A stretch of DNA of 64,000 bases from Candidatus Uhrbacteria bacterium (lineage in GTDB: Bacteria; Patescibacteriota; Patescibacteriia; 2-12-FULL-60-25). A program made the translations under genes and the position numbers. Location of the stretch: positions 1 through 64,000 of the forward strand of contig JAUSEV010000013.1 in assembly GCA_030649995.1 (NCBI GenBank), in the 5' to 3' direction. Under the pieces are notes generated by a model. That model did not search any database. It worked only from the letters and a program-made list of their open reading frames with translations, and had not been told where the DNA came from. The number at the start of each line of letters is the position of its first letter. Within the stretch, counting starts at the first letter, position 1. Positions 1-64,000 of the stretch are shown piece by piece.

Positions 1-87
1 GGTCACGATTCAAGTTGCCTTGGGAGAATAGGGGGTTCATCAAAAGCAGATTTTCAAGAGCGAATGATTGAGAGCGATTCCGCAAGA

Positions 88-123
88 GTGGGACAGAGTG
101 GGATGTGAAAGTGTGGCGTGGAA
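88..123 (+). promoter_or_regulatory. MraZ-box-like repeat cluster
   Basis: Four hexamers occur at an exact 10-base spacing: GTGGGA (88), GTGGGA (98), AAAGTG (108) and GTGGAA (118). MraZ, the repressor of division/cell-wall operons, binds TGGG-type boxes repeated every 10 bp, so the arrangement fits an MraZ operator. No mraZ or rsmH follows in the window; the next gene is a Cas2/PaaX-like protein. The match could be chance in G-rich sequence. Confidence 0.35.
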
Positions 124-142
124 ATCGTTTTCACAAAAAAGC

Positions 143-182
143 AGTATTTCAAACTTTTCCTATAGGAAAAGTTTGAAATACT
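143..182. repeat. 40-bp perfect palindrome, upstream copy
   Basis: A perfect inverted repeat centred on TATA at 161-164. The inner 32 bases recur identically downstream of the next gene at 831-862. It lies 85 bases before the start codon and could be an operator, a transcript hairpin or an element end. Confidence 0.85.
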
Positions 183-267
183 TTGGCGGATATCTTTTGT
201 TGTATTTTTTTTCAGTTGTATTTTTCTTCTTTTAAGAAAACTTAAAATGTGAGAAGATACATCCTGT

Positions 268-828
268 ATGCCAGAGGCACGGGAAAAATTAACGAGAGGG
301 GAAATAAGTAAGGCGATTTTTTTGACGGTCGGGGTGGTTGGGGTTTTGGCGGTTGGAGTCGTCTGTCCAAACCTGTTGCAGCTGATGAAGCCGATACTGC
401 GCAAACGCTATCAATCAGAACATGTTAAGCAGGCGCTATATCGGTTGGATAAAAAGGGTTATTTGGTGATTCGTCAAATGCATTCCGGATGGCTCGTAAC
501 CCTTACCAAACGGGGTCGTGAAGAGTTTTTGAAGTATGAACTTGGAGAAAAGCAGCTCAAAAAACATAAGCACTGGGATCATAAATGGCATTGTTTGATG
601 TTTGATATATCGGAGAAGCGCAGACCGATACGCGATCAGGTGAGGCACTTGCTCCGACGACTTGGTTTTTATCGTTTGCAAGACAGCGTTTGGGTTTTTC
701 CCTATGAGTGTCGAGAGGTGTTGGATTTGTTGCGGACAAAGTACAGGATTCGATCGGAGGCACTTTATGTGGTCATGGAATCATTGGATAATGATCGCTG
801 GCTCAAAAAACATTTTGAGTTGAAATGA
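268..828 (+). CDS. PaaX-like regulator with Cas2-like domain
   Basis: A 186-aa protein with two parts. Residues about 1-95 resemble the winged-helix region of PaaX-type regulators, including a hydrophobic first helix and a basic wing region ending in VTLTKRGREEF. Residues about 98-182 resemble the ferredoxin-like Cas2 fold shared by PaaX proteins and Cas2 nucleases: a first strand with an aspartate in CLMFDISE, then RRLGFYRLQDSVWVFPY. There are no other cas genes and no CRISPR array nearby, so adaptation in CRISPR is unlikely. A DNA-binding or solo nuclease role is inferred. The gene sits between two copies of one 32-bp palindrome, which suggests autoregulation or a mobile unit. The ATG at 268 has no clear ribosome-binding site. 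Confidence 0.75.
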   Translation: MPEAREKLTRGEISKAIFLTVGVVGVLAVGVVCPNLLQLMKPILRKRYQSEHVKQALYRLDKKGYLVIRQMHSGWLVTLTKRGREEFLKYELGEKQLKKHKHWDHKWHCLMFDISEKRRPIRDQVRHLLRRLGFYRLQDSVWVFPYECREVLDLLRTKYRIRSEALYVVMESLDNDRWLKKHFELK

Positions 829-830
829 AA

Positions 831-862
831 TTTCAAACTTTTCCTATAGGAAAAGTTTGAAA
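831..862. repeat. 32-bp perfect palindrome, downstream copy
   Basis: Identical to the inner 32 bases of the palindrome at 143-182. It begins two bases after the stop codon of the Cas2/PaaX-like gene. There is no T-run directly after it, so it is not a standard intrinsic terminator. Confidence 0.85.
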
Positions 863-873
863 GACGTGGCTTC

Positions 874-907
874 AGAGACCGAAAGAGACCGAAAGAGACC
901 GGAAGAG
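874..907 (+). repeat. 10-bp tandem repeat
   Basis: About three and a half units of a decamer of the form AGAGACCGAA, the last one degenerate. It begins a purine-rich stretch (about 863-1017) in which I see no gene. Confidence 0.7.
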
Positions 908-1017
908 TCAAGAGAGAGCAGAAGAAAAGATGATGGGAAGGATTAGGATGAAGATATTTTTGAAAGAGATCTCCTGAATTTGGATGGAGTTTGGGGGAGC
1001 TTGAAGGAGTTTGAAAT

Positions 1018-1043
1018 AAAAAAGACTCCCAGATTCAGGAGTC
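1018..1043 (-). terminator. Intrinsic terminator of the 1079-1615 gene
   Basis: On the minus strand a GACTCC...GGAGTC stem is followed by a run of six T. It lies 36 bases past the stop codon of the leftward gene. Confidence 0.85.
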
Positions 1044-1078
1044 GTTGGAAGCGTGGCTTGTGAGGGGGGAGGGCAGGT

Positions 1079-1615
1079 TCATGCGTTGGCGTCGATGCAG
1101 GCGGCGGGCCAGAGGTACAGGTCACGCTCTTTCGTGTCGCGGGCGCCTGCAGGATTGATCCAGCCGAGGTAGTAGCGCGTTTCATCGCTCACCACATCAT
1201 GGAGAGCGCGAGGGAAGTAGTAGTTCTTTCCCGTCACCGCGAGGAGACTCTCGAAGTCCGCATTCACCTGCGGGGGCATGGCGATGGAGCCCCCCGTCCC
1301 AAAGTACTCGGAGTCGGAGTGCACGCAGAGAACGTAGGGGATCCCCAACCTATTGACCCCGTCGCTATCGTTGAAGTCCCTCATGTCGTGGCCATCTCGC
1401 TGGCAGTGCTCGTCGCACAACTTGCGGATGAGCGAGAGCGGGAAAGGCCCGGGATGCTCGGCCGGCTCGGAGCGGAAACAGTCGGGCCAGCCAGCCTGCC
1501 AGAGCTTCAGTATCGCTTCATCGGTCGTCAGGGCAATTCCTAGTCGGGCATGGGGATTGAGGAGTTTGTGGATTACGTGCCAGTTCTTGCGTCTGGACAA
1601 CGGAATGATGTGCAT
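1079..1615 (-). CDS. Hypothetical protein, GC-rich orphan gene
   Basis: I do not recognise this 178-aa protein. It has no signal peptide or membrane segment. It is rich in His, Asp, Trp and Tyr and has four cysteines (CFRSEP, LCDEHC and VLCVHSD regions) that do not form a clear zinc motif. The gene is a self-contained unit: a TTGACA -35 hexamer upstream, a GGAG ribosome-binding site eight bases before the ATG, and a strong intrinsic terminator. Its codon use is GC-richer than mnmA or alaS beside it. It belongs to a set of seven similar single-gene units in this window, so recent acquisition is likely. The opposite strand carries open frames that are shadows of it. Confidence 0.7.
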   Translation of the reverse strand: MHIIPLSRRKNWHVIHKLLNPHARLGIALTTDEAILKLWQAGWPDCFRSEPAEHPGPFPLSLIRKLCDEHCQRDGHDMRDFNDSDGVNRLGIPYVLCVHSDSEYFGTGGSIAMPPQVNADFESLLAVTGKNYYFPRALHDVVSDETRYYLGWINPAGARDTKERDLYLWPAACIDANA

Positions 1616-1643
1616 CGGTTTTTCTCCAAAAGGTGTGGGTTTT

Positions 1644-1672
1644 GTTTATCATGGATTTTGAAGTATTGTCAA
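1644..1672 (-). promoter_or_regulatory. Sigma70-type promoter of the 1079-1615 gene
   Basis: On the minus strand TTGACA (667-672 + coordinates) is followed after 17 bases by ATAAAC. The -35 is perfect and the -10 is weak. It lies about 30 bases upstream of the start codon. Confidence 0.55.
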
Positions 1673-1706
1673 GGTGATCGTGGCAGGGTAAAAATGATGA
1701 ACTGAA

Positions 1707-2948
1707 ATGAAACAGAACATCACTAAGCCACTCAAAATCCTCGTTGGCATGTCCGGCGGGGTGGATTCGAGCGTGGCTGCGGCACTACTCGTCAAACAAG
1801 GGTTTGACGTGACGGGTGGGTTTATTAAAAACTGGTCGGACAGTAAGGATTTTTGGACCGGGGAATGTGCGTGGCGCGGGGAGAGGCGTGATGCGCTTCG
1901 AGTCGCGGCACAGCTCGACATTCCGCTTCTCACGTTTGATTTTGAAAAGGAGTATCGTCATCGCGTGCTTGATCGGATGTTTGCGGAATATCAAAAAGGT
2001 CTCACGCCAAATCCAGACGTGTTGTGCAATGAGGAGATCAAATTCGGATTGTTTTTTGAGGCGGCGATGCGTCAAGGTTTTGATGGGGTTGCGACCGGTC
2101 ATTACGCGCGGGTGCGTCACGATGGTGATGGGCAAGCGCATCTCTTGAAAGGATTGGATCCCAACAAAGATCAATCTTATTTTTTGCATCGCTTGTCGCA
2201 AAAAGTTTTACAGAAAACTTTATTTCCGATCGGTCATCTTCACAAAACGCGCGTCCGTCAACTCGCGACGCAGATGAAATTGCCGACGGCCAAAAAACCC
2301 GACAGTCAAGGGATTTGTTTTGTGGGGAAACTGGATTTTCATGAATTTTTGCGCAAGCGTATCAAGCCAACACCCGGGGACATCGTGACGCCTGAAGGGT
2401 TGACGGTCGGTCGTCACGATGGATTGGATGCGTACACGATCGGCCAGCGCCACGGATTTTTCGTCAAAGCCCCCCTTCGCGCGGGCTTCCACCATCGCCA
2501 AGGCTATGGCGGACAGGTCGGGGGGCAGGCTTGGTATGTGGCGAAAAAAGATTTCAAAAAAAATCAACTCATCATCGTGCCCTCGCGCGAGCATCCGCTT
2601 TTGTATCAAAAAGAGGCGGTGATAAAGGATGTAAATTGGACTGGGGGTAGGTTACGGCGGGCAGGTTACAGGTTACAGGTTACAGCTGACAGGTTACAGG
2701 GAATTGAGGTAGCGATTCGTTACCGACAGAAACCGGAAAAAGCCAGGCTTGTCATTGCGAGGAGTGAATCTGCGAACGACGCGGCAATCTCTGATTCAGA
2801 TGGGAGATTGCTTCGTCGTAAGACTCCTCGCAATGACAAGGTGAGTTACCGCCTTCTGTTCGACCATCCCGTCTGGGCTTTGGCTCCCGGCCAGTCCGCC
2901 GTTCTCTATCGCGGCGCCGAATGCTTGGGTGGAGGATTTATAGGTTAG
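1707..2948 (+). CDS. mnmA: tRNA-specific 2-thiouridylase MnmA
   Basis: MnmA thiolates U34 of Lys, Glu and Gln tRNAs, taking sulfur from a relay and activating uridine with ATP. The PP-loop SGGVDSS is at residues 15-21. The two catalytic cysteines are visible in NPDVLCNEE and DSQGICFVG. The protein is 413 aa against a usual 355-370. The excess maps to three repeat-derived segments absent from normal homologues: residues about 254-274 (before AWYVAKKD), about 315-331 (a heptamer array) and about 348-378 (a palindromic element encoding LVIARSESANDAAIS). All keep the frame and the C-terminal strand with its final GGGFI motif is intact, so the enzyme is probably functional. The stop codon lies at the start of a 14-unit heptamer array. 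Confidence 0.95.
   Translation: MKQNITKPLKILVGMSGGVDSSVAAALLVKQGFDVTGGFIKNWSDSKDFWTGECAWRGERRDALRVAAQLDIPLLTFDFEKEYRHRVLDRMFAEYQKGLTPNPDVLCNEEIKFGLFFEAAMRQGFDGVATGHYARVRHDGDGQAHLLKGLDPNKDQSYFLHRLSQKVLQKTLFPIGHLHKTRVRQLATQMKLPTAKKPDSQGICFVGKLDFHEFLRKRIKPTPGDIVTPEGLTVGRHDGLDAYTIGQRHGFFVKAPLRAGFHHRQGYGGQVGGQAWYVAKKDFKKNQLIIVPSREHPLLYQKEAVIKDVNWTGGRLRRAGYRLQVTADRLQGIEVAIRYRQKPEKARLVIARSESANDAAISDSDGRLLRRKTPRNDKVSYRLLFDHPVWALAPGQSAVLYRGAECLGGGFIG
2468..2530. repeat. In-frame repeat insertion in mnmA (family C)
   Basis: About 63 bases with GC-rich ends (GCCCCCCTT... and ...GGGGGGCAGG) and an inner segment CGCCAAGGCTATGGCGGAC. It encodes residues that interrupt the conserved stretch between the IGQRHGFF motif and AWYV. 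A related GTCCGCC...GGCGGAT segment lies in the group I intron near 42304-42337. Confidence 0.65.
2650..2700. repeat. Heptamer array, GGTTACA family, inside mnmA
   Basis: Seven units in strict 7-base phase from 2650. Units 1, 3, 4, 5 and 7 are GGTTACA or one change from it, and units 2 and 6 are degenerate. It is translated as part of MnmA (LRRAGYRLQVTADRLQ). Confidence 0.9.
2748..2840. repeat. Palindromic element inside mnmA (family A)
   Basis: A 93-base (31-codon) element with near-perfect terminal inverted repeats, CTTGTCATTGCGAGGAGT at the left and its complement at the right. A shorter relative sits inside alaS at 4768-4833. Both are read in frame. Confidence 0.9.
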
Positions 2949-3042
2949 AAATTAGTAATCAGTAACTCGTAACTCGTAACTAGTTACTGATTACTAGTTA
3001 CTAGTTACTAATCACGAGTTACCAGTTACGCGTTACTCTTAA
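2945..3042. repeat. 14-unit heptamer array filling the mnmA-3070 gap
   Basis: Fourteen consecutive 7-base units (TTAGTAA, CTCGTAA, CTAGTTA and variants) run without a phase break from the mnmA stop codon to base 3042, just before the first ATG of the next frame. Much of it can fold on itself because CTCGTAA/TTACGAG-type units face CTAGTTA-type units. Confidence 0.93.
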
Positions 3043-3069
3043 ATGTGTTTTAATAGTCTCATCCTTTGT

Positions 3070-3858
3070 ATGGCTTCCAAGGCTTCCGCGCGTTTTGAAT
3101 GGATTTCTCTCGTGTATCTTGTGTTTTTTGCTTTATCGGTCATGTCTCCTTCGCTGATCCGGCATGACTATTTCGGATTGGCTCAAACGCAATTGGAAGA
3201 GTTGACGATTTTTATTTTTGGAATGGCCGGCATCGTCACTTTTTCTTTTTATCAGCGTTTGATGGAGCGGCGCGAGCATGAGCGCCAACAAGCGGAAAAT
3301 GATTTTCAGAAAGCTCAAACCGAACTGATCGAGTCTTACGCGTATATCGGTTCCATCAATAGAAAAATCGAGTTGTTAAAAAAATTGGCGGATGAGACAA
3401 CCGTGTCTTCCATGGCTGATCCGCAAAAACGCATTCCCAAAGAATTGTTTTATGCTTTGGCCGCGCATGCGCGCGCGGCGGTTGGGGCGGATGCCGCGCT
3501 CATTCGTTTTGTGGAATTGCCGCGTTTGCGCACGGAGCGAGAATTTGCCCATGAGCAGGACGCGCAAAATATGTTTCGTGTTTCCAACAAAGATTTACGC
3601 GCATTACATGAACAGCATCAATCGCACGGCATGCTGACGACGGAAGATGGGAAGAATGTGTTGGTGATTCCATCCGATCGATCAGGTGCGATTAAAGGAT
3701 ATCTCTTGCTGCACGTGAAGCCAGAAGGCGCATCGGAGGCGGATATTTCCATTCTTAAAGTTTTTGTCAATCAAGCGGAGATGCTGCGTCAACAATTTGT
3801 GGTGTCTCAAGAAGCCGCGCAAGTAACGCGCTTGCCCCTTGTCGGGTCCGTGCACTAG
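3070..3858 (+). CDS. Membrane protein with coiled coil and GAF-like domain
   Basis: This 262-aa protein has two predicted membrane helices (about residues 8-28 and 43-65), then a charged coiled coil (about 67-115, RREHERQQAENDFQKAQTEL). A soluble region of about 150 residues follows, ending in DISILKVFVNQAEMLRQQFV, which has the look of a GAF domain's last helix. The layout (membrane anchor, coiled coil, GAF) is that of a sensor lacking an output domain, since no kinase, GGDEF or HTH segment follows. A longer start at 3043 is possible; I chose the internal ATG because the protein then begins with a basic leader before the first helix. It is followed after 17 bases by alaS. Confidence 0.65.
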   Translation: MASKASARFEWISLVYLVFFALSVMSPSLIRHDYFGLAQTQLEELTIFIFGMAGIVTFSFYQRLMERREHERQQAENDFQKAQTELIESYAYIGSINRKIELLKKLADETTVSSMADPQKRIPKELFYALAAHARAAVGADAALIRFVELPRLRTEREFAHEQDAQNMFRVSNKDLRALHEQHQSHGMLTTEDGKNVLVIPSDRSGAIKGYLLLHVKPEGASEADISILKVFVNQAEMLRQQFVVSQEAAQVTRLPLVGSVH

Positions 3859-3875
3859 CTGTTAGGCTATGGCGT

Positions 3876-5825
3876 ATGTTGATGGCGGATGTGCGTCAAA
3901 AATTTCTGGATTTTTTTCGTGAGCGCGGCCACGCCATTGTGCCGCCGGCGTCTTTGATTCCGGAAAATGATCCGACCACGCTCTTTACCGGTTCCGGCAT
4001 GCAACCCATGGTGCCGTATTTGTTGGGAGAGAAGCATCCGTCGGGAACGCAAATCGCGGATATTCAAAAATGTTTTCGCAGCCAGGATATTGAGGAGGTG
4101 GGGGACAATCGTCACACCACGTTGTTTGAGATGCTGGGAAGTTGGTCGTTTGGAACGTATTTTAAGGAAAAACAAATTCCATGGATGTTTGAGTTTTTGA
4201 CGAGCGCGCTTGAAGCTGATTCGACGCGTTTATACATCACGGTGTTTCGCGGCAATGAATCGCTTGGCATTTCGCGCGACACCGAGTCCGTCAAGCTCTG
4301 GCAAGAGGTTTTTCGTCAACGCGGCATCGAAGCGCGGGACGTGGATTTTTCTGAACGCGACGGAATGCAAGGCGGTCGCATTTTTTATTACGACGAAACA
4401 AAAAATTGGTGGTCGCGTTCCGGCGTTCCATCAAACATGCCCGTTGGTGAACCGGGTGGACCGGACAGTGAAATGTTTTGGGACTTTGGGTCTGATCGTC
4501 AACTTCACGAAACTTCCGCTTGGAAAGACGAACCGTGTCATGTCAACTGTGACTGTGGGCGATTTATGGAGATTGGCAATAATGTGTTCATGGAGTATCA
4601 AAAAACCGTGGACGGGTTTATTAAGCTCAAACAGCGCAACGTGGATTTTGGAGGAGGGCTTGAACGCTTCGCCGCGGCATTAAATAATGATCCGGATCTT
4701 TTTAAGATAGACGCGTTTACGTCGATAATAAAAAAAATTGAAGAATTGTCGAATAAAAAATATTCATCTGTCATTGCGAGTGGAACGAAGCAATCTCCGG
4801 AGATTGCTTCGTCGCAGACTCCTCGCAATGACACGGCCGTACGTTCTTTTCGCATTATCGCTGATCATATTCGAGCGGCGACATTCATCATCGGTGACGA
4901 GCGAGGCGTTGTCCCGTCAAACATCGGTCAAGGTTATATCGTGCGCCGTCTGATTCGACGAGCCGTTCGCGAGGGCCGTCGCTTAGGCATCAAAGAACCG
5001 TTGACCGATCAAATAGCGCGAGTCGTGATTGGTGAGTTTGGTGGAGCGTATCCAGAATTAAAGCGGAATGCCGATCGCATCGCGAGTGAGATGCAAAAAG
5101 AAGAAGAAAAATTCGGCAAGACGATCGAAAAGGGGATGAAGGAGTTGGAAAAAATGACGTATGTTCCCCCTGATAAGGGGGATAAAGGGGGTTTGAGCGG
5201 CGAGCAAGCCTTCATCCTTTTTTCCACATACGGTTTTCCGCTTGAACTGACCGAGGAGATTTTGAAGGAGCGTGGCGCTTCCATCAATCGAGAAAAATTT
5301 GAGGAGGAATTCAAAAAACATCAAGAACTCTCGCGCACGTCATCAGCCGGAAAATTCAAAGGAGGGCTTGCCGATCACTCCGTCGAGACGACGCGACTTC
5401 ACACCGCGACGCATCTCCTTCATCGCGCGTTGAAGAATGTCCTCGGCGAGCACGTCGAACAACGAGGATCGAACATCACACCCGAACGGTTGCGGTTCGA
5501 CTTCTCTCATCCGACCAAGATGACCGTCGAGCAGATCAAACAAGCGGAGCAAATCGTCAACGACGTCATCGCGCAGGATCTGCCCGTGCGTTTTGAAGAG
5601 ATGACCGTCGAAGAGGCAAAAAAACGCGGCGCCATCGGTTTATTCGAGGAAAAATATGGCGAAAAAATCAAAGTGTATTTTGTGGGCGATGACACCAAAG
5701 ATTTTTCGAAAGAAATTTGCGGCGGCCCGCACGTCACCCACACCGGCGAACTGGGGTCATTCAAAATTCAAAAAGAAGAAGCGGTGTCTGCCGGGGTGCG
5801 AAGAATTAAGGCGAATCTTTCTTAG
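3876..5825 (+). CDS. alaS: Alanyl-tRNA synthetase, short form
   Basis: Charges tRNA-Ala. The catalytic core is clear (RSQDIEEVGDNRHTTLFEML near the start, GGGLERFAA around residue 262), and so is the editing domain with its zinc ligands HTATHLLH (about 509-516) and CGGPH (about 613-617). At 649 aa it stops soon after the editing domain and lacks the C-terminal DHHA1 domain of the usual 870-aa enzyme, a form I associate with reduced genomes. Two repeat elements are read in frame: residues about 298-319 (palindromic family A) and about 431-438 (C5/G5 repeat encoding PPDKGDKGG). Translation may start at ATG 3876 or 3882. Its last 20 bases overlap the convergent Nudix gene. Confidence 0.95.
   Translation: MLMADVRQKFLDFFRERGHAIVPPASLIPENDPTTLFTGSGMQPMVPYLLGEKHPSGTQIADIQKCFRSQDIEEVGDNRHTTLFEMLGSWSFGTYFKEKQIPWMFEFLTSALEADSTRLYITVFRGNESLGISRDTESVKLWQEVFRQRGIEARDVDFSERDGMQGGRIFYYDETKNWWSRSGVPSNMPVGEPGGPDSEMFWDFGSDRQLHETSAWKDEPCHVNCDCGRFMEIGNNVFMEYQKTVDGFIKLKQRNVDFGGGLERFAAALNNDPDLFKIDAFTSIIKKIEELSNKKYSSVIASGTKQSPEIASSQTPRNDTAVRSFRIIADHIRAATFIIGDERGVVPSNIGQGYIVRRLIRRAVREGRRLGIKEPLTDQIARVVIGEFGGAYPELKRNADRIASEMQKEEEKFGKTIEKGMKELEKMTYVPPDKGDKGGLSGEQAFILFSTYGFPLELTEEILKERGASINREKFEEEFKKHQELSRTSSAGKFKGGLADHSVETTRLHTATHLLHRALKNVLGEHVEQRGSNITPERLRFDFSHPTKMTVEQIKQAEQIVNDVIAQDLPVRFEEMTVEEAKKRGAIGLFEEKYGEKIKVYFVGDDTKDFSKEICGGPHVTHTGELGSFKIQKEEAVSAGVRRIKANLS
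4768..4833. repeat. Palindromic element inside alaS (family A)
   Basis: A 66-base (22-codon) element with TGTCATTGCGAG at one end and CTCGCAATGACA at the other, and an inner palindrome GAAGCAATCTCCGGAGATTG. It is read in frame as SVIASGTKQSPEIASSQTP. It shares its ends with the longer copy in mnmA. Confidence 0.9.
5166..5191. repeat. C5/G5 palindromic repeat inside alaS
   Basis: CCCCCT, GATA, AGGGGG, ATAA, AGGGGG in sequence: one C-rich arm facing two G-rich arms. It encodes PPDKGDKGG between the EKMTY helix and the LSGEQAF segment, which are otherwise continuous in AlaRS. Confidence 0.7.
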
Positions 5826-6366
5826 TCGCTTTCCATGCTTGATAGATCGTCCAAGCGGCTAGTGTCGGGCCATCTCCTATTTTCCCTCGTTGAATACATT
5901 GCCGCCATTTTGAGATTGGTATCCACCGTACTCTTAAATCATATTCCGAAGGTTCCAGATCATCTTTTTTCTGGCGGAGATGATCGGTAACGACTACATG
6001 CATTCGATGAGGTGTTATTCCGTTGAGTGCTTCGAAAGAACCGATTGTACGTAGGCGATGAGCTTCATATCCAGTTTCTTCTTGCAGCTCTCGTTTTGCT
6101 CCATGTAAAATCGTTTCTCGTTTGTTCAGTCCGCCCGTGCAAAATTCTAATGAAGATGTCTTCAGCGTATAACGGTGCTGTTCAACGAGAAGAAGTTTTT
6201 GGTCTTGTTCAGCAATCATAATGATTCCATCGGGTAATTCCATCACAAAATATTCCCCTCGGGAATTGTCCGGCCAAATCAGTTTATCGTGACGCACGCA
6301 ATACCAAGGATTTTTGTGAACGATTTTTGAAGAGAGGAGCTTGGGTTTACGGCGAGTCATATCCAA
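5806..6366 (-). CDS. Nudix hydrolase (ADP-sugar pyrophosphatase-like)
   Basis: A 186-aa protein with a full Nudix box, GGLNKRETILHGAKRELQEE followed by TGY, at about residues 78-100, giving the metal-binding REXXEE core. The preceding EQHRYTLKTSSLEFCTGG matches the EQYR...ELPAG region of ADP-ribose and ADP-sugar pyrophosphatases, so hydrolysis of a nucleoside diphosphate sugar is likely. The exact substrate is not visible. It is transcribed opposite to alaS, and the two genes overlap by 20 bases at their 3' ends. The first codons may be MTRRKPK, two residues in. Confidence 0.85.
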   Translation of the reverse strand: MDMTRRKPKLLSSKIVHKNPWYCVRHDKLIWPDNSRGEYFVMELPDGIIMIAEQDQKLLLVEQHRYTLKTSSLEFCTGGLNKRETILHGAKRELQEETGYEAHRLRTIGSFEALNGITPHRMHVVVTDHLRQKKDDLEPSEYDLRVRWIPISKWRQCIQRGKIGDGPTLAAWTIYQAWKATKKDSP

Positions 6367-6392
6367 GATACGATAACAGCAAACTATTCAAT

Positions 6393-6422
6393 TTGACAGG
6401 GACGTTGAGTTCTTGATATCCT
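6393..6422 (+). promoter_or_regulatory. Promoter of the infA-rpsI operon
   Basis: TTGACA (6393-6398), an 18-base spacer, then TATCCT (6417-6422). It lies about 60 bases before infA and is the only good promoter-like site in the gap between the divergent Nudix gene and infA. Confidence 0.6.
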
Positions 6423-6479
6423 TCTGTCATTCATTTTCATCATTTTATTCTCTCATGTTAAAAAATTGCTCCGCCGCCT

Positions 6480-6713
6480 ATGGGTACTCAACCCTCCTCT
6501 CCCAGTAAGGATTTTTTAGTGGTCAAGGGGACGATTGAGGAAAACCTCCCGGGCGCCACCTTTCGCGTCCGGTTGGAGAATGGTCAGTTGATTTTGTGTT
6601 ATTTATCAGGGAAAATGCGCATGAATCGCATCCGACTCACTCCCGGGGATGACGTTCAGCTGGAGATTACGCCCTACGATTTGACAAAGGGAAGGATAAC
6701 GTATAGATTGTAG
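6480..6713 (+). CDS. infA: Translation initiation factor IF-1
   Basis: A 77-aa single OB-fold protein that blocks the ribosomal A site during initiation. Conserved features are [35 protein letters not shown], and the final segment [14 protein letters not shown]. The N-terminus is about five residues longer than typical. It opens the ribosomal protein/rpoA block and is followed after seven bases by rpmJ. There is no Shine-Dalgarno sequence before the ATG. Confidence 0.95.
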
Positions 6714-6720
6714 ACCTCGT

Positions 6721-6837
6721 ATGAAAGTCCGCTCGTCCGTCAAGACCATGTGCAGAGATTGCCAAGTTGTGCGTCGCAAAGGCCGAGTCGTCGTCATTTG
6801 TGCGAAAAATCCTAAACATAAGCAACGCCAGGGCTAA
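6721..6837 (+). CDS. rpmJ: 50S ribosomal protein L36
   Basis: A 38-aa protein beginning [20 protein letters not shown] and ending in KHKQRQG. Three of the four ligands of the zinc-ribbon form are seen as C11, C14 and C27, with His33 as the fourth. It sits in the standard place between infA and rpsM. Confidence 0.97.
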
Positions 6838-6864
6838 TTGGCTGAACGGTCCCCCTTACTACCT

Positions 6865-7251
6865 ATGGCTAGAATCGCCGGAGTCACTCTTCCTGCTCAA
6901 AAACGCATAGACATCGCGCTCACCTACATCTACGGGATCGGCGCCACCACCGCGAAAAAAATCATCGCGGCTTCAGGCGTACTCGAATCCGTGCGCGTAA
7001 AAGATCTCACGGAGGCGCAAGCAAACAAGTTGCGAGAAGAGGTGGAAAAAAATCATCGCGTCGAGGGGGAACTCAAGCGTGATGTTTTGTCGAACATCAA
7101 ACGTCTCAAAGAAATAGGGTCGTATCGAGGGATGCGTCACAGTAAAAATTTGCCGACGCGCGGACAGCGCACCAAAACCAATTCACGAACGGTTCGTGGC
7201 AACGTGCGACGCACCATGGGTTCGGGAAAGAGGAAGTTGGAAAAGACTTGA
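6865..7251 (+). CDS. rpsM: 30S ribosomal protein S13
   Basis: A 128-aa protein of the small-subunit head that contacts tRNA and the large subunit. [14 protein letters not shown], the helix-two-turn-helix segment [14 protein letters not shown], and the basic tail [17 protein letters not shown] are all standard. I start at the ATG giving MARIAG; an upstream TTG would add nine residues not found in the family. The stop codon TGA shares its final base with the rpsK ATG. Confidence 0.97.
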
Positions 7252-7712
7252 TGCTTATGAATACTGAAGAACAGAAAATTGAATCAGGCGAACCGGAAGC
7301 GGAGGCGAAGACGCCTAAGAAGGCGACCAAAGCCAGACCGCGAAAAACGAAAAAGACCAAAACCCAGATTACACAGGGAAAGGCTTTTATTCAGGCAACC
7401 TACAACAACACGATTGTGTCTTTGTGCGATATGAACGGCAATGTGCTCGCATGGTCGAGCGCCGGAGTGGTGGGATTTAAGGGTCCAAAAAAAGCCACGC
7501 CGTATGCCGCATCCGTTATCGTGCGAGACGCGGTGCAGAAGGCCAAGGACTATGGGTTAAAAGAAGTGTATGTTTTTATTTCCGGCGTGGGACAGGGACG
7601 CGAAGGAGCGTTGCGCGCTTTTCAATCAAACAATATTGATGTGCTGGCGATGAAAGATGTGACGCCGGTTCCGCACAACGGATGCCGTCCTCCCAAGCCA
7701 CGAAGAGTTTAA
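7251..7712 (+). CDS. rpsK: 30S ribosomal protein S11
   Basis: S11 forms part of the platform where mRNA leaves the decoding site. The conserved body starts at GKAFIQATYNNTIVSLCD and ends with PVPHNGCRPPKPRRV. It carries a lysine/alanine-rich N-terminal extension of about 40 residues that is absent from most S11 proteins. The start is either ATG 7251, overlapping the rpsM stop by one base, or ATG 7257. Confidence 0.95.
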   Translation: MLMNTEEQKIESGEPEAEAKTPKKATKARPRKTKKTKTQITQGKAFIQATYNNTIVSLCDMNGNVLAWSSAGVVGFKGPKKATPYAASVIVRDAVQKAKDYGLKEVYVFISGVGQGREGALRAFQSNNIDVLAMKDVTPVPHNGCRPPKPRRV

Positions 7713-7716
7713 AAAT

Positions 7717-8337
7717 ATGCGAACACTCAAAGTTACAGCAAAAATGTCGCGGCGCGAGGGTATCCCTCTGACCGACAAAGCCTCGCATGCGCGAGCGCTT
7801 GCGCGTCGTCCCTATGCGCCGGGCGTTCATGGACCGACCGGCCGCACGCGCATGACGGATTACGGAAAACAGTTGCGAGAAAAACAAAAAGCGAAGCGCA
7901 TCTACGGATTGAGTGAACGCCAATTTCGTAATCTCTTTCAAGAAGCGGTTGCCAAGCGCGGAAATTCCGGCGAAACGCTGGTCGAATTTTTGGAACGACG
8001 TTTTGACAACGCCGTTTATCGCGCCGGATTTGCCAAGACGCGCGCCGCCGCCCGTCAAGCGGTTTCCCATGCGCATTTTGAGATCAATGGACACAAGGTC
8101 AATATTCCTTCCTATCGCGTCCGCCCCGGCGAGATGATCGCCATTCGAGAAAACAAGCGCGCAAAAGGAGTCTGGAAAGGGGTTGAGGAAGTTTTGATCA
8201 ATAAAAAGAACACCCCGTCTTGGCTTGCCGTTGACAGCAAAGGATTATCCGCAAAGGTTACGGGAATTCCCGCCGGAACGGAATTGCAACAGCCTTTTGA
8301 TATTAAAAAGATCGTCGAATTTTATTCTCGTCAATAA
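7717..8337 (+). CDS. rpsD: 30S ribosomal protein S4
   Basis: A 206-aa primary 16S rRNA binding protein. The middle contains the S4 RNA-binding domain (LERRFDNAVYRAGFAKTRAAARQ then VSHAHFEINGHKVNIPSY). The N-terminal zinc-binding cysteines found in some S4 proteins are absent, so this is the zinc-free form. It lies four bases after rpsK in the conserved S13-S11-S4-rpoA order. The ATG is preceded by an A-rich stretch without a Shine-Dalgarno sequence. Confidence 0.96.
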   Translation: MRTLKVTAKMSRREGIPLTDKASHARALARRPYAPGVHGPTGRTRMTDYGKQLREKQKAKRIYGLSERQFRNLFQEAVAKRGNSGETLVEFLERRFDNAVYRAGFAKTRAAARQAVSHAHFEINGHKVNIPSYRVRPGEMIAIRENKRAKGVWKGVEEVLINKKNTPSWLAVDSKGLSAKVTGIPAGTELQQPFDIKKIVEFYSRQ

Positions 8338-8346
8338 TTTTTTTCT

Positions 8347-9057
8347 ATGGAACCAATTCTTCTGCCATCCAAAATTCGTTTTACGCATGGCGAGCGTGCC
8401 AATGAAGGGATCATGACCGTCGAGCCTTGCGCGCAAGGGTATGGAACGACGCTCGGGAACGCGATGCGTCGAGTGTTGTTGTCTTCGTTGCCGGGCGCCG
8501 CGGTCACAGCGGTAAAAATAAAAGGCGCGGAACATGAATTTTCCACGTTGCCGAACGTCAAAGAGGATGTGTTGGAAATTATTTTGAATTTAAAGCTGTT
8601 GCGCCTTCGATTATTTTCCGAAGAACCGGTCAAACTGACGTTGACGGTGAAAGGAGAAAAGGAAATCACGGCTGGCGACTTTGCGAAAGACGCTCAAGTG
8701 GAGATTGTGAATCCGGATCTGCATCTTGCGACGCTCACGAATCCTTCGGGCGCGTTTGAGATGGAGGTATGGGTGGGAGCCGGACGCGGATATTACAGCA
8801 CCGAACAGCGTATCAAAGAAAAGTTGGAATTGGGAACCATCGCGATTGATTCTTTATACAGCCCCGTTTTGAATGTGTCTTACAAAGTGGAAGCGACTCG
8901 CGTGGGAGAAAAAACAGACTTTGATAAACTCATTCTCAAAATCGAAACCGATGGAACTTTGGATCCACTGGAAGCGGCCAAGCAAGCGGTCACGATTTTG
9001 TTGGACTACGTCAATATCCTCAAAGACTTGACTTATGCAGAGGAAGCTAGTAACTAG
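8347..9057 (+). CDS. rpoA: RNA polymerase alpha subunit, N-terminal domain only
   Basis: At 236 aa this has the complete dimerisation and assembly domain: TVEPCAQGYGTTLGNAMRRV, LLSSLPGAAVTAVKIKG, then the EGT-type insert domain and the closing helix DPLEAAKQAVTILLDYVNIL. It ends at YAEEASN. The usual flexible linker and C-terminal domain (about 80 residues, which bind UP elements and activators) are missing. The final three codons and the TAG stop are part of a heptamer array (9047-9074), and rplQ starts 26 bases later. A deletion at the repeat may have removed the C-terminal domain, or the short form may be ancestral. Confidence 0.95.
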   Translation: MEPILLPSKIRFTHGERANEGIMTVEPCAQGYGTTLGNAMRRVLLSSLPGAAVTAVKIKGAEHEFSTLPNVKEDVLEIILNLKLLRLRLFSEEPVKLTLTVKGEKEITAGDFAKDAQVEIVNPDLHLATLTNPSGAFEMEVWVGAGRGYYSTEQRIKEKLELGTIAIDSLYSPVLNVSYKVEATRVGEKTDFDKLILKIETDGTLDPLEAAKQAVTILLDYVNILKDLTYAEEASN

Positions 9058-9074
9058 TCACTAGTAACTAGCCA
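9047..9074. repeat. Heptamer array containing the rpoA stop codon
   Basis: Four units CTAGTAA, CTAGTCA, CTAGTAA, CTAGCCA in strict phase. The rpoA TAG stop (9055-9057) is part of the second unit. The same heptamer family forms the array at 2945-3042. Confidence 0.9.
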
Positions 9075-9082
9075 CCTGAATT

Positions 9083-9436
9083 ATGCGCCATCGACGTAAA
9101 GGAAAAACTTTGGATCGGAAGAATGGGCCTCGTAACGCCTTGCTTCGGCAGTTGGCAACGTCGGTGATTTTGTATGAGCATATCAATACCACGCTCGCCA
9201 AAGCCAAAGCGATTAAACCGATCGTGGAAAAATTGATCACCAAAGGGAGACAAAAATCCTTGGCGACCCGTCGATTTTTGCTCAAGGAGATTGTGCAAGA
9301 GTCGGCCGTCAACAAGATTTTGGAAGAATTGGGACCGCGTTACGCCACGCGTCCGGGCGGTTATACTCGTATCATTAAATTGAGTCCTCGTAAGGGGGAT
9401 GGTGCGGAAGTGGCGCAGATACAGTTGGTAAAGTAA
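9083..9436 (+). CDS. rplQ: 50S ribosomal protein L17
   Basis: A 117-aa protein near the peptide exit tunnel. MRHRRKGKTLDRKNGPRNAL, the helix ALLRQLATSVILYEHINTTL and the end GYTRIIKLSPRKGDGAEVAQ are typical. It follows rpoA as in most bacteria. The stop codon is immediately followed by another heptamer array, and no Shine-Dalgarno sequence precedes the ATG. Confidence 0.97.
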   Translation: MRHRRKGKTLDRKNGPRNALLRQLATSVILYEHINTTLAKAKAIKPIVEKLITKGRQKSLATRRFLLKEIVQESAVNKILEELGPRYATRPGGYTRIIKLSPRKGDGAEVAQIQLVK

Positions 9437-9463
9437 TTAGACATTAGTCATTAGACATTAAGA
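9436..9463. repeat. Heptamer array between rplQ and rplM
   Basis: Four units ATTAGAC, ATTAGTC, ATTAGAC, ATTAAGA fill nearly the whole gap between the rplQ stop codon and the rplM ATG at 9466. Confidence 0.88.
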
Positions 9464-9465
9464 TT

Positions 9466-9846
9466 ATGAGCTGGAACAAGAAGCGCGGGATGCCCGCCAT
9501 AAAACGCGAAACGATCGAAATTGACGCCGCCGGTAAGGTGGTGGGTCGTTTGGCGACGCACATCGCCAAGCTGTTGATGGGAAAAGATCAGCCGGGCTAC
9601 ATTCCTCATATTGATTCAGGAGCCATCATAAAAGTTTCCCACGCGGGTCAATTGGTTTTTACCGGCAAAAAAATGGAGCAAAAAGTTTTGTTTCGTTCTT
9701 CCAACCGGCCAAGCGGCATCAAACGTTTGCCGGTGGCAAAACTTTTAAAAGAACGTCCGGAAGAAGTTTTGCTTCACGCCGTCAAATACATGTTGCCGAA
9801 AAATCGTATGCAGAGTGAGCGTTTGAAACGTTTGATTATTGTGTAA
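9466..9846 (+). CDS. rplM: 50S ribosomal protein L13
   Basis: A 126-aa early-assembling large-subunit protein. IDAAGKVVGRLATHIAKLLM at the start and AVKYMLPKNRMQSERLKRL near the end are diagnostic. It is about 15 residues shorter than the E. coli protein, chiefly in the middle loop and C-terminus. It is paired with rpsI as usual. Confidence 0.96.
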   Translation: MSWNKKRGMPAIKRETIEIDAAGKVVGRLATHIAKLLMGKDQPGYIPHIDSGAIIKVSHAGQLVFTGKKMEQKVLFRSSNRPSGIKRLPVAKLLKERPEEVLLHAVKYMLPKNRMQSERLKRLIIV

Positions 9847-9853
9847 TTTTATT

Positions 9854-10411
9854 ATGCCAACGAGCGAAGAAGCAAAAAAGAAAACGCCGAAAAAGAAAAC
9901 GGTTTCCGCGGGCGTAAAGAAGGTTGCCGCCGTGAAAGCGTCTAAATCAAAAACAGCGGATCTGCCAGAGCAGGGAGCTGACGTTTTGGAAGAGGTTGTG
10001 GCGGCGGTGAGAGTAAAAGACGGTTCGTGGATTTACGGACTCGGTCGTCGCAAAACCTCAATCGCGCGCGTGCGATTGATCAAAACCGGAAAGGGCGCGA
10101 TCACCGTCAACGGCAAACCATTTGATGCTTATTTTGGTACCTATGAATTGCGCAACATTGTTACAAGCCCGTTGAAGATTGTGGGACTGGAAACGGGAGT
10201 TGATGTGAGTGCTTCGGCGGAAGGCGGCGGTTTGCGCGGACAGGCAGAATCCATTCGCTTGGGTTTGAGCCGCGCTCTCGTGATTTTGAACCCCACCTAT
10301 CGCAAAACATTAAAAAAATTAGGCTATCTCACCCGCGACCCACGTTCCAAAGAACGAAAGAAGTTCGGTTTGAAGCGAGCGAGAAGGGCGCCGCAGTGGT
10401 CAAAGAGATAA
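9854..10411 (+). CDS. rpsI: 30S ribosomal protein S9
   Basis: S9 reaches the P-site tRNA with its C-terminal tail, here KKFGLKRARRAPQWSKR. The conserved domain starts near residue 57 (WIYGLGRRKTSIARVRLI) and includes GGGLRGQAESIRLGLSRAL. Before it is an extension of about 55 residues rich in Lys, Ala and Glu, not part of normal S9. I use ATG 9854, eight bases after the rplM stop, in preference to an upstream overlapping start. Confidence 0.94.
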   Translation: MPTSEEAKKKTPKKKTVSAGVKKVAAVKASKSKTADLPEQGADVLEEVVAAVRVKDGSWIYGLGRRKTSIARVRLIKTGKGAITVNGKPFDAYFGTYELRNIVTSPLKIVGLETGVDVSASAEGGGLRGQAESIRLGLSRALVILNPTYRKTLKKLGYLTRDPRSKERKKFGLKRARRAPQWSKR

Positions 10412-10436
10412 TTTAAAATAATACTCGATAAAATTT

Positions 10437-11135
10437 ATGTCCTCAACACCTGTGGAGCCGACCTACGTCACCTCGCCGCGAGACAAAAAGCTCGGACTCT
10501 GTTTTCTGATCGGGCCGTTGGCGGGCCTCGTTTTGATCATGGTGGCATGGGCCATGACCAGCTTTATGATCAGCAGGTCAATGGTTACCACGCCCACATC
10601 TGAAGTTGTCAGTTCCAGCGCAGCCATCGTCAGTTCCGTTGACCTGCGGACGACGGTTGCGCGCATTATCAATGTGGCTCTGGGTTTTTTGGGAATACTA
10701 AGCGTCATCGGCATCATAATCGGCATTCCTTTGGGCATCATTTTTTTGGTACGAAAAACCCTTGACCCAAGTCGCGTGGAATATGATAAGCGATCGGGAA
10801 AGGGCGGCGCGTCCGTTATCCCTGAAGAGATCAGGGGCTGGAATTGGGGTGCCGCCGGATTGCCTTTTATCTGGGGAGTCTATCATCATATCTGGATTTC
10901 TCTTTTGAAATTTGTTCCGTTCGTTGGTTTGATTTGGTGGATCGTGATGGGCATCAAGGGCAACGAATGGGCGTGGCGAAAAAATGATTGGGTGAGCGTG
11001 GCGCAGTTTAAAGAAACGCAAAGAAAATGGATGCCCTGGGGCATCGCCTTTTTCGTGTTGAGCGTGCTCATGACGTTTGTTCAACTGGGACAAATAGCGG
11101 GGACTCTGGCGGCATTGTCTGTGGGAGGAAAATAA
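10437..11135 (+). CDS. Multi-pass membrane protein, function unknown
   Basis: A 232-aa protein with about four membrane segments: residues 22-48, 77-104, a re-entrant or third segment around 142-168, and 198-218. Between the second and third is a soluble loop. The segment GWNWGAAGLPFIWGVYHHIW, followed by a glycine-rich helix and NEWAWRKNDW, resembles the aromatic motif of small DUF2628-like membrane proteins; I am not certain of the family. It is on the same strand and 25 bases after rpsI, so it may be the last gene of that operon. Confidence 0.6.
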   Translation: MSSTPVEPTYVTSPRDKKLGLCFLIGPLAGLVLIMVAWAMTSFMISRSMVTTPTSEVVSSSAAIVSSVDLRTTVARIINVALGFLGILSVIGIIIGIPLGIIFLVRKTLDPSRVEYDKRSGKGGASVIPEEIRGWNWGAAGLPFIWGVYHHIWISLLKFVPFVGLIWWIVMGIKGNEWAWRKNDWVSVAQFKETQRKWMPWGIAFFVLSVLMTFVQLGQIAGTLAALSVGGK

Positions 11136-11234
11136 AAAATAATCAAATTCATAAAAAGAGCGTACCGAGATGGTATGCTTTTGGTTTTTGACCCTTGTTT
11201 TTTTTGTGAAAATTTTGTATTCTGGAGGGAGTTT

Positions 11235-14216
11235 ATGATGCGCGAGAGACGTGGGCCGGCGGCGAAAATCGAGGCGAAAGAGCCGGAACGGCGTTTTGAA
11301 TTGCCTACGGATATAAAAACGCAGCGGATTTTATACGAATTGAGTCGAGAGGATACGATCGTCGGCAAGGTGGCGAGCGTGATCTGGGAGGAGATGCGAC
11401 TACATATCCCGGCGTGGGAAAAAGAGGGGGCACCGCAGGCGTTTGTTTTGCCGAAAGCGATGGCGAAAAAAATCAAAGAACGCGAGTGGCATGCGCTGGA
11501 ATATGAAATGGAAAACGAGCGGATTCTTGGCGGTGAAGAGACGCCGCGCGTCAAGGAGTTTATGGAATCGCGCGACCAGCTGGATCGATCGCTGCGAAAA
11601 TTTCGCGAACGAAAATTATGGGAATATGTGAAGACGTCGGAAGAACTCATGACGCCGGAGGAGAAAGAGTCATCGGCGTTGTTTAAGGAATTGAATGTCG
11701 GGGTGCAAAAATTGGCCGAACAGTTTGGATTTAAGCGAGAGGTCGTTTTGGAAATCACGCGGAGCCAAGATTTTAATGCGTTTGTTTTTTCGGTGGCTAA
11801 GGAAGGCGGGGTGGACAATCCGGACGTGCCGTTGCGAATTTATTTGCACGCAGGGCTTGTGGATGCGCTTCATGAGATGATGCGGGAAAGAGGGAATGAT
11901 TTAGCCGTGGATCATGTCATGGGAATTTTGGCACATGAACTTGCGCACTTAAAACAGCCGGCTTATCACGCGGATGCGGATGTACATTCTCGCGATAAGG
12001 ATGAGACGCAGAGATATGAATATGACGCGGATGCGCGGGCGATCGAGGTGATGGATCGTTCGGGGTTTAATCCCACAGCGGTCATCGAAGTTTTTGAGAT
12101 GATGCAGAAGCGTGGAGGGGGAGGGGAGGCGGTTCTTCAGCATTATCTTACGAACACGCATCCGTTGGACGAGAATAGGGTTAAGGAATTGCGGCAGGTG
12201 TATGAAAATCCGAGCGAGCCGTTTTTTTCCGCGCAAAAAGAGTTGACCCCTCTCTCAAAAGAGGCTCACGAAGAAGTGAAAAAAATGTTACGAAAAGATC
12301 TTTTGCAGTCGCTTGAACACATCAAGATGCTGGCCGCTTGGGATGGGGTTCTTAAAAAATTGGAAGAAGATCCAAACATGAATTTGCATGACACCGCAAT
12401 CGTGGGACGGATGCTGCGCGTACACGCGGATGTCCGGACGGCGATCGCCGGAGCTTCGGAAACGCTGGAACGGGACGAAGGGATTTCCGAGGCGATTGTA
12501 CTCATGGCGAATTTTTACATTCAGGAGAATGAGAAAGCGTTGGAGGGCAAGAAGGGGGCTAACGGTTTTTTTAACGAATACGGTTGGGGAGGTGATTCTT
12601 GGTCTTTTTTGCTGGTGAAACAGGCGCCCTATGAGATGGCCGCGATAGGGGATTCGATTTTTGAGCGTGAATCTTCTACGGATTTACGTCGGGAATTCGA
12701 TGAGCGGCAACGCCAACCAGAGGAGGAACAGGAGCTTCTCAAATTCGTATATGGCCACGCGTTTGGCAATACTGTGGTGGAAAAGAAATATATAAAAAAC
12801 ATGCAGGATCTTTTTAATCCCATGAACCATCATGCGGTGAATTTTTGGCACCAAAGAATCGGATGGCGCGTGAGTGATATGGATCCGATGACGCTCATGG
12901 AGATGGCGCGACGAGAGTTGATCAAAGAAATCAGTTTTTTATTCACTTATGGCGCAAGAAAGGATGTGAAATATCAAACCGCGAAGGAGATCAACGAGAA
13001 AGAAGAATTTTTACGGGTTTTTTTTGAGGAAGCGGAAAAAGAAGAGGAGCGTCAAAAAATACCAGAGGAGCGTGCGGAAGCGTCCTCTACGGAAGTCAGT
13101 CATGCCTTTTTGGATTTGAAGGCGATAGGACAGATCAAAGCCAAGCTCGCGGAACGCCTTTCCGGTTACAAAGAAGAATCAAAAACCGAGGTTCCTGTTT
13201 GGCAACAGTCGCGTGATTATCATATGGATGTGAACCTTCAAAAATTTCCAGCGCGCGTTTCTCTCGAGTTGGTTTTTTCTGAAGAACCGTTGCCAGAAGA
13301 TTTTACGCCTTTGCAAAAAGTGTTGGCACGGTATTTGCGCGCCGCATGGAAAATTTTTGAACGATCGCTTGAGTCGGAGAAACTCCAAAAGGAACTCGGC
13401 CTGACCGTCAAGGACGATTCGGAAGCCAAACGGATTTTATTTGAAGTGCTCTACTATGATTTTTTCTTTGATACGCCGGAAAAAACCAAGAGAATCTCAA
13501 ATCTGTCACTCGAAGAAATAAAGCGCCACGCTCCGGCTTTTTCCCAATATCTTCAAGCCGTCTACCCGGTTGCGCAATGGATTCAAGGCGCGGATGGCAC
13601 GAAGCAGGGGCAGTCGCTCGCAAAATACCTCCCGACCGCGCATCGGCAGATGGAATTCGATTTGATTGTAAATTTTACGGTGGCGGACCGTTCCGGGGTT
13701 AACGATTTTGAAACGCTTGGGCAGCATCTGGAATGGATACGAGCGATTAAATATCATCCGGGTTTGAAGGGCGTTCATGATGGATCGAATCACGACTTGC
13801 CGACGTCATGGGGACTTAGTTATGAGCATCGGCGCGAAGGTTTGTTTAAGGCGAAACGACGTTTGTTTGAAAGGATGTTGCGCATGGGTGCGGTGGTTCC
13901 TGCGGATACGGATCTTGAGTCTTCGGCATGGGAAGTGGGACATCGGATGGAACAGGCACTCACGACAAGAGCGACAGAGAAGGGGTTGCCGCCGCGCTAT
14001 TTTGTGACAGGCGGAAAAAAAGAAAATTGGATGGAGTGGTTGCAACACGACGTAAAAGATACGTACCAACGGAAAGAGGAAATCTCGCAATTACAACAAA
14101 TTTTTTCCGAGGAATTTATGCGTTTATTTGCGGATGATATTGAAGAGATGAAAGAATGTAAACCGGACATGATCGAATTGGAAAGAGCGATACAGATTAA
14201 AGATTTTGAAGAATAA
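11235..14216 (+). CDS. Large M48-type metallopeptidase-domain protein
   Basis: A 993-aa cytosol-type protein with no signal peptide or membrane helix. A zinc peptidase site is at about residue 234: ILAHELAHLK (HExxH), followed about 27 residues later by YEYDADARAIEVM, which supplies the third ligand as in M48 (Oma1/HtpX/BepA-like) peptidases, and then THPLDENRVKELR. M48 enzymes are usually 250-500 aa, and the 600 residues after the domain are charged, helical and unrecognised. A GGAGGG ribosome-binding site fixes the start at 11235. The stop is three bases from the next giant gene, so the two are surely one transcript. Confidence 0.75.
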   Translation: MMRERRGPAAKIEAKEPERRFELPTDIKTQRILYELSREDTIVGKVASVIWEEMRLHIPAWEKEGAPQAFVLPKAMAKKIKEREWHALEYEMENERILGGEETPRVKEFMESRDQLDRSLRKFRERKLWEYVKTSEELMTPEEKESSALFKELNVGVQKLAEQFGFKREVVLEITRSQDFNAFVFSVAKEGGVDNPDVPLRIYLHAGLVDALHEMMRERGNDLAVDHVMGILAHELAHLKQPAYHADADVHSRDKDETQRYEYDADARAIEVMDRSGFNPTAVIEVFEMMQKRGGGGEAVLQHYLTNTHPLDENRVKELRQVYENPSEPFFSAQKELTPLSKEAHEEVKKMLRKDLLQSLEHIKMLAAWDGVLKKLEEDPNMNLHDTAIVGRMLRVHADVRTAIAGASETLERDEGISEAIVLMANFYIQENEKALEGKKGANGFFNEYGWGGDSWSFLLVKQAPYEMAAIGDSIFERESSTDLRREFDERQRQPEEEQELLKFVYGHAFGNTVVEKKYIKNMQDLFNPMNHHAVNFWHQRIGWRVSDMDPMTLMEMARRELIKEISFLFTYGARKDVKYQTAKEINEKEEFLRVFFEEAEKEEERQKIPEERAEASSTEVSHAFLDLKAIGQIKAKLAERLSGYKEESKTEVPVWQQSRDYHMDVNLQKFPARVSLELVFSEEPLPEDFTPLQKVLARYLRAAWKIFERSLESEKLQKELGLTVKDDSEAKRILFEVLYYDFFFDTPEKTKRISNLSLEEIKRHAPAFSQYLQAVYPVAQWIQGADGTKQGQSLAKYLPTAHRQMEFDLIVNFTVADRSGVNDFETLGQHLEWIRAIKYHPGLKGVHDGSNHDLPTSWGLSYEHRREGLFKAKRRLFERMLRMGAVVPADTDLESSAWEVGHRMEQALTTRATEKGLPPRYFVTGGKKENWMEWLQHDVKDTYQRKEEISQLQQIFSEEFMRLFADDIEEMKECKPDMIELERAIQIKDFEE

Positions 14217-14219
14217 TCT

Positions 14220-17200
14220 ATGGCAACGACCAAACAAAATCTTCTTTTTTCGCGGTTGCGGTTTGCGCGCGATCCTTTGGATTCGGAGACTGTCGCGGCA
14301 CATTATCGTGAACAGCTGGGTCGGGTGATGCCGTATCTTGAGCCGGGAACAAAATTGCCAAAACAGATCGAGATGAAAGAAATGGATTCATTAGCCAGAG
14401 GATGGCTTACGGAGTTGGATTTTTCTCTGTCGCGTCTGCCTGACGACCCAACCCTCGCACGGATTCGAAAAAAGTTGGCGTCTGATTCACCCGAACTGGC
14501 GGAAGAAGGTTTTGTTGAACTTCAAAACCACAGCACAAAACATCCGACATTAGATGGTTCGTTTCCTGCATTAAAAATCATCCGCGAACTCCCGCGAGGT
14601 TTTGGTTTTTATCTGAAAGCGCTTTCTCAAGATCTTCAGCCGCATCAAGCGGAGGAGACGATGAGGAAGATCGATCTTCCGCTTGCAACAACCAATGCGC
14701 GCTGGTCAAACAATCTGCTCGGCATTCCCGTGAACCATGAGATCGGTTTGTATTTTTTGTTAGGGAATTTATATCCGTATGAAGTGCTGAAAGAAAGTTA
14801 CAAGGGTGGGCATTTTGATCAAAGAGACATTATCCCGTTGGATTTACAGGGGCTTGTGCGCATGTACAAGGCGGCTGAACCCATCTACGGCGAAACGTGG
14901 AAAAAGCACGATCCGGAAGGCGAGCGGCTCATGCGAGAGACGGTGGCGCGCTTTGAGTGGCAAGAGAAGAATCCGCTCTGGACAACGGATGCGGAACGGG
15001 ATGGTCAGGAAAATTTTAAGAAGTTATGGCAGGTGCTGGAAGTGGTTGCGAGGAGTCCGTCTTTCGGCGGTGGCATGGGTAGTTTTTCCTGGACGTTTTT
15101 TTTGAAAAAGTTGTGGGACGAAGAGGCCTTGTTAGAAGAGCGGTTCAAAAAAGTGAGTTTTAAGGACTGTGATAAATCTTTTGCTCAAGACGATGCGATC
15201 TTTGACTATGACAAATCTTTTGCTCAAGACGATGCGATCTTGAATGATCCGCGATTCGCATCAACCTTGCAAGCCATGGGAGAGAAGTTGGCGGATTGGA
15301 TGCCGAAGGGGGAAGAACCGCGAGCGGGAGGCCCTTCGACAAGCTCAGGGCAGATAGGGATCGCTCGCAAGCTTTTGAAGGAACACGGGGCGCCGGCCGA
15401 AACCGCTGGAAATTTGCGGGAGATATTTACAAAAGGTTTGCGAGAAATCCAGTGGCAGGACATTGTGCTCAAATATAAAGAACAACTGCAGAAAAAATTT
15501 CAGGAGCCGGGGTTGTTTGAGAAGGCACAACAATTTCAGGAAGGGTGGTTTCGGGATTTTGTGTTGAATGAAGCATGGAAAAATCAAGAACCGAAACGGA
15601 CGCGCGAACGCGCCGAGATCTATCTCAAACTCATGAAACGCGAAACGGCGGAAGGGGCAAAGATCAACCGCGCGCCGGATCTGATGAATCAATACGTGCG
15701 GGAACATTATCGGGAAGGGACGATAGAGGATTCTCGTTTAAGCATTGCGGGGTGGTCTGAAATAGATGACCAAGCTCCTAAGTTTACAGAAGAAGAACTG
15801 GACGTGATGGAAGAAGAACGGACAAGGCGGGTGTTTGGTCAGGCAAATGGCCTGGATGAAAGGTATATAAATCAGCTTGGACGAAATGATTATTTTCTCG
15901 TGAAGGGAGATAAAAGTGTTAATCTTACGGAAAAACACGAAGCCCGAAAAATTCGTTTTCAGAAACGGGCGGAAGAGGGGAAAAATTTTCCGGGCACGAA
16001 AGGTTTGTATCTTTTTTCCGATGCCGGAAGCCGTCAACCGAATCAGGAAGTGGTGAGCGATAAATCTTTTGCCGCGCGTTTTGTGAGCCGCTTCGCAAAT
16101 CAAGACATCAAACAGATCAAAGAAAAAATTTCTGCGGGTACAGATTATCAGTCAACCGTTGATCGATTAGAAAAATGGACAACGACACATTTACGCGATG
16201 CGTCGCTCTTGAAAGATTTTTATTTAGAAAACGCTTTGCATTTGCGGTTGTGGAATTATCTGCGTCAGTCGCGGTTGGGTCCAAATTTAGAAAAGTTAGG
16301 GATACGGCTTGCCGTGACGGATGTGGATCTCGAAAATCATTTTAAGGGCAAGGACGATGGCGTGTTGCAAGACGCGTACTTTACGAAATACACTTTATTT
16401 CGCGTGGAAGGGTTGGCGGCGAATATTGACGTGCTGATGGTCGAAGAAAAAGAGGCGCTGGCCGCGCTGATCCATCAACTAAAGAAATTTTTTACGCCCG
16501 GGGCCGTGGAAGGGTATGAGCGGATCGCCGTTGAGCTCGAAGAGGATCGTCTGCGTGGGCGCTACGAAGAGCTGTATCGCGACGCTTTGCCTCGCGGGAG
16601 AAAGCCGACCCCGGAGGAAGAGGCGGCCGCGCGTGATCGCGCATTTGATCACGTGTTTAAGGAGATTCTTGTCCGTTTTCCTTTTGCCGGTTACAGTCGT
16701 GACGATCTGCTTGAGCGGTTTGCCTTGCAATTTTCTTCCACGCTTGATCATGTGCGGCGCGTGGAAGAATCAACCTACACGTATTTGGTGCGCCATCCGG
16801 CGGAAGAAAAAGAAAAAGGCGAGAAGGTCGCGTTTGCGCCAGTTGAGGCCGTCAAAAATTATCTCGCCGTGTTTCAGGATCGGGAAAGCCGCGCAAAAAT
16901 TTTGGGTTGGATTTTTGGCGGCACGTTGCCCGATGATCGCTATCTGGAAGGGCGATCGTTCCACATGAATCCGGATGAGGAGCGCGACGTGTTTTGGTTC
17001 ATGAGCAAAGCCGAACGCCGAGCGGTTTTGTACAACGCGCTTATGGGATCAAACGGTTTATTCGAGATTCCGGTTGGGCAGATGAACAAGCTATTTCCTT
17101 CAAGCGAAGAAAAAATCATGATGGAATTTTTGGAGGTTTTTTATCAGCACAACATCGCGACTTCTCTCGCAAACGAGGAGCAAAAAGTATCGATGGAGCC

Positions 17201-18737
17201 GGTGTTGCGAACCGTATTTTTTGAAATTTTTCGGGAGTATTCAAGTCCGCGGCGCGTGGAACTTTTTCACGCGATCACTGAACGAATGCGTGAGATTCGG
17301 CTCAAAGGAAAACAATTGACGGTGGGGCAGGCCATCCGGCTTTTTCTGGAACAGATCGGCGTTGTTGGCATCAAAGCCGGACAGGTGCTTTCCGAACAGC
17401 GCGGATTGGTCAGCGACGACGTGCGGCAGGAACTTTCATCGCTTCGCGAGCGCGCCGCGCCATTTTCCAAGTTTGGCGTGTTCACATATCTGGAAGAAGC
17501 GGGGTTGTTGGGAGCGGAGGGTGAATCGCCATTCCACATCGCGGCCGTCGGTGAATGTGTGGGCAGCGCGTCCATCAAGCAGGTGCATCGCGCACAAACG
17601 GTTGAAGGGCAGCACGTGGTCGCAAAGTTTGAACGTCCAACCATCGAAAAAAATTTCGAGGAAGATGCGCGAGTGCTCGAGAAAGTTTTGGAAGCGCTTC
17701 GCAATCAAGGGACGAATGTTCCGGAATTTCTTTTGCCGGAAATCGTGGATGCGTGCCGATCGGAATTTGATTTTGGGCAAGAAGCGTTCGCGCAGCGCGA
17801 GATGGATGCAAAATTGTATGCGCGCCACGCGGAAATCGTTTTGGAAGGAACCGTTCCGGCAAAGCGGGTGAGATTGGACGTGCCGGATCTGCTTTATGTA
17901 TTGCGAAAGGGAGAAGGGAAGGTGGAAAATCTGCAACTCATGGTGGACGAAGAAATTCGAGGATTGAGTTTGCGCGACATTGAGGATTGGCAAGCGTTCA
18001 CAAAAACACCGCCGGACGATCCGGAACGGCAAAAGCGTTTTTCCGAGATCCGTCAGAGAATCGAATCACTCTATCCGGAAAACGCTCCGCTCATCGAGCG
18101 TGATTTTGCTTCGCTCTCGCTGGATGCGCTCCGCGCGCAGATCGCCCTTGATCTGATCGCGCAGATCACGGAAGACGGAATTTTTCATGCAGACGCGCAT
18201 GCGGGAAACATCATGGCGGATTTGCGTCTTGGTGCCGAGCGCGTGGCGTTGATTGATTTTGGAAGTGTGGGGCGTTCCATCGAAGAATTGTCGGATCGGG
18301 TCGTGGATCATCGGCCGCGTTTTCGCGAGTTTCTACAAAATCTTATTTCGTTGCGAATGGGGACGGGAGATATGAAGGCGTTGGGCGAAATCGTGAACGA
18401 ATATGTAAAACTGGAAGGGTTCACCGCCAAAACGTGGGCCGCACGCATCGAAGAAATCCATCGTGCTCAACCGGAGCTTGCTTCCTTTTTTAAGGCGCTT
18501 CTCTCGGAAATCGTTGCGGAAAAAGGGCAGATCAATCGGCAGTTTAAGTTTCTGTTAAAATCGTTGGCCGCGGCCGGAGGACACTTTGAATCTTTGACTC
18601 GGTACTTTATACGTTGCGCGATGGATGCGCGGGTTCGTGCTGAACGTGAAAAGAAACCGATGCGTGAGATTTTATTGACTTATCCCGGCATGGAGAAACT
18701 CAAGCCATTGATCGAAAGCGGTTCGTTTGGAATCTAG
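14220..18737 (+). CDS. Giant protein with C-terminal ABC1/UbiB-type kinase domain
   Basis: A 1505-aa soluble protein. Residues about 1-1000 match nothing I know. About 1030-1460 is an ABC1/ADCK/UbiB atypical kinase: IKAGQVLSEQRGL (KxGQ, about 1050), GSASIKQVHRA, the lysine in VVAKFERP, the EA motif in FGQEAFAQ, DGIFHADAHAGNIMAD (about 1320) and ALIDFGSVGR (about 1345). All catalytic residues are present. UbiB proteins act in quinone and lipid metabolism, which this genome is not seen to have. Three repeat-derived segments are read in frame: a 39-base duplication at residues 316-341, STSSGQ at about 374, and possibly a third near 617. It is co-transcribed with the metallopeptidase gene before it. 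Confidence 0.8.
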   Translation: MATTKQNLLFSRLRFARDPLDSETVAAHYREQLGRVMPYLEPGTKLPKQIEMKEMDSLARGWLTELDFSLSRLPDDPTLARIRKKLASDSPELAEEGFVELQNHSTKHPTLDGSFPALKIIRELPRGFGFYLKALSQDLQPHQAEETMRKIDLPLATTNARWSNNLLGIPVNHEIGLYFLLGNLYPYEVLKESYKGGHFDQRDIIPLDLQGLVRMYKAAEPIYGETWKKHDPEGERLMRETVARFEWQEKNPLWTTDAERDGQENFKKLWQVLEVVARSPSFGGGMGSFSWTFFLKKLWDEEALLEERFKKVSFKDCDKSFAQDDAIFDYDKSFAQDDAILNDPRFASTLQAMGEKLADWMPKGEEPRAGGPSTSSGQIGIARKLLKEHGAPAETAGNLREIFTKGLREIQWQDIVLKYKEQLQKKFQEPGLFEKAQQFQEGWFRDFVLNEAWKNQEPKRTRERAEIYLKLMKRETAEGAKINRAPDLMNQYVREHYREGTIEDSRLSIAGWSEIDDQAPKFTEEELDVMEEERTRRVFGQANGLDERYINQLGRNDYFLVKGDKSVNLTEKHEARKIRFQKRAEEGKNFPGTKGLYLFSDAGSRQPNQEVVSDKSFAARFVSRFANQDIKQIKEKISAGTDYQSTVDRLEKWTTTHLRDASLLKDFYLENALHLRLWNYLRQSRLGPNLEKLGIRLAVTDVDLENHFKGKDDGVLQDAYFTKYTLFRVEGLAANIDVLMVEEKEALAALIHQLKKFFTPGAVEGYERIAVELEEDRLRGRYEELYRDALPRGRKPTPEEEAAARDRAFDHVFKEILVRFPFAGYSRDDLLERFALQFSSTLDHVRRVEESTYTYLVRHPAEEKEKGEKVAFAPVEAVKNYLAVFQDRESRAKILGWIFGGTLPDDRYLEGRSFHMNPDEERDVFWFMSKAERRAVLYNALMGSNGLFEIPVGQMNKLFPSSEEKIMMEFLEVFYQHNIATSLANEEQKVSMEPVLRTVFFEIFREYSSPRRVELFHAITERMREIRLKGKQLTVGQAIRLFLEQIGVVGIKAGQVLSEQRGLVSDDVRQELSSLRERAAPFSKFGVFTYLEEAGLLGAEGESPFHIAAVGECVGSASIKQVHRAQTVEGQHVVAKFERPTIEKNFEEDARVLEKVLEALRNQGTNVPEFLLPEIVDACRSEFDFGQEAFAQREMDAKLYARHAEIVLEGTVPAKRVRLDVPDLLYVLRKGEGKVENLQLMVDEEIRGLSLRDIEDWQAFTKTPPDDPERQKRFSEIRQRIESLYPENAPLIERDFASLSLDALRAQIALDLIAQITEDGIFHADAHAGNIMADLRLGAERVALIDFGSVGRSIEELSDRVVDHRPRFREFLQNLISLRMGTGDMKALGEIVNEYVKLEGFTAKTWAARIEEIHRAQPELASFFKALLSEIVAEKGQINRQFKFLLKSLAAAGGHFESLTRYFIRCAMDARVRAEREKKPMREILLTYPGMEKLKPLIESGSFGI
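15165..15242 (+). repeat. 39-bp tandem duplication inside the UbiB-like gene
   Basis: Two near-identical 39-base units, three or so changes apart, each encoding D-C/Y-DKSFAQDDAI-F/L. The unit begins GACTGTGATAAATC and contains TTGCTCAAGACGATGCGATC. Being 13 codons long, the duplication keeps the frame. Confidence 0.9.
15331..15351. repeat. Small palindromic element in the UbiB-like gene (family B)
   Basis: A palindromic segment with GCCC at the left, TTCGACAAGCTCA in the middle and GGGC at the right, encoding GPSTSSGQ. The core TTCGACAAGCTCA recurs at 50964-50985 in the flavoprotein gene. Confidence 0.75.
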
Positions 18738-18740
18738 CCT

Positions 18741-20180
18741 ATGTCTCAAAGTCAAACCATCGCGAAAAACGCGGCGTGGCTCATGGTGGCTACGACCGGG
18801 CAAAAGATTATTTCGTTTTTAACGTTCACTTTCATCGCCCGATTTGTGGGGGTTGAGATTACGGGAAAATATTTTTTCGCCGTGTCCGTGACATCGATTT
18901 TCGTGATCCTCGCGGATTTGGGATTGACACCGGTCGTGATCCGTGAGATGGCGGCGGATGCTGAGCGCGGACGCGCGGTTCTGGCGAGCGCTTTGCGTCT
19001 CAAATGGATTTTGATTCCGTTCGCCATCCTTAGCTCGCTCGCGTATATTTTGTTGACGCACGGCGGTCAAGAAATGCTGCTCGCCGTAGCTTTAGCGTGT
19101 CTTGTCATGTCATCAGACGCAGTTTCGCTTACTTGGTATGGTGCGATTCGCGGTCGTCAGCAATTGCGCTATGAAGCTTGGGGAATGTTCATCGGACAAT
19201 GTTTGACGGCGATCGTGAGTCTTACCGCAATTTTTTTTCACGCCGGCGTTTTGGGACTCATCTTTGGACTTTTTTGCGGAAGCGCGTGGAATGTGATTTG
19301 GAGTATCACCCACACCCACCGTCTTCTCCATTCTCATTCCGCATTACCCATTACCCATTACCCATTACGGCTATTGCTCCGCGCGGCACTCCCGTTCGCC
19401 CTCGCCGGCATTTTCGTCAAAGTATATTCGTATGTGGACACGTTGTTGCTCAAACAATTTCATGATGTGATCGCGGTTGGATATTATTCGGTCGCGTACA
19501 AATTGGTCTATTCATTTCAATTTTTACCCATGACTTTTGTCGCCGCGCTCTATCCCGGCATGAGTGCTGCCTCTGCCGTCAAAGATCATCAGGCCTTGCG
19601 AACGATTTTGCGCGGATCCATGCGGCTCATGATGCTCCTCGCCATCCCCATCACGGTCGGTTTGTCGGCTCTCGCGCCAGGCCTCATCCACTTTTTATAC
19701 GGGGCGCGTTTTTCCGGTGCCGCTGATGCTTTGATGATTCTGCCGTGGGTCACAATCCCGTTGTTTCTCGATTTTCCCATTGGATCACTATTAAACGCCA
19801 CGCATCGCGCGCATCAAAAAACTATTGCCATGGGCATAACAATGATCGTCAGTATCATCGCGAACGTGATGTTGGTGCCGGCGTACGGGCCGGTGGGTGC
19901 GGCGTGGGCCGGAGTGATCAGTTTTTGGATGTTGTTTTTGATCGGCGTGTGGTTTGTGCGCCATGATATTGATTGGGCGTGGGGGGTGCCATTTTTTTTA
20001 CGAGGAATCATCATCGCCTTTATTGGTTGGTTGGTTCTTAAATGGTTGGCCGGATTTTTTTCCATTATTCCTCTGATTGCGGTCGCGATCGTGCTGATCG
20101 TTTTTCTGTTGTGGATCGGAAAAATTTTTGTGCCCGAGGATTTTCATCTCATGCAAAAATGGTTTAAAAAAATCGAATGA
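18741..20180 (+). CDS. Lipid-linked oligosaccharide flippase (Wzx/MATE-like)
   Basis: A 479-aa protein of about 12-14 membrane helices. NAAWLMVATTGQKIISFLTF at the start, LADLGLTPVVIREMAAD after the second helix and GYYSVAYKLVYSFQFLPMTF are hallmarks of the polysaccharide-synthesis (RfbX/Wzx) flippases, which move undecaprenyl-linked sugar units across the membrane. It heads a glycan cluster with GT4, GT2 and ligase-like genes. Residues about 198-210 (ALPITHYPL region), in the loop between two helices, come from a CCATTAC heptamer array. It starts three bases after the UbiB-like stop, so the transcripts may be joined. Confidence 0.85.
   Translation: MSQSQTIAKNAAWLMVATTGQKIISFLTFTFIARFVGVEITGKYFFAVSVTSIFVILADLGLTPVVIREMAADAERGRAVLASALRLKWILIPFAILSSLAYILLTHGGQEMLLAVALACLVMSSDAVSLTWYGAIRGRQQLRYEAWGMFIGQCLTAIVSLTAIFFHAGVLGLIFGLFCGSAWNVIWSITHTHRLLHSHSALPITHYPLRLLLRAALPFALAGIFVKVYSYVDTLLLKQFHDVIAVGYYSVAYKLVYSFQFLPMTFVAALYPGMSAASAVKDHQALRTILRGSMRLMMLLAIPITVGLSALAPGLIHFLYGARFSGAADALMILPWVTIPLFLDFPIGSLLNATHRAHQKTIAMGITMIVSIIANVMLVPAYGPVGAAWAGVISFWMLFLIGVWFVRHDIDWAWGVPFFLRGIIIAFIGWLVLKWLAGFFSIIPLIAVAIVLIVFLLWIGKIFVPEDFHLMQKWFKKIE
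19334..19368. repeat. Heptamer array, CCATTAC family, inside the flippase gene
   Basis: TCATTCC, GCATTAC, then three CCATTAC units in phase. Its reverse complement, TAATGGG-type, matches the array at 59061-59088. Confidence 0.88.
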
Positions 20181-20181
20181 T

Positions 20182-21291
20182 ATGTCCCGCGCTTCCATCG
20201 CTCTTGTGACTCTTGATTATCCGCCGGAACAGGGAGGCGTGGCGCGTTATCTCGGAAATTTGGTTCACGCGTCAAACGGCGCGATAGATGTGTTTGTGCC
20301 GGAAACGCATCAAGCGTCAGGTCCGGGACACGTCCGTCAAGCCCATTTTTTTTCACGCGGTTGGCCTGCCTGGAGGCCTATGATCGGATTTATTCGATCA
20401 TTGTCGCGCCGTGGATATTCCTACGCGCTCATCAGTCACGCGCTTCCGATTGGGACGGCCGCTTGGTTGAGTCGATTGATGGGCGGACCAAAATACGCCG
20501 TTTTGTTTCACGGGTTGGATTTGCGGTTGGCACTTCGATCAAAAAAAACAAGATGGGTGTTGCATCGTGTTTTGCGCGGCGCCTCGCTCGTGATCGCGAA
20601 CTCGCAATTTGTCGCGCAGGAGATCCGTCAATTTGATGCAACGATCAAGCCAACGGTCATCACGCCGGCAGTCGAGTCGCTCGAATTTTCCGATCGAACC
20701 ACGGCTCGTCAAAATTGTGATGTATCAGATCAATCATTTATTATTTTGGCCGTAGCGCGGCTCGTGATGCGCAAGGGAATCGATCATTTGATCGAAGCGA
20801 TGAGCGAACTGCCATCGCACGCCAAACTCGTCATCATCGGCGACGGGCCGGAGGCGGCTAGCTTACAGCTTACAGCTCAAAGCTTACAGCTTTCCGCACG
20901 CGTCACGTTTATTCCTCACGCGACCGATCATGAACGCAACGCGTGGTATGCGGCGGCGGATATTTTTGCGTTGCCAGCGCGAGACCAAGGGAGCGACGTC
21001 GAAGGGTTTGGTATCGTCTATTTGGAAGCCGCGCTCGCAGGGTTGCCGGTCATTGCCGGGAAAAGCGGGGGAGCTGGAGAGGCGGTTATCAATGGAGTGA
21101 CGGGGATGTTGATCGAACCGAATGATCAAGCGGCTCTCATATCAGCGATTCAAAAGTTTATGGACGATCCCGCTCTCCGAGAACGCATGGGTGAGGCTGG
21201 ACGGGAACGAGTCATGAAAGATTTTCGATGGGAGGAGAGGTGGGAGAGATTGAAAACCATCCTCCGCGAGGAAGATGGCCATGGGATGTGA
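20182..21291 (+). CDS. Glycosyltransferase family 4
   Basis: A 369-aa GT-B fold enzyme that transfers a sugar from a nucleotide donor to a lipid-linked or glycan acceptor. The N-terminal domain shows the glycine-rich loop YPPEQGGVARYLGNL. The C-terminal donor-binding half has VARLVMRKGIDHLIEAM, IIGDGPEA, and the EX7E motif in EGFGIVYLEAALAGLPVIAG. A heptamer array encodes SLQLTAQSLQLSA just after GDGPEA, in place of the usual helix but with about the normal length. The ATG at 20182 comes one base after the flippase stop. Confidence 0.9.
   Translation: MSRASIALVTLDYPPEQGGVARYLGNLVHASNGAIDVFVPETHQASGPGHVRQAHFFSRGWPAWRPMIGFIRSLSRRGYSYALISHALPIGTAAWLSRLMGGPKYAVLFHGLDLRLALRSKKTRWVLHRVLRGASLVIANSQFVAQEIRQFDATIKPTVITPAVESLEFSDRTTARQNCDVSDQSFIILAVARLVMRKGIDHLIEAMSELPSHAKLVIIGDGPEAASLQLTAQSLQLSARVTFIPHATDHERNAWYAAADIFALPARDQGSDVEGFGIVYLEAALAGLPVIAGKSGGAGEAVINGVTGMLIEPNDQAALISAIQKFMDDPALRERMGEAGRERVMKDFRWEERWERLKTILREEDGHGM
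20861..20893. repeat. Heptamer array, GCTTACA family, inside the GT4 gene
   Basis: GCTTACA, GCTTACA, GCTCAAA, GCTTACA and a partial GCTTT, in strict 7-base phase. The unit differs by one base from the GGTTACA unit in mnmA. Confidence 0.85.
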
Positions 21292-21372
21292 TATGCTGGA
21301 TGGCATGATTAATGCCAAAAGACCATCTTAGGTATACTAAAGCACTTGTTCCATATTAATAGTTAGGCCATT

Positions 21373-21894
21373 ATGAAACCGAAAGAAAACAATTTCGCTT
21401 ATATCGATGGGGCAAACTTATATAGAGGAATTGAAAGTCTTGGATGGAGTTTGGATTATAGAAGGTTTAGAGTTTGGCTAAAGGATAAATATCGTATTGA
21501 GAGAGCTTATCTCTTTCTAGGCCTGATTCCACGAAATAAAAATTTGTATACGGAATTACAAGATGCAGGTTATACGATTGTATTTAAGGAAACTGTGTAT
21601 GATGGCGAGGGAAAAGTGAAGGGTAATTGTGATGCTGATTTAGTGTTAAAGGTGGTTTGTGACACATACGAAAATCATTTTGATCAAGCCGTCGTTGTGT
21701 CTAGTGATGGTGATTATGCGGGACTTGTCAGTTTTTTGAAATCGAGAGAAAAATTGTTCGCGATTCTATCTCCTTACAATGAAAAGTGTTCAATTTTGTT
21801 GAAACGCACAGGGGCGAAGATTGTTTTTCTTGGTAATTTTAGGGATAGACTGTCTGTAAAAGAAAAAGCCCCCGATGAGGACAGAACCTCATAA
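21373..21894 (+). CDS. NYN-domain protein (LabA/DUF88-like)
   Basis: A 173-aa PIN-like fold protein. The acidic residues expected for an NYN nuclease are all visible: YIDGANLYRG near residue 11, GNCDADLVLKVVCD near 91, and VVSSDGDYAGLV near 115. These proteins are presumed RNases. It is AT-richer than the glycan genes around it and has its own terminator, so it is probably an independent insertion in the glycan cluster. No partner antitoxin is seen. The C-terminal SVKEKAPDEDRTS is encoded by terminator sequence. Confidence 0.85.
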   Translation: MKPKENNFAYIDGANLYRGIESLGWSLDYRRFRVWLKDKYRIERAYLFLGLIPRNKNLYTELQDAGYTIVFKETVYDGEGKVKGNCDADLVLKVVCDTYENHFDQAVVVSSDGDYAGLVSFLKSREKLFAILSPYNEKCSILLKRTGAKIVFLGNFRDRLSVKEKAPDEDRTS

Positions 21895-21905
21895 GGGTCT
21901 TTTTC
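21868..21905 (+). terminator. Intrinsic terminator overlapping the NYN gene end
   Basis: A stem of CCC, GATGAGG, six-base loop, CCTCAT, GGG, then a T-rich run TCTTTTTC. The last codons of the NYN gene lie in the stem. Confidence 0.7.
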
Positions 21906-21954
21906 GTAGGAATGACTATAGAATACCACACTCTATCCACAAGTCAAGATCATC

Positions 21955-22893
21955 ATGAAAAACGCAGTAATAGCTAAAAAAACAGCTCAAAATCTGAAGA
22001 TAGATGGCGAAACATTTGAACTCTTACTTGCAAGGCAACGGGGAGCTTTGTTGTATGCGAATGTTGATCGGAGCAAATATCTCAGGATCGGCGAATCCGC
22101 ACGTATTGCAAAAGAGCTGAAATTTCATAAACAGATTCTCGCATTCGGGTTTCCTGTCGCTCAGATTCTCGGTGAAGGTAAAAATGGCGGATTTATTTAT
22201 TGGATTGAGGAATCACTCGGGAAAGAGCATTTTGGCGATCGTTTTTTTCGTGAAACAAAGGAAGATGGTAGAATTTTAGATGATTCATTTCGAGCTTTTC
22301 TTCAAATCGTGAAACAGGCACACGATGCCCAAGAGCGAATACTTGAAACCAAGCCCATAGATTCGGTGGCTCTAGCCAAGGGTGTGGGTTTTGAGGACAT
22401 TCTTCTGGAACTTCCAGAGGAAGGCGACAAACTTCATCTTATTTGGGAAAAAATTCTCGCTGATCTTCAGGGCTATCCATTCTGCGTCACGCATGGGGAT
22501 TTTTTGCCAAATAATATTCTTGAGCACGGCGTCATCGATTTCGGTGACCATTTTTATGGTCCAGCCGGTTATGACATAATCAACGCCATTACTGTCGCTT
22601 GGTGGTTTCCCAAAGAAGATGGCTTCGAATATCGACGCCGATGGTCGTTCACCGATCAACAAATTGAGGAGTATTTTAATTTGGTCAGCACTTATAAGGA
22701 GAATAAACGAGAATGGAACATTCTTCAGAAATTTGATTCGCTTTTTTTTATGAGAGCTACATGGTGGGCGGTGAGGAATCATCCAGCCCCAAAACTTCAG
22801 GCATGGCGATATGAACGGTATCGAATATTGATCAACAGACTTTCTAAAGGTGAATCTTTATTAGATTATTGGAGAGAACATAAGGATGATTAA
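21955..22893 (+). CDS. APH-family phosphotransferase
   Basis: A 312-aa protein of the aminoglycoside phosphotransferase/choline kinase fold. The catalytic loop is VTHGDFLPNNIL (HGDxxxxN, about residue 179) and the metal-binding motif is VIDFGDHFYGPAGYDI (about 192). The N-lobe is divergent. Members phosphorylate sugars, choline or other small molecules; the position between glycosyltransferases points to a sugar or glycan precursor instead of an antibiotic, but this is inference. It is 12 bases upstream of the GT2 gene. Confidence 0.8.
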   Translation: MKNAVIAKKTAQNLKIDGETFELLLARQRGALLYANVDRSKYLRIGESARIAKELKFHKQILAFGFPVAQILGEGKNGGFIYWIEESLGKEHFGDRFFRETKEDGRILDDSFRAFLQIVKQAHDAQERILETKPIDSVALAKGVGFEDILLELPEEGDKLHLIWEKILADLQGYPFCVTHGDFLPNNILEHGVIDFGDHFYGPAGYDIINAITVAWWFPKEDGFEYRRRWSFTDQQIEEYFNLVSTYKENKREWNILQKFDSLFFMRATWWAVRNHPAPKLQAWRYERYRILINRLSKGESLLDYWREHKDD

Positions 22894-22905
22894 TGTTCCA
22901 CCATT

Positions 22906-23613
22906 ATGATCTCCGTCATCATCCCCGTCTACAATCACGCGAAAGAAGCTCTCGAATGTTTGCAGGCTTTGGGTGAACAAACCGAAAGGGATTTTGAAGT
23001 GATTATGGTGGATGATGGGTCAACGGATGGGCTGGCTGATCGGGTGGATGAGATTTCGTCGTCATTCCATTTTGTGTTTATTCGTTTTCCAAAAAATCGT
23101 GGAGCCCCTGCGGCGCGGAATGAGGGATTTCGACATGCAAAGGGGGAGTATGTCATTTTTCTTGATGCGGATGTGGAGCTTGAGCGAAACGCGCTCAAAG
23201 TTATGAAAAAAACGCTTGATCATCATCCTGAAGCAGCTTTCGTCTATTCTTCTTTTTATTTTGGTTGGAAGTTATTTAAACTTCATGCATTTGATGCGCG
23301 GGCGTTGCATCAACAAAATTATATTCACACGAGCTCGCTCATGCGTCGTGAAGTTTTTTCGGGATTTGATGAATCGTTATCAAAATTTCAGGACTGGGAT
23401 TTATGGCTGACGATTGTCAAAAATGGGGGTAGGGGAGTGTGGATTAAAGAGCCTTTGTTTCGCGTCAAAACATCGTGGAAGCGTCAATCCATCAGCCATT
23501 GGTTACCTAAGGCGTTTTATCGCATTCCTTGGCCTATTTTAGGTTATACGCCGGTGGCAATCAGTCGCTATCGAGAAGCAGAAGCGATCGTAAAGAGGAA
23601 ACACGGAATATGA
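22906..23613 (+). CDS. Glycosyltransferase family 2
   Basis: A 235-aa GT-A fold enzyme. MISVIIPVYNHAKEALECL, the nucleotide-binding DDGSTDG and the metal-binding FLDADVELE are clear, and FQDWDLWLTIVKNGG is the usual acceptor-side motif. A final hydrophobic-basic stretch may attach it to the membrane. Its TGA overlaps the ATG of the following ligase-like gene, so the two are translationally coupled. Confidence 0.92.
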   Translation: MISVIIPVYNHAKEALECLQALGEQTERDFEVIMVDDGSTDGLADRVDEISSSFHFVFIRFPKNRGAPAARNEGFRHAKGEYVIFLDADVELERNALKVMKKTLDHHPEAAFVYSSFYFGWKLFKLHAFDARALHQQNYIHTSSLMRREVFSGFDESLSKFQDWDLWLTIVKNGGRGVWIKEPLFRVKTSWKRQSISHWLPKAFYRIPWPILGYTPVAISRYREAEAIVKRKHGI

Positions 23614-25118
23614 AAACAGCTCTTTATTGGTTCCTTGGAATCGCGGGAGTCGAGGTCCTTTCGCGCCTCGTAATTTTTCACCCTTCGATCAACGGTTTTA
23701 TCGCTTTGACGATCGGCGCAATCGTTTTGGCGTTGGCGATCAAGCGACCGTCCATCGCGCTTGCCGTTCTTTCCATCGAATACCTCATAGGTTCCCACGG
23801 ATCATTGTTTAAATTTTTAGGTGACGCGCAAAATCATGGGAGTTTTTCCATCCGCGAAATTTTGTTCGCCGCGTTCATCATCGGTTGGTTTATCTGGTCG
23901 CTTCGCCATAAAACTTGGAAAGGTTGGGGCGAGATTATGCGCACGCGAAAAATTTATTTTGTTTTGGCGGCGGTGGTCGTGTATGGGGTGGTTCTCGGTT
24001 TTGTGCGGGGGAACCGTCAATTTTTATTTGCCGATGCCAATGCGTGGGGAGCATGGCTTTTGCTTTTGCCGATCCTCGACATTATATCTTTTGAAAAACA
24101 GCGCTGGTTGTCAATCATCACCCCTGCCATTACCGCGGCATTGATCTGGCTGCCGATCAAAACGCTGGGTTTATTGTATATTTTTACGCATCACTTTACG
24201 ACGATTCAAGAACCGCTTTATCTTTGGGTGCGGCGAACCGGGATTGGGGAGATCACGGCGATCGGCGGGGGAGCCTATCGGATTTTTTTTCAATCACATA
24301 TTTATGGGGTGTTTGGAGTGATTGCGCTTTTGATGTGGAGCGCATTTCGATCAACTCAATCAACCGAGCATACCTCACCCCAGCCCTCTCTCTTCGAGTC
24401 CGAGCCTCAGAGTCGAGGACCTTCGCAAGGAGAGGGGGTTTTTCGTTTTCTCCTTTTTGTTTCAGTAGCCGAAATTCTCGCATCACTTTCACGTAGTTTT
24501 TGGTTGGGGTTGGGTATTGGTTGGCTTATTGGTCTCCTTTTTCTTTTACGACGCAAGAGAGATCGAGTATGGCAATTCATCCGTACAACCTTGATTGCCG
24601 GGATTTTAGGCATGGGGCTTGTCTTTTCTATCACCTTATTCCCATGGCCAACGGTTTCTTCGTCAGATCCTTTTGGCATGTGGGAGAATCGCGTCAATTT
24701 GGGAGAAAGCGCGGTTTTGAGCCGTTGGCAGCTTTTGCCGATTTTGTGGGAAAAAATAAAACAGCATCCGATTACTGGTTCGGGTTTTGGGGCGACTGTG
24801 ACTTACAAGAGTCTTGATCCGAGGATTGTCAAAACCGGCGGGATGGCCACGACTTATGCCTTTGAATGGGGGTGGCTCGAGCACTGGGTCAAGTTTGGTT
24901 TGATTGGTATCCCTATCATGCTGGCGCTTTTAATCAGCCTGATTCGACGGACATGGCGTTCGAGTCAGCCGGATTGGATTAAATGGACTCTTGTGTCATC
25001 TATGATTGCTCTTGCAGCCACTCATTTCTTTAGTCCGTATTTGAATCATCCTTTGGGAATTTTTGCTTTGATCATGGCAGAATCAACCCTCTTGTTGTTT
25101 GATAAAAATAAACTCTGA
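23610..25118 (+). CDS. O-antigen ligase/polymerase-like membrane protein
   Basis: A 502-aa protein with about ten membrane helices and one long extracytoplasmic loop (about residues 350-430, VSSSDPFGMWENRVNLGES then HPITGSGFGATV), the layout of Wzy polymerases and WaaL ligases. It probably joins or polymerises the glycan made by the preceding genes. An in-frame repeat of 66 bases (residues about 255-277, SPQPSLFESEPQSRGPSQGE) sits in a cytosolic or periplasmic loop. I start at the ATG overlapping the GT2 stop; earlier starts would read through the GT2 gene. Confidence 0.85.
   Translation: MKTALYWFLGIAGVEVLSRLVIFHPSINGFIALTIGAIVLALAIKRPSIALAVLSIEYLIGSHGSLFKFLGDAQNHGSFSIREILFAAFIIGWFIWSLRHKTWKGWGEIMRTRKIYFVLAAVVVYGVVLGFVRGNRQFLFADANAWGAWLLLLPILDIISFEKQRWLSIITPAITAALIWLPIKTLGLLYIFTHHFTTIQEPLYLWVRRTGIGEITAIGGGAYRIFFQSHIYGVFGVIALLMWSAFRSTQSTEHTSPQPSLFESEPQSRGPSQGEGVFRFLLFVSVAEILASLSRSFWLGLGIGWLIGLLFLLRRKRDRVWQFIRTTLIAGILGMGLVFSITLFPWPTVSSSDPFGMWENRVNLGESAVLSRWQLLPILWEKIKQHPITGSGFGATVTYKSLDPRIVKTGGMATTYAFEWGWLEHWVKFGLIGIPIMLALLISLIRRTWRSSQPDWIKWTLVSSMIALAATHFFSPYLNHPLGIFALIMAESTLLLFDKNKL
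24373..24438. repeat. In-frame palindromic repeat in the ligase-like gene (family D)
   Basis: A 66-base segment from CCTCACCCCAGCCCTCTC to CCTTCGCAAGGAGAGGGGG, with C-rich and G-rich arms that can pair. The CTCTCC...TTCGYAAGGAGAGGG motif recurs at 60122-60276. Confidence 0.75.
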
Positions 25119-25157
25119 CCTCAATCTTTTTCTGTGGATATCTTCTGTTGACATCGG

Positions 25158-25166
25158 TGGTATAAT
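25158..25166 (+). promoter_or_regulatory. Extended -10 promoter element for the 3015-aa surface protein
   Basis: TGGTATAAT is a perfect -10 hexamer with the TGn extension. A TTGACA hexamer lies only seven bases upstream, too close to be its -35. The start codon is about 50 bases downstream of the hexamer. Confidence 0.6.
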
Positions 25167-25218
25167 GTTTTTCAAAGTATCATTTTTAATTATTTTTTAG
25201 CGGGTTTTTAGATTTCCT

Positions 25219-28200
25219 ATGTCCACCTTATTTACGTCTGTACGGAGAACGCTGTTAACAGTTGGCGCGACCAGCTGTTTATTATTTTCGGTCATTTTAC
25301 CGGTGTCGGCGGCTTCCACGATTTCCGTGACCACGTTTGGTTTGCCGAACGGGGGATTTCCGGGAACGCCCATTAAGGCGAGTTCCGGTGCCGCGGCCAT
25401 TCTTAAGCTTGAAGTCACGGCTTCTCAAGCCAGCCAGACCTTTACTTCGGTCACCGTGAATTTTAGCGGGACGGGTTTTGTGACGACCTCATTGGCAACC
25501 ATTGCCACAGGCGTTTCTTCCGGCGTGGCTCTTTATTTGGATGACGGCGGCACGGTCAATCAATTTGATGGAACGGACAGCGTTATTACGCTTGCCGCAT
25601 CTCCGGGCTGGACAGGAAATACCGCGGACATCACGCTCACACCGGCTACTCCCGTTGCTTTGACCTCGGGCACGGCAAAAAAGATTTTTGTGGTGATTCG
25701 AACTTCCGGAACCATCGTCAGTGGTAATCAAATCATCGCTGCCGTGGGCATAAACGGAGTGGCGACCTCTGATGGAAGTGGGCCAACCGCCGCTTTTTCC
25801 GCCAACAATTATACGGCGGACACCGTGGCTCCATTGATCAGTAAAGTGGATGGATCAACCGGCAGCAACAGTCTGACCGTTACCTTTAGTGAAGCGGTGG
25901 AGAAGGTTGGTGGTGGAAATTTGAGTGCCAGCGAATTTGCGTATGTGGATGGCGGTGGAAGCGCGCAAACCTTGTCCACCGTGTCTCATGTGGCCGGACA
26001 ATCAACGGCGACTCTCACCATGAGCGGCAATTTGGATAGCCAAGATTTTAGCGTACCTGCCACGTTGGCAGCCGGATCAAACAAGATCGCGGACATGGCC
26101 GGAAACGCGGCCGGGACAACAGCCGTAAATGCCACCAGTTCTCTTAAAATCACGACGGCCACGGTTCCATCGGCAACGGCCGGAACGGTTTATAGCGGCA
26201 CTCCGCTCGTAACGTTTGCCGCTGCCGGAGGGGCCGGGACGTTTACTTTTGCTCTTGCCGATGCCAGTTCTACGGCAACGTTTGTGACGCTAGGATTGAA
26301 TCTCAATACGAATACAGGGGCGGTGACAGGAACTGTTGCCAATGTCACGGGTGCCTTTAATTTTAACTTAAAAGTGACTGATGCCGCTTTTGTGACATCG
26401 ACAAAAGGCTTTACCATCAACGTAGCTCCTGCCGGAGGTGGTGGAGTTCCGGGAATCAGCAATGTTAACCCACCGGGAGGAACACAGGGCGCGAGCAACA
26501 TTTCCGTTACGGTTACCGGCGGAAATACGCACTTCGCCAGTACCAGCACCGTCGAATTCTTGATGCCACAGGGATTGAGCGGAACCAATGGCATTACTGT
26601 CAGCAATGTTTCCGCATCCAGTACAACGGTGTTAAATTTCCAAGTTGCCATTGCCGCCGGTGCTGTTATGGGAAGTCGTGATGTCAAAATCACGACTGGC
26701 GGCGAGGCCGTTATCATGCCCAACGGGTTTGGAGTTGGCGCATCAGGAGGTTCCGGATTGACCCTCCAGTTTCCGTCCGACAGCGCAACAGGAGTTCCGA
26801 TTCCACCAAATTTCAGTTTCAGTCAAACCACGGAAAGTTCCGTATTGAGCTATCGTGTCACCGTTAAAACCTCACAAGATTTATCAGGAACCGTGCCCGC
26901 CATTTGGGATTATGTATTCCCGCAAAGTCCCACGACGAACGGAGGACATTGCAGCTCTGCGCAGTGTAACCTTTCCTACGGATCAGGCGTGTTCCGTCTC
27001 CTCACTCAAGCCTCGGCTTTGTCGCCTAACACCGATTACTATTGGCAGGTTCGGACATACACAACCTCAACGAGTGGAGTGAGCGATACGGTTGCCCCAT
27101 TGGAATCCACAGCGCAACGTAAATTTACAACAACCGCGTCCGTGACAGATACCATGCCACCGAGCATCTTTCACCGACCGGTCTTTCAAGCCACAGCCAG
27201 CACCAATTTTGACGTATTTGCTCGCGTTTTGGATAACATTGCCAATGCTTCCACTACACCTGCTTTGACCGCAAAAATTCTTTATTGCGCAGGCGCAGGC
27301 TGTACTCCGGCCAATCCGACTAATGGCGCGTCTATCGGCGCCGGTTATTATCGATTCACCATTCCGAGCGCCACGATCGGTGTGGCAAGTACCGTCATCC
27401 GTTACAGTCTTCAATCCTCTGATGGATCCAACACCACGAATTTTACGCAACCGGATACGAGTCCTTTTCAGCTCTCATCGGTTGCCGCCGGATCTAGCTC
27501 CATCGCAGGGACGGTAAAAGATGGGACAGGAACATGCGCGGCAGGCATTCAAGGAGCCGTGGTCTTTGCCGAGGGCAGCGGATTTTCCGCGTTGAGCAAT
27601 GGAAGTTGTGCGTTCACCATTTCCAACATTTTCGCCGGCACCTATGACTTGGTGGCGGTACACGATGGATATGCGGATCGCAAAATAGAGGGCGTTCCGG
27701 CCGGAAGCACAGGCCTTGCCATGTCTCTTCCGCAAGGACAATCGGGCGGATTCGGCGGAGATACGGCAAAACCTCGCATCAAATTTACCGGACCCATGGA
27801 TGGCATGACCAACATGCCTGGAGCCTTTTCCGACTTTAAGGTTTTCTTGGTGTTTGATAAAACCATGAGTCAAACCGCTGTCACAACCCCGGGAAATTTA
27901 AAGGTGCAAGAATTAAATTCCACCACCGGCGCGCTTACGGATATCACGACAACCAAGGGAAGCTGGACCTATTATCCAACGGCTCCGGCAAGCGGGAGTA
28001 TGCTGCCTCCGGAGAGCAACCTTGCCGCTTGGTCGTTGAGCGGTACCAATACGCTTGGAGATAACAAAACTTTTGTGGTACAGGTGAGTCAGAATATTAC
28101 GGATACGGCAGGTAACCCCATCCAAGGAAATCAACCGGACGGGAGTTATGCCTTTTCCTTTTCGACCGGACAAGCCTTTACAGGCACCTTTACGGGAGGC

Positions 28201-31200
28201 GGATCCTTTGGCGGTGGGGCGTTTATTCCGCCACACGTCAATGGCATGACCCCACCTCCAGGGATGGTCGGCGTACCGTTGAATTCGAAAGTGGTGATTG
28301 ATTTTTCGGACGCGATGGCAGATGACGGAGGAGGTTATACCTTAAAGAGCATGATAAAATTATTCCGCGTATCAGGAACCACGGAAACGGATATCTCATC
28401 TTCAGCCATCGGCACCGTCACCTTGAATTCGGCGAAGTTGTCCGCGACGTTGGCGTTGAGCAGCGGATTTAATGGAGGGGTATTTGAAAACAACACGCAA
28501 TACCGTCTAAAGGTTTTGGGAGGGGCAAAATCATCGAGCAATTTGACCTTGGCGCCTCCGGGTTCCGAATCGCAAGTAATGTTCACGTCAGGCTTTACGT
28601 CCGGCGCGACTTCGGATACCGCTCCACCATCGGTTGTCGGTTCATTTCCGGACTCAAACGCCACGGCCGTACCAGTAAATTTGGGCGCGGTGAGCGTTGG
28701 ATTTAACAAGGACATGGATGGCTCTACCATCACCACAAATTCCGTGTACCTTTCCATCGGTTCCACTGCAGTCAATGGCACGGTGCAATATAAGGGGTTG
28801 GAGCGTCAGGCCATCTTTCTTCCAAAGAGTGCCCTTACTCCAAATACGACCTATACGTTAAACGTCACCGCTGATGTAAAAGCGTTAAACGGCATTGCCG
28901 TTACGGCCGTGACCCGAAACTTTACGACCGGCGAAGCGGATGGGAGCGCACCAACCATCTCCTTTATGAATGCGGATGACTTTAATCTGGCCATGACCTT
29001 TTCTGAATCGGTAAGCGCGGTAAAAGCGGTTGACACCTTAAACTGGCCATCCAGCGTTCTTAATCCATCCGTCTATAATGTGGTCAAGTATGGCGCTGCC
29101 GGCTTTAATCCGGCGAGCGCGGGTACGACCGTAAGTCTCACGTCCGTCACCTTTACGTATGATCCTTTCACCAATACGGTGATGTTAAACGGTTTGGGTT
29201 TGCCGTCCGCGGCGATTGGACAGGAACTCTATCTTTCCCTCCAAACCACAGGGGATAACATTTTGAAGGATTTATCAGGCAATGCAATGACGGCAAGCGC
29301 CTCATCAACGCGCGCGCCCATTAAAAACAGTTCGCTCACAAAAGGAGAGCTTGGGCCCATGGCAATGACAACCGACTCCTTCTCAAGCGGCGGAACGTTT
29401 GTGCCGACCAACTTTTCTTCCACCTCTTTCGGATTTGCTCCTCCGGTGGAAGTTCGACCGTTTAACACCATGGCCGGTCAGACCACCATCTACGGCGTTC
29501 GAATCCCATTATCCCAACAGATTCCGGCAAGCGGAGCGGTTATTCTCACGTTCCCATCTGGATTTGATGTTTCCGCAGCCAAGCAAGACACGCTAAGCCC
29601 CATGCGAACCGACTTGAACGGTCCGGGGACAGGAACGCCAACCTTTAAGTGCGGAACGAATGTTGCCGCAGGAAAATCCTGCGGAGGTTCGGCAAACAGT
29701 GATGACACGGGAAGCGCTCAAGGTGGATTGGCCGATGATGGCGTGGTCGTCAATACGGCCGCCAGAACCGTGACCGTGTATCTTTCCGCGGCTACGGTGA
29801 ATGGGAATGACTTTGTGAGCATCGATATTGCCGGCGTCAAAAATTCAACGGTTCCAAAAGACTTTAACACTTCCGGATATACGGTGGATGTAAAGACGAT
29901 GAACGGCTCCACGTCGCTCGAATCTCTCACATCAAACTCATTCTTTATCCAGTCAGCCGGCACCAATGTGCTCACCGGTACGATTACCGCAACAAGCAAC
30001 GATCAGGCAGGAACCATGAAGGTGTATCTCATGTCGCCTATGACCGGTCCGCTCGAAACAACATCGGCAAACTTCGCAAGCGGAACAACGGCAACCTACA
30101 CCTTTACCACGCTTCCAGCCGGAGAATATTATCTCTTTACCGATCAAGCCATCACCCTCTTTACCAAAGAATATGCGGGAAAAATGCCACCTGATCGTGT
30201 GGTGATCGGTAGTGGCACCACAACCCATAACTTTACGTTGGGGAGTAATACAACCGGAGGCGTCAATGTCACCGTCACTCTCGCGGGTCCAGCAAACGAA
30301 CTTTTGGATGTATTTGCCGGTTCCCAGGTGGGATTCCGCGTTAAACAGGTCACCTTGGACGGAGACGGCAACGGATCAGTCACATTGAACTTGGCGGCGG
30401 GTGACTGGTTTATGGGAGTCGGTCCTCAAATGCCAAAAGGCATTACCAATGCACCGCCACCGGCGCCAACTACCTACCTCATGCCAAAACCAAAACAGTT
30501 GAGAATTTCCGGTACCGCGTGTGTCATTGATGGTACAAATGGATGTAGCGTTACGTTCACTCTAACCTCCGCGAGCAAGACCATTAAAGGAATTGTGCAG
30601 GATGGCTCCGGAAAGATCATTGCGAACGCGGAAATCTACGCCTATTCCCCTGACGGTGGATTCGGAACCCATGCCCAAACAGATACGGCAGGAGGGTTTA
30701 CCCTCAATGTGACCGAAGGGAGCTATGTTGTTGGAGCGTTTATTCCCGGTATGCCGCCTTCAAAAGAATTTTCGGTCATCGTGAGCAGTGCGGCGAGCAC
30801 TTATCTCTTTGTCAACGGTTCAAACACCGGTATTACCGCCGCGACCGCTGCCACGACGTTTATTCTGAAACTCGTGAAACCCGATTACACGATTTCCGGA
30901 AAAGTCACGGATGGAACGAATGTGATCCAAGGCGCTTCTGTTTACGCCTATCGCACGGATGGTCCCGGACACGCGGGAAGCATTACGGATTCGAGCGGCG
31001 CTTATACTCTTTATGTCGCGAACGGAACGTGGAAAGTCGGAGCCTTCCTTCCTCAATATGGAAACTTGTCCGAACAGACCGTGACCGTGAGTGGTTCCAG
31101 CCAGTCAAACATCAACTTCTCTCCAACGCTCACAGGGACGTTCTACGCCGTTTCCGGCCGCGTCTATAAAGATACAAATACTGACGGCGACTATGATTCC

Positions 31201-34200
31201 GGTGAAGAAATCACCAACGTATTTGTTCGTATCCTTGGAAATAGCACCTTTAACGAGGTGATCACGGGAAGCGACGGGACGTATAGCATGAACGTGCCTT
31301 CAGGAAATGGATATGTGATTAAGGGTTTTGCTCCGAATCTCGGAGAATTGCCTCCACTCGCGAGCTTTAACGTGACCGCAAACGTCACTGACAAAGACAT
31401 CCAGATTTCTACGCCAAACACGCTCACGATCATCATGTCCACGACAACGCCTGATGCCTTCATCAATGCGTTCTCTTCTACCGGTCAAGGAGCGCATACG
31501 GAAATTAAAAATGGAACTTCCACAACCGTGCAGCTTCCAAATGGAACGTATAAAATCAATGTTCAAGTATCGGGCGCGAGCATTACCGGAAGCAGCATTG
31601 CCGGAACAACCGGAGCAACCGTCTTTGACACCACCAACAGCGTTTTGACCGTTGATGGAGCGGAAAGTTTGACCGTAACCATTCCAACGTTACGGACGGT
31701 GAGCGGAACGGTTACAGACGGCACTACTGCCGTGGGCGATGCGTGGGTTGAGATCTTCTTGGCAAACAGCAATGTCCACTTTGGAACCAAGGCCGCGAGC
31801 AATGGAACCTTTAGCCTCAAAGTCGCGGATTCATCAACGGACTATCGTATCAACGCGATGAAACCCGGGTATACGCGTGAACCATCGGCATTAACCGTGA
31901 ATGGCGCCAATGCGACCGGACAGACGCTTGCCATGAGCATTGCTTCCTTAAGTATTTCCGGTCAGGTAAAAATCGGAACCAGTGGCGCCCCAAATGCCTT
32001 TGTGCGCGCGGAAAAGCAGGGAGGGGGATTTGCCGGAACGCAAGCTGACGCGAACGGAAATTACACTCTCTTTGTAAACAGCGGTTCTTGGAACGTCTTC
32101 GCGGTGGCGGAAGGTTACGCGGAAGCCGCTTTCGCGAGCAATCCGTTGACCGTCAGCAGTTCGGTAACGGACAAGAATATTACCGTGTCAACATCCGTCA
32201 GTTTGGATCCTCCAAAAACCAAGCCGATTATTCCATCCAGCGGAGGAACGCTTGAAGACACGACTTCCGGTATCAAGTTAACGATTCCGGCGAACGCTCT
32301 TGGCACACAAACTTCCGCTGGAAACGTACAAGCGAAAGAAACAAACAATGTGCGTGCCACGGATGCGGCAAGACCGGTCAACGGCAAAGCGCAAGAAATT
32401 ACGGCAACGGATGCGGATGGAAATTCCATCAACAGCTTGAATGATTCCGTGACCGTGGAAATGACCTTCACCAAAGCGGAAATGGCTACCACCGCCTCCG
32501 CTTCCGACAGCTCCATTGATACAAAAACCGAGGCGGATAAATTGCAGATGGGTTATTGGGATGAAACAACCTCCAACTGGGTGACGTTGCCAAGTACCAT
32601 AACCTATCTAAGCTCCACGGGAACGGTCGTTACGGTTCCTGCCACCGACTTATCGAATGTGTCGACCATGACTGTTACCGCAAATACCACCCACTTTTCG
32701 CTGTACGCGCCTATCGTAGCCACCGATCCTTCGGCTCTTGCGACCCCAACAGGATTTACGGCTAACGGCGCCAGCACCAGTCAGGTGAGCCTTGCATGGA
32801 CAGCGGTAAGCGGAGCTTCGGGCTATGACATCTATCGCAGTACTTCTTCGGATGGGACATTCAGTCGTATTGGCAGCGAACCAACGGTTTCTTCCGGATC
32901 AACCGTTACCTACTCGGATACGGGTTTGAGTGCCGGTACGGTGTACTTCTACAAGATCACAACACTTAACGGTTCCGTTGAATCTGCCGCTACGACTGCT
33001 ACATCAGCCTCTACCGGTGGAACTTCAACAGTCACGACAGGCGGTGGCGGTGGCGGCGGAGGTGGTGGCGGTTCTTCTGTCACGCCAACGTATCAATCCT
33101 ATACACAGATCGCTCCAGGTGTCATCACGACATCAACGACTTCTGTCGCGCCAGCCCCAAGTCCCGCCCCAACAGCCACGGCGCCAGCTCCAACAGCCGC
33201 TCCTGCGCCAACGACACAGGCTCCAGCTCCTGCCATGACACAAACACTGATCACTCCTTTGGTAACAATTATGTTGACCAGTGAATTAGGTCCGGGGGCA
33301 CGAGGCGAGCAGGTAAGAATTCTGCAAGAATTCCTTGCAAAAGATCCGAATATCTATCCCGAAGGACTAATAAGTGGGTACTATGGTTTGTTTACCGTAA
33401 AAGCGGTGCGAGCTTTTCAAGCAAAATACGGCATTGCTCGAGTCGGTCGTGTAGGGCCGGCAACATTACGGAAGCTGCAGGAGTTTATGAGACAAACTAC
33501 CGTGTCTGCTCCAACAACCATGACGCAAACGCTGACAGCACCGACATCGGCAGTGACCTTTAGCGGGTTGACGGCACAGGCTCTGCTCGTCGCCCCTGGA
33601 GCAAAACTGAACTTCCGGTATGATTACCTGAATAATTCCGGAAAGAAGCAAAGCGTAAGGATCGTGCGTCAGATCATCAATGCCCAAGGAAAAGTCGTTG
33701 CAACCTATAGAACTCAAGCGACCCTTCAACCCGGCAAAGCGTTTAACGGCAGAGTTACGCAAGCCATCACGCGTAGCCTGCCGGTTGGCACTTATGAAAT
33801 GCGGGTTACGATCACGGACAGCAAAACCGGAACATTGATCGAAAAGAATCAGTTCTCCTTTACCGTGGCAGTGCCGCAACCAAAAGCGAAGGTGGTAAAA
33901 CCACAACCAAAGGCAAAAATGTGGGTCTTGGGTGGAGCGAGCGCCAATGAGGACATCTCTCTTACCTCCGCAAGCGCAAAGGGAAAACTTCCCGGCTCAA
34001 TCAATCTTCGGTTCAAGGTGGTGCCGGATGAACCGGAAAGGATCGCTTACACGTTGACCCTTAAAAGTCCGGATGGAAAAGTTTTGACCTCGATGAAAGG
34101 GGCGCGAACGGTAACTCTCAAGGCGGGATTAAATCTTGTGCAAAAATTAGCCAAGACATTGCCCGTCGGTTCCTATAAACTCACATTGACCGCGGAGAGT

Positions 34201-34266
34201 CTGATGGATGAGATGAGCGTGGACTTGGGAGAGCTCGTCATTCCTTTAGAAATCAGCGAACAGTAA
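25219..34266 (+). CDS. Giant modular surface protein with peptidoglycan-binding domain
   Basis: A 3015-aa exported protein. A signal peptide covers residues about 1-31 (ending near VSAAST). Then follow Ig-like and SbsA-like domains (about 200-310 and 1130-1240, with PPSVVGSFPDSNATAVPVN), a cadherin/He_PIG-like unit (about 310-400), an IPT-like unit (about 415-500), and five carboxypeptidase-regulatory-like beta sandwiches (about 1786-2310, each KxxxGxVxDGxxxxxxAxVxAY). Next are an FN3 domain (about 2506-2600), a Gly9 run, a Pro/Ala linker, and a PG_binding_1 domain (about 2688-2755, GARGEQVRILQEFL, VKAVRAFQAKYGI). The C-terminus holds two beta domains. It probably attaches to peptidoglycan and reaches outward for adhesion or as a surface coat. 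Confidence 0.88.
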   Translation: MSTLFTSVRRTLLTVGATSCLLFSVILPVSAASTISVTTFGLPNGGFPGTPIKASSGAAAILKLEVTASQASQTFTSVTVNFSGTGFVTTSLATIATGVSSGVALYLDDGGTVNQFDGTDSVITLAASPGWTGNTADITLTPATPVALTSGTAKKIFVVIRTSGTIVSGNQIIAAVGINGVATSDGSGPTAAFSANNYTADTVAPLISKVDGSTGSNSLTVTFSEAVEKVGGGNLSASEFAYVDGGGSAQTLSTVSHVAGQSTATLTMSGNLDSQDFSVPATLAAGSNKIADMAGNAAGTTAVNATSSLKITTATVPSATAGTVYSGTPLVTFAAAGGAGTFTFALADASSTATFVTLGLNLNTNTGAVTGTVANVTGAFNFNLKVTDAAFVTSTKGFTINVAPAGGGGVPGISNVNPPGGTQGASNISVTVTGGNTHFASTSTVEFLMPQGLSGTNGITVSNVSASSTTVLNFQVAIAAGAVMGSRDVKITTGGEAVIMPNGFGVGASGGSGLTLQFPSDSATGVPIPPNFSFSQTTESSVLSYRVTVKTSQDLSGTVPAIWDYVFPQSPTTNGGHCSSAQCNLSYGSGVFRLLTQASALSPNTDYYWQVRTYTTSTSGVSDTVAPLESTAQRKFTTTASVTDTMPPSIFHRPVFQATASTNFDVFARVLDNIANASTTPALTAKILYCAGAGCTPANPTNGASIGAGYYRFTIPSATIGVASTVIRYSLQSSDGSNTTNFTQPDTSPFQLSSVAAGSSSIAGTVKDGTGTCAAGIQGAVVFAEGSGFSALSNGSCAFTISNIFAGTYDLVAVHDGYADRKIEGVPAGSTGLAMSLPQGQSGGFGGDTAKPRIKFTGPMDGMTNMPGAFSDFKVFLVFDKTMSQTAVTTPGNLKVQELNSTTGALTDITTTKGSWTYYPTAPASGSMLPPESNLAAWSLSGTNTLGDNKTFVVQVSQNITDTAGNPIQGNQPDGSYAFSFSTGQAFTGTFTGGGSFGGGAFIPPHVNGMTPPPGMVGVPLNSKVVIDFSDAMADDGGGYTLKSMIKLFRVSGTTETDISSSAIGTVTLNSAKLSATLALSSGFNGGVFENNTQYRLKVLGGAKSSSNLTLAPPGSESQVMFTSGFTSGATSDTAPPSVVGSFPDSNATAVPVNLGAVSVGFNKDMDGSTITTNSVYLSIGSTAVNGTVQYKGLERQAIFLPKSALTPNTTYTLNVTADVKALNGIAVTAVTRNFTTGEADGSAPTISFMNADDFNLAMTFSESVSAVKAVDTLNWPSSVLNPSVYNVVKYGAAGFNPASAGTTVSLTSVTFTYDPFTNTVMLNGLGLPSAAIGQELYLSLQTTGDNILKDLSGNAMTASASSTRAPIKNSSLTKGELGPMAMTTDSFSSGGTFVPTNFSSTSFGFAPPVEVRPFNTMAGQTTIYGVRIPLSQQIPASGAVILTFPSGFDVSAAKQDTLSPMRTDLNGPGTGTPTFKCGTNVAAGKSCGGSANSDDTGSAQGGLADDGVVVNTAARTVTVYLSAATVNGNDFVSIDIAGVKNSTVPKDFNTSGYTVDVKTMNGSTSLESLTSNSFFIQSAGTNVLTGTITATSNDQAGTMKVYLMSPMTGPLETTSANFASGTTATYTFTTLPAGEYYLFTDQAITLFTKEYAGKMPPDRVVIGSGTTTHNFTLGSNTTGGVNVTVTLAGPANELLDVFAGSQVGFRVKQVTLDGDGNGSVTLNLAAGDWFMGVGPQMPKGITNAPPPAPTTYLMPKPKQLRISGTACVIDGTNGCSVTFTLTSASKTIKGIVQDGSGKIIANAEIYAYSPDGGFGTHAQTDTAGGFTLNVTEGSYVVGAFIPGMPPSKEFSVIVSSAASTYLFVNGSNTGITAATAATTFILKLVKPDYTISGKVTDGTNVIQGASVYAYRTDGPGHAGSITDSSGAYTLYVANGTWKVGAFLPQYGNLSEQTVTVSGSSQSNINFSPTLTGTFYAVSGRVYKDTNTDGDYDSGEEITNVFVRILGNSTFNEVITGSDGTYSMNVPSGNGYVIKGFAPNLGELPPLASFNVTANVTDKDIQISTPNTLTIIMSTTTPDAFINAFSSTGQGAHTEIKNGTSTTVQLPNGTYKINVQVSGASITGSSIAGTTGATVFDTTNSVLTVDGAESLTVTIPTLRTVSGTVTDGTTAVGDAWVEIFLANSNVHFGTKAASNGTFSLKVADSSTDYRINAMKPGYTREPSALTVNGANATGQTLAMSIASLSISGQVKIGTSGAPNAFVRAEKQGGGFAGTQADANGNYTLFVNSGSWNVFAVAEGYAEAAFASNPLTVSSSVTDKNITVSTSVSLDPPKTKPIIPSSGGTLEDTTSGIKLTIPANALGTQTSAGNVQAKETNNVRATDAARPVNGKAQEITATDADGNSINSLNDSVTVEMTFTKAEMATTASASDSSIDTKTEADKLQMGYWDETTSNWVTLPSTITYLSSTGTVVTVPATDLSNVSTMTVTANTTHFSLYAPIVATDPSALATPTGFTANGASTSQVSLAWTAVSGASGYDIYRSTSSDGTFSRIGSEPTVSSGSTVTYSDTGLSAGTVYFYKITTLNGSVESAATTATSASTGGTSTVTTGGGGGGGGGGGSSVTPTYQSYTQIAPGVITTSTTSVAPAPSPAPTATAPAPTAAPAPTTQAPAPAMTQTLITPLVTIMLTSELGPGARGEQVRILQEFLAKDPNIYPEGLISGYYGLFTVKAVRAFQAKYGIARVGRVGPATLRKLQEFMRQTTVSAPTTMTQTLTAPTSAVTFSGLTAQALLVAPGAKLNFRYDYLNNSGKKQSVRIVRQIINAQGKVVATYRTQATLQPGKAFNGRVTQAITRSLPVGTYEMRVTITDSKTGTLIEKNQFSFTVAVPQPKAKVVKPQPKAKMWVLGGASANEDISLTSASAKGKLPGSINLRFKVVPDEPERIAYTLTLKSPDGKVLTSMKGARTVTLKAGLNLVQKLAKTLPVGSYKLTLTAESLMDEMSVDLGELVIPLEISEQ

Positions 34267-34293
34267 AAAAAACGATTCATCCGCCACGGAAAG

Positions 34294-34330
34294 AAAAATC
34301 ACCCCGTTTTGAGAGACGGGGTGATTTTTA
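34294..34330. terminator. Bidirectional terminator between the surface protein and fmt
   Basis: AAAAATCACCCCGT, a short loop, then ACGGGGTGATTTTT, usable on both strands. The TAA stop of fmt lies in its outer arm. Confidence 0.9.
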
Positions 34331-35248
34331 GTGAACCCAGCCGGGTCTTCCTCGTAAAAATTCTTTGCCTTCCATGGGCGTTTTTCCTTCGGGTTGAACG
34401 CGTTTAAGGATGAGGGAGGTTTTTTGACCGCACGCGACGGCGGGTTCTCCATCAATAATGCATGGGGTGTTTGGGAGAAGTTCTGTTTTTGATCCGACTG
34501 CCGCTCGCAGAATCTTTAACCGTTTTCCGTCAATCATGATGAATGTGCCCGGCCACGGATCAAACGCGCGGACGGTTCGTTCCAGTTCATCGGCCGATTG
34601 ATTCCAGTCCAACATTCCATCCTCGCGCGACAAAAGGGTGACGGTGGTTGCGGCCGCATGGTTTTGTTCGATCGGTTTGAGATTGCCATTCAGATATTTG
34701 AATAAAATATCGGGCAAAAGGTTTGCGCTAAGGCGCGAGAGGCGAGAGGAAAGCGTGGCATTTGTATCATCCGATCGAATCGGTTCTGTGACAAACGCGA
34801 GTGTTGGACCATGATCCAGAGCCGCGTCCATTTTTATAATGGTGATACCGGTTGTCTCATCGCCGTTTTTGATTGCCGAGGCGATTGGAGAAGCGCCGCG
34901 ATATTTTGGAAGAAGAGAGCCGTGGACGTTGATCATGCCATGAGGATACAGATTGAGAACGTTCTCTGGAATGATCTGACCAAAACTGGCAACGATAGCC
35001 GCATCCGCCGAAAGCTTTTTGAGCTCCCCAAACGCTTCGTCGCTTTTGATTTTATCAAATTGACGAACCGGAATTCCCAATCGGTTTGCCGCCTGTTTTG
35101 CAGGGGAAGTCACGGAAATCGCATGTCGACCAACGGGTCGATCCGGCTGTGTGATGACGGTCAGAACTTCAAAACGCGTATCTTTGGCGAGACATTCGAG
35201 AAGAGGCACGGAAAAATCAGATGTGCCGTAGAAAACGAGGCGAATCAT
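34328..35248 (-). CDS. fmt: Methionyl-tRNA formyltransferase
   Basis: A 306-aa enzyme that formylates initiator Met-tRNA using 10-formyl-tetrahydrofolate. The start is MIRLVFYGTSDFSVPLLE, with the catalytic INVHGSLLPKYRGASPI (His, Asn and the SLLPxxRG loop) and the aspartate in IIKMDAALDHGP. The C-terminal OB-like domain has WPGTFIMIDGKRLKI. I place the start at this Met, because an upstream extension of 14 residues is not conserved. It stands alone, without def. Confidence 0.95.
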   Translation of the reverse strand: MIRLVFYGTSDFSVPLLECLAKDTRFEVLTVITQPDRPVGRHAISVTSPAKQAANRLGIPVRQFDKIKSDEAFGELKKLSADAAIVASFGQIIPENVLNLYPHGMINVHGSLLPKYRGASPIASAIKNGDETTGITIIKMDAALDHGPTLAFVTEPIRSDDTNATLSSRLSRLSANLLPDILFKYLNGNLKPIEQNHAAATTVTLLSREDGMLDWNQSADELERTVRAFDPWPGTFIMIDGKRLKILRAAVGSKTELLPNTPCIIDGEPAVACGQKTSLILKRVQPEGKTPMEGKEFLRGRPGWVH

Positions 35249-35347
35249 GTGAGGATCAAAGACTATACGACGATTTGCATAAGTCGTCAAAATCCATTAT
35301 GATGTTTTTGTTGCGATAAAGGAAAAAAGAGAAGAAAGGAGAGCGGC

Positions 35348-35953
35348 ATGCGAATCCAACAGATATGCTTCGTAGATGAGAGCGGGTACATCAGCATGAC
35401 GGACGGTCGCCGCTTCTTCATGTTCTTTCCCTTCGGCAAGGATGAGGTGCGGCGTATCCTCGAGGAAAACGCAAAAGATGCGGAGAATGTTCCGCTTATC
35501 CTTAGCGGCCTCGAACAACAGGTCGACATTCCCGAAATAGCAGATCGGCAAACGACGGTGCTCGAGGGTAAGACGGTCATAGCTCTGAATCAGATGATGG
35601 CATCCTTCGGACCTATTTCCGGTGCTCAACTCGCCGCCTTTTCACGCGTTTGTCCGGAAATCCACAACTTGCTCTTTTCCGACGATCCGAGCATCAGAGA
35701 AGCTCTCATCGGTTTTTCCGATGAAAGGGGGAGTCAGCATATCGTTGTCTTCTACTCACGACAGCAGATCAAGCATTTCGTGTGGGGAATGGACTGGTTA
35801 ACCGCCGGACAGCGACAAGGTATCCTTCGTCGCGTCTACTCAAGCCATTTGCCGAAGCGGACATCACAACCGATGGTCAAGATCGTGGGTCCGATAGCCG
35901 GTTTGTTTAACTGCGCCGCTGCGCTACAGAGGCAGTCAGCCTCTCGTAATTGA
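35348..35953 (+). CDS. Hypothetical protein, GC-rich orphan gene
   Basis: I do not recognise this 201-aa protein. It is soluble, with mixed alpha/beta content. It opens MRIQQICFVDESGYISMTDG, which looks like a short beta meander, and has a helical middle (GKDEVRRILEENAKDAENV). Ribosome-binding site GGAG lies six bases before the ATG, and an intrinsic terminator follows 39 bases after the stop. Codon use is GC-rich relative to fmt. It shares this design with six other single genes in the window. Confidence 0.65.
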   Translation: MRIQQICFVDESGYISMTDGRRFFMFFPFGKDEVRRILEENAKDAENVPLILSGLEQQVDIPEIADRQTTVLEGKTVIALNQMMASFGPISGAQLAAFSRVCPEIHNLLFSDDPSIREALIGFSDERGSQHIVVFYSRQQIKHFVWGMDWLTAGQRQGILRRVYSSHLPKRTSQPMVKIVGPIAGLFNCAAALQRQSASRN

Positions 35954-35991
35954 TCGGGACAGATCGTTTCTCACTCTTCCGCCTTACCTTG

Positions 35992-36018
35992 CCTCGGCTT
36001 CTTGTCCGAGGTTTTTTT
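35992..36018 (+). terminator. Intrinsic terminator of the 35348-35953 gene
   Basis: CCTCGG, an eight-base loop, CCGAGG, then seven T. Confidence 0.9.
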
Positions 36019-36034
36019 AAGTTTCGCCACGGCT

Positions 36035-36451
36035 TTACGGCGTTTGGATCATCATTTTTGGTCGAATTTGAATTTGAGACGCCGTGATGCTGCCATCGGC
36101 GTTTGCCGTTCCCGTTACCGTCACATTTGCGCCGGGAGCAAGATCATCGAGAGATCCGTCGGTCATTTTTCCAACGCGCGTCGTACTTGCGAGGAGGATG
36201 ATCTTTGATCCGCCGTCGCGTAGTTTGATGGTCAAACCCGTTTCGTCTTTTGAGACAATCTCACCGTTGGTAAAGCCGCCACCGCCTCGACCTTGATCGC
36301 CTCCGCCGGGTCCTCGGCCACGACGGGCGTCCGTAAATGCCTGCGCCTGATTCGACGTTTGAGATTTGGCGTATTGCATTCCGCCATAAAATGATCCACC
36401 GCCGACCATGAGCGCAACGATGACGATGGGAAGAATAAGTTTGTTTTGCAT
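36035..36451 (-). CDS. Small exported protein, DUF5666-like
   Basis: A 138-aa protein with one N-terminal membrane helix or signal (about 6-24), a Gly/Arg linker (RRGRGPGGGDQGRGGGG), then a beta-rich domain: GEIVSKDETGLTIKLRDGG, VGKMTDGSLDDLAPGANVTV, and DGSITASQIQIR. That pattern is an OB-like fold annotated DUF5666 in many bacteria. A similar protein lies at the front of the same leftward operon (40099-40521). It is the last gene after the MacB-like permease. Confidence 0.7.
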   Translation of the reverse strand: MQNKLILPIVIVALMVGGGSFYGGMQYAKSQTSNQAQAFTDARRGRGPGGGDQGRGGGGFTNGEIVSKDETGLTIKLRDGGSKIILLASTTRVGKMTDGSLDDLAPGANVTVTGTANADGSITASQIQIRPKMMIQTP

Positions 36452-36491
36452 AGTAGATGGATTCCCGCCTTCGCGGGAATGACAAGAATAA

Positions 36492-37709
36492 TTATTCGTA
36501 ACGTAAGGCCGCGATCGGATTCAGCGATGCGGCTCGGCGAGCCGGATAATAGCCAAAGATGATGCCGATCGCCGCGGAAACGCCAAAGGCCATGGCAACG
36601 GAGGAGAAGGAAACGTTGGTGGCGATATTGGCAAAGCGAGAGACCGCAAGGGAAATCATCCAACCCAATAGTATTCCGATCGCGCCACCAAGAAACGTGA
36701 GGGTGACGGCTTCTGCCAAAAATTGTTGGGTAATATCCCGCTTTTTGGCACCAATGGCTTTACGTAATCCGATTTCACGTGTGCGTTCCGTGACGGTCGT
36801 CAACATCATGTTCATAATGCCGATACCGCCGACCAAAAGCGAGATGCCGGCAATGGAAGCCAGAAAGATCGTAAAAGTATTTGTAACAGCCGTGAGCGTT
36901 CCTAAAATATCGGATTGTGAAACGATGGAAAAATCAGGGTTCTGCGGATCCACGCGATGCTTGGCCGCGAGCACGCTCGTCGCCTCATCTTTGACTTGTG
37001 GCATCAGATCCTTGTGTTCGACGCTTACGGCGATGGTGGAAAGATAATCCACCCCGGCCAGAATGCGTTGCATCATCGTCAGAGGCACAAAAACGGTGTC
37101 ATCCGGATTAAAAAAACCGGCACTCCCTTTTGCTTGCAGCACCCCGATGATCTGAACATTCATTTGATTGATGCGAATCGTTTTACCGATAGGATCCGCG
37201 TCGCCAAACAAATCTTGCGCCGCAGTAGGTCCGAGCACGGCGACACGACTGAGGCTGTTGAAATGAAGATCCGTAATAAATGATCCGTTTTCTATTGTCA
37301 CGTTCCTCACGGTGAGATATTCCGGCGACACGCCGATGACGGTCGAGTTTGTGTTATTTCCGGCAGAAGAGGTGATCTGAAAGCGGCGATTGAGTTCCGG
37401 AGAAACTGACGCAACGCCTTGGACCGAACGCAGCGCGCTTACGTCATCATTCTTGAGCGTTTGCGCGGCGCCGCGACCGGAAGATACGATGCCGCGTCCG
37501 GGCTGCAAGATTCCCGGGATAATCGTAAGCAAATTCGATCCCAGTCCCTGAATGCTCGATTGGATGGCACCCTGCGCTCCTTGTCCGATGGATACCATGG
37601 CGATGACGGAACTGATGCCGATCACAATGCCAAGCATGGTCAGCCCCGATCGTACTTTGTTTGTTCCAAGAGCCATTGTTGTTTCTTGAAAAATATCGGT
37701 GATGGTCAT
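36492..37709 (-). CDS. MacB-like ABC transporter permease
   Basis: A 405-aa permease with the MacB/FtsX plan: a helix at about 20-45 (GLTMLGIVIGISSVIAMVSI), a periplasmic MacB_PCD domain of about 210 residues, then three helices. The cytosolic motif ERTREIGLRKAIGAKKRDI between helices two and three is typical. It works with the ATPase encoded just before it (four-base overlap) and with the HlyD-type adaptor. In Gram-negative bacteria such systems export peptides, toxins or lipoproteins through TolC. No TolC is seen here, as expected in a single-membrane cell. Confidence 0.9.
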   Translation of the reverse strand: MTITDIFQETTMALGTNKVRSGLTMLGIVIGISSVIAMVSIGQGAQGAIQSSIQGLGSNLLTIIPGILQPGRGIVSSGRGAAQTLKNDDVSALRSVQGVASVSPELNRRFQITSSAGNNTNSTVIGVSPEYLTVRNVTIENGSFITDLHFNSLSRVAVLGPTAAQDLFGDADPIGKTIRINQMNVQIIGVLQAKGSAGFFNPDDTVFVPLTMMQRILAGVDYLSTIAVSVEHKDLMPQVKDEATSVLAAKHRVDPQNPDFSIVSQSDILGTLTAVTNTFTIFLASIAGISLLVGGIGIMNMMLTTVTERTREIGLRKAIGAKKRDITQQFLAEAVTLTFLGGAIGILLGWMISLAVSRFANIATNVSFSSVAMAFGVSAAIGIIFGYYPARRAASLNPIAALRYE

Positions 37710-38392
37710 AGAGAGGATGGTTCATCGCGCACGAGGTTTCCGTCACGCAGATAGAGGATGCGTTCGGCATGTTTTGCGATATACGGTTCGTGCGTAATAA
37801 GGATGATGGTTCGCCCTTGTTCTCGGTGCAGTTTTTGGAACGCGGCCAAAACCGTTTCTCCGGTTTTGGTGTCCAGATTGCCGGTCGGTTCATCCGCCAA
37901 AATCATCGCCGGATTATTGACGAGGGCGCGGGCGATGGCTACGCGTTGCATCATGCCTCCGGACAGTTGATTGGAGCGGTGATGCCAGAATTCTTCCGGA
38001 AAGGCCGCGGCGCGCAACGCCTGCTTTGCCAACTCTTCGCGTTTATCCGGCGCCAGACGAGCATAGACCAGAGGAAGCATCACATTGCGCAGAACCGTGG
38101 CGCGCGGCAACAGGTTAAAAGCTTGAAACACGAAACCGATTTTTTTTACGCGAATATCCGCCAACGCTTCATCGGAAAGTTTTGAGGCATCCTGACCGTC
38201 AATCGTATACGTCCCGCTCGTAGGCGTATCCAAGCAACCCAGAATATGCATGAGCGTGGATTTTCCCGAACCGGATGGACCCATGATAGCCACGAATTCG
38301 CTTTTTTTGATGCTTAAGGAGATTCCTTTCAGCACAACCGTTTCCTCTCCACCATTGGTGTAAATTTTTTTTAAGTCTCGACAATCAAGCAT
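37706..38392 (-). CDS. MacB/LolD-type ABC transporter ATPase
   Basis: A 228-aa nucleotide-binding protein. Walker A is [12 protein letters not shown] (about residue 36), the Q-loop is [14 protein letters not shown], the signature is [15 protein letters not shown], and Walker B with the catalytic glutamate is [12 protein letters not shown]. It powers the permease encoded next to it. Confidence 0.95.
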
Positions 38393-38395
38393 ACT

Positions 38396-40093
38396 TTATC
38401 GTCGTCCGCCGCCTCCTCCTCCAAAATTCGGCAAGCGGATCGCTGAATTGCCGGTTGGTTGAGTTGTCGCCATGGTCGGTTGCACGGTGCGCGTCACGAC
38501 CCATGTTCCCTCGGTGAGACCGCCTCGTATTTCCGTCATCTGATTGTTGGTGATGCCGATCGTCACATTTTGTCGCACGGTCGGTTGCGTCAACACGATG
38601 GCGCGATTATTGGTTTCGGTTCCGGCTTGTTGATCCGCAGAAGCATTCACGACTTCAACGAAAGATTGTCCATTTTGAGTTTTGACGGCCGTACTCGGTA
38701 CTTCCAATATATCAGCCTTGGAATCCGTGATGATGGCGGCGGTGACGCTCATGCCCGGTTTGAGTCTCGCATCAGACACGTCGAAGCTGATCTTTGTTTG
38801 ATACGTCACCACGCCTTGTACGGCGGAGCCAACCAGATCAATGTCGCTCACTCGGCCGGAGAGCGTGAAATCGGGAATCGCATCAAAAGTCAGGCTGGCT
38901 CGCTGTCCGGATTTTATGTTTGCCGCGTCCACTTCGTTTAACGAAACCTGGGCCATAAAATCATCGGCCACGAGCACGGCTAAAATATCGCCGGGACCGA
39001 TTTGTTGTCCGACGCGGACAGCGATGTTTCCTACGCGACCATAAAAAGGCGCCACCACCGTTCGATTTTGCAACGCCGTTTCGGCGGCCAAGACCTGCGC
39101 TTCGGCATTTTGAATCTGGGCGCGCGCAATTGCCACGTCTTCCGGCCGTGCCGCCGCTTGTTTTAAGGACAACGCGGCTTGCGATTGTATGAGCGACGCT
39201 TCCGCGGATTGCACGGAATTTTCCGCCGTGTGGACGGCTTGCGTTTGGTTTTGCAGGGCGGATTGATAGGAATTTTGGTTGGCTAAATAATTGCTGGCGC
39301 GCGTGTTTGGAATGGCGATCGTCCACGTGTCTTGATTGTAGATCGTGGATGGAAATTGGATGTACAGCCCTTTTGTTCCCAAGGGAACGGGGTAATTGAC
39401 ATTGACCGTTCCATCCGCGGTTTCCAAACCAGAAACCAAGAATCGCCAGCCGCCGGCGTCATAGATGCTGATTTTGTATTCACCTCGCTCCTCGCCGGTA
39501 TACGTTCCGCTGATCGTCGGTGGAGTGCCGGAAAGATTGGATGGCCCCGGAGTCGCGCCAAAACCGGAACTGGAAACTCCGGAGTTCATAAGACCGGAAT
39601 TCAAAAAGGTGTGATAAGAGTTTTTGACCAGAAGATTTTGTTGCGCCTTCACATCCAACAGATTTTTTTTCGCATTGTCCAGACTGGTTTGGGCCGAGAT
39701 CACCGCCGCTCGGCTCACCTCAATATCCGGCCCGGAGGCTCCGGAAAGGACTTTTTGATAATTGGCTCGCGCGCTTTCCAAGCCTGCTTGCGCCTGTTTC
39801 AACGATATAAACGCATCTTTCGCGTCGAGAGAAATCAACACCTGTCCGGCTCTGACGCTGTCGCCGGCCGTTACGGGAATTCGAGTAATCATCCCGGATC
39901 CGTTGGTTTTGAGATCGATTTGGTTTTTGGCCACAATGACTCCGCTCGCGGAAACGAAAACATTGATCGTTCCTCGTTGTATGGTTGCGAGGATGGATCG
40001 CGTGGGCGCTTCCGCGTTTTTGGAACGCATCCAGACAAAACCCCCGCCGGCGATGCCGATAAAAATCAGCACGGCAATGATTTTTTTCTTCAT
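38396..40093 (-). CDS. HlyD/MacA-type adaptor protein
   Basis: A 565-aa membrane-anchored adaptor. One N-terminal helix is followed by a biotinyl/lipoyl-like half (GVIVAKNQIDLKTNGSGMI, then VRAGQVLISLDAKDA), a long alpha hairpin, the second lipoyl half (VVAPFYGRVGNIAVRVGQQI) and beta barrel domains. The hairpin is interrupted at residues about 165-270 by a Gly/Ser/Tyr-rich inserted domain (SGTYTGEERGEYKISIYDAG), making it longer than the usual 370-400 aa. It ends in a Gly/Arg tail (FGGGGGGRR). It is the third gene of the ABC export set. Confidence 0.9.
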   Translation of the reverse strand: MKKKIIAVLIFIGIAGGGFVWMRSKNAEAPTRSILATIQRGTINVFVSASGVIVAKNQIDLKTNGSGMITRIPVTAGDSVRAGQVLISLDAKDAFISLKQAQAGLESARANYQKVLSGASGPDIEVSRAAVISAQTSLDNAKKNLLDVKAQQNLLVKNSYHTFLNSGLMNSGVSSSGFGATPGPSNLSGTPPTISGTYTGEERGEYKISIYDAGGWRFLVSGLETADGTVNVNYPVPLGTKGLYIQFPSTIYNQDTWTIAIPNTRASNYLANQNSYQSALQNQTQAVHTAENSVQSAEASLIQSQAALSLKQAAARPEDVAIARAQIQNAEAQVLAAETALQNRTVVAPFYGRVGNIAVRVGQQIGPGDILAVLVADDFMAQVSLNEVDAANIKSGQRASLTFDAIPDFTLSGRVSDIDLVGSAVQGVVTYQTKISFDVSDARLKPGMSVTAAIITDSKADILEVPSTAVKTQNGQSFVEVVNASADQQAGTETNNRAIVLTQPTVRQNVTIGITNNQMTEIRGGLTEGTWVVTRTVQPTMATTQPTGNSAIRLPNFGGGGGGRR

Positions 40094-40098
40094 AGAAA

Positions 40099-40521
40099 TC
40101 AGCGGCCGGGAAAGAGACGGATGAGACGCGCCTCAATTTGACCTTGATCGTTTGGGGAGCCGAACACGGCCGCTTGACCATCAACGCGGATATTCGCGAG
40201 TGATCCCTCCTCGCGTCCCACGCGGATCAGGGTGGAAGTCGTTACGAGCACATCCTGCTCAACACGATCTTTGCCCTGAACGACGAGGGTTGATCCGGAC
40301 ACGGATAAAATTTTTCCAAACACTCCATGGCCCGCCGGAAACAGAGGCCTTTCAAATGGCGATCGACCGCCGCGGAAATTTTGATGAGGGTTAAACAACC
40401 AATGACGGATCCTGCGTTCTCCCACGTGCACGCCGGCGGAAAACGCACCGAGGAGCAAAATGATGGTGCCCAGAGAAACAAGGATGATGAAAATATATTT
40501 TGACTTTATGAATTCGGTCAT
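40099..40521 (-). CDS. Membrane-anchored DUF5666-like protein
   Basis: A 140-aa protein with one N-terminal helix (about 8-30) and a beta domain (GVFGKILSVSGSTLVVQGKD, then IRVGREEGSLANIRVDGQAAVFG). It resembles the 36035-36451 protein in both plan and sequence. Its ATG overlaps the stop of the preceding membrane gene by four bases, and it ends five bases before the adaptor gene, so it is part of the export operon. Confidence 0.7.
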   Translation of the reverse strand: MTEFIKSKYIFIILVSLGTIILLLGAFSAGVHVGERRIRHWLFNPHQNFRGGRSPFERPLFPAGHGVFGKILSVSGSTLVVQGKDRVEQDVLVTTSTLIRVGREEGSLANIRVDGQAAVFGSPNDQGQIEARLIRLFPGR

Positions 40522-40928
40522 AGGTGATGAGTGGTGAATAAGGTTCGTCGGGTAGAGCGCAGAGCTTGAGCAAGCGTCACCATTCCGATCAAAAAGAATA
40601 ATCCAAGCGATGCGGCGAGCAATGTCCATGAGGGTAAAGCTTCCAGCAGACCAAAAATAAAATCCTTGATATTAACGAGCATCACATCCGGATCCGATAC
40701 CCCCAATCGGATAAGTTCAAAAAATGACGAGGTACGCATCTCTTCCAAGAGCGTTTGCCAAATGGAAAAAGCGTAGCCACTTGTTGTGAATAGACCAACA
40801 GCAACGAACACAATGCGGATAGAGAGTTGACGTAGCCGAGCGCGTTGGATCTTTTGGAGAATTTTGACCAACAAGTCCGGAGGCGTGTCGGTTGTCGGCA
40901 AGTGCTGTAAGAGAAAGTGGGAGGGCAT
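40518..40928 (-). CDS. Two-helix membrane protein, possible anti-sigma partner
   Basis: A 136-aa protein with a basic helical N-terminal region (about 15-40, DLLVKILQKIQRARLRQL) and two membrane helices (about 38-60 and 98-118). It lies directly after the ECF sigma gene, the usual place for an anti-sigma factor, but it has no zinc-binding HxxxCxxC motif, so the role is a guess from position. Confidence 0.5.
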   Translation of the reverse strand: MPSHFLLQHLPTTDTPPDLLVKILQKIQRARLRQLSIRIVFVAVGLFTTSGYAFSIWQTLLEEMRTSSFFELIRLGVSDPDVMLVNIKDFIFGLLEALPSWTLLAASLGLFFLIGMVTLAQALRSTRRTLFTTHHL

Positions 40929-40950
40929 AGATGTGGATACGTTCTTGAGG

Positions 40951-41520
40951 TTATTTTTGGTGCATCACGTTTTTTAACAGGTTTCTCATAACGAGCATGG
41001 CCCGGCGATAGCGACTTTTAATCGTGTTCATGGGTTCGTGCATGATATCGGCAATATCTTGAAAGGTCATGTCTTCCGTTTCGTGCAGAAGAATGATGGA
41101 GCGAGACTTTGCGGGAATCTTTGACAACGCTTCCTTCAGTGTCTGAACCAGATTTTTGTGCGTGAGAATCTCGCTTGGGAGCGGCCGAACATCACGAATC
41201 AATTCAGCCATATCGGGCATTTCATCGTTCTCCATGTGAGAAAACGGAACCTCCTTCTTTTTTCGCAAATAATCAATGGCCGTATTTTTTGCGATGGAAA
41301 AAATCCATGTTTTGAAGGATTTGGAGCTATCAAACTTTGTCAGATTGCGCCACGTTTTTATAAACGTTTCTTGCGTCAGATCTTCCGCCGCGCGCGCATC
41401 GCCAACCATGCGATACAGAAAACGATAGATCATGTTCAGATGCCGCTCAATCAAAATATCCAAAGCCTCAAGCTTTCCTTGGCGGTAGGATCGAATGAGT
41501 TCGACATCAGAATGATCCAT
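40951..41520 (-). CDS. ECF-type RNA polymerase sigma factor
   Basis: A 189-aa sigma70-family factor of the extracytoplasmic-function group. Region 2 is LIERHLNMIYRFLYRMVGDA, then AEDLTQETFIKTWRNL, then FKTWIFSIAKNTAIDYLRKK. Region 4 is LSKIPAKSRSIILLHETEDM followed by TFQDIADIMHEPMNTIKSRY, a helix-turn-helix. It heads the leftward operon with the MacAB-like exporter, so it may regulate that operon in response to envelope conditions. Confidence 0.93.
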   Translation of the reverse strand: MDHSDVELIRSYRQGKLEALDILIERHLNMIYRFLYRMVGDARAAEDLTQETFIKTWRNLTKFDSSKSFKTWIFSIAKNTAIDYLRKKKEVPFSHMENDEMPDMAELIRDVRPLPSEILTHKNLVQTLKEALSKIPAKSRSIILLHETEDMTFQDIADIMHEPMNTIKSRYRRAMLVMRNLLKNVMHQK

Positions 41521-41659
41521 GAAAATTCTTTGTTACGATCCGTTGGAGACGTTTATGAGCCTCCTCTTTAGTGATCTTACCATTTGTCACCATTTTTTGC
41601 AGACGCATTTTTACTTCATCCACAAAGCGCGTTCGGAGTTGTTCTGCGGGTGCGTTCAT
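41507..41659 (-). CDS. Possible 50-aa helical leader protein
   Basis: A short frame that starts at ATG 41659 and ends inside the first codons of the sigma gene. The product is charged and helical (VDEVKMRLQKMVTNGKITKE then EAHKRLQRIV). The overlap with the sigma start would allow translational coupling. No good ribosome-binding site is seen and I cannot identify the protein. Confidence 0.4.
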   Translation of the reverse strand: MNAPAEQLRTRFVDEVKMRLQKMVTNGKITKEEAHKRLQRIVTKNFHGSF

Positions 41660-41776
41660 ATTAGGAGATGATCTTCGTGATTTTTTTTCTTTCCATTTCT
41701 ATAATACGGAGAAAGAACGGACTTTGGTGCGCGAAAAACACTCATCCACGCTTGCATAATCATGCACCATCAACGC

Positions 41777-41805
41777 TTGTCAGTCTTTTCTCTATTTGAT
41801 ACCAT
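41777..41805 (+). promoter_or_regulatory. Promoter of the tRNA-Asn locus
   Basis: TTGTCA (41777-41782), 17-base spacer, TACCAT (41800-41805). Transcription would begin about seven bases later, immediately before a truncated copy of the tRNA 5' end and not before the complete gene. Confidence 0.5.
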
Positions 41806-41811
41806 CATCCA

Positions 41812-41829
41812 TGCATTCCGAGGTAGCTC
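41812..41829 (+). other. Broken tRNA-Asn 5' fragment
   Basis: TGCATTCCGAGGTAGCTC is an exact 18-base copy of 41896-41913, which spans the leader and the first 13 bases of tRNA-Asn. It breaks off inside the D arm where the 66-base insertion begins. Confidence 0.85.
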
Positions 41830-41895
41830 CCACCTACGCTCTTCGAGCTTCGGTGGGCAGGACGCTCTTTATCAAAATGATCACTATTCGTGATC
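41830..41895. mobile_element. 66-bp insertion with hairpins between tRNA copies
   Basis: Lies between the two 18-base direct copies. It holds an imperfect hairpin (CCCACC, then GCTCTTCGAGC, then GGTGGG) whose tail GGTGGGCAGG is similar to the end of the family C element in mnmA, and a second perfect hairpin GATCAC-TATTC-GTGATC. The layout is that of an insertion with an 18-base target duplication. Confidence 0.55.
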
Positions 41896-41934
41896 TGCAT
41901 TCCGAGGTAGCTCAGCGGTAGAGCAGGTGACTGT

Positions 41935-42547
41935 GAACAATCGTCGTTTGTCACTACAATAGTTGTATATGACAAAAAGGCGAACCTATGCCGACCGTGC
42001 CGATTATCTTAAGAAGGCGGTTGCTAAGCGCAGAACCAAAATTCGTCAGTTGGCTGTGGATTTTAAGGGAGGCCAATGTGTCATTTGTGGATATCATAAA
42101 TGCATTGCAGCCCTTGAATTCCATCATCCGGATCCGTCGAAAAAAGATTTCAGTATTTCGGCGGATGGGCTGACGCGTTCATGGGATCGTGTGAAAAAAG
42201 AAGTTCGCAAGTGTGTTCTTCTTTGTGCAAACTGTCATCGAGAGATTCACGCCGGTATAACGCAGCTTCCGATGGTAACATCGGTTGAAAAATGAGGTGA
42301 ATTGTCCGCCTACGCCTAACATAGGTTATGGCGGATCCCATGAAGCTGAATGCGAAGTGGGACTGGAAGCCTAAAGCCGTCGATCGGATGGCGATGGTAA
42401 TCAGCAGCCAAGCCCCGACATCGGTTGGGGAAGGTTCAGAGACTATCCCGCAAGGGAGTAGGGTCGAGAGATCGATCCGAAGCGCCTCAGTCCGACACTC
42501 GTCGGACAAGATATAGTCCATCCTTCGTGGAAACACGGAGACAAATG
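41935..42547 (+). mobile_element. Group I intron in the tRNA-Asn anticodon loop
   Basis: A 613-base intron that would splice itself out after U34+1 of the anticodon region and end in the expected terminal G (42547). The conserved core is plain: Q/P-like TAATCAGCAGCCAAGCC (42398-42414), R-like AAGGTTCAGAGACTA (42431-42445) and S-like AAGATATAGTCC (42508-42519). The P7 pairing is GACTA/TAGTC. A possible P1 forms between exon GTGAC...GT and GTCAC at about 41959. The 5' part contains an HNH endonuclease gene. A GTCCGCC...GGCGGAT hairpin near 42304-42337 resembles the family C repeat in mnmA. Confidence 0.85.
41969..42295 (+). CDS. Intron-encoded HNH homing endonuclease
   Basis: A 108-aa protein. 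A basic helical N-terminus (KRRTYADRADYLKKAVAKRR) is followed by an HNH/zinc domain: CVICGYHKCIAALEFHHPDP supplies the first Cys pair and the catalytic His-His, and VRKCVLLCANCHREIHAG supplies the second Cys pair, Asn and His. It would cut intronless tRNA-Asn genes to spread the intron. All key residues are present, so it may be active. ATG 41969 is used; a TTG two codons earlier is possible. Confidence 0.9.
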   Translation: MTKRRTYADRADYLKKAVAKRRTKIRQLAVDFKGGQCVICGYHKCIAALEFHHPDPSKKDFSISADGLTRSWDRVKKEVRKCVLLCANCHREIHAGITQLPMVTSVEK

Positions 42548-42678
42548 TAATCCCTTGGTCGTCGGTTCGATCCCGACCCTCGGAGCCATGACGGAACGTG
42601 TGTGGTGATCCACATGCGTTTGGTCAAAAGGTCATCATCAAAAAAGAAAGATGGTGGAATTTTGACTGAATCCAGAAT

Positions 42679-43032
42679 ATGCAAAGAGTTATTGAAAAAA
42701 GGGAGACTAGTAATCATATATTGAGTCTGCGACAAGGTTTTTATTTGGAACACGTTCGGTTTTTTCGTGAGCTGGCAAAAAAACACAAAGCTTCTTTTTT
42801 CTTGTTTGAGCTAACAGCACCTCAAGATGTCTTACTCGCTAGAATCAAGGACAGGATGGCACAAAAGGCGAATTTGGCTACGCGTAAGCCAATGGCTCTG
42901 TCTCGTATCATGCGGAATATAAATATCCATGTGAACAAAGAAAAAGATTCGCAAATGCGTTTAATTGATACCATTGGATCAACGCCACAAAAGATTGCTG
43001 AGAAGATATTGAAAGAAATGAAAAATAGATAG
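42679..43032 (+). CDS. Probable remnant of a P-loop kinase
   Basis: A 117-aa product resembling only the C-terminal half of a zeta-toxin/AAA-type small kinase: FLFELTAPQDVLLARIKDRM is the strand and LID-like part, and RLIDTIGSTPQKIAEKILKE the closing helix. The Walker A loop and N-terminal half are absent, and the frame is closed by a stop just upstream of the first ATG. It lies 90 bases after the tRNA, so the front of the gene may have been lost when something inserted at the tRNA. It may be a pseudogene. Confidence 0.5.
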   Translation: MQRVIEKRETSNHILSLRQGFYLEHVRFFRELAKKHKASFFLFELTAPQDVLLARIKDRMAQKANLATRKPMALSRIMRNINIHVNKEKDSQMRLIDTIGSTPQKIAEKILKEMKNR

Positions 43033-43055
43033 GCAGAAAAAACCACCCATAAAAC

Positions 43056-43832
43056 ATGAACCATCTCTCTTTTTCATTCCTCGTTCTCCTCTTGCTTGGG
43101 GCAGGTTGTTTCCAGGGGATTTCAATTCCTCCGACGCCGTCACTAGAGCCCGGGCCTGTCGCCTGTACGATGGAGGCCAAACAATGTCCGGACGGGAGTT
43201 ATGTGAGTCGCACAGGACCGAAGTGCGAATTTTCCGCCTGTCCAAACCCACCGCCCGAGCCTGTTCCGCCACTGAGTCCTATCAATAAAACCTGTCACGG
43301 TCCGGGCGATGCCGGTTGCGGTTTAGGATATCAATGTATTCAAGATTGTGGTCCGCCTGTGATTCGTGTTGATGAACCACCTCCGTCCTACCACTGTCAA
43401 ACGGACGCCTTCGCAAAAAAACCAAGGATGTGTCCGATCTGTCTTGCCTCAAATACTTTTGTCGCAACCCCCAACGGAGACGTAAAGGTGACTGACCTTA
43501 AAATCGGCATGCCCGTGTGGTCGCTGAATGCGCACGGGAAAAAAGTTCCGCGCACCATCATCAAAGTGTCTCAAACCCCGGTATCGGCCTCGCATAAAGT
43601 TGTCCATCTTATTTTGTCGGATGGACGTGAGGTATGGGTCTCACCCAATCATCCCATCTTGAACGGCCATCCCATCATGAGTTTGCACACGGGGGACATC
43701 TATGATGGAGCGAAGATCGTTTCGACGGACCTTGTCCCATATTGGGATACGGCAACTTATGATCTTTTACCCGATGGTGATACCGACGCATATTGGGCGA
43801 ATGGGATCTTGCTTGAGAGTACGCTTCGTTAA
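43056..43832 (+). CDS. Lipoprotein with Hint (intein/Hedgehog-type) domain
   Basis: A 258-aa exported protein. The lipobox LLGAGC sits at residues 14-19. Then come a Pro-rich linker, a Cys-rich unit CPDGSYVSRTGPKCEFSACP, a second Cys-rich part (GDAGCGLGYQCIQDCGPP), and from Cys128 a Hint domain: CLASNTFVATPNGDVKVTDL with the block-A Cys, then VHLILSDGREVWVSPNHPIL (block B His) and YWANGILLEST at the end. The block-G His-Asn pair of splicing inteins is absent, so N-terminal cleavage or thioester chemistry, and not splicing, is the likely outcome. Probably cell-surface. Confidence 0.85.
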   Translation: MNHLSFSFLVLLLLGAGCFQGISIPPTPSLEPGPVACTMEAKQCPDGSYVSRTGPKCEFSACPNPPPEPVPPLSPINKTCHGPGDAGCGLGYQCIQDCGPPVIRVDEPPPSYHCQTDAFAKKPRMCPICLASNTFVATPNGDVKVTDLKIGMPVWSLNAHGKKVPRTIIKVSQTPVSASHKVVHLILSDGREVWVSPNHPILNGHPIMSLHTGDIYDGAKIVSTDLVPYWDTATYDLLPDGDTDAYWANGILLESTLR

Positions 43833-43889
43833 TTTTTTTCAATCGTTTGATTGAAAAATAGGGGTTTGAAAAATAATCACAGCACTCGT

Positions 43890-44408
43890 ATGATAAAGAT
43901 AATCGGTCTTTTGTTTATTGTAGGTTCTGGTCTTATTGCGATCATCGCCATCTCTGTTTCTGTTATTGAGCACGGCCGTCGGGACGTCGCTGTGGATTTA
44001 GCTTCTGCTTGTCCAAAAACATATGAAAACGATCTGCTGGTATTTCAATATCCTTGTGCCTGGTTGCTAACCAAGAATGACGCTTCTCTGGTTTTTACTC
44101 GTTTTAATTACAATAATAAGGGAGGCAGCGCTCAGAAGCTCTATCTCGATATAAAGACTCCTGCAGAGGACGATTCAAACGCCGTTGTAGGTGATCGTCT
44201 TTTAGAATGTGAAAGCGGTGACTATTTTTCGCGGCGCAAGTTGATGATTCCTTCTGTCGACGGTCAGCAATACGAAGCATGCTTGCACGGCGAGCACGGA
44301 TATCAGTCACTCACCATTCGGTCAGACCGATCCCAATTCAAATATGTCAGCCTGAGTTCTGACGACGGATTGCTGAATCTTATTATTCCATCGTTGAAAG
44401 TGAAGTAA
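43890..44408 (+). CDS. Membrane-anchored hypothetical protein
   Basis: A 172-aa protein with one N-terminal helix (about 3-24, IIGLLFIVGSGLIAIIAISV) and an extracytoplasmic domain. It has three cysteines after the helix (SACPKTYENDLLVFQYPC, RLLECESG, YEACLHG) and the pattern of a PsbP/DUF-like lipoprotein stress domain, but I cannot name the family. ATG 43890 puts the helix at the very start. Confidence 0.6.
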   Translation: MIKIIGLLFIVGSGLIAIIAISVSVIEHGRRDVAVDLASACPKTYENDLLVFQYPCAWLLTKNDASLVFTRFNYNNKGGSAQKLYLDIKTPAEDDSNAVVGDRLLECESGDYFSRRKLMIPSVDGQQYEACLHGEHGYQSLTIRSDRSQFKYVSLSSDDGLLNLIIPSLKVK

Positions 44409-44522
44409 CCTAGCTTTAATCGTTTTTGATAAGCTTAGCAAGGCTTCGGGACATGTGTATACCCGTCATGCGCCTCTATCGCAGTTGAAAAACCCTGCAC
44501 AATGCGGAGCCACGAAAAAAAC

Positions 44523-44543
44523 AACCGGCGAAAGCCGGTTTTT
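44523..44543 (+). terminator. Intrinsic terminator downstream of 43890-44408
   Basis: AACCGGC, GAAA tetraloop, GCCGGTT and a short T run. It lies about 115 bases after the stop. Confidence 0.7.
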
Positions 44544-44569
44544 GCGTGATAGCGAGACGAAAAGCGATG

Positions 44570-44603
44570 GTAACAAACTTATGCTATCGCGCGAAGTTGT
44601 TAC
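44570..44603. repeat. 34-bp imperfect palindrome (family E), copy 1
   Basis: GTAACAAACTT...AAGTTGTTAC around CTATCGCGCG. Flanking bases AGACGAAAAGCGA are also shared with copy 2 (46508-46541). Confidence 0.92.
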
Positions 44604-44684
44604 TGTTACTTTATTTTTGCGTGGTTTCTTTACAGATGAGGGGGGTTAGAGTATAAAGTTAACAAATAATGATTAAAATAAAGT

Positions 44685-46481
44685 ATGGGATATAAGGGGT
44701 TGGTGGTGCAGGTGGTTGTAACCCTTGCTTGTTTTTTGGGGCTTGCGGTCCCAATGGCCGTTCTTGCAACGCCCGTGCCGTACACTTTTGAGTATAGTAG
44801 CCAATATTTTGGCGAATCCGCAACGTATACCATTAGTCTTAAATTACCTAAAGACCTAAAGATAGGGTATGTCGGGGTATCTTTTGCAAACTCCTATGTT
44901 GATTTTTCGGGAGCGACTCTAGGTGTTTCGGGAATTTCGGGAGGAACGCCACTGATTGATTATGAAACGGGAATTTCGGGTAATCATGATCTGCAGTATC
45001 GATTAAAAAACGTGACAACCCTGGCAGACGACACTTGGGTCACGCTTACGGTTACAGGTGCAAAAAACCCTCCCGGCCCAAACGGATCTATTGGTTGGGA
45101 TTACATCATGATCAGTGATTCCACGGCCACGAATCATGATGCGGTATGGACGTATAATCAAGCGAATGGGACGGTTTGGTCATTGCCGTCCAATCATTAT
45201 GTTTATCTGAAGGATGCGAATACTCCACCGCCTGCGGCGCCCACTCCCACTCCCACTCCCACTCCCGCTCCCACTCCTACCGTTGTTTACGGCTGTACCG
45301 ACAGTAAGGCGACGAATTATAATTCAAATGCAACGAATGATAATGGCACATGTACCTATCCAAAACCCGCCCCAGCTCCAACGGTGATTTATGGTTGTAC
45401 TGATAGCAAGGCAACGAACTATAATTTCAGTGCAACGCATGATGACGGTTCTTGCATATTTCCCAAGCCGGCGAGTCAGCCGAGCTCAAATATTGTGTAC
45501 GGTTGCACAGATCGATCTGCCACAAATTTTAATTCCAGCGCAACGCATGGTGACGGTTCATGTCTTTTCTCAACAAATCAAAAAGAGGCATCTGCTCAAC
45601 CGAGTATCGTAAACAACACCGTCGTAAATATTCAGCAGACGGCCATCATCTCCATTACGCAGATTCAGATGAATCATTTGTATTATTTACCGGAATCGAA
45701 AACAACCAATCTGAAGCAGGTGAATCCGGCAAGGGTCAATAATTTTGCTCTTGATCGAGTAGGGATGATGTCCTTTATATTTTTAGGGCAAACCAACCTA
45801 TCGACCAAGAGCGCCGTGGATACCTTTCAGCGTTTAGATGATGTGGTGCACATGGACTCCTATTACTTTTGGTTTGAGTGGAGATTCTGGATTCTATTCA
45901 AGAAAGATGTAAATTGCACTTTTTACGATTCAGCTAAACTATTAACGGCGAACTCACCAGTCACGATAAACGGTAAGACATTAAACAAGAATGAATATAA
46001 GGTAGAGGTGCTTAAAGATGGAGAGAAGAGCGTGACGATTAAGGCCGATACTGTCACGCAGTACGTCAAGGAAGGAGAGAGGATTGAGATTGCTATGAAG
46101 CCATCTCTTACGACGAACCTGATTCCGGATCAATCCGTAACTACGGATGTGCAGAAATTTGTGTTGATGGGTACGTCAACCGATCCAAATGCAAATATCT
46201 TTGTTGCTTTTCATGGAGAAAAAATTGAGTTGGCTGTTAATAAGGACGGAACATTTCAGAAAACATTCATGCTTGAAGAGGGTGTCAACGAGATGCGGGT
46301 GTCTGCATACAGGGCGGCAAACACGGAACCCTTTGCTACGGTTAGAGGGATGATTGAGTTAGAGCAGAAGCGAGAAAAATTAGCGCTTTGGATAAAGCTC
46401 GTCATAGGGGGTGTTGCTGCCCTCCTCGCTACCATCGCAGCTATTTGGTTTTGGAAACTAAGAAAAAGAAAGCGTTCATAA
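44685..46481 (+). CDS. Surface protein with GCTD-repeat motifs and C-terminal anchor
   Basis: A 598-aa protein with a signal peptide (about 1-29), an N-terminal beta domain of about 160 residues similar to cohesin-like folds in overall look, a Pro-Thr linker (PTPTPTPAPTP), and three repeats of about 27 residues of the form YGCTDSKATNYNSNATNDNG plus TC. Those repeats resemble calcium-binding thrombospondin type-3-like units. A further domain (about 430-560) follows, then a C-terminal helix with basic tail (KLVIGGVAALLATIAAIWFW, KLRKRKRS). It is a cell-surface protein held by its C-terminal helix. Copies of the family E palindrome flank the gene on both sides. Confidence 0.8.
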   Translation: MGYKGLVVQVVVTLACFLGLAVPMAVLATPVPYTFEYSSQYFGESATYTISLKLPKDLKIGYVGVSFANSYVDFSGATLGVSGISGGTPLIDYETGISGNHDLQYRLKNVTTLADDTWVTLTVTGAKNPPGPNGSIGWDYIMISDSTATNHDAVWTYNQANGTVWSLPSNHYVYLKDANTPPPAAPTPTPTPTPAPTPTVVYGCTDSKATNYNSNATNDNGTCTYPKPAPAPTVIYGCTDSKATNYNFSATHDDGSCIFPKPASQPSSNIVYGCTDRSATNFNSSATHGDGSCLFSTNQKEASAQPSIVNNTVVNIQQTAIISITQIQMNHLYYLPESKTTNLKQVNPARVNNFALDRVGMMSFIFLGQTNLSTKSAVDTFQRLDDVVHMDSYYFWFEWRFWILFKKDVNCTFYDSAKLLTANSPVTINGKTLNKNEYKVEVLKDGEKSVTIKADTVTQYVKEGERIEIAMKPSLTTNLIPDQSVTTDVQKFVLMGTSTDPNANIFVAFHGEKIELAVNKDGTFQKTFMLEEGVNEMRVSAYRAANTEPFATVRGMIELEQKREKLALWIKLVIGGVAALLATIAAIWFWKLRKRKRS

Positions 46482-46507
46482 GAATCTCCGTGAGACGAAA
46501 AGCGAGG

Positions 46508-46541
46508 GTAACAAACATACGCTATCGCGCGAAGTTGTTAC
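46508..46541. repeat. 34-bp imperfect palindrome (family E), copy 2
   Basis: The same element as at 44570 with three base changes, located 27 bases after the surface-protein stop codon. Confidence 0.92.
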
Positions 46542-46611
46542 GCTTTTGTCGCAGCGTTTGACTTGTCTGGCGCAAACAATCCACAAATCGTTACAGACGA
46601 TCTGCAATCAT

Positions 46612-46644
46612 AAAAAAAGCCCCCAACCGAGGATGGCTGGGGGC
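46612..46644 (-). terminator. Intrinsic terminator of the 46676-47971 gene
   Basis: On the minus strand GCCCCC, 14-base loop, GGGGGC and seven T. Confidence 0.9.
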
Positions 46645-46675
46645 GTGAGGGATTTTCTAGCGGTTCGTCTTGGGA

Positions 46676-47971
46676 CTAGGGTGCGCAGCTGAAGTGCAGG
46701 AAGCCGCTGTCACCCACGGTCACCACGGTGCCGTCGTTCTGCACCTGCTTCGTGGAGGCCATGTTCCGACCGACGACTGCGTTGGCCCCACTGGTTTTGA
46801 GGTTTACGAGCCATCCGAACCCCTCGTTCAGGAACTTCAGGTGATCCAGCACGTTGCCATCGTCATCGTACAGGAAGACGTGACTGCCGTGCTCGATGGC
46901 CCAGTTGTTGGCCGACACGGTCAGCGTGCCGATCCAACGGCCGGCTCCGATCGGAGCCAACTGATGGATCTGCCACTCCTTGGGTCGCAGGGTGCGGACG
47001 AGCTGGTCCTGCGCGTCGTAGAACAGCATGTCGCTACTGGCGTTTTCCGTGATGACGAAGGCGTGCAGCGCATTGATCGAGCCGCCCATGCTGACGACGC
47101 GCTCCTTGAGTCGCTCGAATCCGGTGTTGTCGAAGTGGTCTGCCACTGCGAGCCTGCGTGCGCTGTTGGGATAGACCCCGCGCAAGTTGAGACGCACTCT
47201 CGTGATACCGCCGCCCCAATCCTCGTAGCTGTAGTCGTCCGCGAAGAGCGCGCCGTCGACCACAAAAAACGCGGTGTAGGTGGTTCGTCCCATGACATCA
47301 GCGACGTAAGGAACGTCCTTCAGGTAGCGCATCACCCCTGCTTCGAGTGCGAACACCCTCCAGAACGTCCCGTTGCTCCAGCTGTAGATGAGGTACGCCG
47401 CGTTCTTGTCGCCCGCGAGGTAGTACCAGATCCCGTTGGAGCAGTGGTCGAGGTTCTGCACGTGGCCGCTGATGGTGCCATCTGCCAGGATGTGAATCAC
47501 GGAGTAGTCGTAGGCGGCACCGCCCTGGCATGCGTCGTCGATCTCCGGGATGATGACCTTGGCGTACCAGCCGTCCGGCGCGGCGATCGTGTAGAAGGCA
47601 TTGCTCGCGTCGCCGACATTGGCGCAGTTCGGCACCTGCCCCACCACGGTTCCGTTAGGCTGCCAGATCTGCGTCTGCAAGCAACTGGCTACGGACCCCT
47701 CGTCGTTCACGGTCAGGAAATTGCCGTTGGCGGCGACCTCGGCCGTGTACCAAGAGTCGAGCCCCTTCAGCAGCTCCTTGGAGGCGAGGTGGTTGCAGGC
47801 GGGCTGCATGTCCACCACCGCCATGTCCGTCACCACTCCCATGTCGACCGGCCGGCAGCGCTTGCCCTTGCACACCTTGCCGCTCTGCGAAATGGAGCCT
47901 TCATGGTCGCTTGCCGAAGCGCATCCCGCGATCCATGCCAAGCTCATGAGCAAAACAGCCATTCGTTCCAT
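46676..47971 (-). CDS. Lipoprotein, GC-rich orphan gene
   Basis: A 431-aa exported protein starting MERMAVLLMSLAWIAGC, with the lipobox IAGC at residues 14-17. After a short linker with two cysteines, the body has repeated beta segments of the type TIAAPDGWYAKVIIPEIDDA and HVFLYDDDGNVLDHLKFLNE, consistent with a beta-propeller. No family is recognised. A GGAGG ribosome-binding site fixes this start; an upstream TTG is less likely. Promoter and terminator are its own. The GC content and codon choice differ strongly from the flanking genes. The opposite strand has a long open frame that is only its shadow. Confidence 0.75.
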   Translation of the reverse strand: MERMAVLLMSLAWIAGCASASDHEGSISQSGKVCKGKRCRPVDMGVVTDMAVVDMQPACNHLASKELLKGLDSWYTAEVAANGNFLTVNDEGSVASCLQTQIWQPNGTVVGQVPNCANVGDASNAFYTIAAPDGWYAKVIIPEIDDACQGGAAYDYSVIHILADGTISGHVQNLDHCSNGIWYYLAGDKNAAYLIYSWSNGTFWRVFALEAGVMRYLKDVPYVADVMGRTTYTAFFVVDGALFADDYSYEDWGGGITRVRLNLRGVYPNSARRLAVADHFDNTGFERLKERVVSMGGSINALHAFVITENASSDMLFYDAQDQLVRTLRPKEWQIHQLAPIGAGRWIGTLTVSANNWAIEHGSHVFLYDDDGNVLDHLKFLNEGFGWLVNLKTSGANAVVGRNMASTKQVQNDGTVVTVGDSGFLHFSCAP

Positions 47972-48039
47972 GCCTTCCTCCTTTGTTGGGGCGCGCAAGC
48001 CCTTAAAAATTATTTTTTAAGGAGCCTTATCGCCTGGCT

Positions 48040-48068
48040 GGTATATAATATTATTTCAGTTTTGTCAA
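48040..48068 (-). promoter_or_regulatory. Sigma70-type promoter of the 46676-47971 gene
   Basis: On the minus strand TTGACA, 17 bases, TATACC. A TA-rich stretch overlaps the spacer. Confidence 0.6.
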
Positions 48069-48121
48069 GGATGCGACGCAAAATGCGAGTCAAAAGTTCT
48101 CAAAGTTTAAGTAAAGCGACG

Positions 48122-48155
48122 GTAACAAACTTATGCTATCGCGCGAAGTTGTTAC
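48122..48155. repeat. 34-bp imperfect palindrome (family E), copy 3
   Basis: Same 34 bases as the copy at 44570, with no change in the core. Together the three copies bracket two neighbouring genes. Confidence 0.92.
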
Positions 48156-48237
48156 CCTTGGCTGTTTCTGCATAATTCGGGTTGGTGGCTGATTTGGTGG
48201 CTGTTATTAATAGGTGGTTTGATCTATCATTGTTGTT

Positions 48238-48651
48238 ATGAAGACTCTATCTGAAGTGCCGGCATCATTACGCGCGTGGTTCGTCTCGCATTTTTTTGTG
48301 GACATGGTTGTGGCGGTACCATTATTCATTTTTCCGGTTCAGGTGTTGCAGAGGTTTGGCTGGATGGATGTTGATGTGTTGGCGATACGCTTGGTCGCCG
48401 CCGCGCTGTTTGCTGTCGGGGGAACTTCGTTTTTGGCGCGTGACGCGACGGCGGATGTATATCGTCACATGCTCGATCTTAAGATCATCTGGTCTCTCGC
48501 CGCGATGGTCGGCATCCTTATCTCTTCATGGCGGGAGGGTGTGTCTCGCCACGGCCCGAGTGCAGCGCACGCGGCAATATTCGCTCTTTTTCTTTTGTTC
48601 TTTATCGTTTGGTTTTACTATCGCCTCCGGCTTCGACGTGTTCCCGGGTAG
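48238..48651 (+). CDS. Four-helix membrane protein, function unknown
   Basis: A 137-aa protein with four membrane helices (about 12-34, 43-66, 80-98, 107-128) and short loops, ending in the basic tail YYRLRLRRVPG. The family is not recognised. It may have its own promoter in the AT-rich sequence before it; the family E palindrome lies 83 bases upstream. Confidence 0.65.
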   Translation: MKTLSEVPASLRAWFVSHFFVDMVVAVPLFIFPVQVLQRFGWMDVDVLAIRLVAAALFAVGGTSFLARDATADVYRHMLDLKIIWSLAAMVGILISSWREGVSRHGPSAAHAAIFALFLLFFIVWFYYRLRLRRVPG

Positions 48652-48685
48652 ATAGTGTTTTTGGGACCTGACCCCGTGCAGACGC

Positions 48686-48714
48686 TTGCCAAAATTTCTG
48701 TTTTCCTGTATCCT
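48686..48714 (+). promoter_or_regulatory. Promoter of the zinc-ribbon gene
   Basis: TTGCCA (48686-48691), 17-base spacer, TATCCT (48709-48714), about 33 bases upstream of the ATG. Confidence 0.5.
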
Positions 48715-48746
48715 TGACAGGATTCTTTATTATTGAAATTTATTTT

Positions 48747-49076
48747 ATGGCTTTTCATCGTGATCGTGATTCCGGAGGTAAAAAAGGAGGGCGGAGTTTT
48801 GGTGGGGGGAAGCCGATGATGCATTCGGCGACGTGTTCGGATTGCGGTTCGCGCTGTCAGGTTCCGTTTAAGCCAAGTGGTTCAAGACCTGTTTTGTGCA
48901 AAAATTGTTTTGGAAATGACACCGGTCGATCAAGATCAGAAACCTTTGGTTCGAACCGTTCGAATCATTCGGACGATAGGCCAAAACGATTTGGCGGTGG
49001 TGAGACAAATTTTACGGACTTGCTCAAAGAAATCAATAATAAGTTGGACATGATCATTCGATCATTAAACGACTAG
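48747..49076 (+). CDS. Small zinc-ribbon protein
   Basis: A 109-aa protein with a basic Gly-rich N-terminus, then CSDCGSRCQVPFKPSGSRPV ending LCKNCF, a zinc ribbon with paired CxxC motifs. A Ser/Arg-rich linker and an amphipathic helix (FTDLLKEINNKLDMIIRSL) follow. This CxxC...VPFKP...CxxCF form is frequent in Patescibacteria; its function is unknown to me, though nucleic-acid binding is plausible. Confidence 0.75.
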   Translation: MAFHRDRDSGGKKGGRSFGGGKPMMHSATCSDCGSRCQVPFKPSGSRPVLCKNCFGNDTGRSRSETFGSNRSNHSDDRPKRFGGGETNFTDLLKEINNKLDMIIRSLND

Positions 49077-49084
49077 TTTTTTAG

Positions 49085-50548
49085 ATGGATCACGGCAACG
49101 TCATCATTCGTTTTAGCGATGTTTCCTTCGGCTATGACGAAGATCATCTCCTTTTGGATGAGGCGAGTTTTTCCGTACGCGAAAATGTTAAGATGACGGT
49201 GATGGGACAAAATGGCGCTGGCAAAAGTACCATTTTCCAATTGATGACCGGAGCCTTAAAGCCGCGCGAGGGAGGGGTACACATAAAAAAAGACGCGACC
49301 ATCGCCACCGCGCTGCAGGTGATTCCACGCGATCGCATGGAAGAAACGATCGTCGAATATTTTGCGCATGCGTTTCCGGAAAAAACATACAATATCGAAG
49401 GTCGAATCAAGGATGTACTCGAAATCGTGAATCTCACAGCGCCGACTGATAAAAAAATAAAAGAGTTTTCCGGCGGTCAGCAGGCGCGGTTGTTGCTTGC
49501 GTATGCCCTGATCCAGAATCCAGATATTTTGTTGCTTGATGAACCCACAAATAATTTAGACCAAGCAGGGATCGAACATCTCACGTCATTTTTGGTGATG
49601 TATCCCAAAACCGTTCTGGTGATTTCTCACGACGCGGATTTTTTGAATGCTTTTACCGAAGGGGTTTTGCATTTGGATGTGTTTACGCACAAGGTCGAGC
49701 AGTATGTTGGCAACTACTTTAACGTGGTTGAGGAGATTGCGGCTCGGTTGGAACGCGAACGGATGAAGAACGCGAGACTCTTAAAAGATATTCAAGATCG
49801 AAAGGATAAAGTAAATTTTTTTGCCAACAAGGGAGGAAAAATGCGCAAACTGGCGAGCAAGCTGCGTGATCAGGTGGAAGAAGCGGAAGAGGAGATGGTG
49901 GATGTGCGTCGCGATGATAAAACGATTCGGGATTTTTTGATTCCTGTCCAGGACATTTCCGGGACGCTCGCGACGATCACTTCGGTCAAGGTGATCAAAA
50001 ATCATGAGCCGCACCGCGCCAAGGTGGAAATTACGATTCGAAAAAATCGAAAACTTCTTGTTATGGGACCAAACGGGATCGGTAAGAGCACGCTGCTGCG
50101 CACATTGGCGGAAGGAAAAGACGCTGGCATTTCCATCACCGCGGGAGTGAAGGTCGGTTATTATCGTCAGGATTTTTCCGGATTGAATTTTGAGGAAACG
50201 ACGTATCAATCGCTTGAATCGGTGATGGAAAATCCTTCGAATGAAGAGTTGCGTTCTGTCGCTTCTCAATTTTTGTTGACTTCCGATCTTTTGAAGAATA
50301 GCGTTGGTTCCTTATCAGAAGGACAAAAAGGATTGCTGTGTTTTGCGCGTTTTGTTTTGCAGCGTCCCGGGTTGTTGATTCTTGATGAGCCCACAAACCA
50401 TATTAATTTTCGTCATATCCCGGTGATTGCCAAAGCGTTAGACGCGTATCAAGGCGGACTTATTCTGGTGAGTCACGCCACGGAGTTTGTTGGCCAAATA
50501 AAGTTTGATGAGGTGTTGGATTTGAGTACGCTCACGAGAGAGGTATGA
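49085..50548 (+). CDS. ABC-F family ATPase
   Basis: A 487-aa protein with two nucleotide-binding domains and no membrane part. First domain: GQNGAGKSTIFQLM, FSGGQQARLLLAYAL, ILLLDEPTNNLD. Second: GPNGIGKSTLLRTL, LSEGQKGLLCFARFV, LILDEPTNHIN. The linker between them (about 220-285) is charged and helical (LERERMKNARLLKDIQDRKD), as in ribosome-binding ABC-F factors, which act at the E site on stalled or antibiotic-bound ribosomes. Nine bases separate it from the zinc-ribbon gene, and its stop overlaps the next start. Confidence 0.92.
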   Translation: MDHGNVIIRFSDVSFGYDEDHLLLDEASFSVRENVKMTVMGQNGAGKSTIFQLMTGALKPREGGVHIKKDATIATALQVIPRDRMEETIVEYFAHAFPEKTYNIEGRIKDVLEIVNLTAPTDKKIKEFSGGQQARLLLAYALIQNPDILLLDEPTNNLDQAGIEHLTSFLVMYPKTVLVISHDADFLNAFTEGVLHLDVFTHKVEQYVGNYFNVVEEIAARLERERMKNARLLKDIQDRKDKVNFFANKGGKMRKLASKLRDQVEEAEEEMVDVRRDDKTIRDFLIPVQDISGTLATITSVKVIKNHEPHRAKVEITIRKNRKLLVMGPNGIGKSTLLRTLAEGKDAGISITAGVKVGYYRQDFSGLNFEETTYQSLESVMENPSNEELRSVASQFLLTSDLLKNSVGSLSEGQKGLLCFARFVLQRPGLLILDEPTNHINFRHIPVIAKALDAYQGGLILVSHATEFVGQIKFDEVLDLSTLTREV

Positions 50549-51801
50549 AGCTCGCGATCATCGGCGGAGGAGCCGCGGGGTTGATGGCGGCGGCAACGGC
50601 GCATGAGACAAATCCGGAGGCGGAAATTTTTTTGATCGAACGCAATGACGGATTGGGAAAAAAGGTGATCATTTCCGGCGGTGGAAGGTGTAACGTCACG
50701 ACCGGTGTTTCCGACGTGCGAACCGTGCTCACGCGTTACCCGCGCGGCGCAAAGTTTCTTTCCTCCGCCATGCATCTGTTTCCGCCGGATCAGGTGTACG
50801 CGTGGTTTGAGGCGCACGGCGTTCCGCTGAAGATCGAAGAGGATTTTCGCGTTTTTCCGCAATCGGATAATGGAAAAGATATTGTTCGCGTTTTTGAACA
50901 CCTTTTTGATGCTTCGCGCATTCATGTTCTCTTAAAAAAGTCGGCGGTGAGGATTGAGTCTTCGACCGTTCGACAAGCTCACGGCTTTAGTATTTTTTTG
51001 AAGGATGTGGCCGAACCTTTGATCGTTGATCGTGTGATTTTGACGACCGGCGGTCAAGCGTATCGACAAACCGGTTCGACCGGAGATGGCTATGCCTTTG
51101 CTCAAGCTTTGGGGCACACGGTCACCGCGCTCATGCCAAGCTTGAATGCTTTTTTTACTCGGGAGACATGGCCTGGCGATCTTTCCGGACTTTCGTTTGA
51201 AAAAGCGACGATCATCGCCAAACGCGGAAAGAATCCCTCGTACACAGGGTCGTTTCTTTTTACGCATAAAGGCGTGAGCGGACCCGCGGTTTTTGCCGTT
51301 TCTTCGCTTGTCGCGTTTGAGACATACGATCGCGATCATCCGCTTGAAATTTCGATTGACCTTTTTCCCGATCAATCTGCGGATGAACTTCGCGTGATAA
51401 TCGAGAGGCATACAATCGCCAATGCGAAAAAAAGTTTTGTGAACAGTCTCATGGGGATCGTTCCAAAATCTCTCGCCGATATGTTATGTCTTGAGCTGAA
51501 GATTTCTTCGCAAAAAAAAGCCGGTGAAATCGGCAAAAAAGATTTGATGCGCTCCGTCACATGGCTCAAAGGAATCCCTTTGCACGTGGTCACGCGAGGA
51601 GCCGGTGATGAATTTGTGACCGCCGGCGGCGTGGATCTTAAACAGGTGAATCCGGCGACGATGGAATCAAAAATCCGCCCGGGACTTTTTTTTGCCGGAG
51701 AAATTTTAGATATTGACGGTTTCACCGGAGGGTACAATCTGCAATCGTCGTGGGCTACTGGCAGACTGGCAGGGGAGCATGCGGTACGGATAGCGGGATG
51801 A
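50545..51801 (+). CDS. HI0933/YhiN-family flavoprotein
   Basis: A 418-aa NAD(P)/FAD-dependent oxidoreductase of unknown substrate. The Rossmann FAD loop MKLAIIGGGAAGLMAAATA opens the protein. The family signature is VIISGGGRCNVTTG (about residue 43), with LTTGGQAYRQTGSTGDGYAF in the middle and GLFFAGEILDIDGFTGGYNL near the end. A small palindromic repeat encodes STVRQAHGFS at residues about 140-147, between strands. Its ATG overlaps the ABC-F stop by four bases, so the two are coupled. Confidence 0.93.
   Translation: MKLAIIGGGAAGLMAAATAHETNPEAEIFLIERNDGLGKKVIISGGGRCNVTTGVSDVRTVLTRYPRGAKFLSSAMHLFPPDQVYAWFEAHGVPLKIEEDFRVFPQSDNGKDIVRVFEHLFDASRIHVLLKKSAVRIESSTVRQAHGFSIFLKDVAEPLIVDRVILTTGGQAYRQTGSTGDGYAFAQALGHTVTALMPSLNAFFTRETWPGDLSGLSFEKATIIAKRGKNPSYTGSFLFTHKGVSGPAVFAVSSLVAFETYDRDHPLEISIDLFPDQSADELRVIIERHTIANAKKSFVNSLMGIVPKSLADMLCLELKISSQKKAGEIGKKDLMRSVTWLKGIPLHVVTRGAGDEFVTAGGVDLKQVNPATMESKIRPGLFFAGEILDIDGFTGGYNLQSSWATGRLAGEHAVRIAG
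50964..50985. repeat. Small palindromic element in the flavoprotein gene (family B)
   Basis: GACCGTTCGACAAGCTCACG with a following GC. It shares TTCGACAAGCTCA with 15331-15351 in the UbiB-like gene. Confidence 0.7.
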
Positions 51802-51894
51802 CTCTTTGAAAAATTGATATAAAGTAAAAATAGATTTGAACACTATTTTTGTACAATGCGTGGTTTTTGTTTCCAGAAGTTTGGATTTACCGTT

Positions 51895-51924
51895 TTGACA
51901 AAAAGTATTATTTTGTGATACTCC
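51895..51924 (+). promoter_or_regulatory. Sigma70-type promoter of the 52011-52553 gene
   Basis: TTGACA (51895-51900), 18-base spacer, TACTCC (51919-51924). Confidence 0.55.
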
Positions 51925-52010
51925 TGATATCAGACTACGGTATGGAAACGGTGCCTTACGTCTCGATACGGTGTCTAGACGGAAGGTGGCCAAAGCACGG
52001 GAGAGTAGAC

Positions 52011-52553
52011 ATGAATAATCTCGCAAAAATCGTGTTGTTTCTGGTTGTTGGAGTGGAGTTGTTTTACGTCGCGGTCTCCTCCAAGGAGGAAGGTCTCGTC
52101 ACAACCTCTCCTTCTACGTTCTCCGCGAGAGTCGTCTATAAAATTCCGACGATGGAGGAATTGTCTCGCCTTTTCCCTGCCAAAGTTCACCCGCTCCTTG
52201 TTTACGGCACTTTCAATCCGATCAAGGTTTGTAAGAACGTCAGCCGAGAGACGCGCGAGGTTGGTTTCGAGTACGTCTACCTTGGTCGCGAGGCCTCCTT
52301 CGAGGATGTGATCTTCGAGATTGAAGTGCGGGGTTTACGCCCCGCACTGATCGAGGAACTGATCGCGTTTGCCGCGCGTTATCCCGAGGAGTACCGGCAA
52401 CGCCCGACCATCGCTCTCGGCTCCATAGCCGAGATGAGCGATTATCACTGGTATTGGTTCATTTTGCAAGACGAAGTCGGCAAAAAGCTGAGCGTATCCA
52501 ATATCGAAGACAACTTCCGTCCATCCGCGAGATTCCTCACCGTCCGAAAGTAA
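52011..52553 (+). CDS. Membrane-anchored hypothetical protein, orphan gene
   Basis: A 180-aa protein with one N-terminal helix (about 4-22, AKIVLFLVVGVELFYVAVSS) and a soluble alpha/beta part (VYKIPTMEELSRLFPAKVHP, then LIEELIAFAARYPEEYRQRP). No family is recognised. A GGGAG ribosome-binding site seven bases before ATG 52011 supports this start against several upstream candidates. It is one of the seven single-gene units with promoter, ribosome-binding site and terminator. Confidence 0.65.
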   Translation: MNNLAKIVLFLVVGVELFYVAVSSKEEGLVTTSPSTFSARVVYKIPTMEELSRLFPAKVHPLLVYGTFNPIKVCKNVSRETREVGFEYVYLGREASFEDVIFEIEVRGLRPALIEELIAFAARYPEEYRQRPTIALGSIAEMSDYHWYWFILQDEVGKKLSVSNIEDNFRPSARFLTVRK

Positions 52554-52565
52554 CCGTTCTCACAC

Positions 52566-52605
52566 CACCCTTTCTTCAGTTTCTTGCGAGAAGGGGTGTT
52601 TTTTT
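52566..52605 (+). terminator. Intrinsic terminator of the 52011-52553 gene
   Basis: A ten-base-pair stem CACCCTTTCT/AGAAGGGGTG (one G-T pair) followed by seven T. Confidence 0.88.
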
Positions 52606-52660
52606 GTCCACTTTACTTTTTTTGATTAGGTGTTTAAACTAAAAACAATAAAAATTCATC

Positions 52661-55600
52661 ATGAATGATTTGCTGCTAAACAGGAGGCATTTGATTTGTA
52701 TCGGCTTTGTTCTTGCAACAAGCGTGTTTCTTTTTGTTCCTATTTCAAACGTAAAAGCCGCCGCCTGCACGTTTGCGAGCGTGGGTACCAGCGATTTTAA
52801 TACCGCGGCAAATTGGAGTTGCGGCGTGGTTCCGGGAAATGGAGACGATGTGATCATTCCGACAGGCACCACAACAAATATGTCTGCCGGCCCGATCACT
52901 GTGAGTACGGTCACGACAACGGGTACGTTGAATGTTTTAACGCAAGGCTTGTTGGCAACTTCCACCATCACCATCAGTTCCGGAGGAAGGATCGATGTCG
53001 GCACAGGCGTTGTTACGAGCACGGGAAATTTTGTTAATAACGGCACGCTTACTACATCGGCACCGACAAATGGTCCCCCTGGAATCTTGGCGGTTGAAGG
53101 GGATCTGACCCATTCAGGTCTCGGTTACTTTACTACTTCTAGGCTAAAAACTCGCTTATCCGGCTCACTCAATCAAACCATTAGTGGTATCGCAAGCTTT
53201 AGCAGTTTAAACATGATCAAGAGCGCTGGTACGGCGACGCTCACCACAACCGGATCTACCATCACGATTAACAATGGAAACGACGAAGTCAATGGTGGCT
53301 TTTCTACGACCGGCGGCGGAACCTTGTCTCTGGGCGATAAAAATCTCACCATGACAAACCTCACACCGATCACGATCGGAGCCGGAACGGTTGTGACCTC
53401 AACCACAGGAAATTTTACTTTCAATTCCCCCGTGACTCTCTCCGGTTCTCTTGGTTCTAATTCAAGTACCATAAACTTCGCTGATTCTCTTTCTGTGACA
53501 AATGGAGGTGTTATAGAATTGGGAAATGGAAGCCTCCTTACACCTTCAGACACAACCGTGGACAATGGAAGCCGAGTGACCGTTGGCGCAGGGAGTTATA
53601 CCATCAGAGGTACCAATTCCGGGACCATAAGTTTTGGGAGCGCATCCGGAACCGTGGATACTGTTTCCAACTATGGAACAATAGCTTTTGGGAGCGGCCC
53701 GACACTGATGAAATTCACTATTTCCAATTATGGAACAATGTATTTGAGTTCAGCAACCACCACCGTTACCAGTTATTTTCAAACCTTTTCCACCTCCACA
53801 ACCTACGCTACTTCCTCAAGCGTGATTATGGTCAGCAATGCTAATTTTCGGATACAAGGATCTGCATTGGGAGCGGGAACCTTTGATCCGAGCAGTAGCA
53901 CGGTGCGAGTGATTGGATCAAGTAGCAGTTTATTGGGAGCGGGTCCTTACAACAATGTGATCATTGAGAAGACCGGTGGGACTTTGACGATCGGATCGGA
54001 TAGCGACAATATTCCCGTCACAATCAATGGAACTTTTGATATTACGAACAGTGCCGCACTTGCGAATGTGAGAGGAAATACTCTCACCGTTACCGGTACC
54101 ACAACAAACATCGGAACCGTCACTTCCACCACAGGAACGATGACCTTTAATGGCATTGTTACTTCTACCGGTTCCATCGGCAGTAATTCCGGTAAAACGA
54201 TCTTTGCCTCGACGTTTCAAAATAACGGTGTGTTCACGGTGGGTTCGGGTACGGCTACAACGAGCGCCGCGTTTATCAATGCAAGCACAACCAACGGAGG
54301 TTCCGGAACGCTCGCGATAGGGGATGCGTGGACGCATACGGGAACATTTAATCCGCAATCAGGCACGGTCAAGTTTTCCGGAACAAGCGCGCAAACCATT
54401 CCGGTCACGAGTTTGAACAATTTAGATGTTCGTACAACGGGAGGCGACGCATCTTTGAATGTCAATGCGACTTCCACGGGTACGACCAATGTGGTCTCCG
54501 GCAGCACTCTCGCCGTTGGCAATAATACCTATACGGCCGTCGGGCTTATCACGAATACAGGCACTCTCACGAGAGGGGCCACGGGCAAAATCGTTCACAC
54601 GGCAGAGGCGGCCCGCTTTAGCGACTCGAGTGGAAATCAACTCACATCCTATTCGATCCCGGGTTCCGTTTATTTTCATGTTCAGGATTCAAATCGTAAC
54701 TTGCTTGGAGGATCGGTTGAGACAATAGCGATTTCGCTCGCCACGGATCCAAATGCCGGTTCTGATGCGGAAACCGTCACACTTACCGAAACATCCGCGT
54801 CTTCCGGCATCTTTCGGAACACTTCGGCTTTGAGTATGGTGACCTCAAACGTAGCTTCTCTGGGAAACGCTCAACTGGAGCTCGTGGCCACCGGCTCCGC
54901 AACAGGCACCTATCTTGACGATCAAGATTCGGGAGATACCACTTCCACCACCGCGACGCTCACTTTTGTAGCCGCTTCCGTTCCTTCTTCCGGATGCGGA
55001 GGGGCATGCGATCCGTATATCTTAAAGATCACCCCTATCGTGACTCAATATCAGGAATATACGACTCCACAGGCGCCACCTGTCGAACCACCGCCGCCGT
55101 CTCCGTCCGTTCCCGCGTCTTTGCCGTCAACTCTGGCTCCAACACCCGTTCCCATTCCCACCATTCTTCCGTCAGAGGCTTCCATTATTTCCACCACTCA
55201 CTCATTGAGCGGGAAGTTAATCAAACTCGCAGATGATGGAAATCTTGCTACGCAAAATGATTCCACCGTGTTTTTTATCGCGATGAATGGCGCTCGCTAT
55301 GCGTTTTCAAATGAACAATCCTACTTTTCTTGGTATAAAAATTTCGAACCCGTGGAAATTGTATCTTCCAACGCGCTCACCGCCCTTCCTTTGGGGAATC
55401 GAGTCACCTACAAGCCAGGAGTTCGCATGGTTAAATTTCGTTCCAATCAAAAAGTTTATGCCGTGGAAAAAGGTGGAATCCTGCGTTGGATCGCGAGCGA
55501 AAACATCGCCGCTCAATTATACGGTTCTCGTTGGAATGACCTGATTGACGACATCGCGGACGCGTTCTCCTCGGATTATGCATTTGGAATGGATATTCTC

Positions 55601-55669
55601 CGCGCAGAAGATTACGATGTGGCGCAAGCCGTGAAATCCGTAACCACGTTTGGGGATACGTTAAAATGA
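52661..55669 (+). CDS. Large beta-repeat surface protein
   Basis: A 1002-aa exported protein. A signal peptide spans about 1-29 (ending near VKAA). Residues about 30-620 are Thr/Ser/Gly-rich with repeated short beta units (TTTGTLNVLTQGLLATSTIT, NNGTLTT, TSTTGNFTFN), as in right-handed beta-helix adhesins. After a sandwich domain (about 650-770) and a Pro-rich linker, the C-terminus (about 850-1000) holds VFFIAMNGARYAFSNEQSYF, KVYAVEKGGILRWIASENIA and AQLYGSRWNDLI. I associate that C-terminal pattern with Patescibacteria surface proteins but know no name for it. Likely cell-surface and adhesive. Confidence 0.8.
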   Translation: MNDLLLNRRHLICIGFVLATSVFLFVPISNVKAAACTFASVGTSDFNTAANWSCGVVPGNGDDVIIPTGTTTNMSAGPITVSTVTTTGTLNVLTQGLLATSTITISSGGRIDVGTGVVTSTGNFVNNGTLTTSAPTNGPPGILAVEGDLTHSGLGYFTTSRLKTRLSGSLNQTISGIASFSSLNMIKSAGTATLTTTGSTITINNGNDEVNGGFSTTGGGTLSLGDKNLTMTNLTPITIGAGTVVTSTTGNFTFNSPVTLSGSLGSNSSTINFADSLSVTNGGVIELGNGSLLTPSDTTVDNGSRVTVGAGSYTIRGTNSGTISFGSASGTVDTVSNYGTIAFGSGPTLMKFTISNYGTMYLSSATTTVTSYFQTFSTSTTYATSSSVIMVSNANFRIQGSALGAGTFDPSSSTVRVIGSSSSLLGAGPYNNVIIEKTGGTLTIGSDSDNIPVTINGTFDITNSAALANVRGNTLTVTGTTTNIGTVTSTTGTMTFNGIVTSTGSIGSNSGKTIFASTFQNNGVFTVGSGTATTSAAFINASTTNGGSGTLAIGDAWTHTGTFNPQSGTVKFSGTSAQTIPVTSLNNLDVRTTGGDASLNVNATSTGTTNVVSGSTLAVGNNTYTAVGLITNTGTLTRGATGKIVHTAEAARFSDSSGNQLTSYSIPGSVYFHVQDSNRNLLGGSVETIAISLATDPNAGSDAETVTLTETSASSGIFRNTSALSMVTSNVASLGNAQLELVATGSATGTYLDDQDSGDTTSTTATLTFVAASVPSSGCGGACDPYILKITPIVTQYQEYTTPQAPPVEPPPPSPSVPASLPSTLAPTPVPIPTILPSEASIISTTHSLSGKLIKLADDGNLATQNDSTVFFIAMNGARYAFSNEQSYFSWYKNFEPVEIVSSNALTALPLGNRVTYKPGVRMVKFRSNQKVYAVEKGGILRWIASENIAAQLYGSRWNDLIDDIADAFSSDYAFGMDILRAEDYDVAQAVKSVTTFGDTLK

Positions 55670-55680
55670 AATTCGGAACA

Positions 55681-55714
55681 AAAAAATCTCCCCGATAAAG
55701 GGGAGATTTTTTTT
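55681..55714. terminator. Bidirectional terminator between surface protein and csp
   Basis: AAAAAATCTCCCC, GATAAA loop, GGGGAGATTTTTTTT, usable in both directions for these convergent genes. Confidence 0.92.
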
Positions 55715-55725
55715 GCGCTTAAGTA

Positions 55726-55923
55726 TTAGGCGCGTTTGACGTTGACGGCGGCAGGACCTTTCTCGGACTGTTCGACATCGAACGTGACGGCATCGCCCTC
55801 ACGAAGTTCATCAAACATGACGCCAACCAACGACTTGCCGTGGAAGAAAAGATCTTTCTCCTGGCCTTCGGCACCGATAAAGCCGAAGCCTCGGTCGGTG
55901 AGTTTTTTGATAACACCATTCAT
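55726..55923 (-). CDS. Cold-shock-domain protein
   Basis: A 65-aa RNA/DNA-binding OB-fold protein starting MNGVIKKLTDRGFGFIGAEG. RNP1 is RGFGFI and RNP2 is DLFFHGKSL, and the end is GPAAVNVKRA. It acts as an RNA chaperone that melts structure. I begin at the Met matching the family; longer starts lack support. The 160 bases upstream contain AT-rich sequence with no gene. Confidence 0.95.
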   Translation of the reverse strand: MNGVIKKLTDRGFGFIGAEGQEKDLFFHGKSLVGVMFDELREGDAVTFDVEQSEKGPAAVNVKRA

Positions 55924-56073
55924 AGTTTTTATTCTATTCATGATAAAGAATCGCAGAGTTAAAATATATTTGTGAAAGTGACGACCTTTCAAAAATACGA
56001 CAATTCTATGGGCACAGTATGCCAGACTTTCACAAAAAAGTCAATAGGGCTCGTGGGGTTGGCTTATTGGCAT

Positions 56074-56103
56074 AAAAAAACGACATCTAAGAAGCGATGT
56101 CGT
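56074..56103 (-). terminator. Intrinsic terminator overlapping the 56087-56653 stop
   Basis: On the minus strand ACGACATC...GATGTCGT and seven T. The last codons of the gene form one arm. Confidence 0.9.
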
Positions 56104-56653
56104 TCCTGCGGAAGTCTCGAAGATGACCGGCGAGAGAGAGGCAGGCGAGGCAGATGGCTGCGGAGAAAACGTACGGTGCGGCGGCTTCAAAAAAGCTGTT
56201 GCGCGTGAGGACGAAGGCGAGGGCGAAGCTCTGCACCCATGTCTTCCACGCTCCCCAGATGTTGGAGTTGGTGGTCACGCCAAACCGTCTTTTCAAGGGA
56301 CGCATCAGCGTCAACACGAAGTCGAGTGCGGCAACGGTGATGCGGATATTGAGTGCCACTCGATCCCCACAGGCGAAGAACAGAACGCCAAGAACGAAGA
56401 TTTTGTCGGCGGTCGCGTCCAAGGTTGCCCCGGTTTGACTCACCTGTTTGCGCAGCCTCGCCAACGGACCATCGAACATATCGAACACGCTCGAGAGGAT
56501 CAACGCGCTCACGGCGATCGAAGGTTGGTCGCGCCAGTAAATGACGGGTACGACGAACGCCGCGCGTATGATCGAGAGATGGTTCGGATGAAGCCACCGC
56601 GGAAAGACCGTAACAACGGACCGTGCGACATGTTGATCAAAAAATTGCGCCAT
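56087..56653 (-). CDS. CDP-alcohol phosphatidyltransferase-family protein
   Basis: A 188-aa membrane protein with about five or six helices. The family signature is complete at about residues 58-83: D-x2-DG-x2-AR-x8-G-x3-D-x3-D within DMFDGPLARLRKQVSQTG followed by ATLDATADK. Such enzymes displace CMP from a CDP-alcohol to make phospholipids such as phosphatidylglycerolphosphate; the alcohol used here is unknown. GGAGG ribosome-binding site and own terminator, with GC-rich codons: one of the orphan single-gene units. It could supply a lipid head group that the cell otherwise imports. Confidence 0.85.
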   Translation of the reverse strand: MAQFFDQHVARSVVTVFPRWLHPNHLSIIRAAFVVPVIYWRDQPSIAVSALILSSVFDMFDGPLARLRKQVSQTGATLDATADKIFVLGVLFFACGDRVALNIRITVAALDFVLTLMRPLKRRFGVTTNSNIWGAWKTWVQSFALAFVLTRNSFFEAAAPYVFSAAICLACLSLAGHLRDFRRNDIAS

Positions 56654-56756
56654 GACCGTCCCTCCTTTTTCATGGGCTGTTGTTTGGTCAAGGTTTATAT
56701 CAAATCATTTTTGAGCGTGCTTAGCAAGGAAAAGAGAAAAATTTATATTCTCAATA

Positions 56757-56790
56757 TTAAAAACCACCCATTTTATGGGGTGGTTTTTGT
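56757..56790 (-). terminator. Terminator of the tRNA-Gly/tRNA-Thr transcript
   Basis: AACCACCC/GGGTGGTT stem with A and T runs on both sides, directly after the tRNA-Thr CCA end. Confidence 0.85.
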
Positions 56791-56791
56791 G

Positions 56792-56867
56792 TGGAGCCAG
56801 CTCCGGGATTTGAACCCGGGACCTCTGCTTTACGAAAGCATTGCTCTACCAACTGAGCTAAGCTGGC
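56792..56867 (-). tRNA. tRNA-Thr (CGT)
   Basis: A 76-base tRNA. Acceptor stem GCCAGCT/AGCTGGC, anticodon loop with CGT, T arm CCGGG-TTCAAAT-CCCGG, and an encoded CCA. Confidence 0.95.
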
Positions 56868-56870
56868 ACT

Positions 56871-56942
56871 AGCGGGTAGGGGGAATCGAACCCCCCTCTA
56901 GTGCTTGGGAAGCACTCATAATAGCCACTATACGATACCCGC
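56871..56942 (-). tRNA. tRNA-Gly (CCC)
   Basis: Acceptor stem GCGGGTA/TACCCGC, anticodon loop TTCCCAA, T arm GGGGG-TTCGATT-CCCCC. CCA is not encoded, unlike the tRNA-Thr four bases downstream. The two are surely one transcript. Confidence 0.95.
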
Positions 56943-56990
56943 GGTGCTCACATGATATGGATGGACGACGATTTAATCAAGGGTTCTTTT

Positions 56991-58097
56991 TTATTCTCCT
57001 TTGCCTCTTCGTTTGATCGCGACACTCTCCGCCAGGCCGATGCTGATAAAGGCTACCACCAAAGAGGACGCGGCAGCCGAGAGAAAAGGCATGGGGAGTC
57101 CGGTGATCGGCATGATGCCAAGATTCATGCCGCCGTTTACCGTAATATGAATAAGAAATCCCGCGCCGAGTCCGATCAAAAGGAGGGCGGCAAAATCCTC
57201 GCCCGATTCTTCCGCCAATCGAATAAAGCGATAGAGAATAAGCAGGAAAAGTCCCAAGACGATGGAAATTCCGATAAATCCAAGCTCCTCTCCAATGACC
57301 GCAAACATAAAATCCGTGGCGGCTGCCGGCAAAAATCGTAAGCGGGCTTGCGAGCCCTCGCCGATTCCTTTTCCAAACCAACCGCCGGAGCCGATCGCGA
57401 TATGCGCTTGAGCGGCGTTGTAACTGGCTCCTCGCGGATCGGATCCCGGATGAAGAAATGTCAAAATACGTTCCTGCTGATAGGGTTTGAGTCCCACTGA
57501 CCACACCAAGCCGCTTAACGCAAGAACCGCCAGAGGCAGAAAGAACCATGCGCGATGCGGCAAGCGGGCAAACAAACTCAACAGGACCCAGATTCCAACC
57601 AAAACCATGCCGGATCCAAAATCCGGTTGCAGGAAAACGAGAGCCGCGTACGCAAATGTGGCGCATCCGCTTAAACCGAATTCTCGCCAGCTCAAGCGGC
57701 CGTGACTTCGTCTGGCAAAAAGCGCGGCAAGATAAATCGTCAACGTGACTTTGGCTATTTCCACCGGTTGAAAGGAGAGGCTGCCCAGCCGGAACCATCC
57801 TTGAGTGTGACGAATGGTGTGGCCGAAAAAAAGAACGGTAGTCAGAAGCAACCCGCCGCCGAGATAGAGAAGAAAGCTATAAGCCTTCATCTGCCGATAA
57901 TCCAATGAAATAAGAACAACGATCGCCGTAAGCCCCAAGAGGGCTGCGACGAGTTGTTTGTAAAAGGGAAATAGATCGGCGGGTTCACGGGAAACGCCGA
58001 TCCCATAAATTTCCACCAGCCCAAGCGCCGCTAAAACGATTGCCGCCGTGACAAGGGTCCAGTCAAATCGTTCCAGCCGTTCAAGAAGATGTGGCAT
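56991..58097 (-). CDS. rodA: RodA/FtsW-type SEDS glycosyltransferase
   Basis: A 368-aa membrane protein with about ten helices that polymerises lipid II into glycan strands during elongation or division. SEDS markers are HTQGWFRLGSLSFQPVEIAK, LQPDFGSGMVLVGIWVLL, IAIGSGGWFGKGIGEGSQ, FLPAAATDFMFAVIGEELGF and GIMPITGLPMPFLS. The acidic catalytic residue (QPDFGS) is present. The lack of a long N-terminal extension and the short length fit RodA better than FtsW. A partner class B penicillin-binding protein is not in the window. Confidence 0.92.
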   Translation of the reverse strand: MPHLLERLERFDWTLVTAAIVLAALGLVEIYGIGVSREPADLFPFYKQLVAALLGLTAIVVLISLDYRQMKAYSFLLYLGGGLLLTTVLFFGHTIRHTQGWFRLGSLSFQPVEIAKVTLTIYLAALFARRSHGRLSWREFGLSGCATFAYAALVFLQPDFGSGMVLVGIWVLLSLFARLPHRAWFFLPLAVLALSGLVWSVGLKPYQQERILTFLHPGSDPRGASYNAAQAHIAIGSGGWFGKGIGEGSQARLRFLPAAATDFMFAVIGEELGFIGISIVLGLFLLILYRFIRLAEESGEDFAALLLIGLGAGFLIHITVNGGMNLGIMPITGLPMPFLSAAASSLVVAFISIGLAESVAIKRRGKGE

Positions 58098-58108
58098 GGG
58101 GAGGAATT

Positions 58109-58136
58109 AAGAAGCAAGAATCAAGAAGCAAGAAGC
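58109..58136. repeat. Heptamer array, AAGAAGC family
   Basis: AAGAAGC, AAGAATC, AAGAAGC, AAGAAGC in phase, between the RodA start and the next upstream gene's stop. The reverse complement GCTTCTT matches the array at 63285-63326. Confidence 0.85.
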
Positions 58137-58157
58137 GTCAAATAGAAGACTGTCGAT

Positions 58158-59036
58158 TCAGAAACGATTGCTTGGCAAATAGGCAGACGGATCTAAAACA
58201 TTTATACTCGCGCGTATTTCGGTTTTGGTGATGTCCGGAAGATTTTCAAACCAATGGACGGTGATCGGCCTTGATTCACCAGGTTTTATTTCTCGTTCCG
58301 TGATGGTTGTAACGGCCATGAGCGTGTCTCTGCGGTAGAGCAAGATCGTGAGATCAACGGCCCAAAATCCGTAGGCGCTCGCGTTTTTTAAGACAAAAGA
58401 TGTTTGCCCCACGCGATGGCTGTCCAGCGTCAAATCATTTTTATAGGCGATGGCATCAAAAGTGATCTGTGAGCGCTTGGCAAGAAACGAAGAATAATTA
58501 CGCTCGACTAATTCCGGTTTCAGACGATGCCACGCCATGTCGCTCACCTGGAATTGGCCGGAGCGACCCGCGCCCTTTCCTTTCCATCCCAGCTCGGTTA
58601 AATACCGCTGACTTTGCGGCAGGAGGTATCCGCGTCGAGCCGGCGTGGGTTCCCCGTCAACCATAAAGCGATAGGTAAAATCGACCCACCAGTTTGAGTT
58701 GGGGTTGGTGGCGAGGATTAAAAAATCCTGACGGTTTTCGGTTGATGAAAAAGCGAGAACCTCGCTGGTTTGGATGGATTGCGGCGCGGAACTTTGCAGG
58801 CCTTCCGGATTTAAACCGTGTTGAACGATGGTTTGCGTGATGCGCGATTCGCGCGGATAAGAGATAACGTAGGTATCCAATACAGACCACAAAATAAAAC
58901 TCCAAAAAACAATATTGAGAACGATAAGCGTTCCGTATCCCAAGCGATGCAACCCCGGTCGATGCCGCACCCACCAAGAAGCAAGTTTGAGTTCCTCCTC
59001 CGTCATTCCGCTGCCGATCTGATGATTGTTGGACAT
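58158..59036 (-). CDS. Membrane-anchored hypothetical protein
   Basis: A 292-aa protein with one helix (about 33-58, GYGTLIVLNIVFWSFILWSV) after a basic cytosolic start, and a large outer beta-rich domain (NPNSNWWVDFTYRFMVDGEP then ITEREIKPGESRPITVHWFE). The C-terminus looks like an Ig or FN3-type sandwich. No family name. It lies upstream of rodA on the same strand and may be co-transcribed, which would suggest a cell-wall link. Confidence 0.65.
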   Translation of the reverse strand: MSNNHQIGSGMTEEELKLASWWVRHRPGLHRLGYGTLIVLNIVFWSFILWSVLDTYVISYPRESRITQTIVQHGLNPEGLQSSAPQSIQTSEVLAFSSTENRQDFLILATNPNSNWWVDFTYRFMVDGEPTPARRGYLLPQSQRYLTELGWKGKGAGRSGQFQVSDMAWHRLKPELVERNYSSFLAKRSQITFDAIAYKNDLTLDSHRVGQTSFVLKNASAYGFWAVDLTILLYRRDTLMAVTTITEREIKPGESRPITVHWFENLPDITKTEIRASINVLDPSAYLPSNRF

Positions 59037-59060
59037 GGAGACAGTATAACAAAGTGTGGC

Positions 59061-59088
59061 GTAATGCGTAATGAGTAATGGGTAATGA
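59061..59088. repeat. Heptamer array, GTAATGG family
   Basis: GTAATGC, GTAATGA, GTAATGG, GTAATGA in phase, upstream of the 58158-59036 gene. Same family as the flippase array at 19334 read on the other strand. Confidence 0.87.
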
Positions 59089-59133
59089 GCTGTTTCGTAT
59101 TTTTGTAAAATTTCGTGCTTTCGTAAATTTTAT

Positions 59134-59168
59134 AAAAAAGACCCCGCGACGGTGTTCGTCAACGGGGC
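59134..59168 (-). terminator. Intrinsic terminator of the 59191-60012 gene
   Basis: On the minus strand GCCCCG, loop with an inner ACGA-type pairing, CGGGGTC, then six T. Confidence 0.88.
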
Positions 59169-59190
59169 GGAGGAATGATCAAGGAGCGTG

Positions 59191-60012
59191 TTACGGATGC
59201 GGGGTGGGGAGCGGATCTGCAAGCGGCGGATACACGCGACGGAGCGTGTCTAAGTGGACGAAGCCGCGACGTTCGGTTTTGGCCTCCCACACATGCTCGA
59301 TTTTATACGGCCAGAGCTCTTGTTCGCACGGGCTGAAGTTGAGATCGAATGATTCCGCGGAAACTCGGAATTCATCTTCATGCAACCACGGTGGATGTAT
59401 CCACCCTGCCATCCATTTGAACGGCGGATTTTCTCCGTTGTGCGAAAGGAGCGTGAACCGAATCTCGCAGCTGGAGTCGCGTGTGGCCATCTCTCCCGGC
59501 TTGAGGTTGGTTAGCCGATCGCTTGCCGGACAATCCACGCGGTCATCCGTTCCGGATGCCGTTTCTTCGAGAAAATTGAGGCAGTGACCGTTTCCTCGAT
59601 TCTCGCACACGACCGTCTTGCAAACCCACTTCCGCGCGGTCACCTCGTAGAAGCTCACGAAAGCCAGCTGCCTCCTGTGCTCATAGGTCCGGACAATCAT
59701 CGCGACCACAAGGATGACCGCCGAGCAGCTAAGAAAGATATAATACACGAGGGCAACTTTTCTGCAGGTGAATCTCCATGACCTCAACCGATCCCGCACG
59801 CGTCGGAGCCAAGGGACGTGTGGCTCCTTGGTCGGAGGCCACGGCTCGCGGTATCCAAGATCGTAATCCCTCTGCGGCGAAGTCGTGATCTTGAAGAAAC
59901 GTTCGGGAATGAACCACAGGATGAGGAGTGGGATGTGACCGACGAGGATCATTCCCACCAGGCCAGCGATCCCGCACAACCACCCTATCTGACGTAGAAA
60001 TTCCATTTCCAT
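59191..60012 (-). CDS. Membrane protein with Cys-rich outer domain, orphan gene
   Basis: A 273-aa protein with two membrane helices (about 10-38 and 88-112) separated by a basic, Pro/Trp-rich loop. An outer domain follows with six cysteines (KWVCKTVVCENRGNGHCLNF, DCPASD, SSCEIRF, FSPCEQEL), which may form disulfides. No family recognised. GGAG ribosome-binding site, own terminator and GC-rich codons place it with the single-gene units. Start at MEMEF; MEF two residues in is possible. Confidence 0.65.
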   Translation of the reverse strand: MEMEFLRQIGWLCGIAGLVGMILVGHIPLLILWFIPERFFKITTSPQRDYDLGYREPWPPTKEPHVPWLRRVRDRLRSWRFTCRKVALVYYIFLSCSAVILVVAMIVRTYEHRRQLAFVSFYEVTARKWVCKTVVCENRGNGHCLNFLEETASGTDDRVDCPASDRLTNLKPGEMATRDSSCEIRFTLLSHNGENPPFKWMAGWIHPPWLHEDEFRVSAESFDLNFSPCEQELWPYKIEHVWEAKTERRGFVHLDTLRRVYPPLADPLPTPHP

Positions 60013-60121
60013 GACGACTCCTTTCCCTTTGTTCTGTTTTTGAAGTCCGTTACTTTTTTACCCTCTATCAATCAAAAAGTCAAGCTTCTCAAGGTCAAGC
60101 TTTTGACCAATGAACTACCCT

Positions 60122-60276
60122 GCCGAAAGCGGACGGGGTATCGGGCTACCACCTCCCTCATTCCCTCCTTCGTAAGGAGGGATGTCAGATCCGATCAGAA
60201 CCTTCAGAACCCTCTCCTTACGAAGGAGAGGGCAGGGTGAGGTTCGGGAGACAGACGCCGCAAGCGGACGGGGTAT
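60122..60276. repeat. Composite palindromic repeat (family D) in a gene-free stretch
   Basis: The 333-base gap 60013-60346 holds no gene that I can support. It contains two outer direct copies of AAGCGGACGGGGTAT (60127 and 60262). Between them are two palindromes: CCCTCCTTCGTAAGGAGGG and CCCTCTCCTTACGAAGGAGA with GGG after it. The inner motif is shared with the in-frame insertion at 24373-24438. Confidence 0.8.
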
Positions 60277-60298
60277 TGAACCTGCTTTGGGGGTTGAT

Positions 60299-60328
60299 AA
60301 AAAAATCCGGTCGAGAGCATCGAACGGA
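60299..60328 (-). terminator. Intrinsic terminator of the 60347-60817 gene
   Basis: On the minus strand TCCG-T-TCGA, five-base loop, TCGA-C-CGGA, then seven T; one mismatch in the stem. Confidence 0.75.
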
Positions 60329-60346
60329 GTGATGAAGGAAGGGGAC

Positions 60347-60817
60347 TTACGGCGTGGCGGCCAAAAGTTTCGGATGGTGCAGGGCGACGTTCTTGGCCCA
60401 GTGCGGATGAGTACGCGCGTACTCGCGCACAAACTCGGCTGCGGTTGGGGAGCGACTCACCTCGCTCGCGAGTTGGTGGACTTTTCCCGGCAGATAGTTC
60501 CAAGCAGTGTAGGAATCGATGAAGTAGCCGGAGAAGCCGCCGAGAATGGTCGTGAGAAGGAGCGTGATCATCACGAAGAGTAATGCGCCGGAGCCGTCGG
60601 CGAATTCTTTACTTGCAGCCGACACGACACCAAGGACGATGAGGATGCCGGATAAGAATCCCGCGGAAACGCCAACAAAGAACATGGCGAAATTGAGGAG
60701 CAGCTCGATTTCGTGAGTCAGTCGGATCGTTGCGTGTATGGCGACGCGTTCCGTCTCGGGCAGGTCATCCATGAACACGGAAATTTCGTTGTTTTTATTC
60801 CGCAAGATTCTGGGCAT
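60347..60817 (-). CDS. Two-helix membrane protein, orphan gene
   Basis: A 156-aa protein with two long hydrophobic segments (about 40-66, LLLNFAMFFVGVSAGFLSGI; about 80-103, LLFVMITLLLTTILGGFSGY) and a soluble tail (VHQLASEVSRSPTAAEFVRE). Function unknown. GGAGGA ribosome-binding site six bases before ATG. It is divergent from gyrB with only 70 bases between the starts. One of the seven single-gene units. Confidence 0.65.
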   Translation of the reverse strand: MPRILRNKNNEISVFMDDLPETERVAIHATIRLTHEIELLLNFAMFFVGVSAGFLSGILIVLGVVSAASKEFADGSGALLFVMITLLLTTILGGFSGYFIDSYTAWNYLPGKVHQLASEVSRSPTAAEFVREYARTHPHWAKNVALHHPKLLAATP

Positions 60818-60871
60818 GGATCTTCCTCCTTGACCAAAAGGTCTGTTCTTGTGGGTGAAATTCCGTTATGA

Positions 60872-63227
<2,356 letters not shown>

Positions 63228-63231
<4 letters not shown>

Positions 63232-63256
63232 CGCTTTTCCGGAATTCCCGTATTCT
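63228..63256 (+). promoter_or_regulatory. Promoter of the rplY-like gene
   Basis: TTGACG (63228-63233), 17-base spacer, TATTCT (63251-63256). The leader after it is a heptamer array. Confidence 0.6.
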
Positions 63257-63284
63257 AACGACACTTTGATTCCAGTATTTCCCG

Positions 63285-63326
63285 CTTCATCATTCTTGAT
63301 TCTTTATTCCTGCTTCCTACTTCTTC
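63285..63326. repeat. Heptamer array in the rplY leader
   Basis: Six units in phase: CTTCATC, ATTCTTG, ATTCTTT, ATTCCTG, CTTCCTA, CTTCTTC. It ends three bases before the ATG, so it forms most of the 5' untranslated region. Confidence 0.87.
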
Positions 63327-63329
63327 CCC

Positions 63330-64000
63330 ATGTCCTACGCCATTTCCGCCACGGTGCGCACAAATTTAGCCAAACGCTCAAGAGACGAGCAAAAAACCGG
63401 TCGAATCGGGGCGGTTGTTTATGGTCATGGGATCGCTTCCCAATCCATCTCCGTGGGTCATTCGGAATTTGTAAAACTTTTGCGCGCCGCCGGATATTCT
63501 TCGCTGGTTGATCTGACCTTGGGCGATCAATCGCCGGTCAAAGTGCTTATCAAAGAGGTGCAGATGCATCCGATTAAGGTTGAACCGACGCACATCGATT
63601 TTTATCAAGTACGCATGGATGAGGAGCTGACCGCCAATATTCCGTTAAAGTTTGTCGGCGAATCGCGTGCTGTCAAAGAGGATGGAGGAACGCTCATCAA
63701 GTCACTCGATCACATTGAGGTACGTTGTTTGCCGGCTGATCTGCCGCATGAGATTGAGGTGGATTTGTCCTCGCTCGTTACGTTTGAGGTTGCCGTTACG
63801 GTTGGCGGACTCGCCTTACCATCGGGCGTGAAGCTTGTGACCGATGCCGGCATAACCGTCGCCACCGTAGCCCGACCGCTCACGGAAGAAGAATTAAAGA
63901 AGCTGGACGAACCTGCCGTGGCCGATGTGACGGCGGTCAAAACCGAGGGCGAAGAAAAGAAAGCGGCCGAAGAAGCCAAGAAAGCGGAAGAAGCCGCAGC
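63330..64000 (+). CDS. rplY: 50S ribosomal protein L25/CTC (3' end beyond window)
   Basis: The first 223 codons of a general-stress-type L25 that binds 5S rRNA. The L25 domain starts with ISATVRTNLAKRSRDEQKTG and RIGAVVYGHGI, followed by MHPIKVEPTHIDFYQV. The TL5/CTC C-terminal beta domain follows (IPLKFVGESRAVKEDGGTLI then EVRCLPADLPHEIEVDLSSL). After that comes a Lys/Glu/Ala-rich tail (EEKKAAEEAKKAEEA) that runs off the window edge. There is no Shine-Dalgarno sequence, because the leader is a heptamer array. Confidence 0.93.
   Translation, partial: MSYAISATVRTNLAKRSRDEQKTGRIGAVVYGHGIASQSISVGHSEFVKLLRAAGYSSLVDLTLGDQSPVKVLIKEVQMHPIKVEPTHIDFYQVRMDEELTANIPLKFVGESRAVKEDGGTLIKSLDHIEVRCLPADLPHEIEVDLSSLVTFEVAVTVGGLALPSGVKLVTDAGITVATVARPLTEEELKKLDEPAVADVTAVKTEGEEKKAAEEAKKAEEAA

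Follow-up and report, generated by a model that had tools for sequence, protein, structure and literature searches.

Dispersed seven-base arrays and heptad-armed fold-backs in a draft Candidatus Uhrbacteria genome

Cyanobacteria reportedly carry degenerate, dispersed STRR heptamers, and small dispersed repeats are said to be embedded in their heptamer arrays (accounts attributed to Mazel in 1990 and Elhai in 2008); the arrays described here are similar to them, in that the heptamers are degenerate and dispersed and short elements are tied to heptamer arrays. Two further heptamer systems are closely comparable. Rehm et al. (2015; PMC4692102) described GGGAATC heptamers in Xanthomonas and GGGGA(C/T)T heptamers in Nostoc and favoured G-quadruplexes as their basis, and MacGregor (2015; PMC4679880) described TAACTGA direct repeats upstream of start codons in Beggiatoaceae, for which post-transcriptional regulation was suggested; the latter paper also summarises the finding of Mrazek that, in most of the genomes studied, long simple repeats are most often heptanucleotides. 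A system of another type is that of REP/BIME elements with their RAYT transposases (Nunvar 2010; PMC2817692), which are, like the elements considered here, lineage-specific dispersed extragenic palindromes.

We analysed a stretch of 64,000 nucleotides (the window) from the genome of Candidatus Uhrbacteria (Patescibacteria), an uncultured bacterium with small cells; the genome is a 1.08 Mb draft in 50 contigs that is 99% complete and probably metagenome-derived. Arrays were scored as lag-7 segments with a score of at least 11, and the null for the window was a set of 100 order-3 Markov shuffles. An earlier note had described 7-base arrays here, and the observation holds: the window contains 9 arrays against a shuffle mean of 0.07 (maximum 1), and outside period 7 and its harmonic 14, each period from 4 to 15 yields only 0–2 arrays. 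Nine of the ten arrays that it listed pass the strict scan; the tenth, at 62604 (CAAAGTC, inside gyrB), is sub-threshold and is reported by TRF only as a weak 14-mer. The repeats of the window are:

2662..2700, + strand: one-armed array of AGGTTAC/AGCTGAC words, in frame inside mnmA (residues ~319-331, GYRLQVTADRLQ)
2751..2837, no strand assigned: palindromic repeat GTCATTGCGAGG...CCTCGCAATGAC, in frame inside mnmA in the same variable loop, dispersed, not heptad-based
2945..3036, no strand assigned: focal two-armed array, with a GTAAYNN left arm at 2955-2979, an RTTACNN right arm reaching 3036 and a loop near zero
9047..9071, + strand: array CTAGTAACTAGTCACTAGTAACTAG in the rpoA-rplQ gap, taking in the stop codon of rpoA
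9436..9460, + strand: (ATTAGAC/ATTAGTC)n array between rplQ and rplM
19324..19368, + strand: in-gene (CATTACC)n array in a polysaccharide-biosynthesis flippase gene
20860..20892, + strand: in-gene (AGCTTAC)n array in a glycosyltransferase gene, equal in length to the loop of a relative and thus replacement-like
58109..58136, - strand: array of the pyrimidine-rich family, GCTTCTTGATTCTT on the sense strand of the gene, immediately upstream of an ftsW/rodA-type gene (56991-58097, minus strand)
59059..59087, + strand: one-armed GTAATGN array upstream of a minus-strand gene (58158-59036)
63286..63323, + strand: array of the pyrimidine-rich family (ATTCTTGATTCTTTATTCCTGCTTCC), with its end 6 nt upstream of a start codon

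The focal array, which is the longest, overlaps the mnmA stop codon (gene at 1707-2948). It had been described as 14 units that exactly fill an intergenic gap; we count 13 units, and an exact fit requires the next gene to start at 3043, whereas our own simple gene caller prefers 3070. The claim that some arrays lie partly inside core genes is correct, mnmA being an example. The window also contains an RpoA (8347-9057) of just 236 aa, with Pfam matches to the N-terminal domains alone and none to the alpha-CTD (RpoA is 231-269 aa in those genomes of the order that were readable), and a group I intron match at 42196-42540 (RF00028, 55.1 bits).

The same period dominates well beyond the window. 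In an unbiased sample of 477 kb (whole stretches from seven contigs, 44% of the genome), we find 108 period-7 arrays, 72 of them intergenic, against 0.0 in shuffles; the harmonic 14 gives 87 and each remaining period from 4 to 15 gives 1–9, so that the excess is restricted to period 7/14. By proportion, the whole genome would hold about 245-250 arrays. A codon-preserving null gives the same answer, since 30 arrays lie wholly within genes and none appears after codon shuffling; coding bias therefore does not explain the in-gene arrays. The observation of seven-base arrays is thus confirmed, and a significant excess of a tandem 7-nt unit, with degenerate units at more than 100 mostly intergenic sites even in this 44% of the genome, corresponds to what is seen for the Xanthomonas and Nostoc repeats (PMC4692102), which likewise consist of degenerate 7-nt units, with some four to an array and more than 100 arrays per genome. 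Here too the modal array length is four units.

The unit families that the earlier note named are real and under-described. GTTACTA, GGTTACA, GCTTACA and CCATTAC have a common TTAC core, the TTAC-sharing families here being GTTACTA, CATTACN, AGGTTAC and AGCTTAC, and AAGAAGC is part of another family, which is rich in pyrimidines. Outside the window there are at least five more families. Over the 477 kb, the words present besides the TTAC families include TAGGCNC, ATTAGAC, GAGATAA, TTCTTAA/TTCCTGC and ATGAAGC. Sharing of words between loci is far above expectation: 221 pairs of arrays more than 1 kb apart have a common 14-mer, against 11.7 expected (maximum 20) under permutation of the unit columns inside each array.

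Several families share more than their heptads. Family T, of the form ...ATTAG-TCTGRCCGA-ATGTCTAATG..., has five unlinked copies with matching arms and a 16-base core, TTAGTCTGRCCGAATG, set in unrelated flanks; family R is a whole fold-back with a recurring centre (TAGCTA), and family A has three different recurring centres. Unit number differs between the copies of an element, and many arrays are one-armed, with words in common but without a common centre. Most of the hairpin pairing is preserved across the five T copies, although covariation is weak (one compensatory pair). The copies have fold-back arms, and no target duplication is obvious around them by eye. Neither a transposase nor a precise element boundary was identified. 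A pyrimidine-rich family has a repeated end, CTTCCTCCCT, directly before ATG, and another family ends in GAAACGTCAAAC. At three loci elsewhere in the genome (C21:93373, C21:94247 and C38:19523), pyrimidine-rich arrays end in CTTCCTCCCT right before ATGACC, and their leaders have an anti-SD-like CCTCC in place of an SD. The arrays are of a kind known from other bacteria, unusually varied here and with clear signs of spread by copying.

Where two arms are present, their order is strongly constrained. Many loci are two-armed, with (GTAANNN)n before and (NNNTTAC)n after a centre of 0-40 nt. With GTAANNNGTAA..TTACNNNTTAC as the GTAA-first pattern, this order outnumbers its opposite by 32 to 0 in this genome and by 71 to 7 in the other 286 genomes of the phylum (103 GTAA-first and 7 TTAC-first over all 287, overlapping matches being counted in both). 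When the word is left free, the first arm is the purine-richer one in 13 of 16 fold-backs here and in 26 of 30 fold-backs in loci from other phyla, the stretch that brought each of the latter in having been masked. Convergent inverted pairs are also a feature of Xanthomonas, with 70-75 of them (PMC4692102), and the pairs here share their fixed polarity.

These observations bear on the proposal that the arrays reflect an active 7-base slippage or templated process. Local replication slippage would create 7-base duplications in place, 7 nt suiting polymerase misalignment and local composition biasing the words; this is the LSSR view of Mrazek as cited in PMC4679880, and it accords with the dominance of period 7 among simple repeats of many genomes (PMC4679880), with the variation in unit number between copies and with the modal length of four. 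However, pure slippage is unsupported because unlinked loci share both words and non-repetitive centres and because fold-back polarity is fixed; in-gene arrays, moreover, draw on the vocabulary of the genome rather than on local words. As the sole cause, slippage is refuted by the shared centres for families T and R and for part of A, and it may account for other arrays; as the general explanation we regard it as unlikely. The templated half of the proposal is compatible with the data. The interpretation offered in the earlier note is, on the whole, partly supported.

We compared the arrays with those of two genus mates (G001 and G002), each at ~60% protein identity to this genome; the G002 stretches were picked for holding arrays. 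In 18 syntenic comparisons the same family is present in both gaps in 0 and a different family in 2, and the relatives carry arrays at sites that are empty here, although at this protein identity the absence of an intergenic array from a relative cannot date events. The gap in G001 that matches the focal array is 24 nt long and array-free, and the array density of G001 is far lower overall (17 in 336 kb). The rplQ-rplM junction, which has a 25-nt ATTAGAC array here, is 3-6 nt long in relatives, and 0 of 20 other readable genomes of the order have an array there; in the rpoA-rplQ gap, two other genomes (G034 and G031) have, by eye, different heptad-like fold-backs. The family survey read 20 kb per genome. 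The mnmA array at 2662..2700 is an in-frame insertion that none of 22 orthologues in the mnmA family has, and G001 aligns a gap there. Taken together, the absences at rplQ-rplM, at mnmA and in the 18 comparisons support rapid turnover of the arrays. Several in-gene arrays match the length found in a relative, and appear replacement-like rather than lengthening, which simple insertion does not predict.

Two other features were seen in the course of these comparisons. The palindromic element at 2751-2837, of the GTCATTGCGAGGAGTG...CTCCTCGCAATGAC type, is also missing from the 22 mnmA orthologues; its 12-base end has 17 copies in the 477 kb of this genome and 6 in G001, and at places where a heptamer array stands in this genome, the variable loops of proteins in relatives contain peptides of this type (e.g. 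APRND, RQVRND). In a ribosomal-protein operon that resembles infC-rpmI-rplT by its peptides (L042; G000:C21:73900-76100), both gaps contain fold-back arrays, and the G001 gaps are a few bases long.

Intergenic loci favour the gaps between co-directional genes, where they lie in 52 of 58 cases (p=7e-5 by base pairs), and the arrays often start inside the upstream stop codon and finish no more than 15 nt from the next start. Among 22 arms, GTAA words are present at 8 of the 11 near a stop and TTAC words at 10 of the 11 near a start (Fisher p=0.0075); scored by purine content, the stop/start strand rule has p=0.036. This agrees with the Xanthomonas and Nostoc repeats (PMC4692102), which are chiefly between aligned ORFs, with the sense strand near stops and the antisense strand near starts. 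In-gene arrays are mostly on the stop-free strand, and 29 of 36 have antisense stops where about a third would be expected, as would follow if all arrays drew on one vocabulary and orientation then acted as the filter, and not from a local origin. A stop on some strand is found in 60 of 65 co-directional arrays, compared with 52% of random heptamers. We also considered a stop-codon cassette, with heptads placing stops in all frames from both sides, as the general cause, and rejected it because the in-gene arrays have antisense stops and because words in other phyla (TGGGGAT, GGGAGCA) lack stops.

An array ends within 20 nt of the start codon of 39 of 401 genes, and an SD-like motif is present in 5% of genes with an array at the start, compared with 25% of other genes. 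It might be supposed from these figures that the arrays are selected regulatory elements, i.e. intercistronic hairpins or heptad binding sites steering mRNA stability or translation, acting post-transcriptionally as proposed for TAACTGA; the strand and position rule would suit such a role, as would the stable RNA fold of the focal array (-33.1 kcal/mol, z -4.9). We consider this quite unlikely, as the arrays are not conserved at matching sites, fall into many families of unrelated words, are present inside genes as well and show the weak covariation noted above; furthermore, purifying selection can also yield the orientation rule.

The closest described systems differ from the arrays in other respects. 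The TAACTGA repeats (PMC4679880) are likewise intergenic heptamers just upstream of start codons, patchy across phyla and with a TAA-bearing word, but they consist of a single word in direct repeats (one inverted case), mostly in one orientation, and the arrays of this genome are not direct single-orientation TAACTGA repeats upstream of starts. Unlike Xanthomonas and Nostoc, this genome has many word families rather than one, most of which cannot form G4, as well as shared non-repetitive centres and about a third of its arrays in genes; conservation at matching sites is 83% in Xanthomonas, where much closer species were compared, and is lacking for the arrays here. That G-quadruplex repeats, as proposed for Xanthomonas GGGAATC and Nostoc GGGGA(C/T)T, underlie the arrays would accord with the rule of position and strand and the inverted pairing that the two sets have in common (PMC4692102), yet most words of this genome lack G-tracts able to form quadruplexes, and the dominant words (GTAATGN, GTAACTN, TAGGCNC, ATTAGAC and TTCTTAA) are without heptad-spaced runs of at least 3 G. 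As the rules are shared mostly without G-tracts, we argue that quadruplexes are not the common cause, and we give this explanation the lowest probability of all. It is also very improbable that the arrays are REP/BIME-type elements moved by a transposase of the RAYT (Y1) type: they are dispersed extragenic palindromes, chiefly intergenic and with GTAA-type heads, but their arms are built of heptads, and no Y1_Tnp match, and hence no cognate RAYT, was detected in the 99%-complete genome or in the two genus mates, with positive controls.

The arrangement is widespread but patchy across bacteria, and the link to heptanucleotide repeats of other bacteria made in the earlier note is supported, although the class is not restricted to cyanobacteria (PMC4692102 and PMC4679880 describe it in Xanthomonas and Beggiatoaceae). 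Four-unit TTAC arrays are present in 12 of 41 genomes of the order. In 85,000 species genomes, the two-armed GTAATG/CATTAC pattern matches at least 107 stretches, the matches listed including Cyanobacteria, Chloroflexota, Omnitrophota, Nitrospirae, Bacteroidetes, Bacillota and others. Around these loci, which were picked for holding the pattern, the sequence is rich in other period-7 arrays (124 in 548 kb). We give no weight to the presence of GTAATGN in these stretches of many phyla as proof of one transferred element, because array-rich genomes hold so many words that one match is expected. At four loci in Nostoc relatives (L160, L184, L227 and L230), GTAATGA fold-backs lie within an apparent larger miniature element with CCGTG...CACGG ends. 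A reverse transcriptase was also considered as the driver of the arrays and rejected: RVT_1 is present in 17 of 41 genomes without matching their array counts, one genome (G037) having many arrays and no RT and G001 having four RT matches and no TTAC arrays.

We think it probable, on balance, that the arrays are dispersed heptad-armed fold-back elements that have been copied round the genome, have changed in length by slippage and are under selection on orientation. The excess, the word families, the common centres, the polarity, the rules of context and the absence from matching sites in relatives are direct observations, from which we infer that elements spread by copying, that unit number changes by slippage and that selection is the source of the orientation rule. 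A typical element would have 3-8 heptad units in its 5' arm and their reverse complements in its 3' arm, with 0-40 nt of centre between the two. Entire elements would be copied into new sites, slippage would then shift their unit numbers, and one-armed or partial copies would also arise. Selection, perhaps against stops, false starts or SD mimicry, would retain copies that spare genes and gene starts; the retained copies would be those in co-directional gaps, often supplanting the stop codon of the gene before them and the leader of the gene after them. Arms of the GTAA type, which bear stops, would be on the side of the stop, and those of the TTAC or pyrimidine-rich type on the side of the start. 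Copies inside genes would persist in loops and on the stop-free strand, and in mRNA the fold-backs would make intercistronic hairpins.

A broader suggestion, which we put forward tentatively and think rather unlikely, is that transposase-independent mobile heptad fold-backs form a widespread and unnamed class, active in many phyla, in which templated repair or retro-type copying sets both the seven-base period and the purine-arm-first polarity. Explanations of heptamer repeats have so far been specific to each case, with quadruplexes for Xanthomonas and the binding of a regulator for Beggiatoa. In this genome one strand and position rule and one inverted pairing are shared across many unrelated words without G-tracts, and the pairing polarity extends to other phyla, which points to a single general and testable cause. 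Repeats have overwritten the leaders at about a tenth of gene starts in this reduced genome, and repeat-derived peptides are present in core enzymes, MnmA among them.
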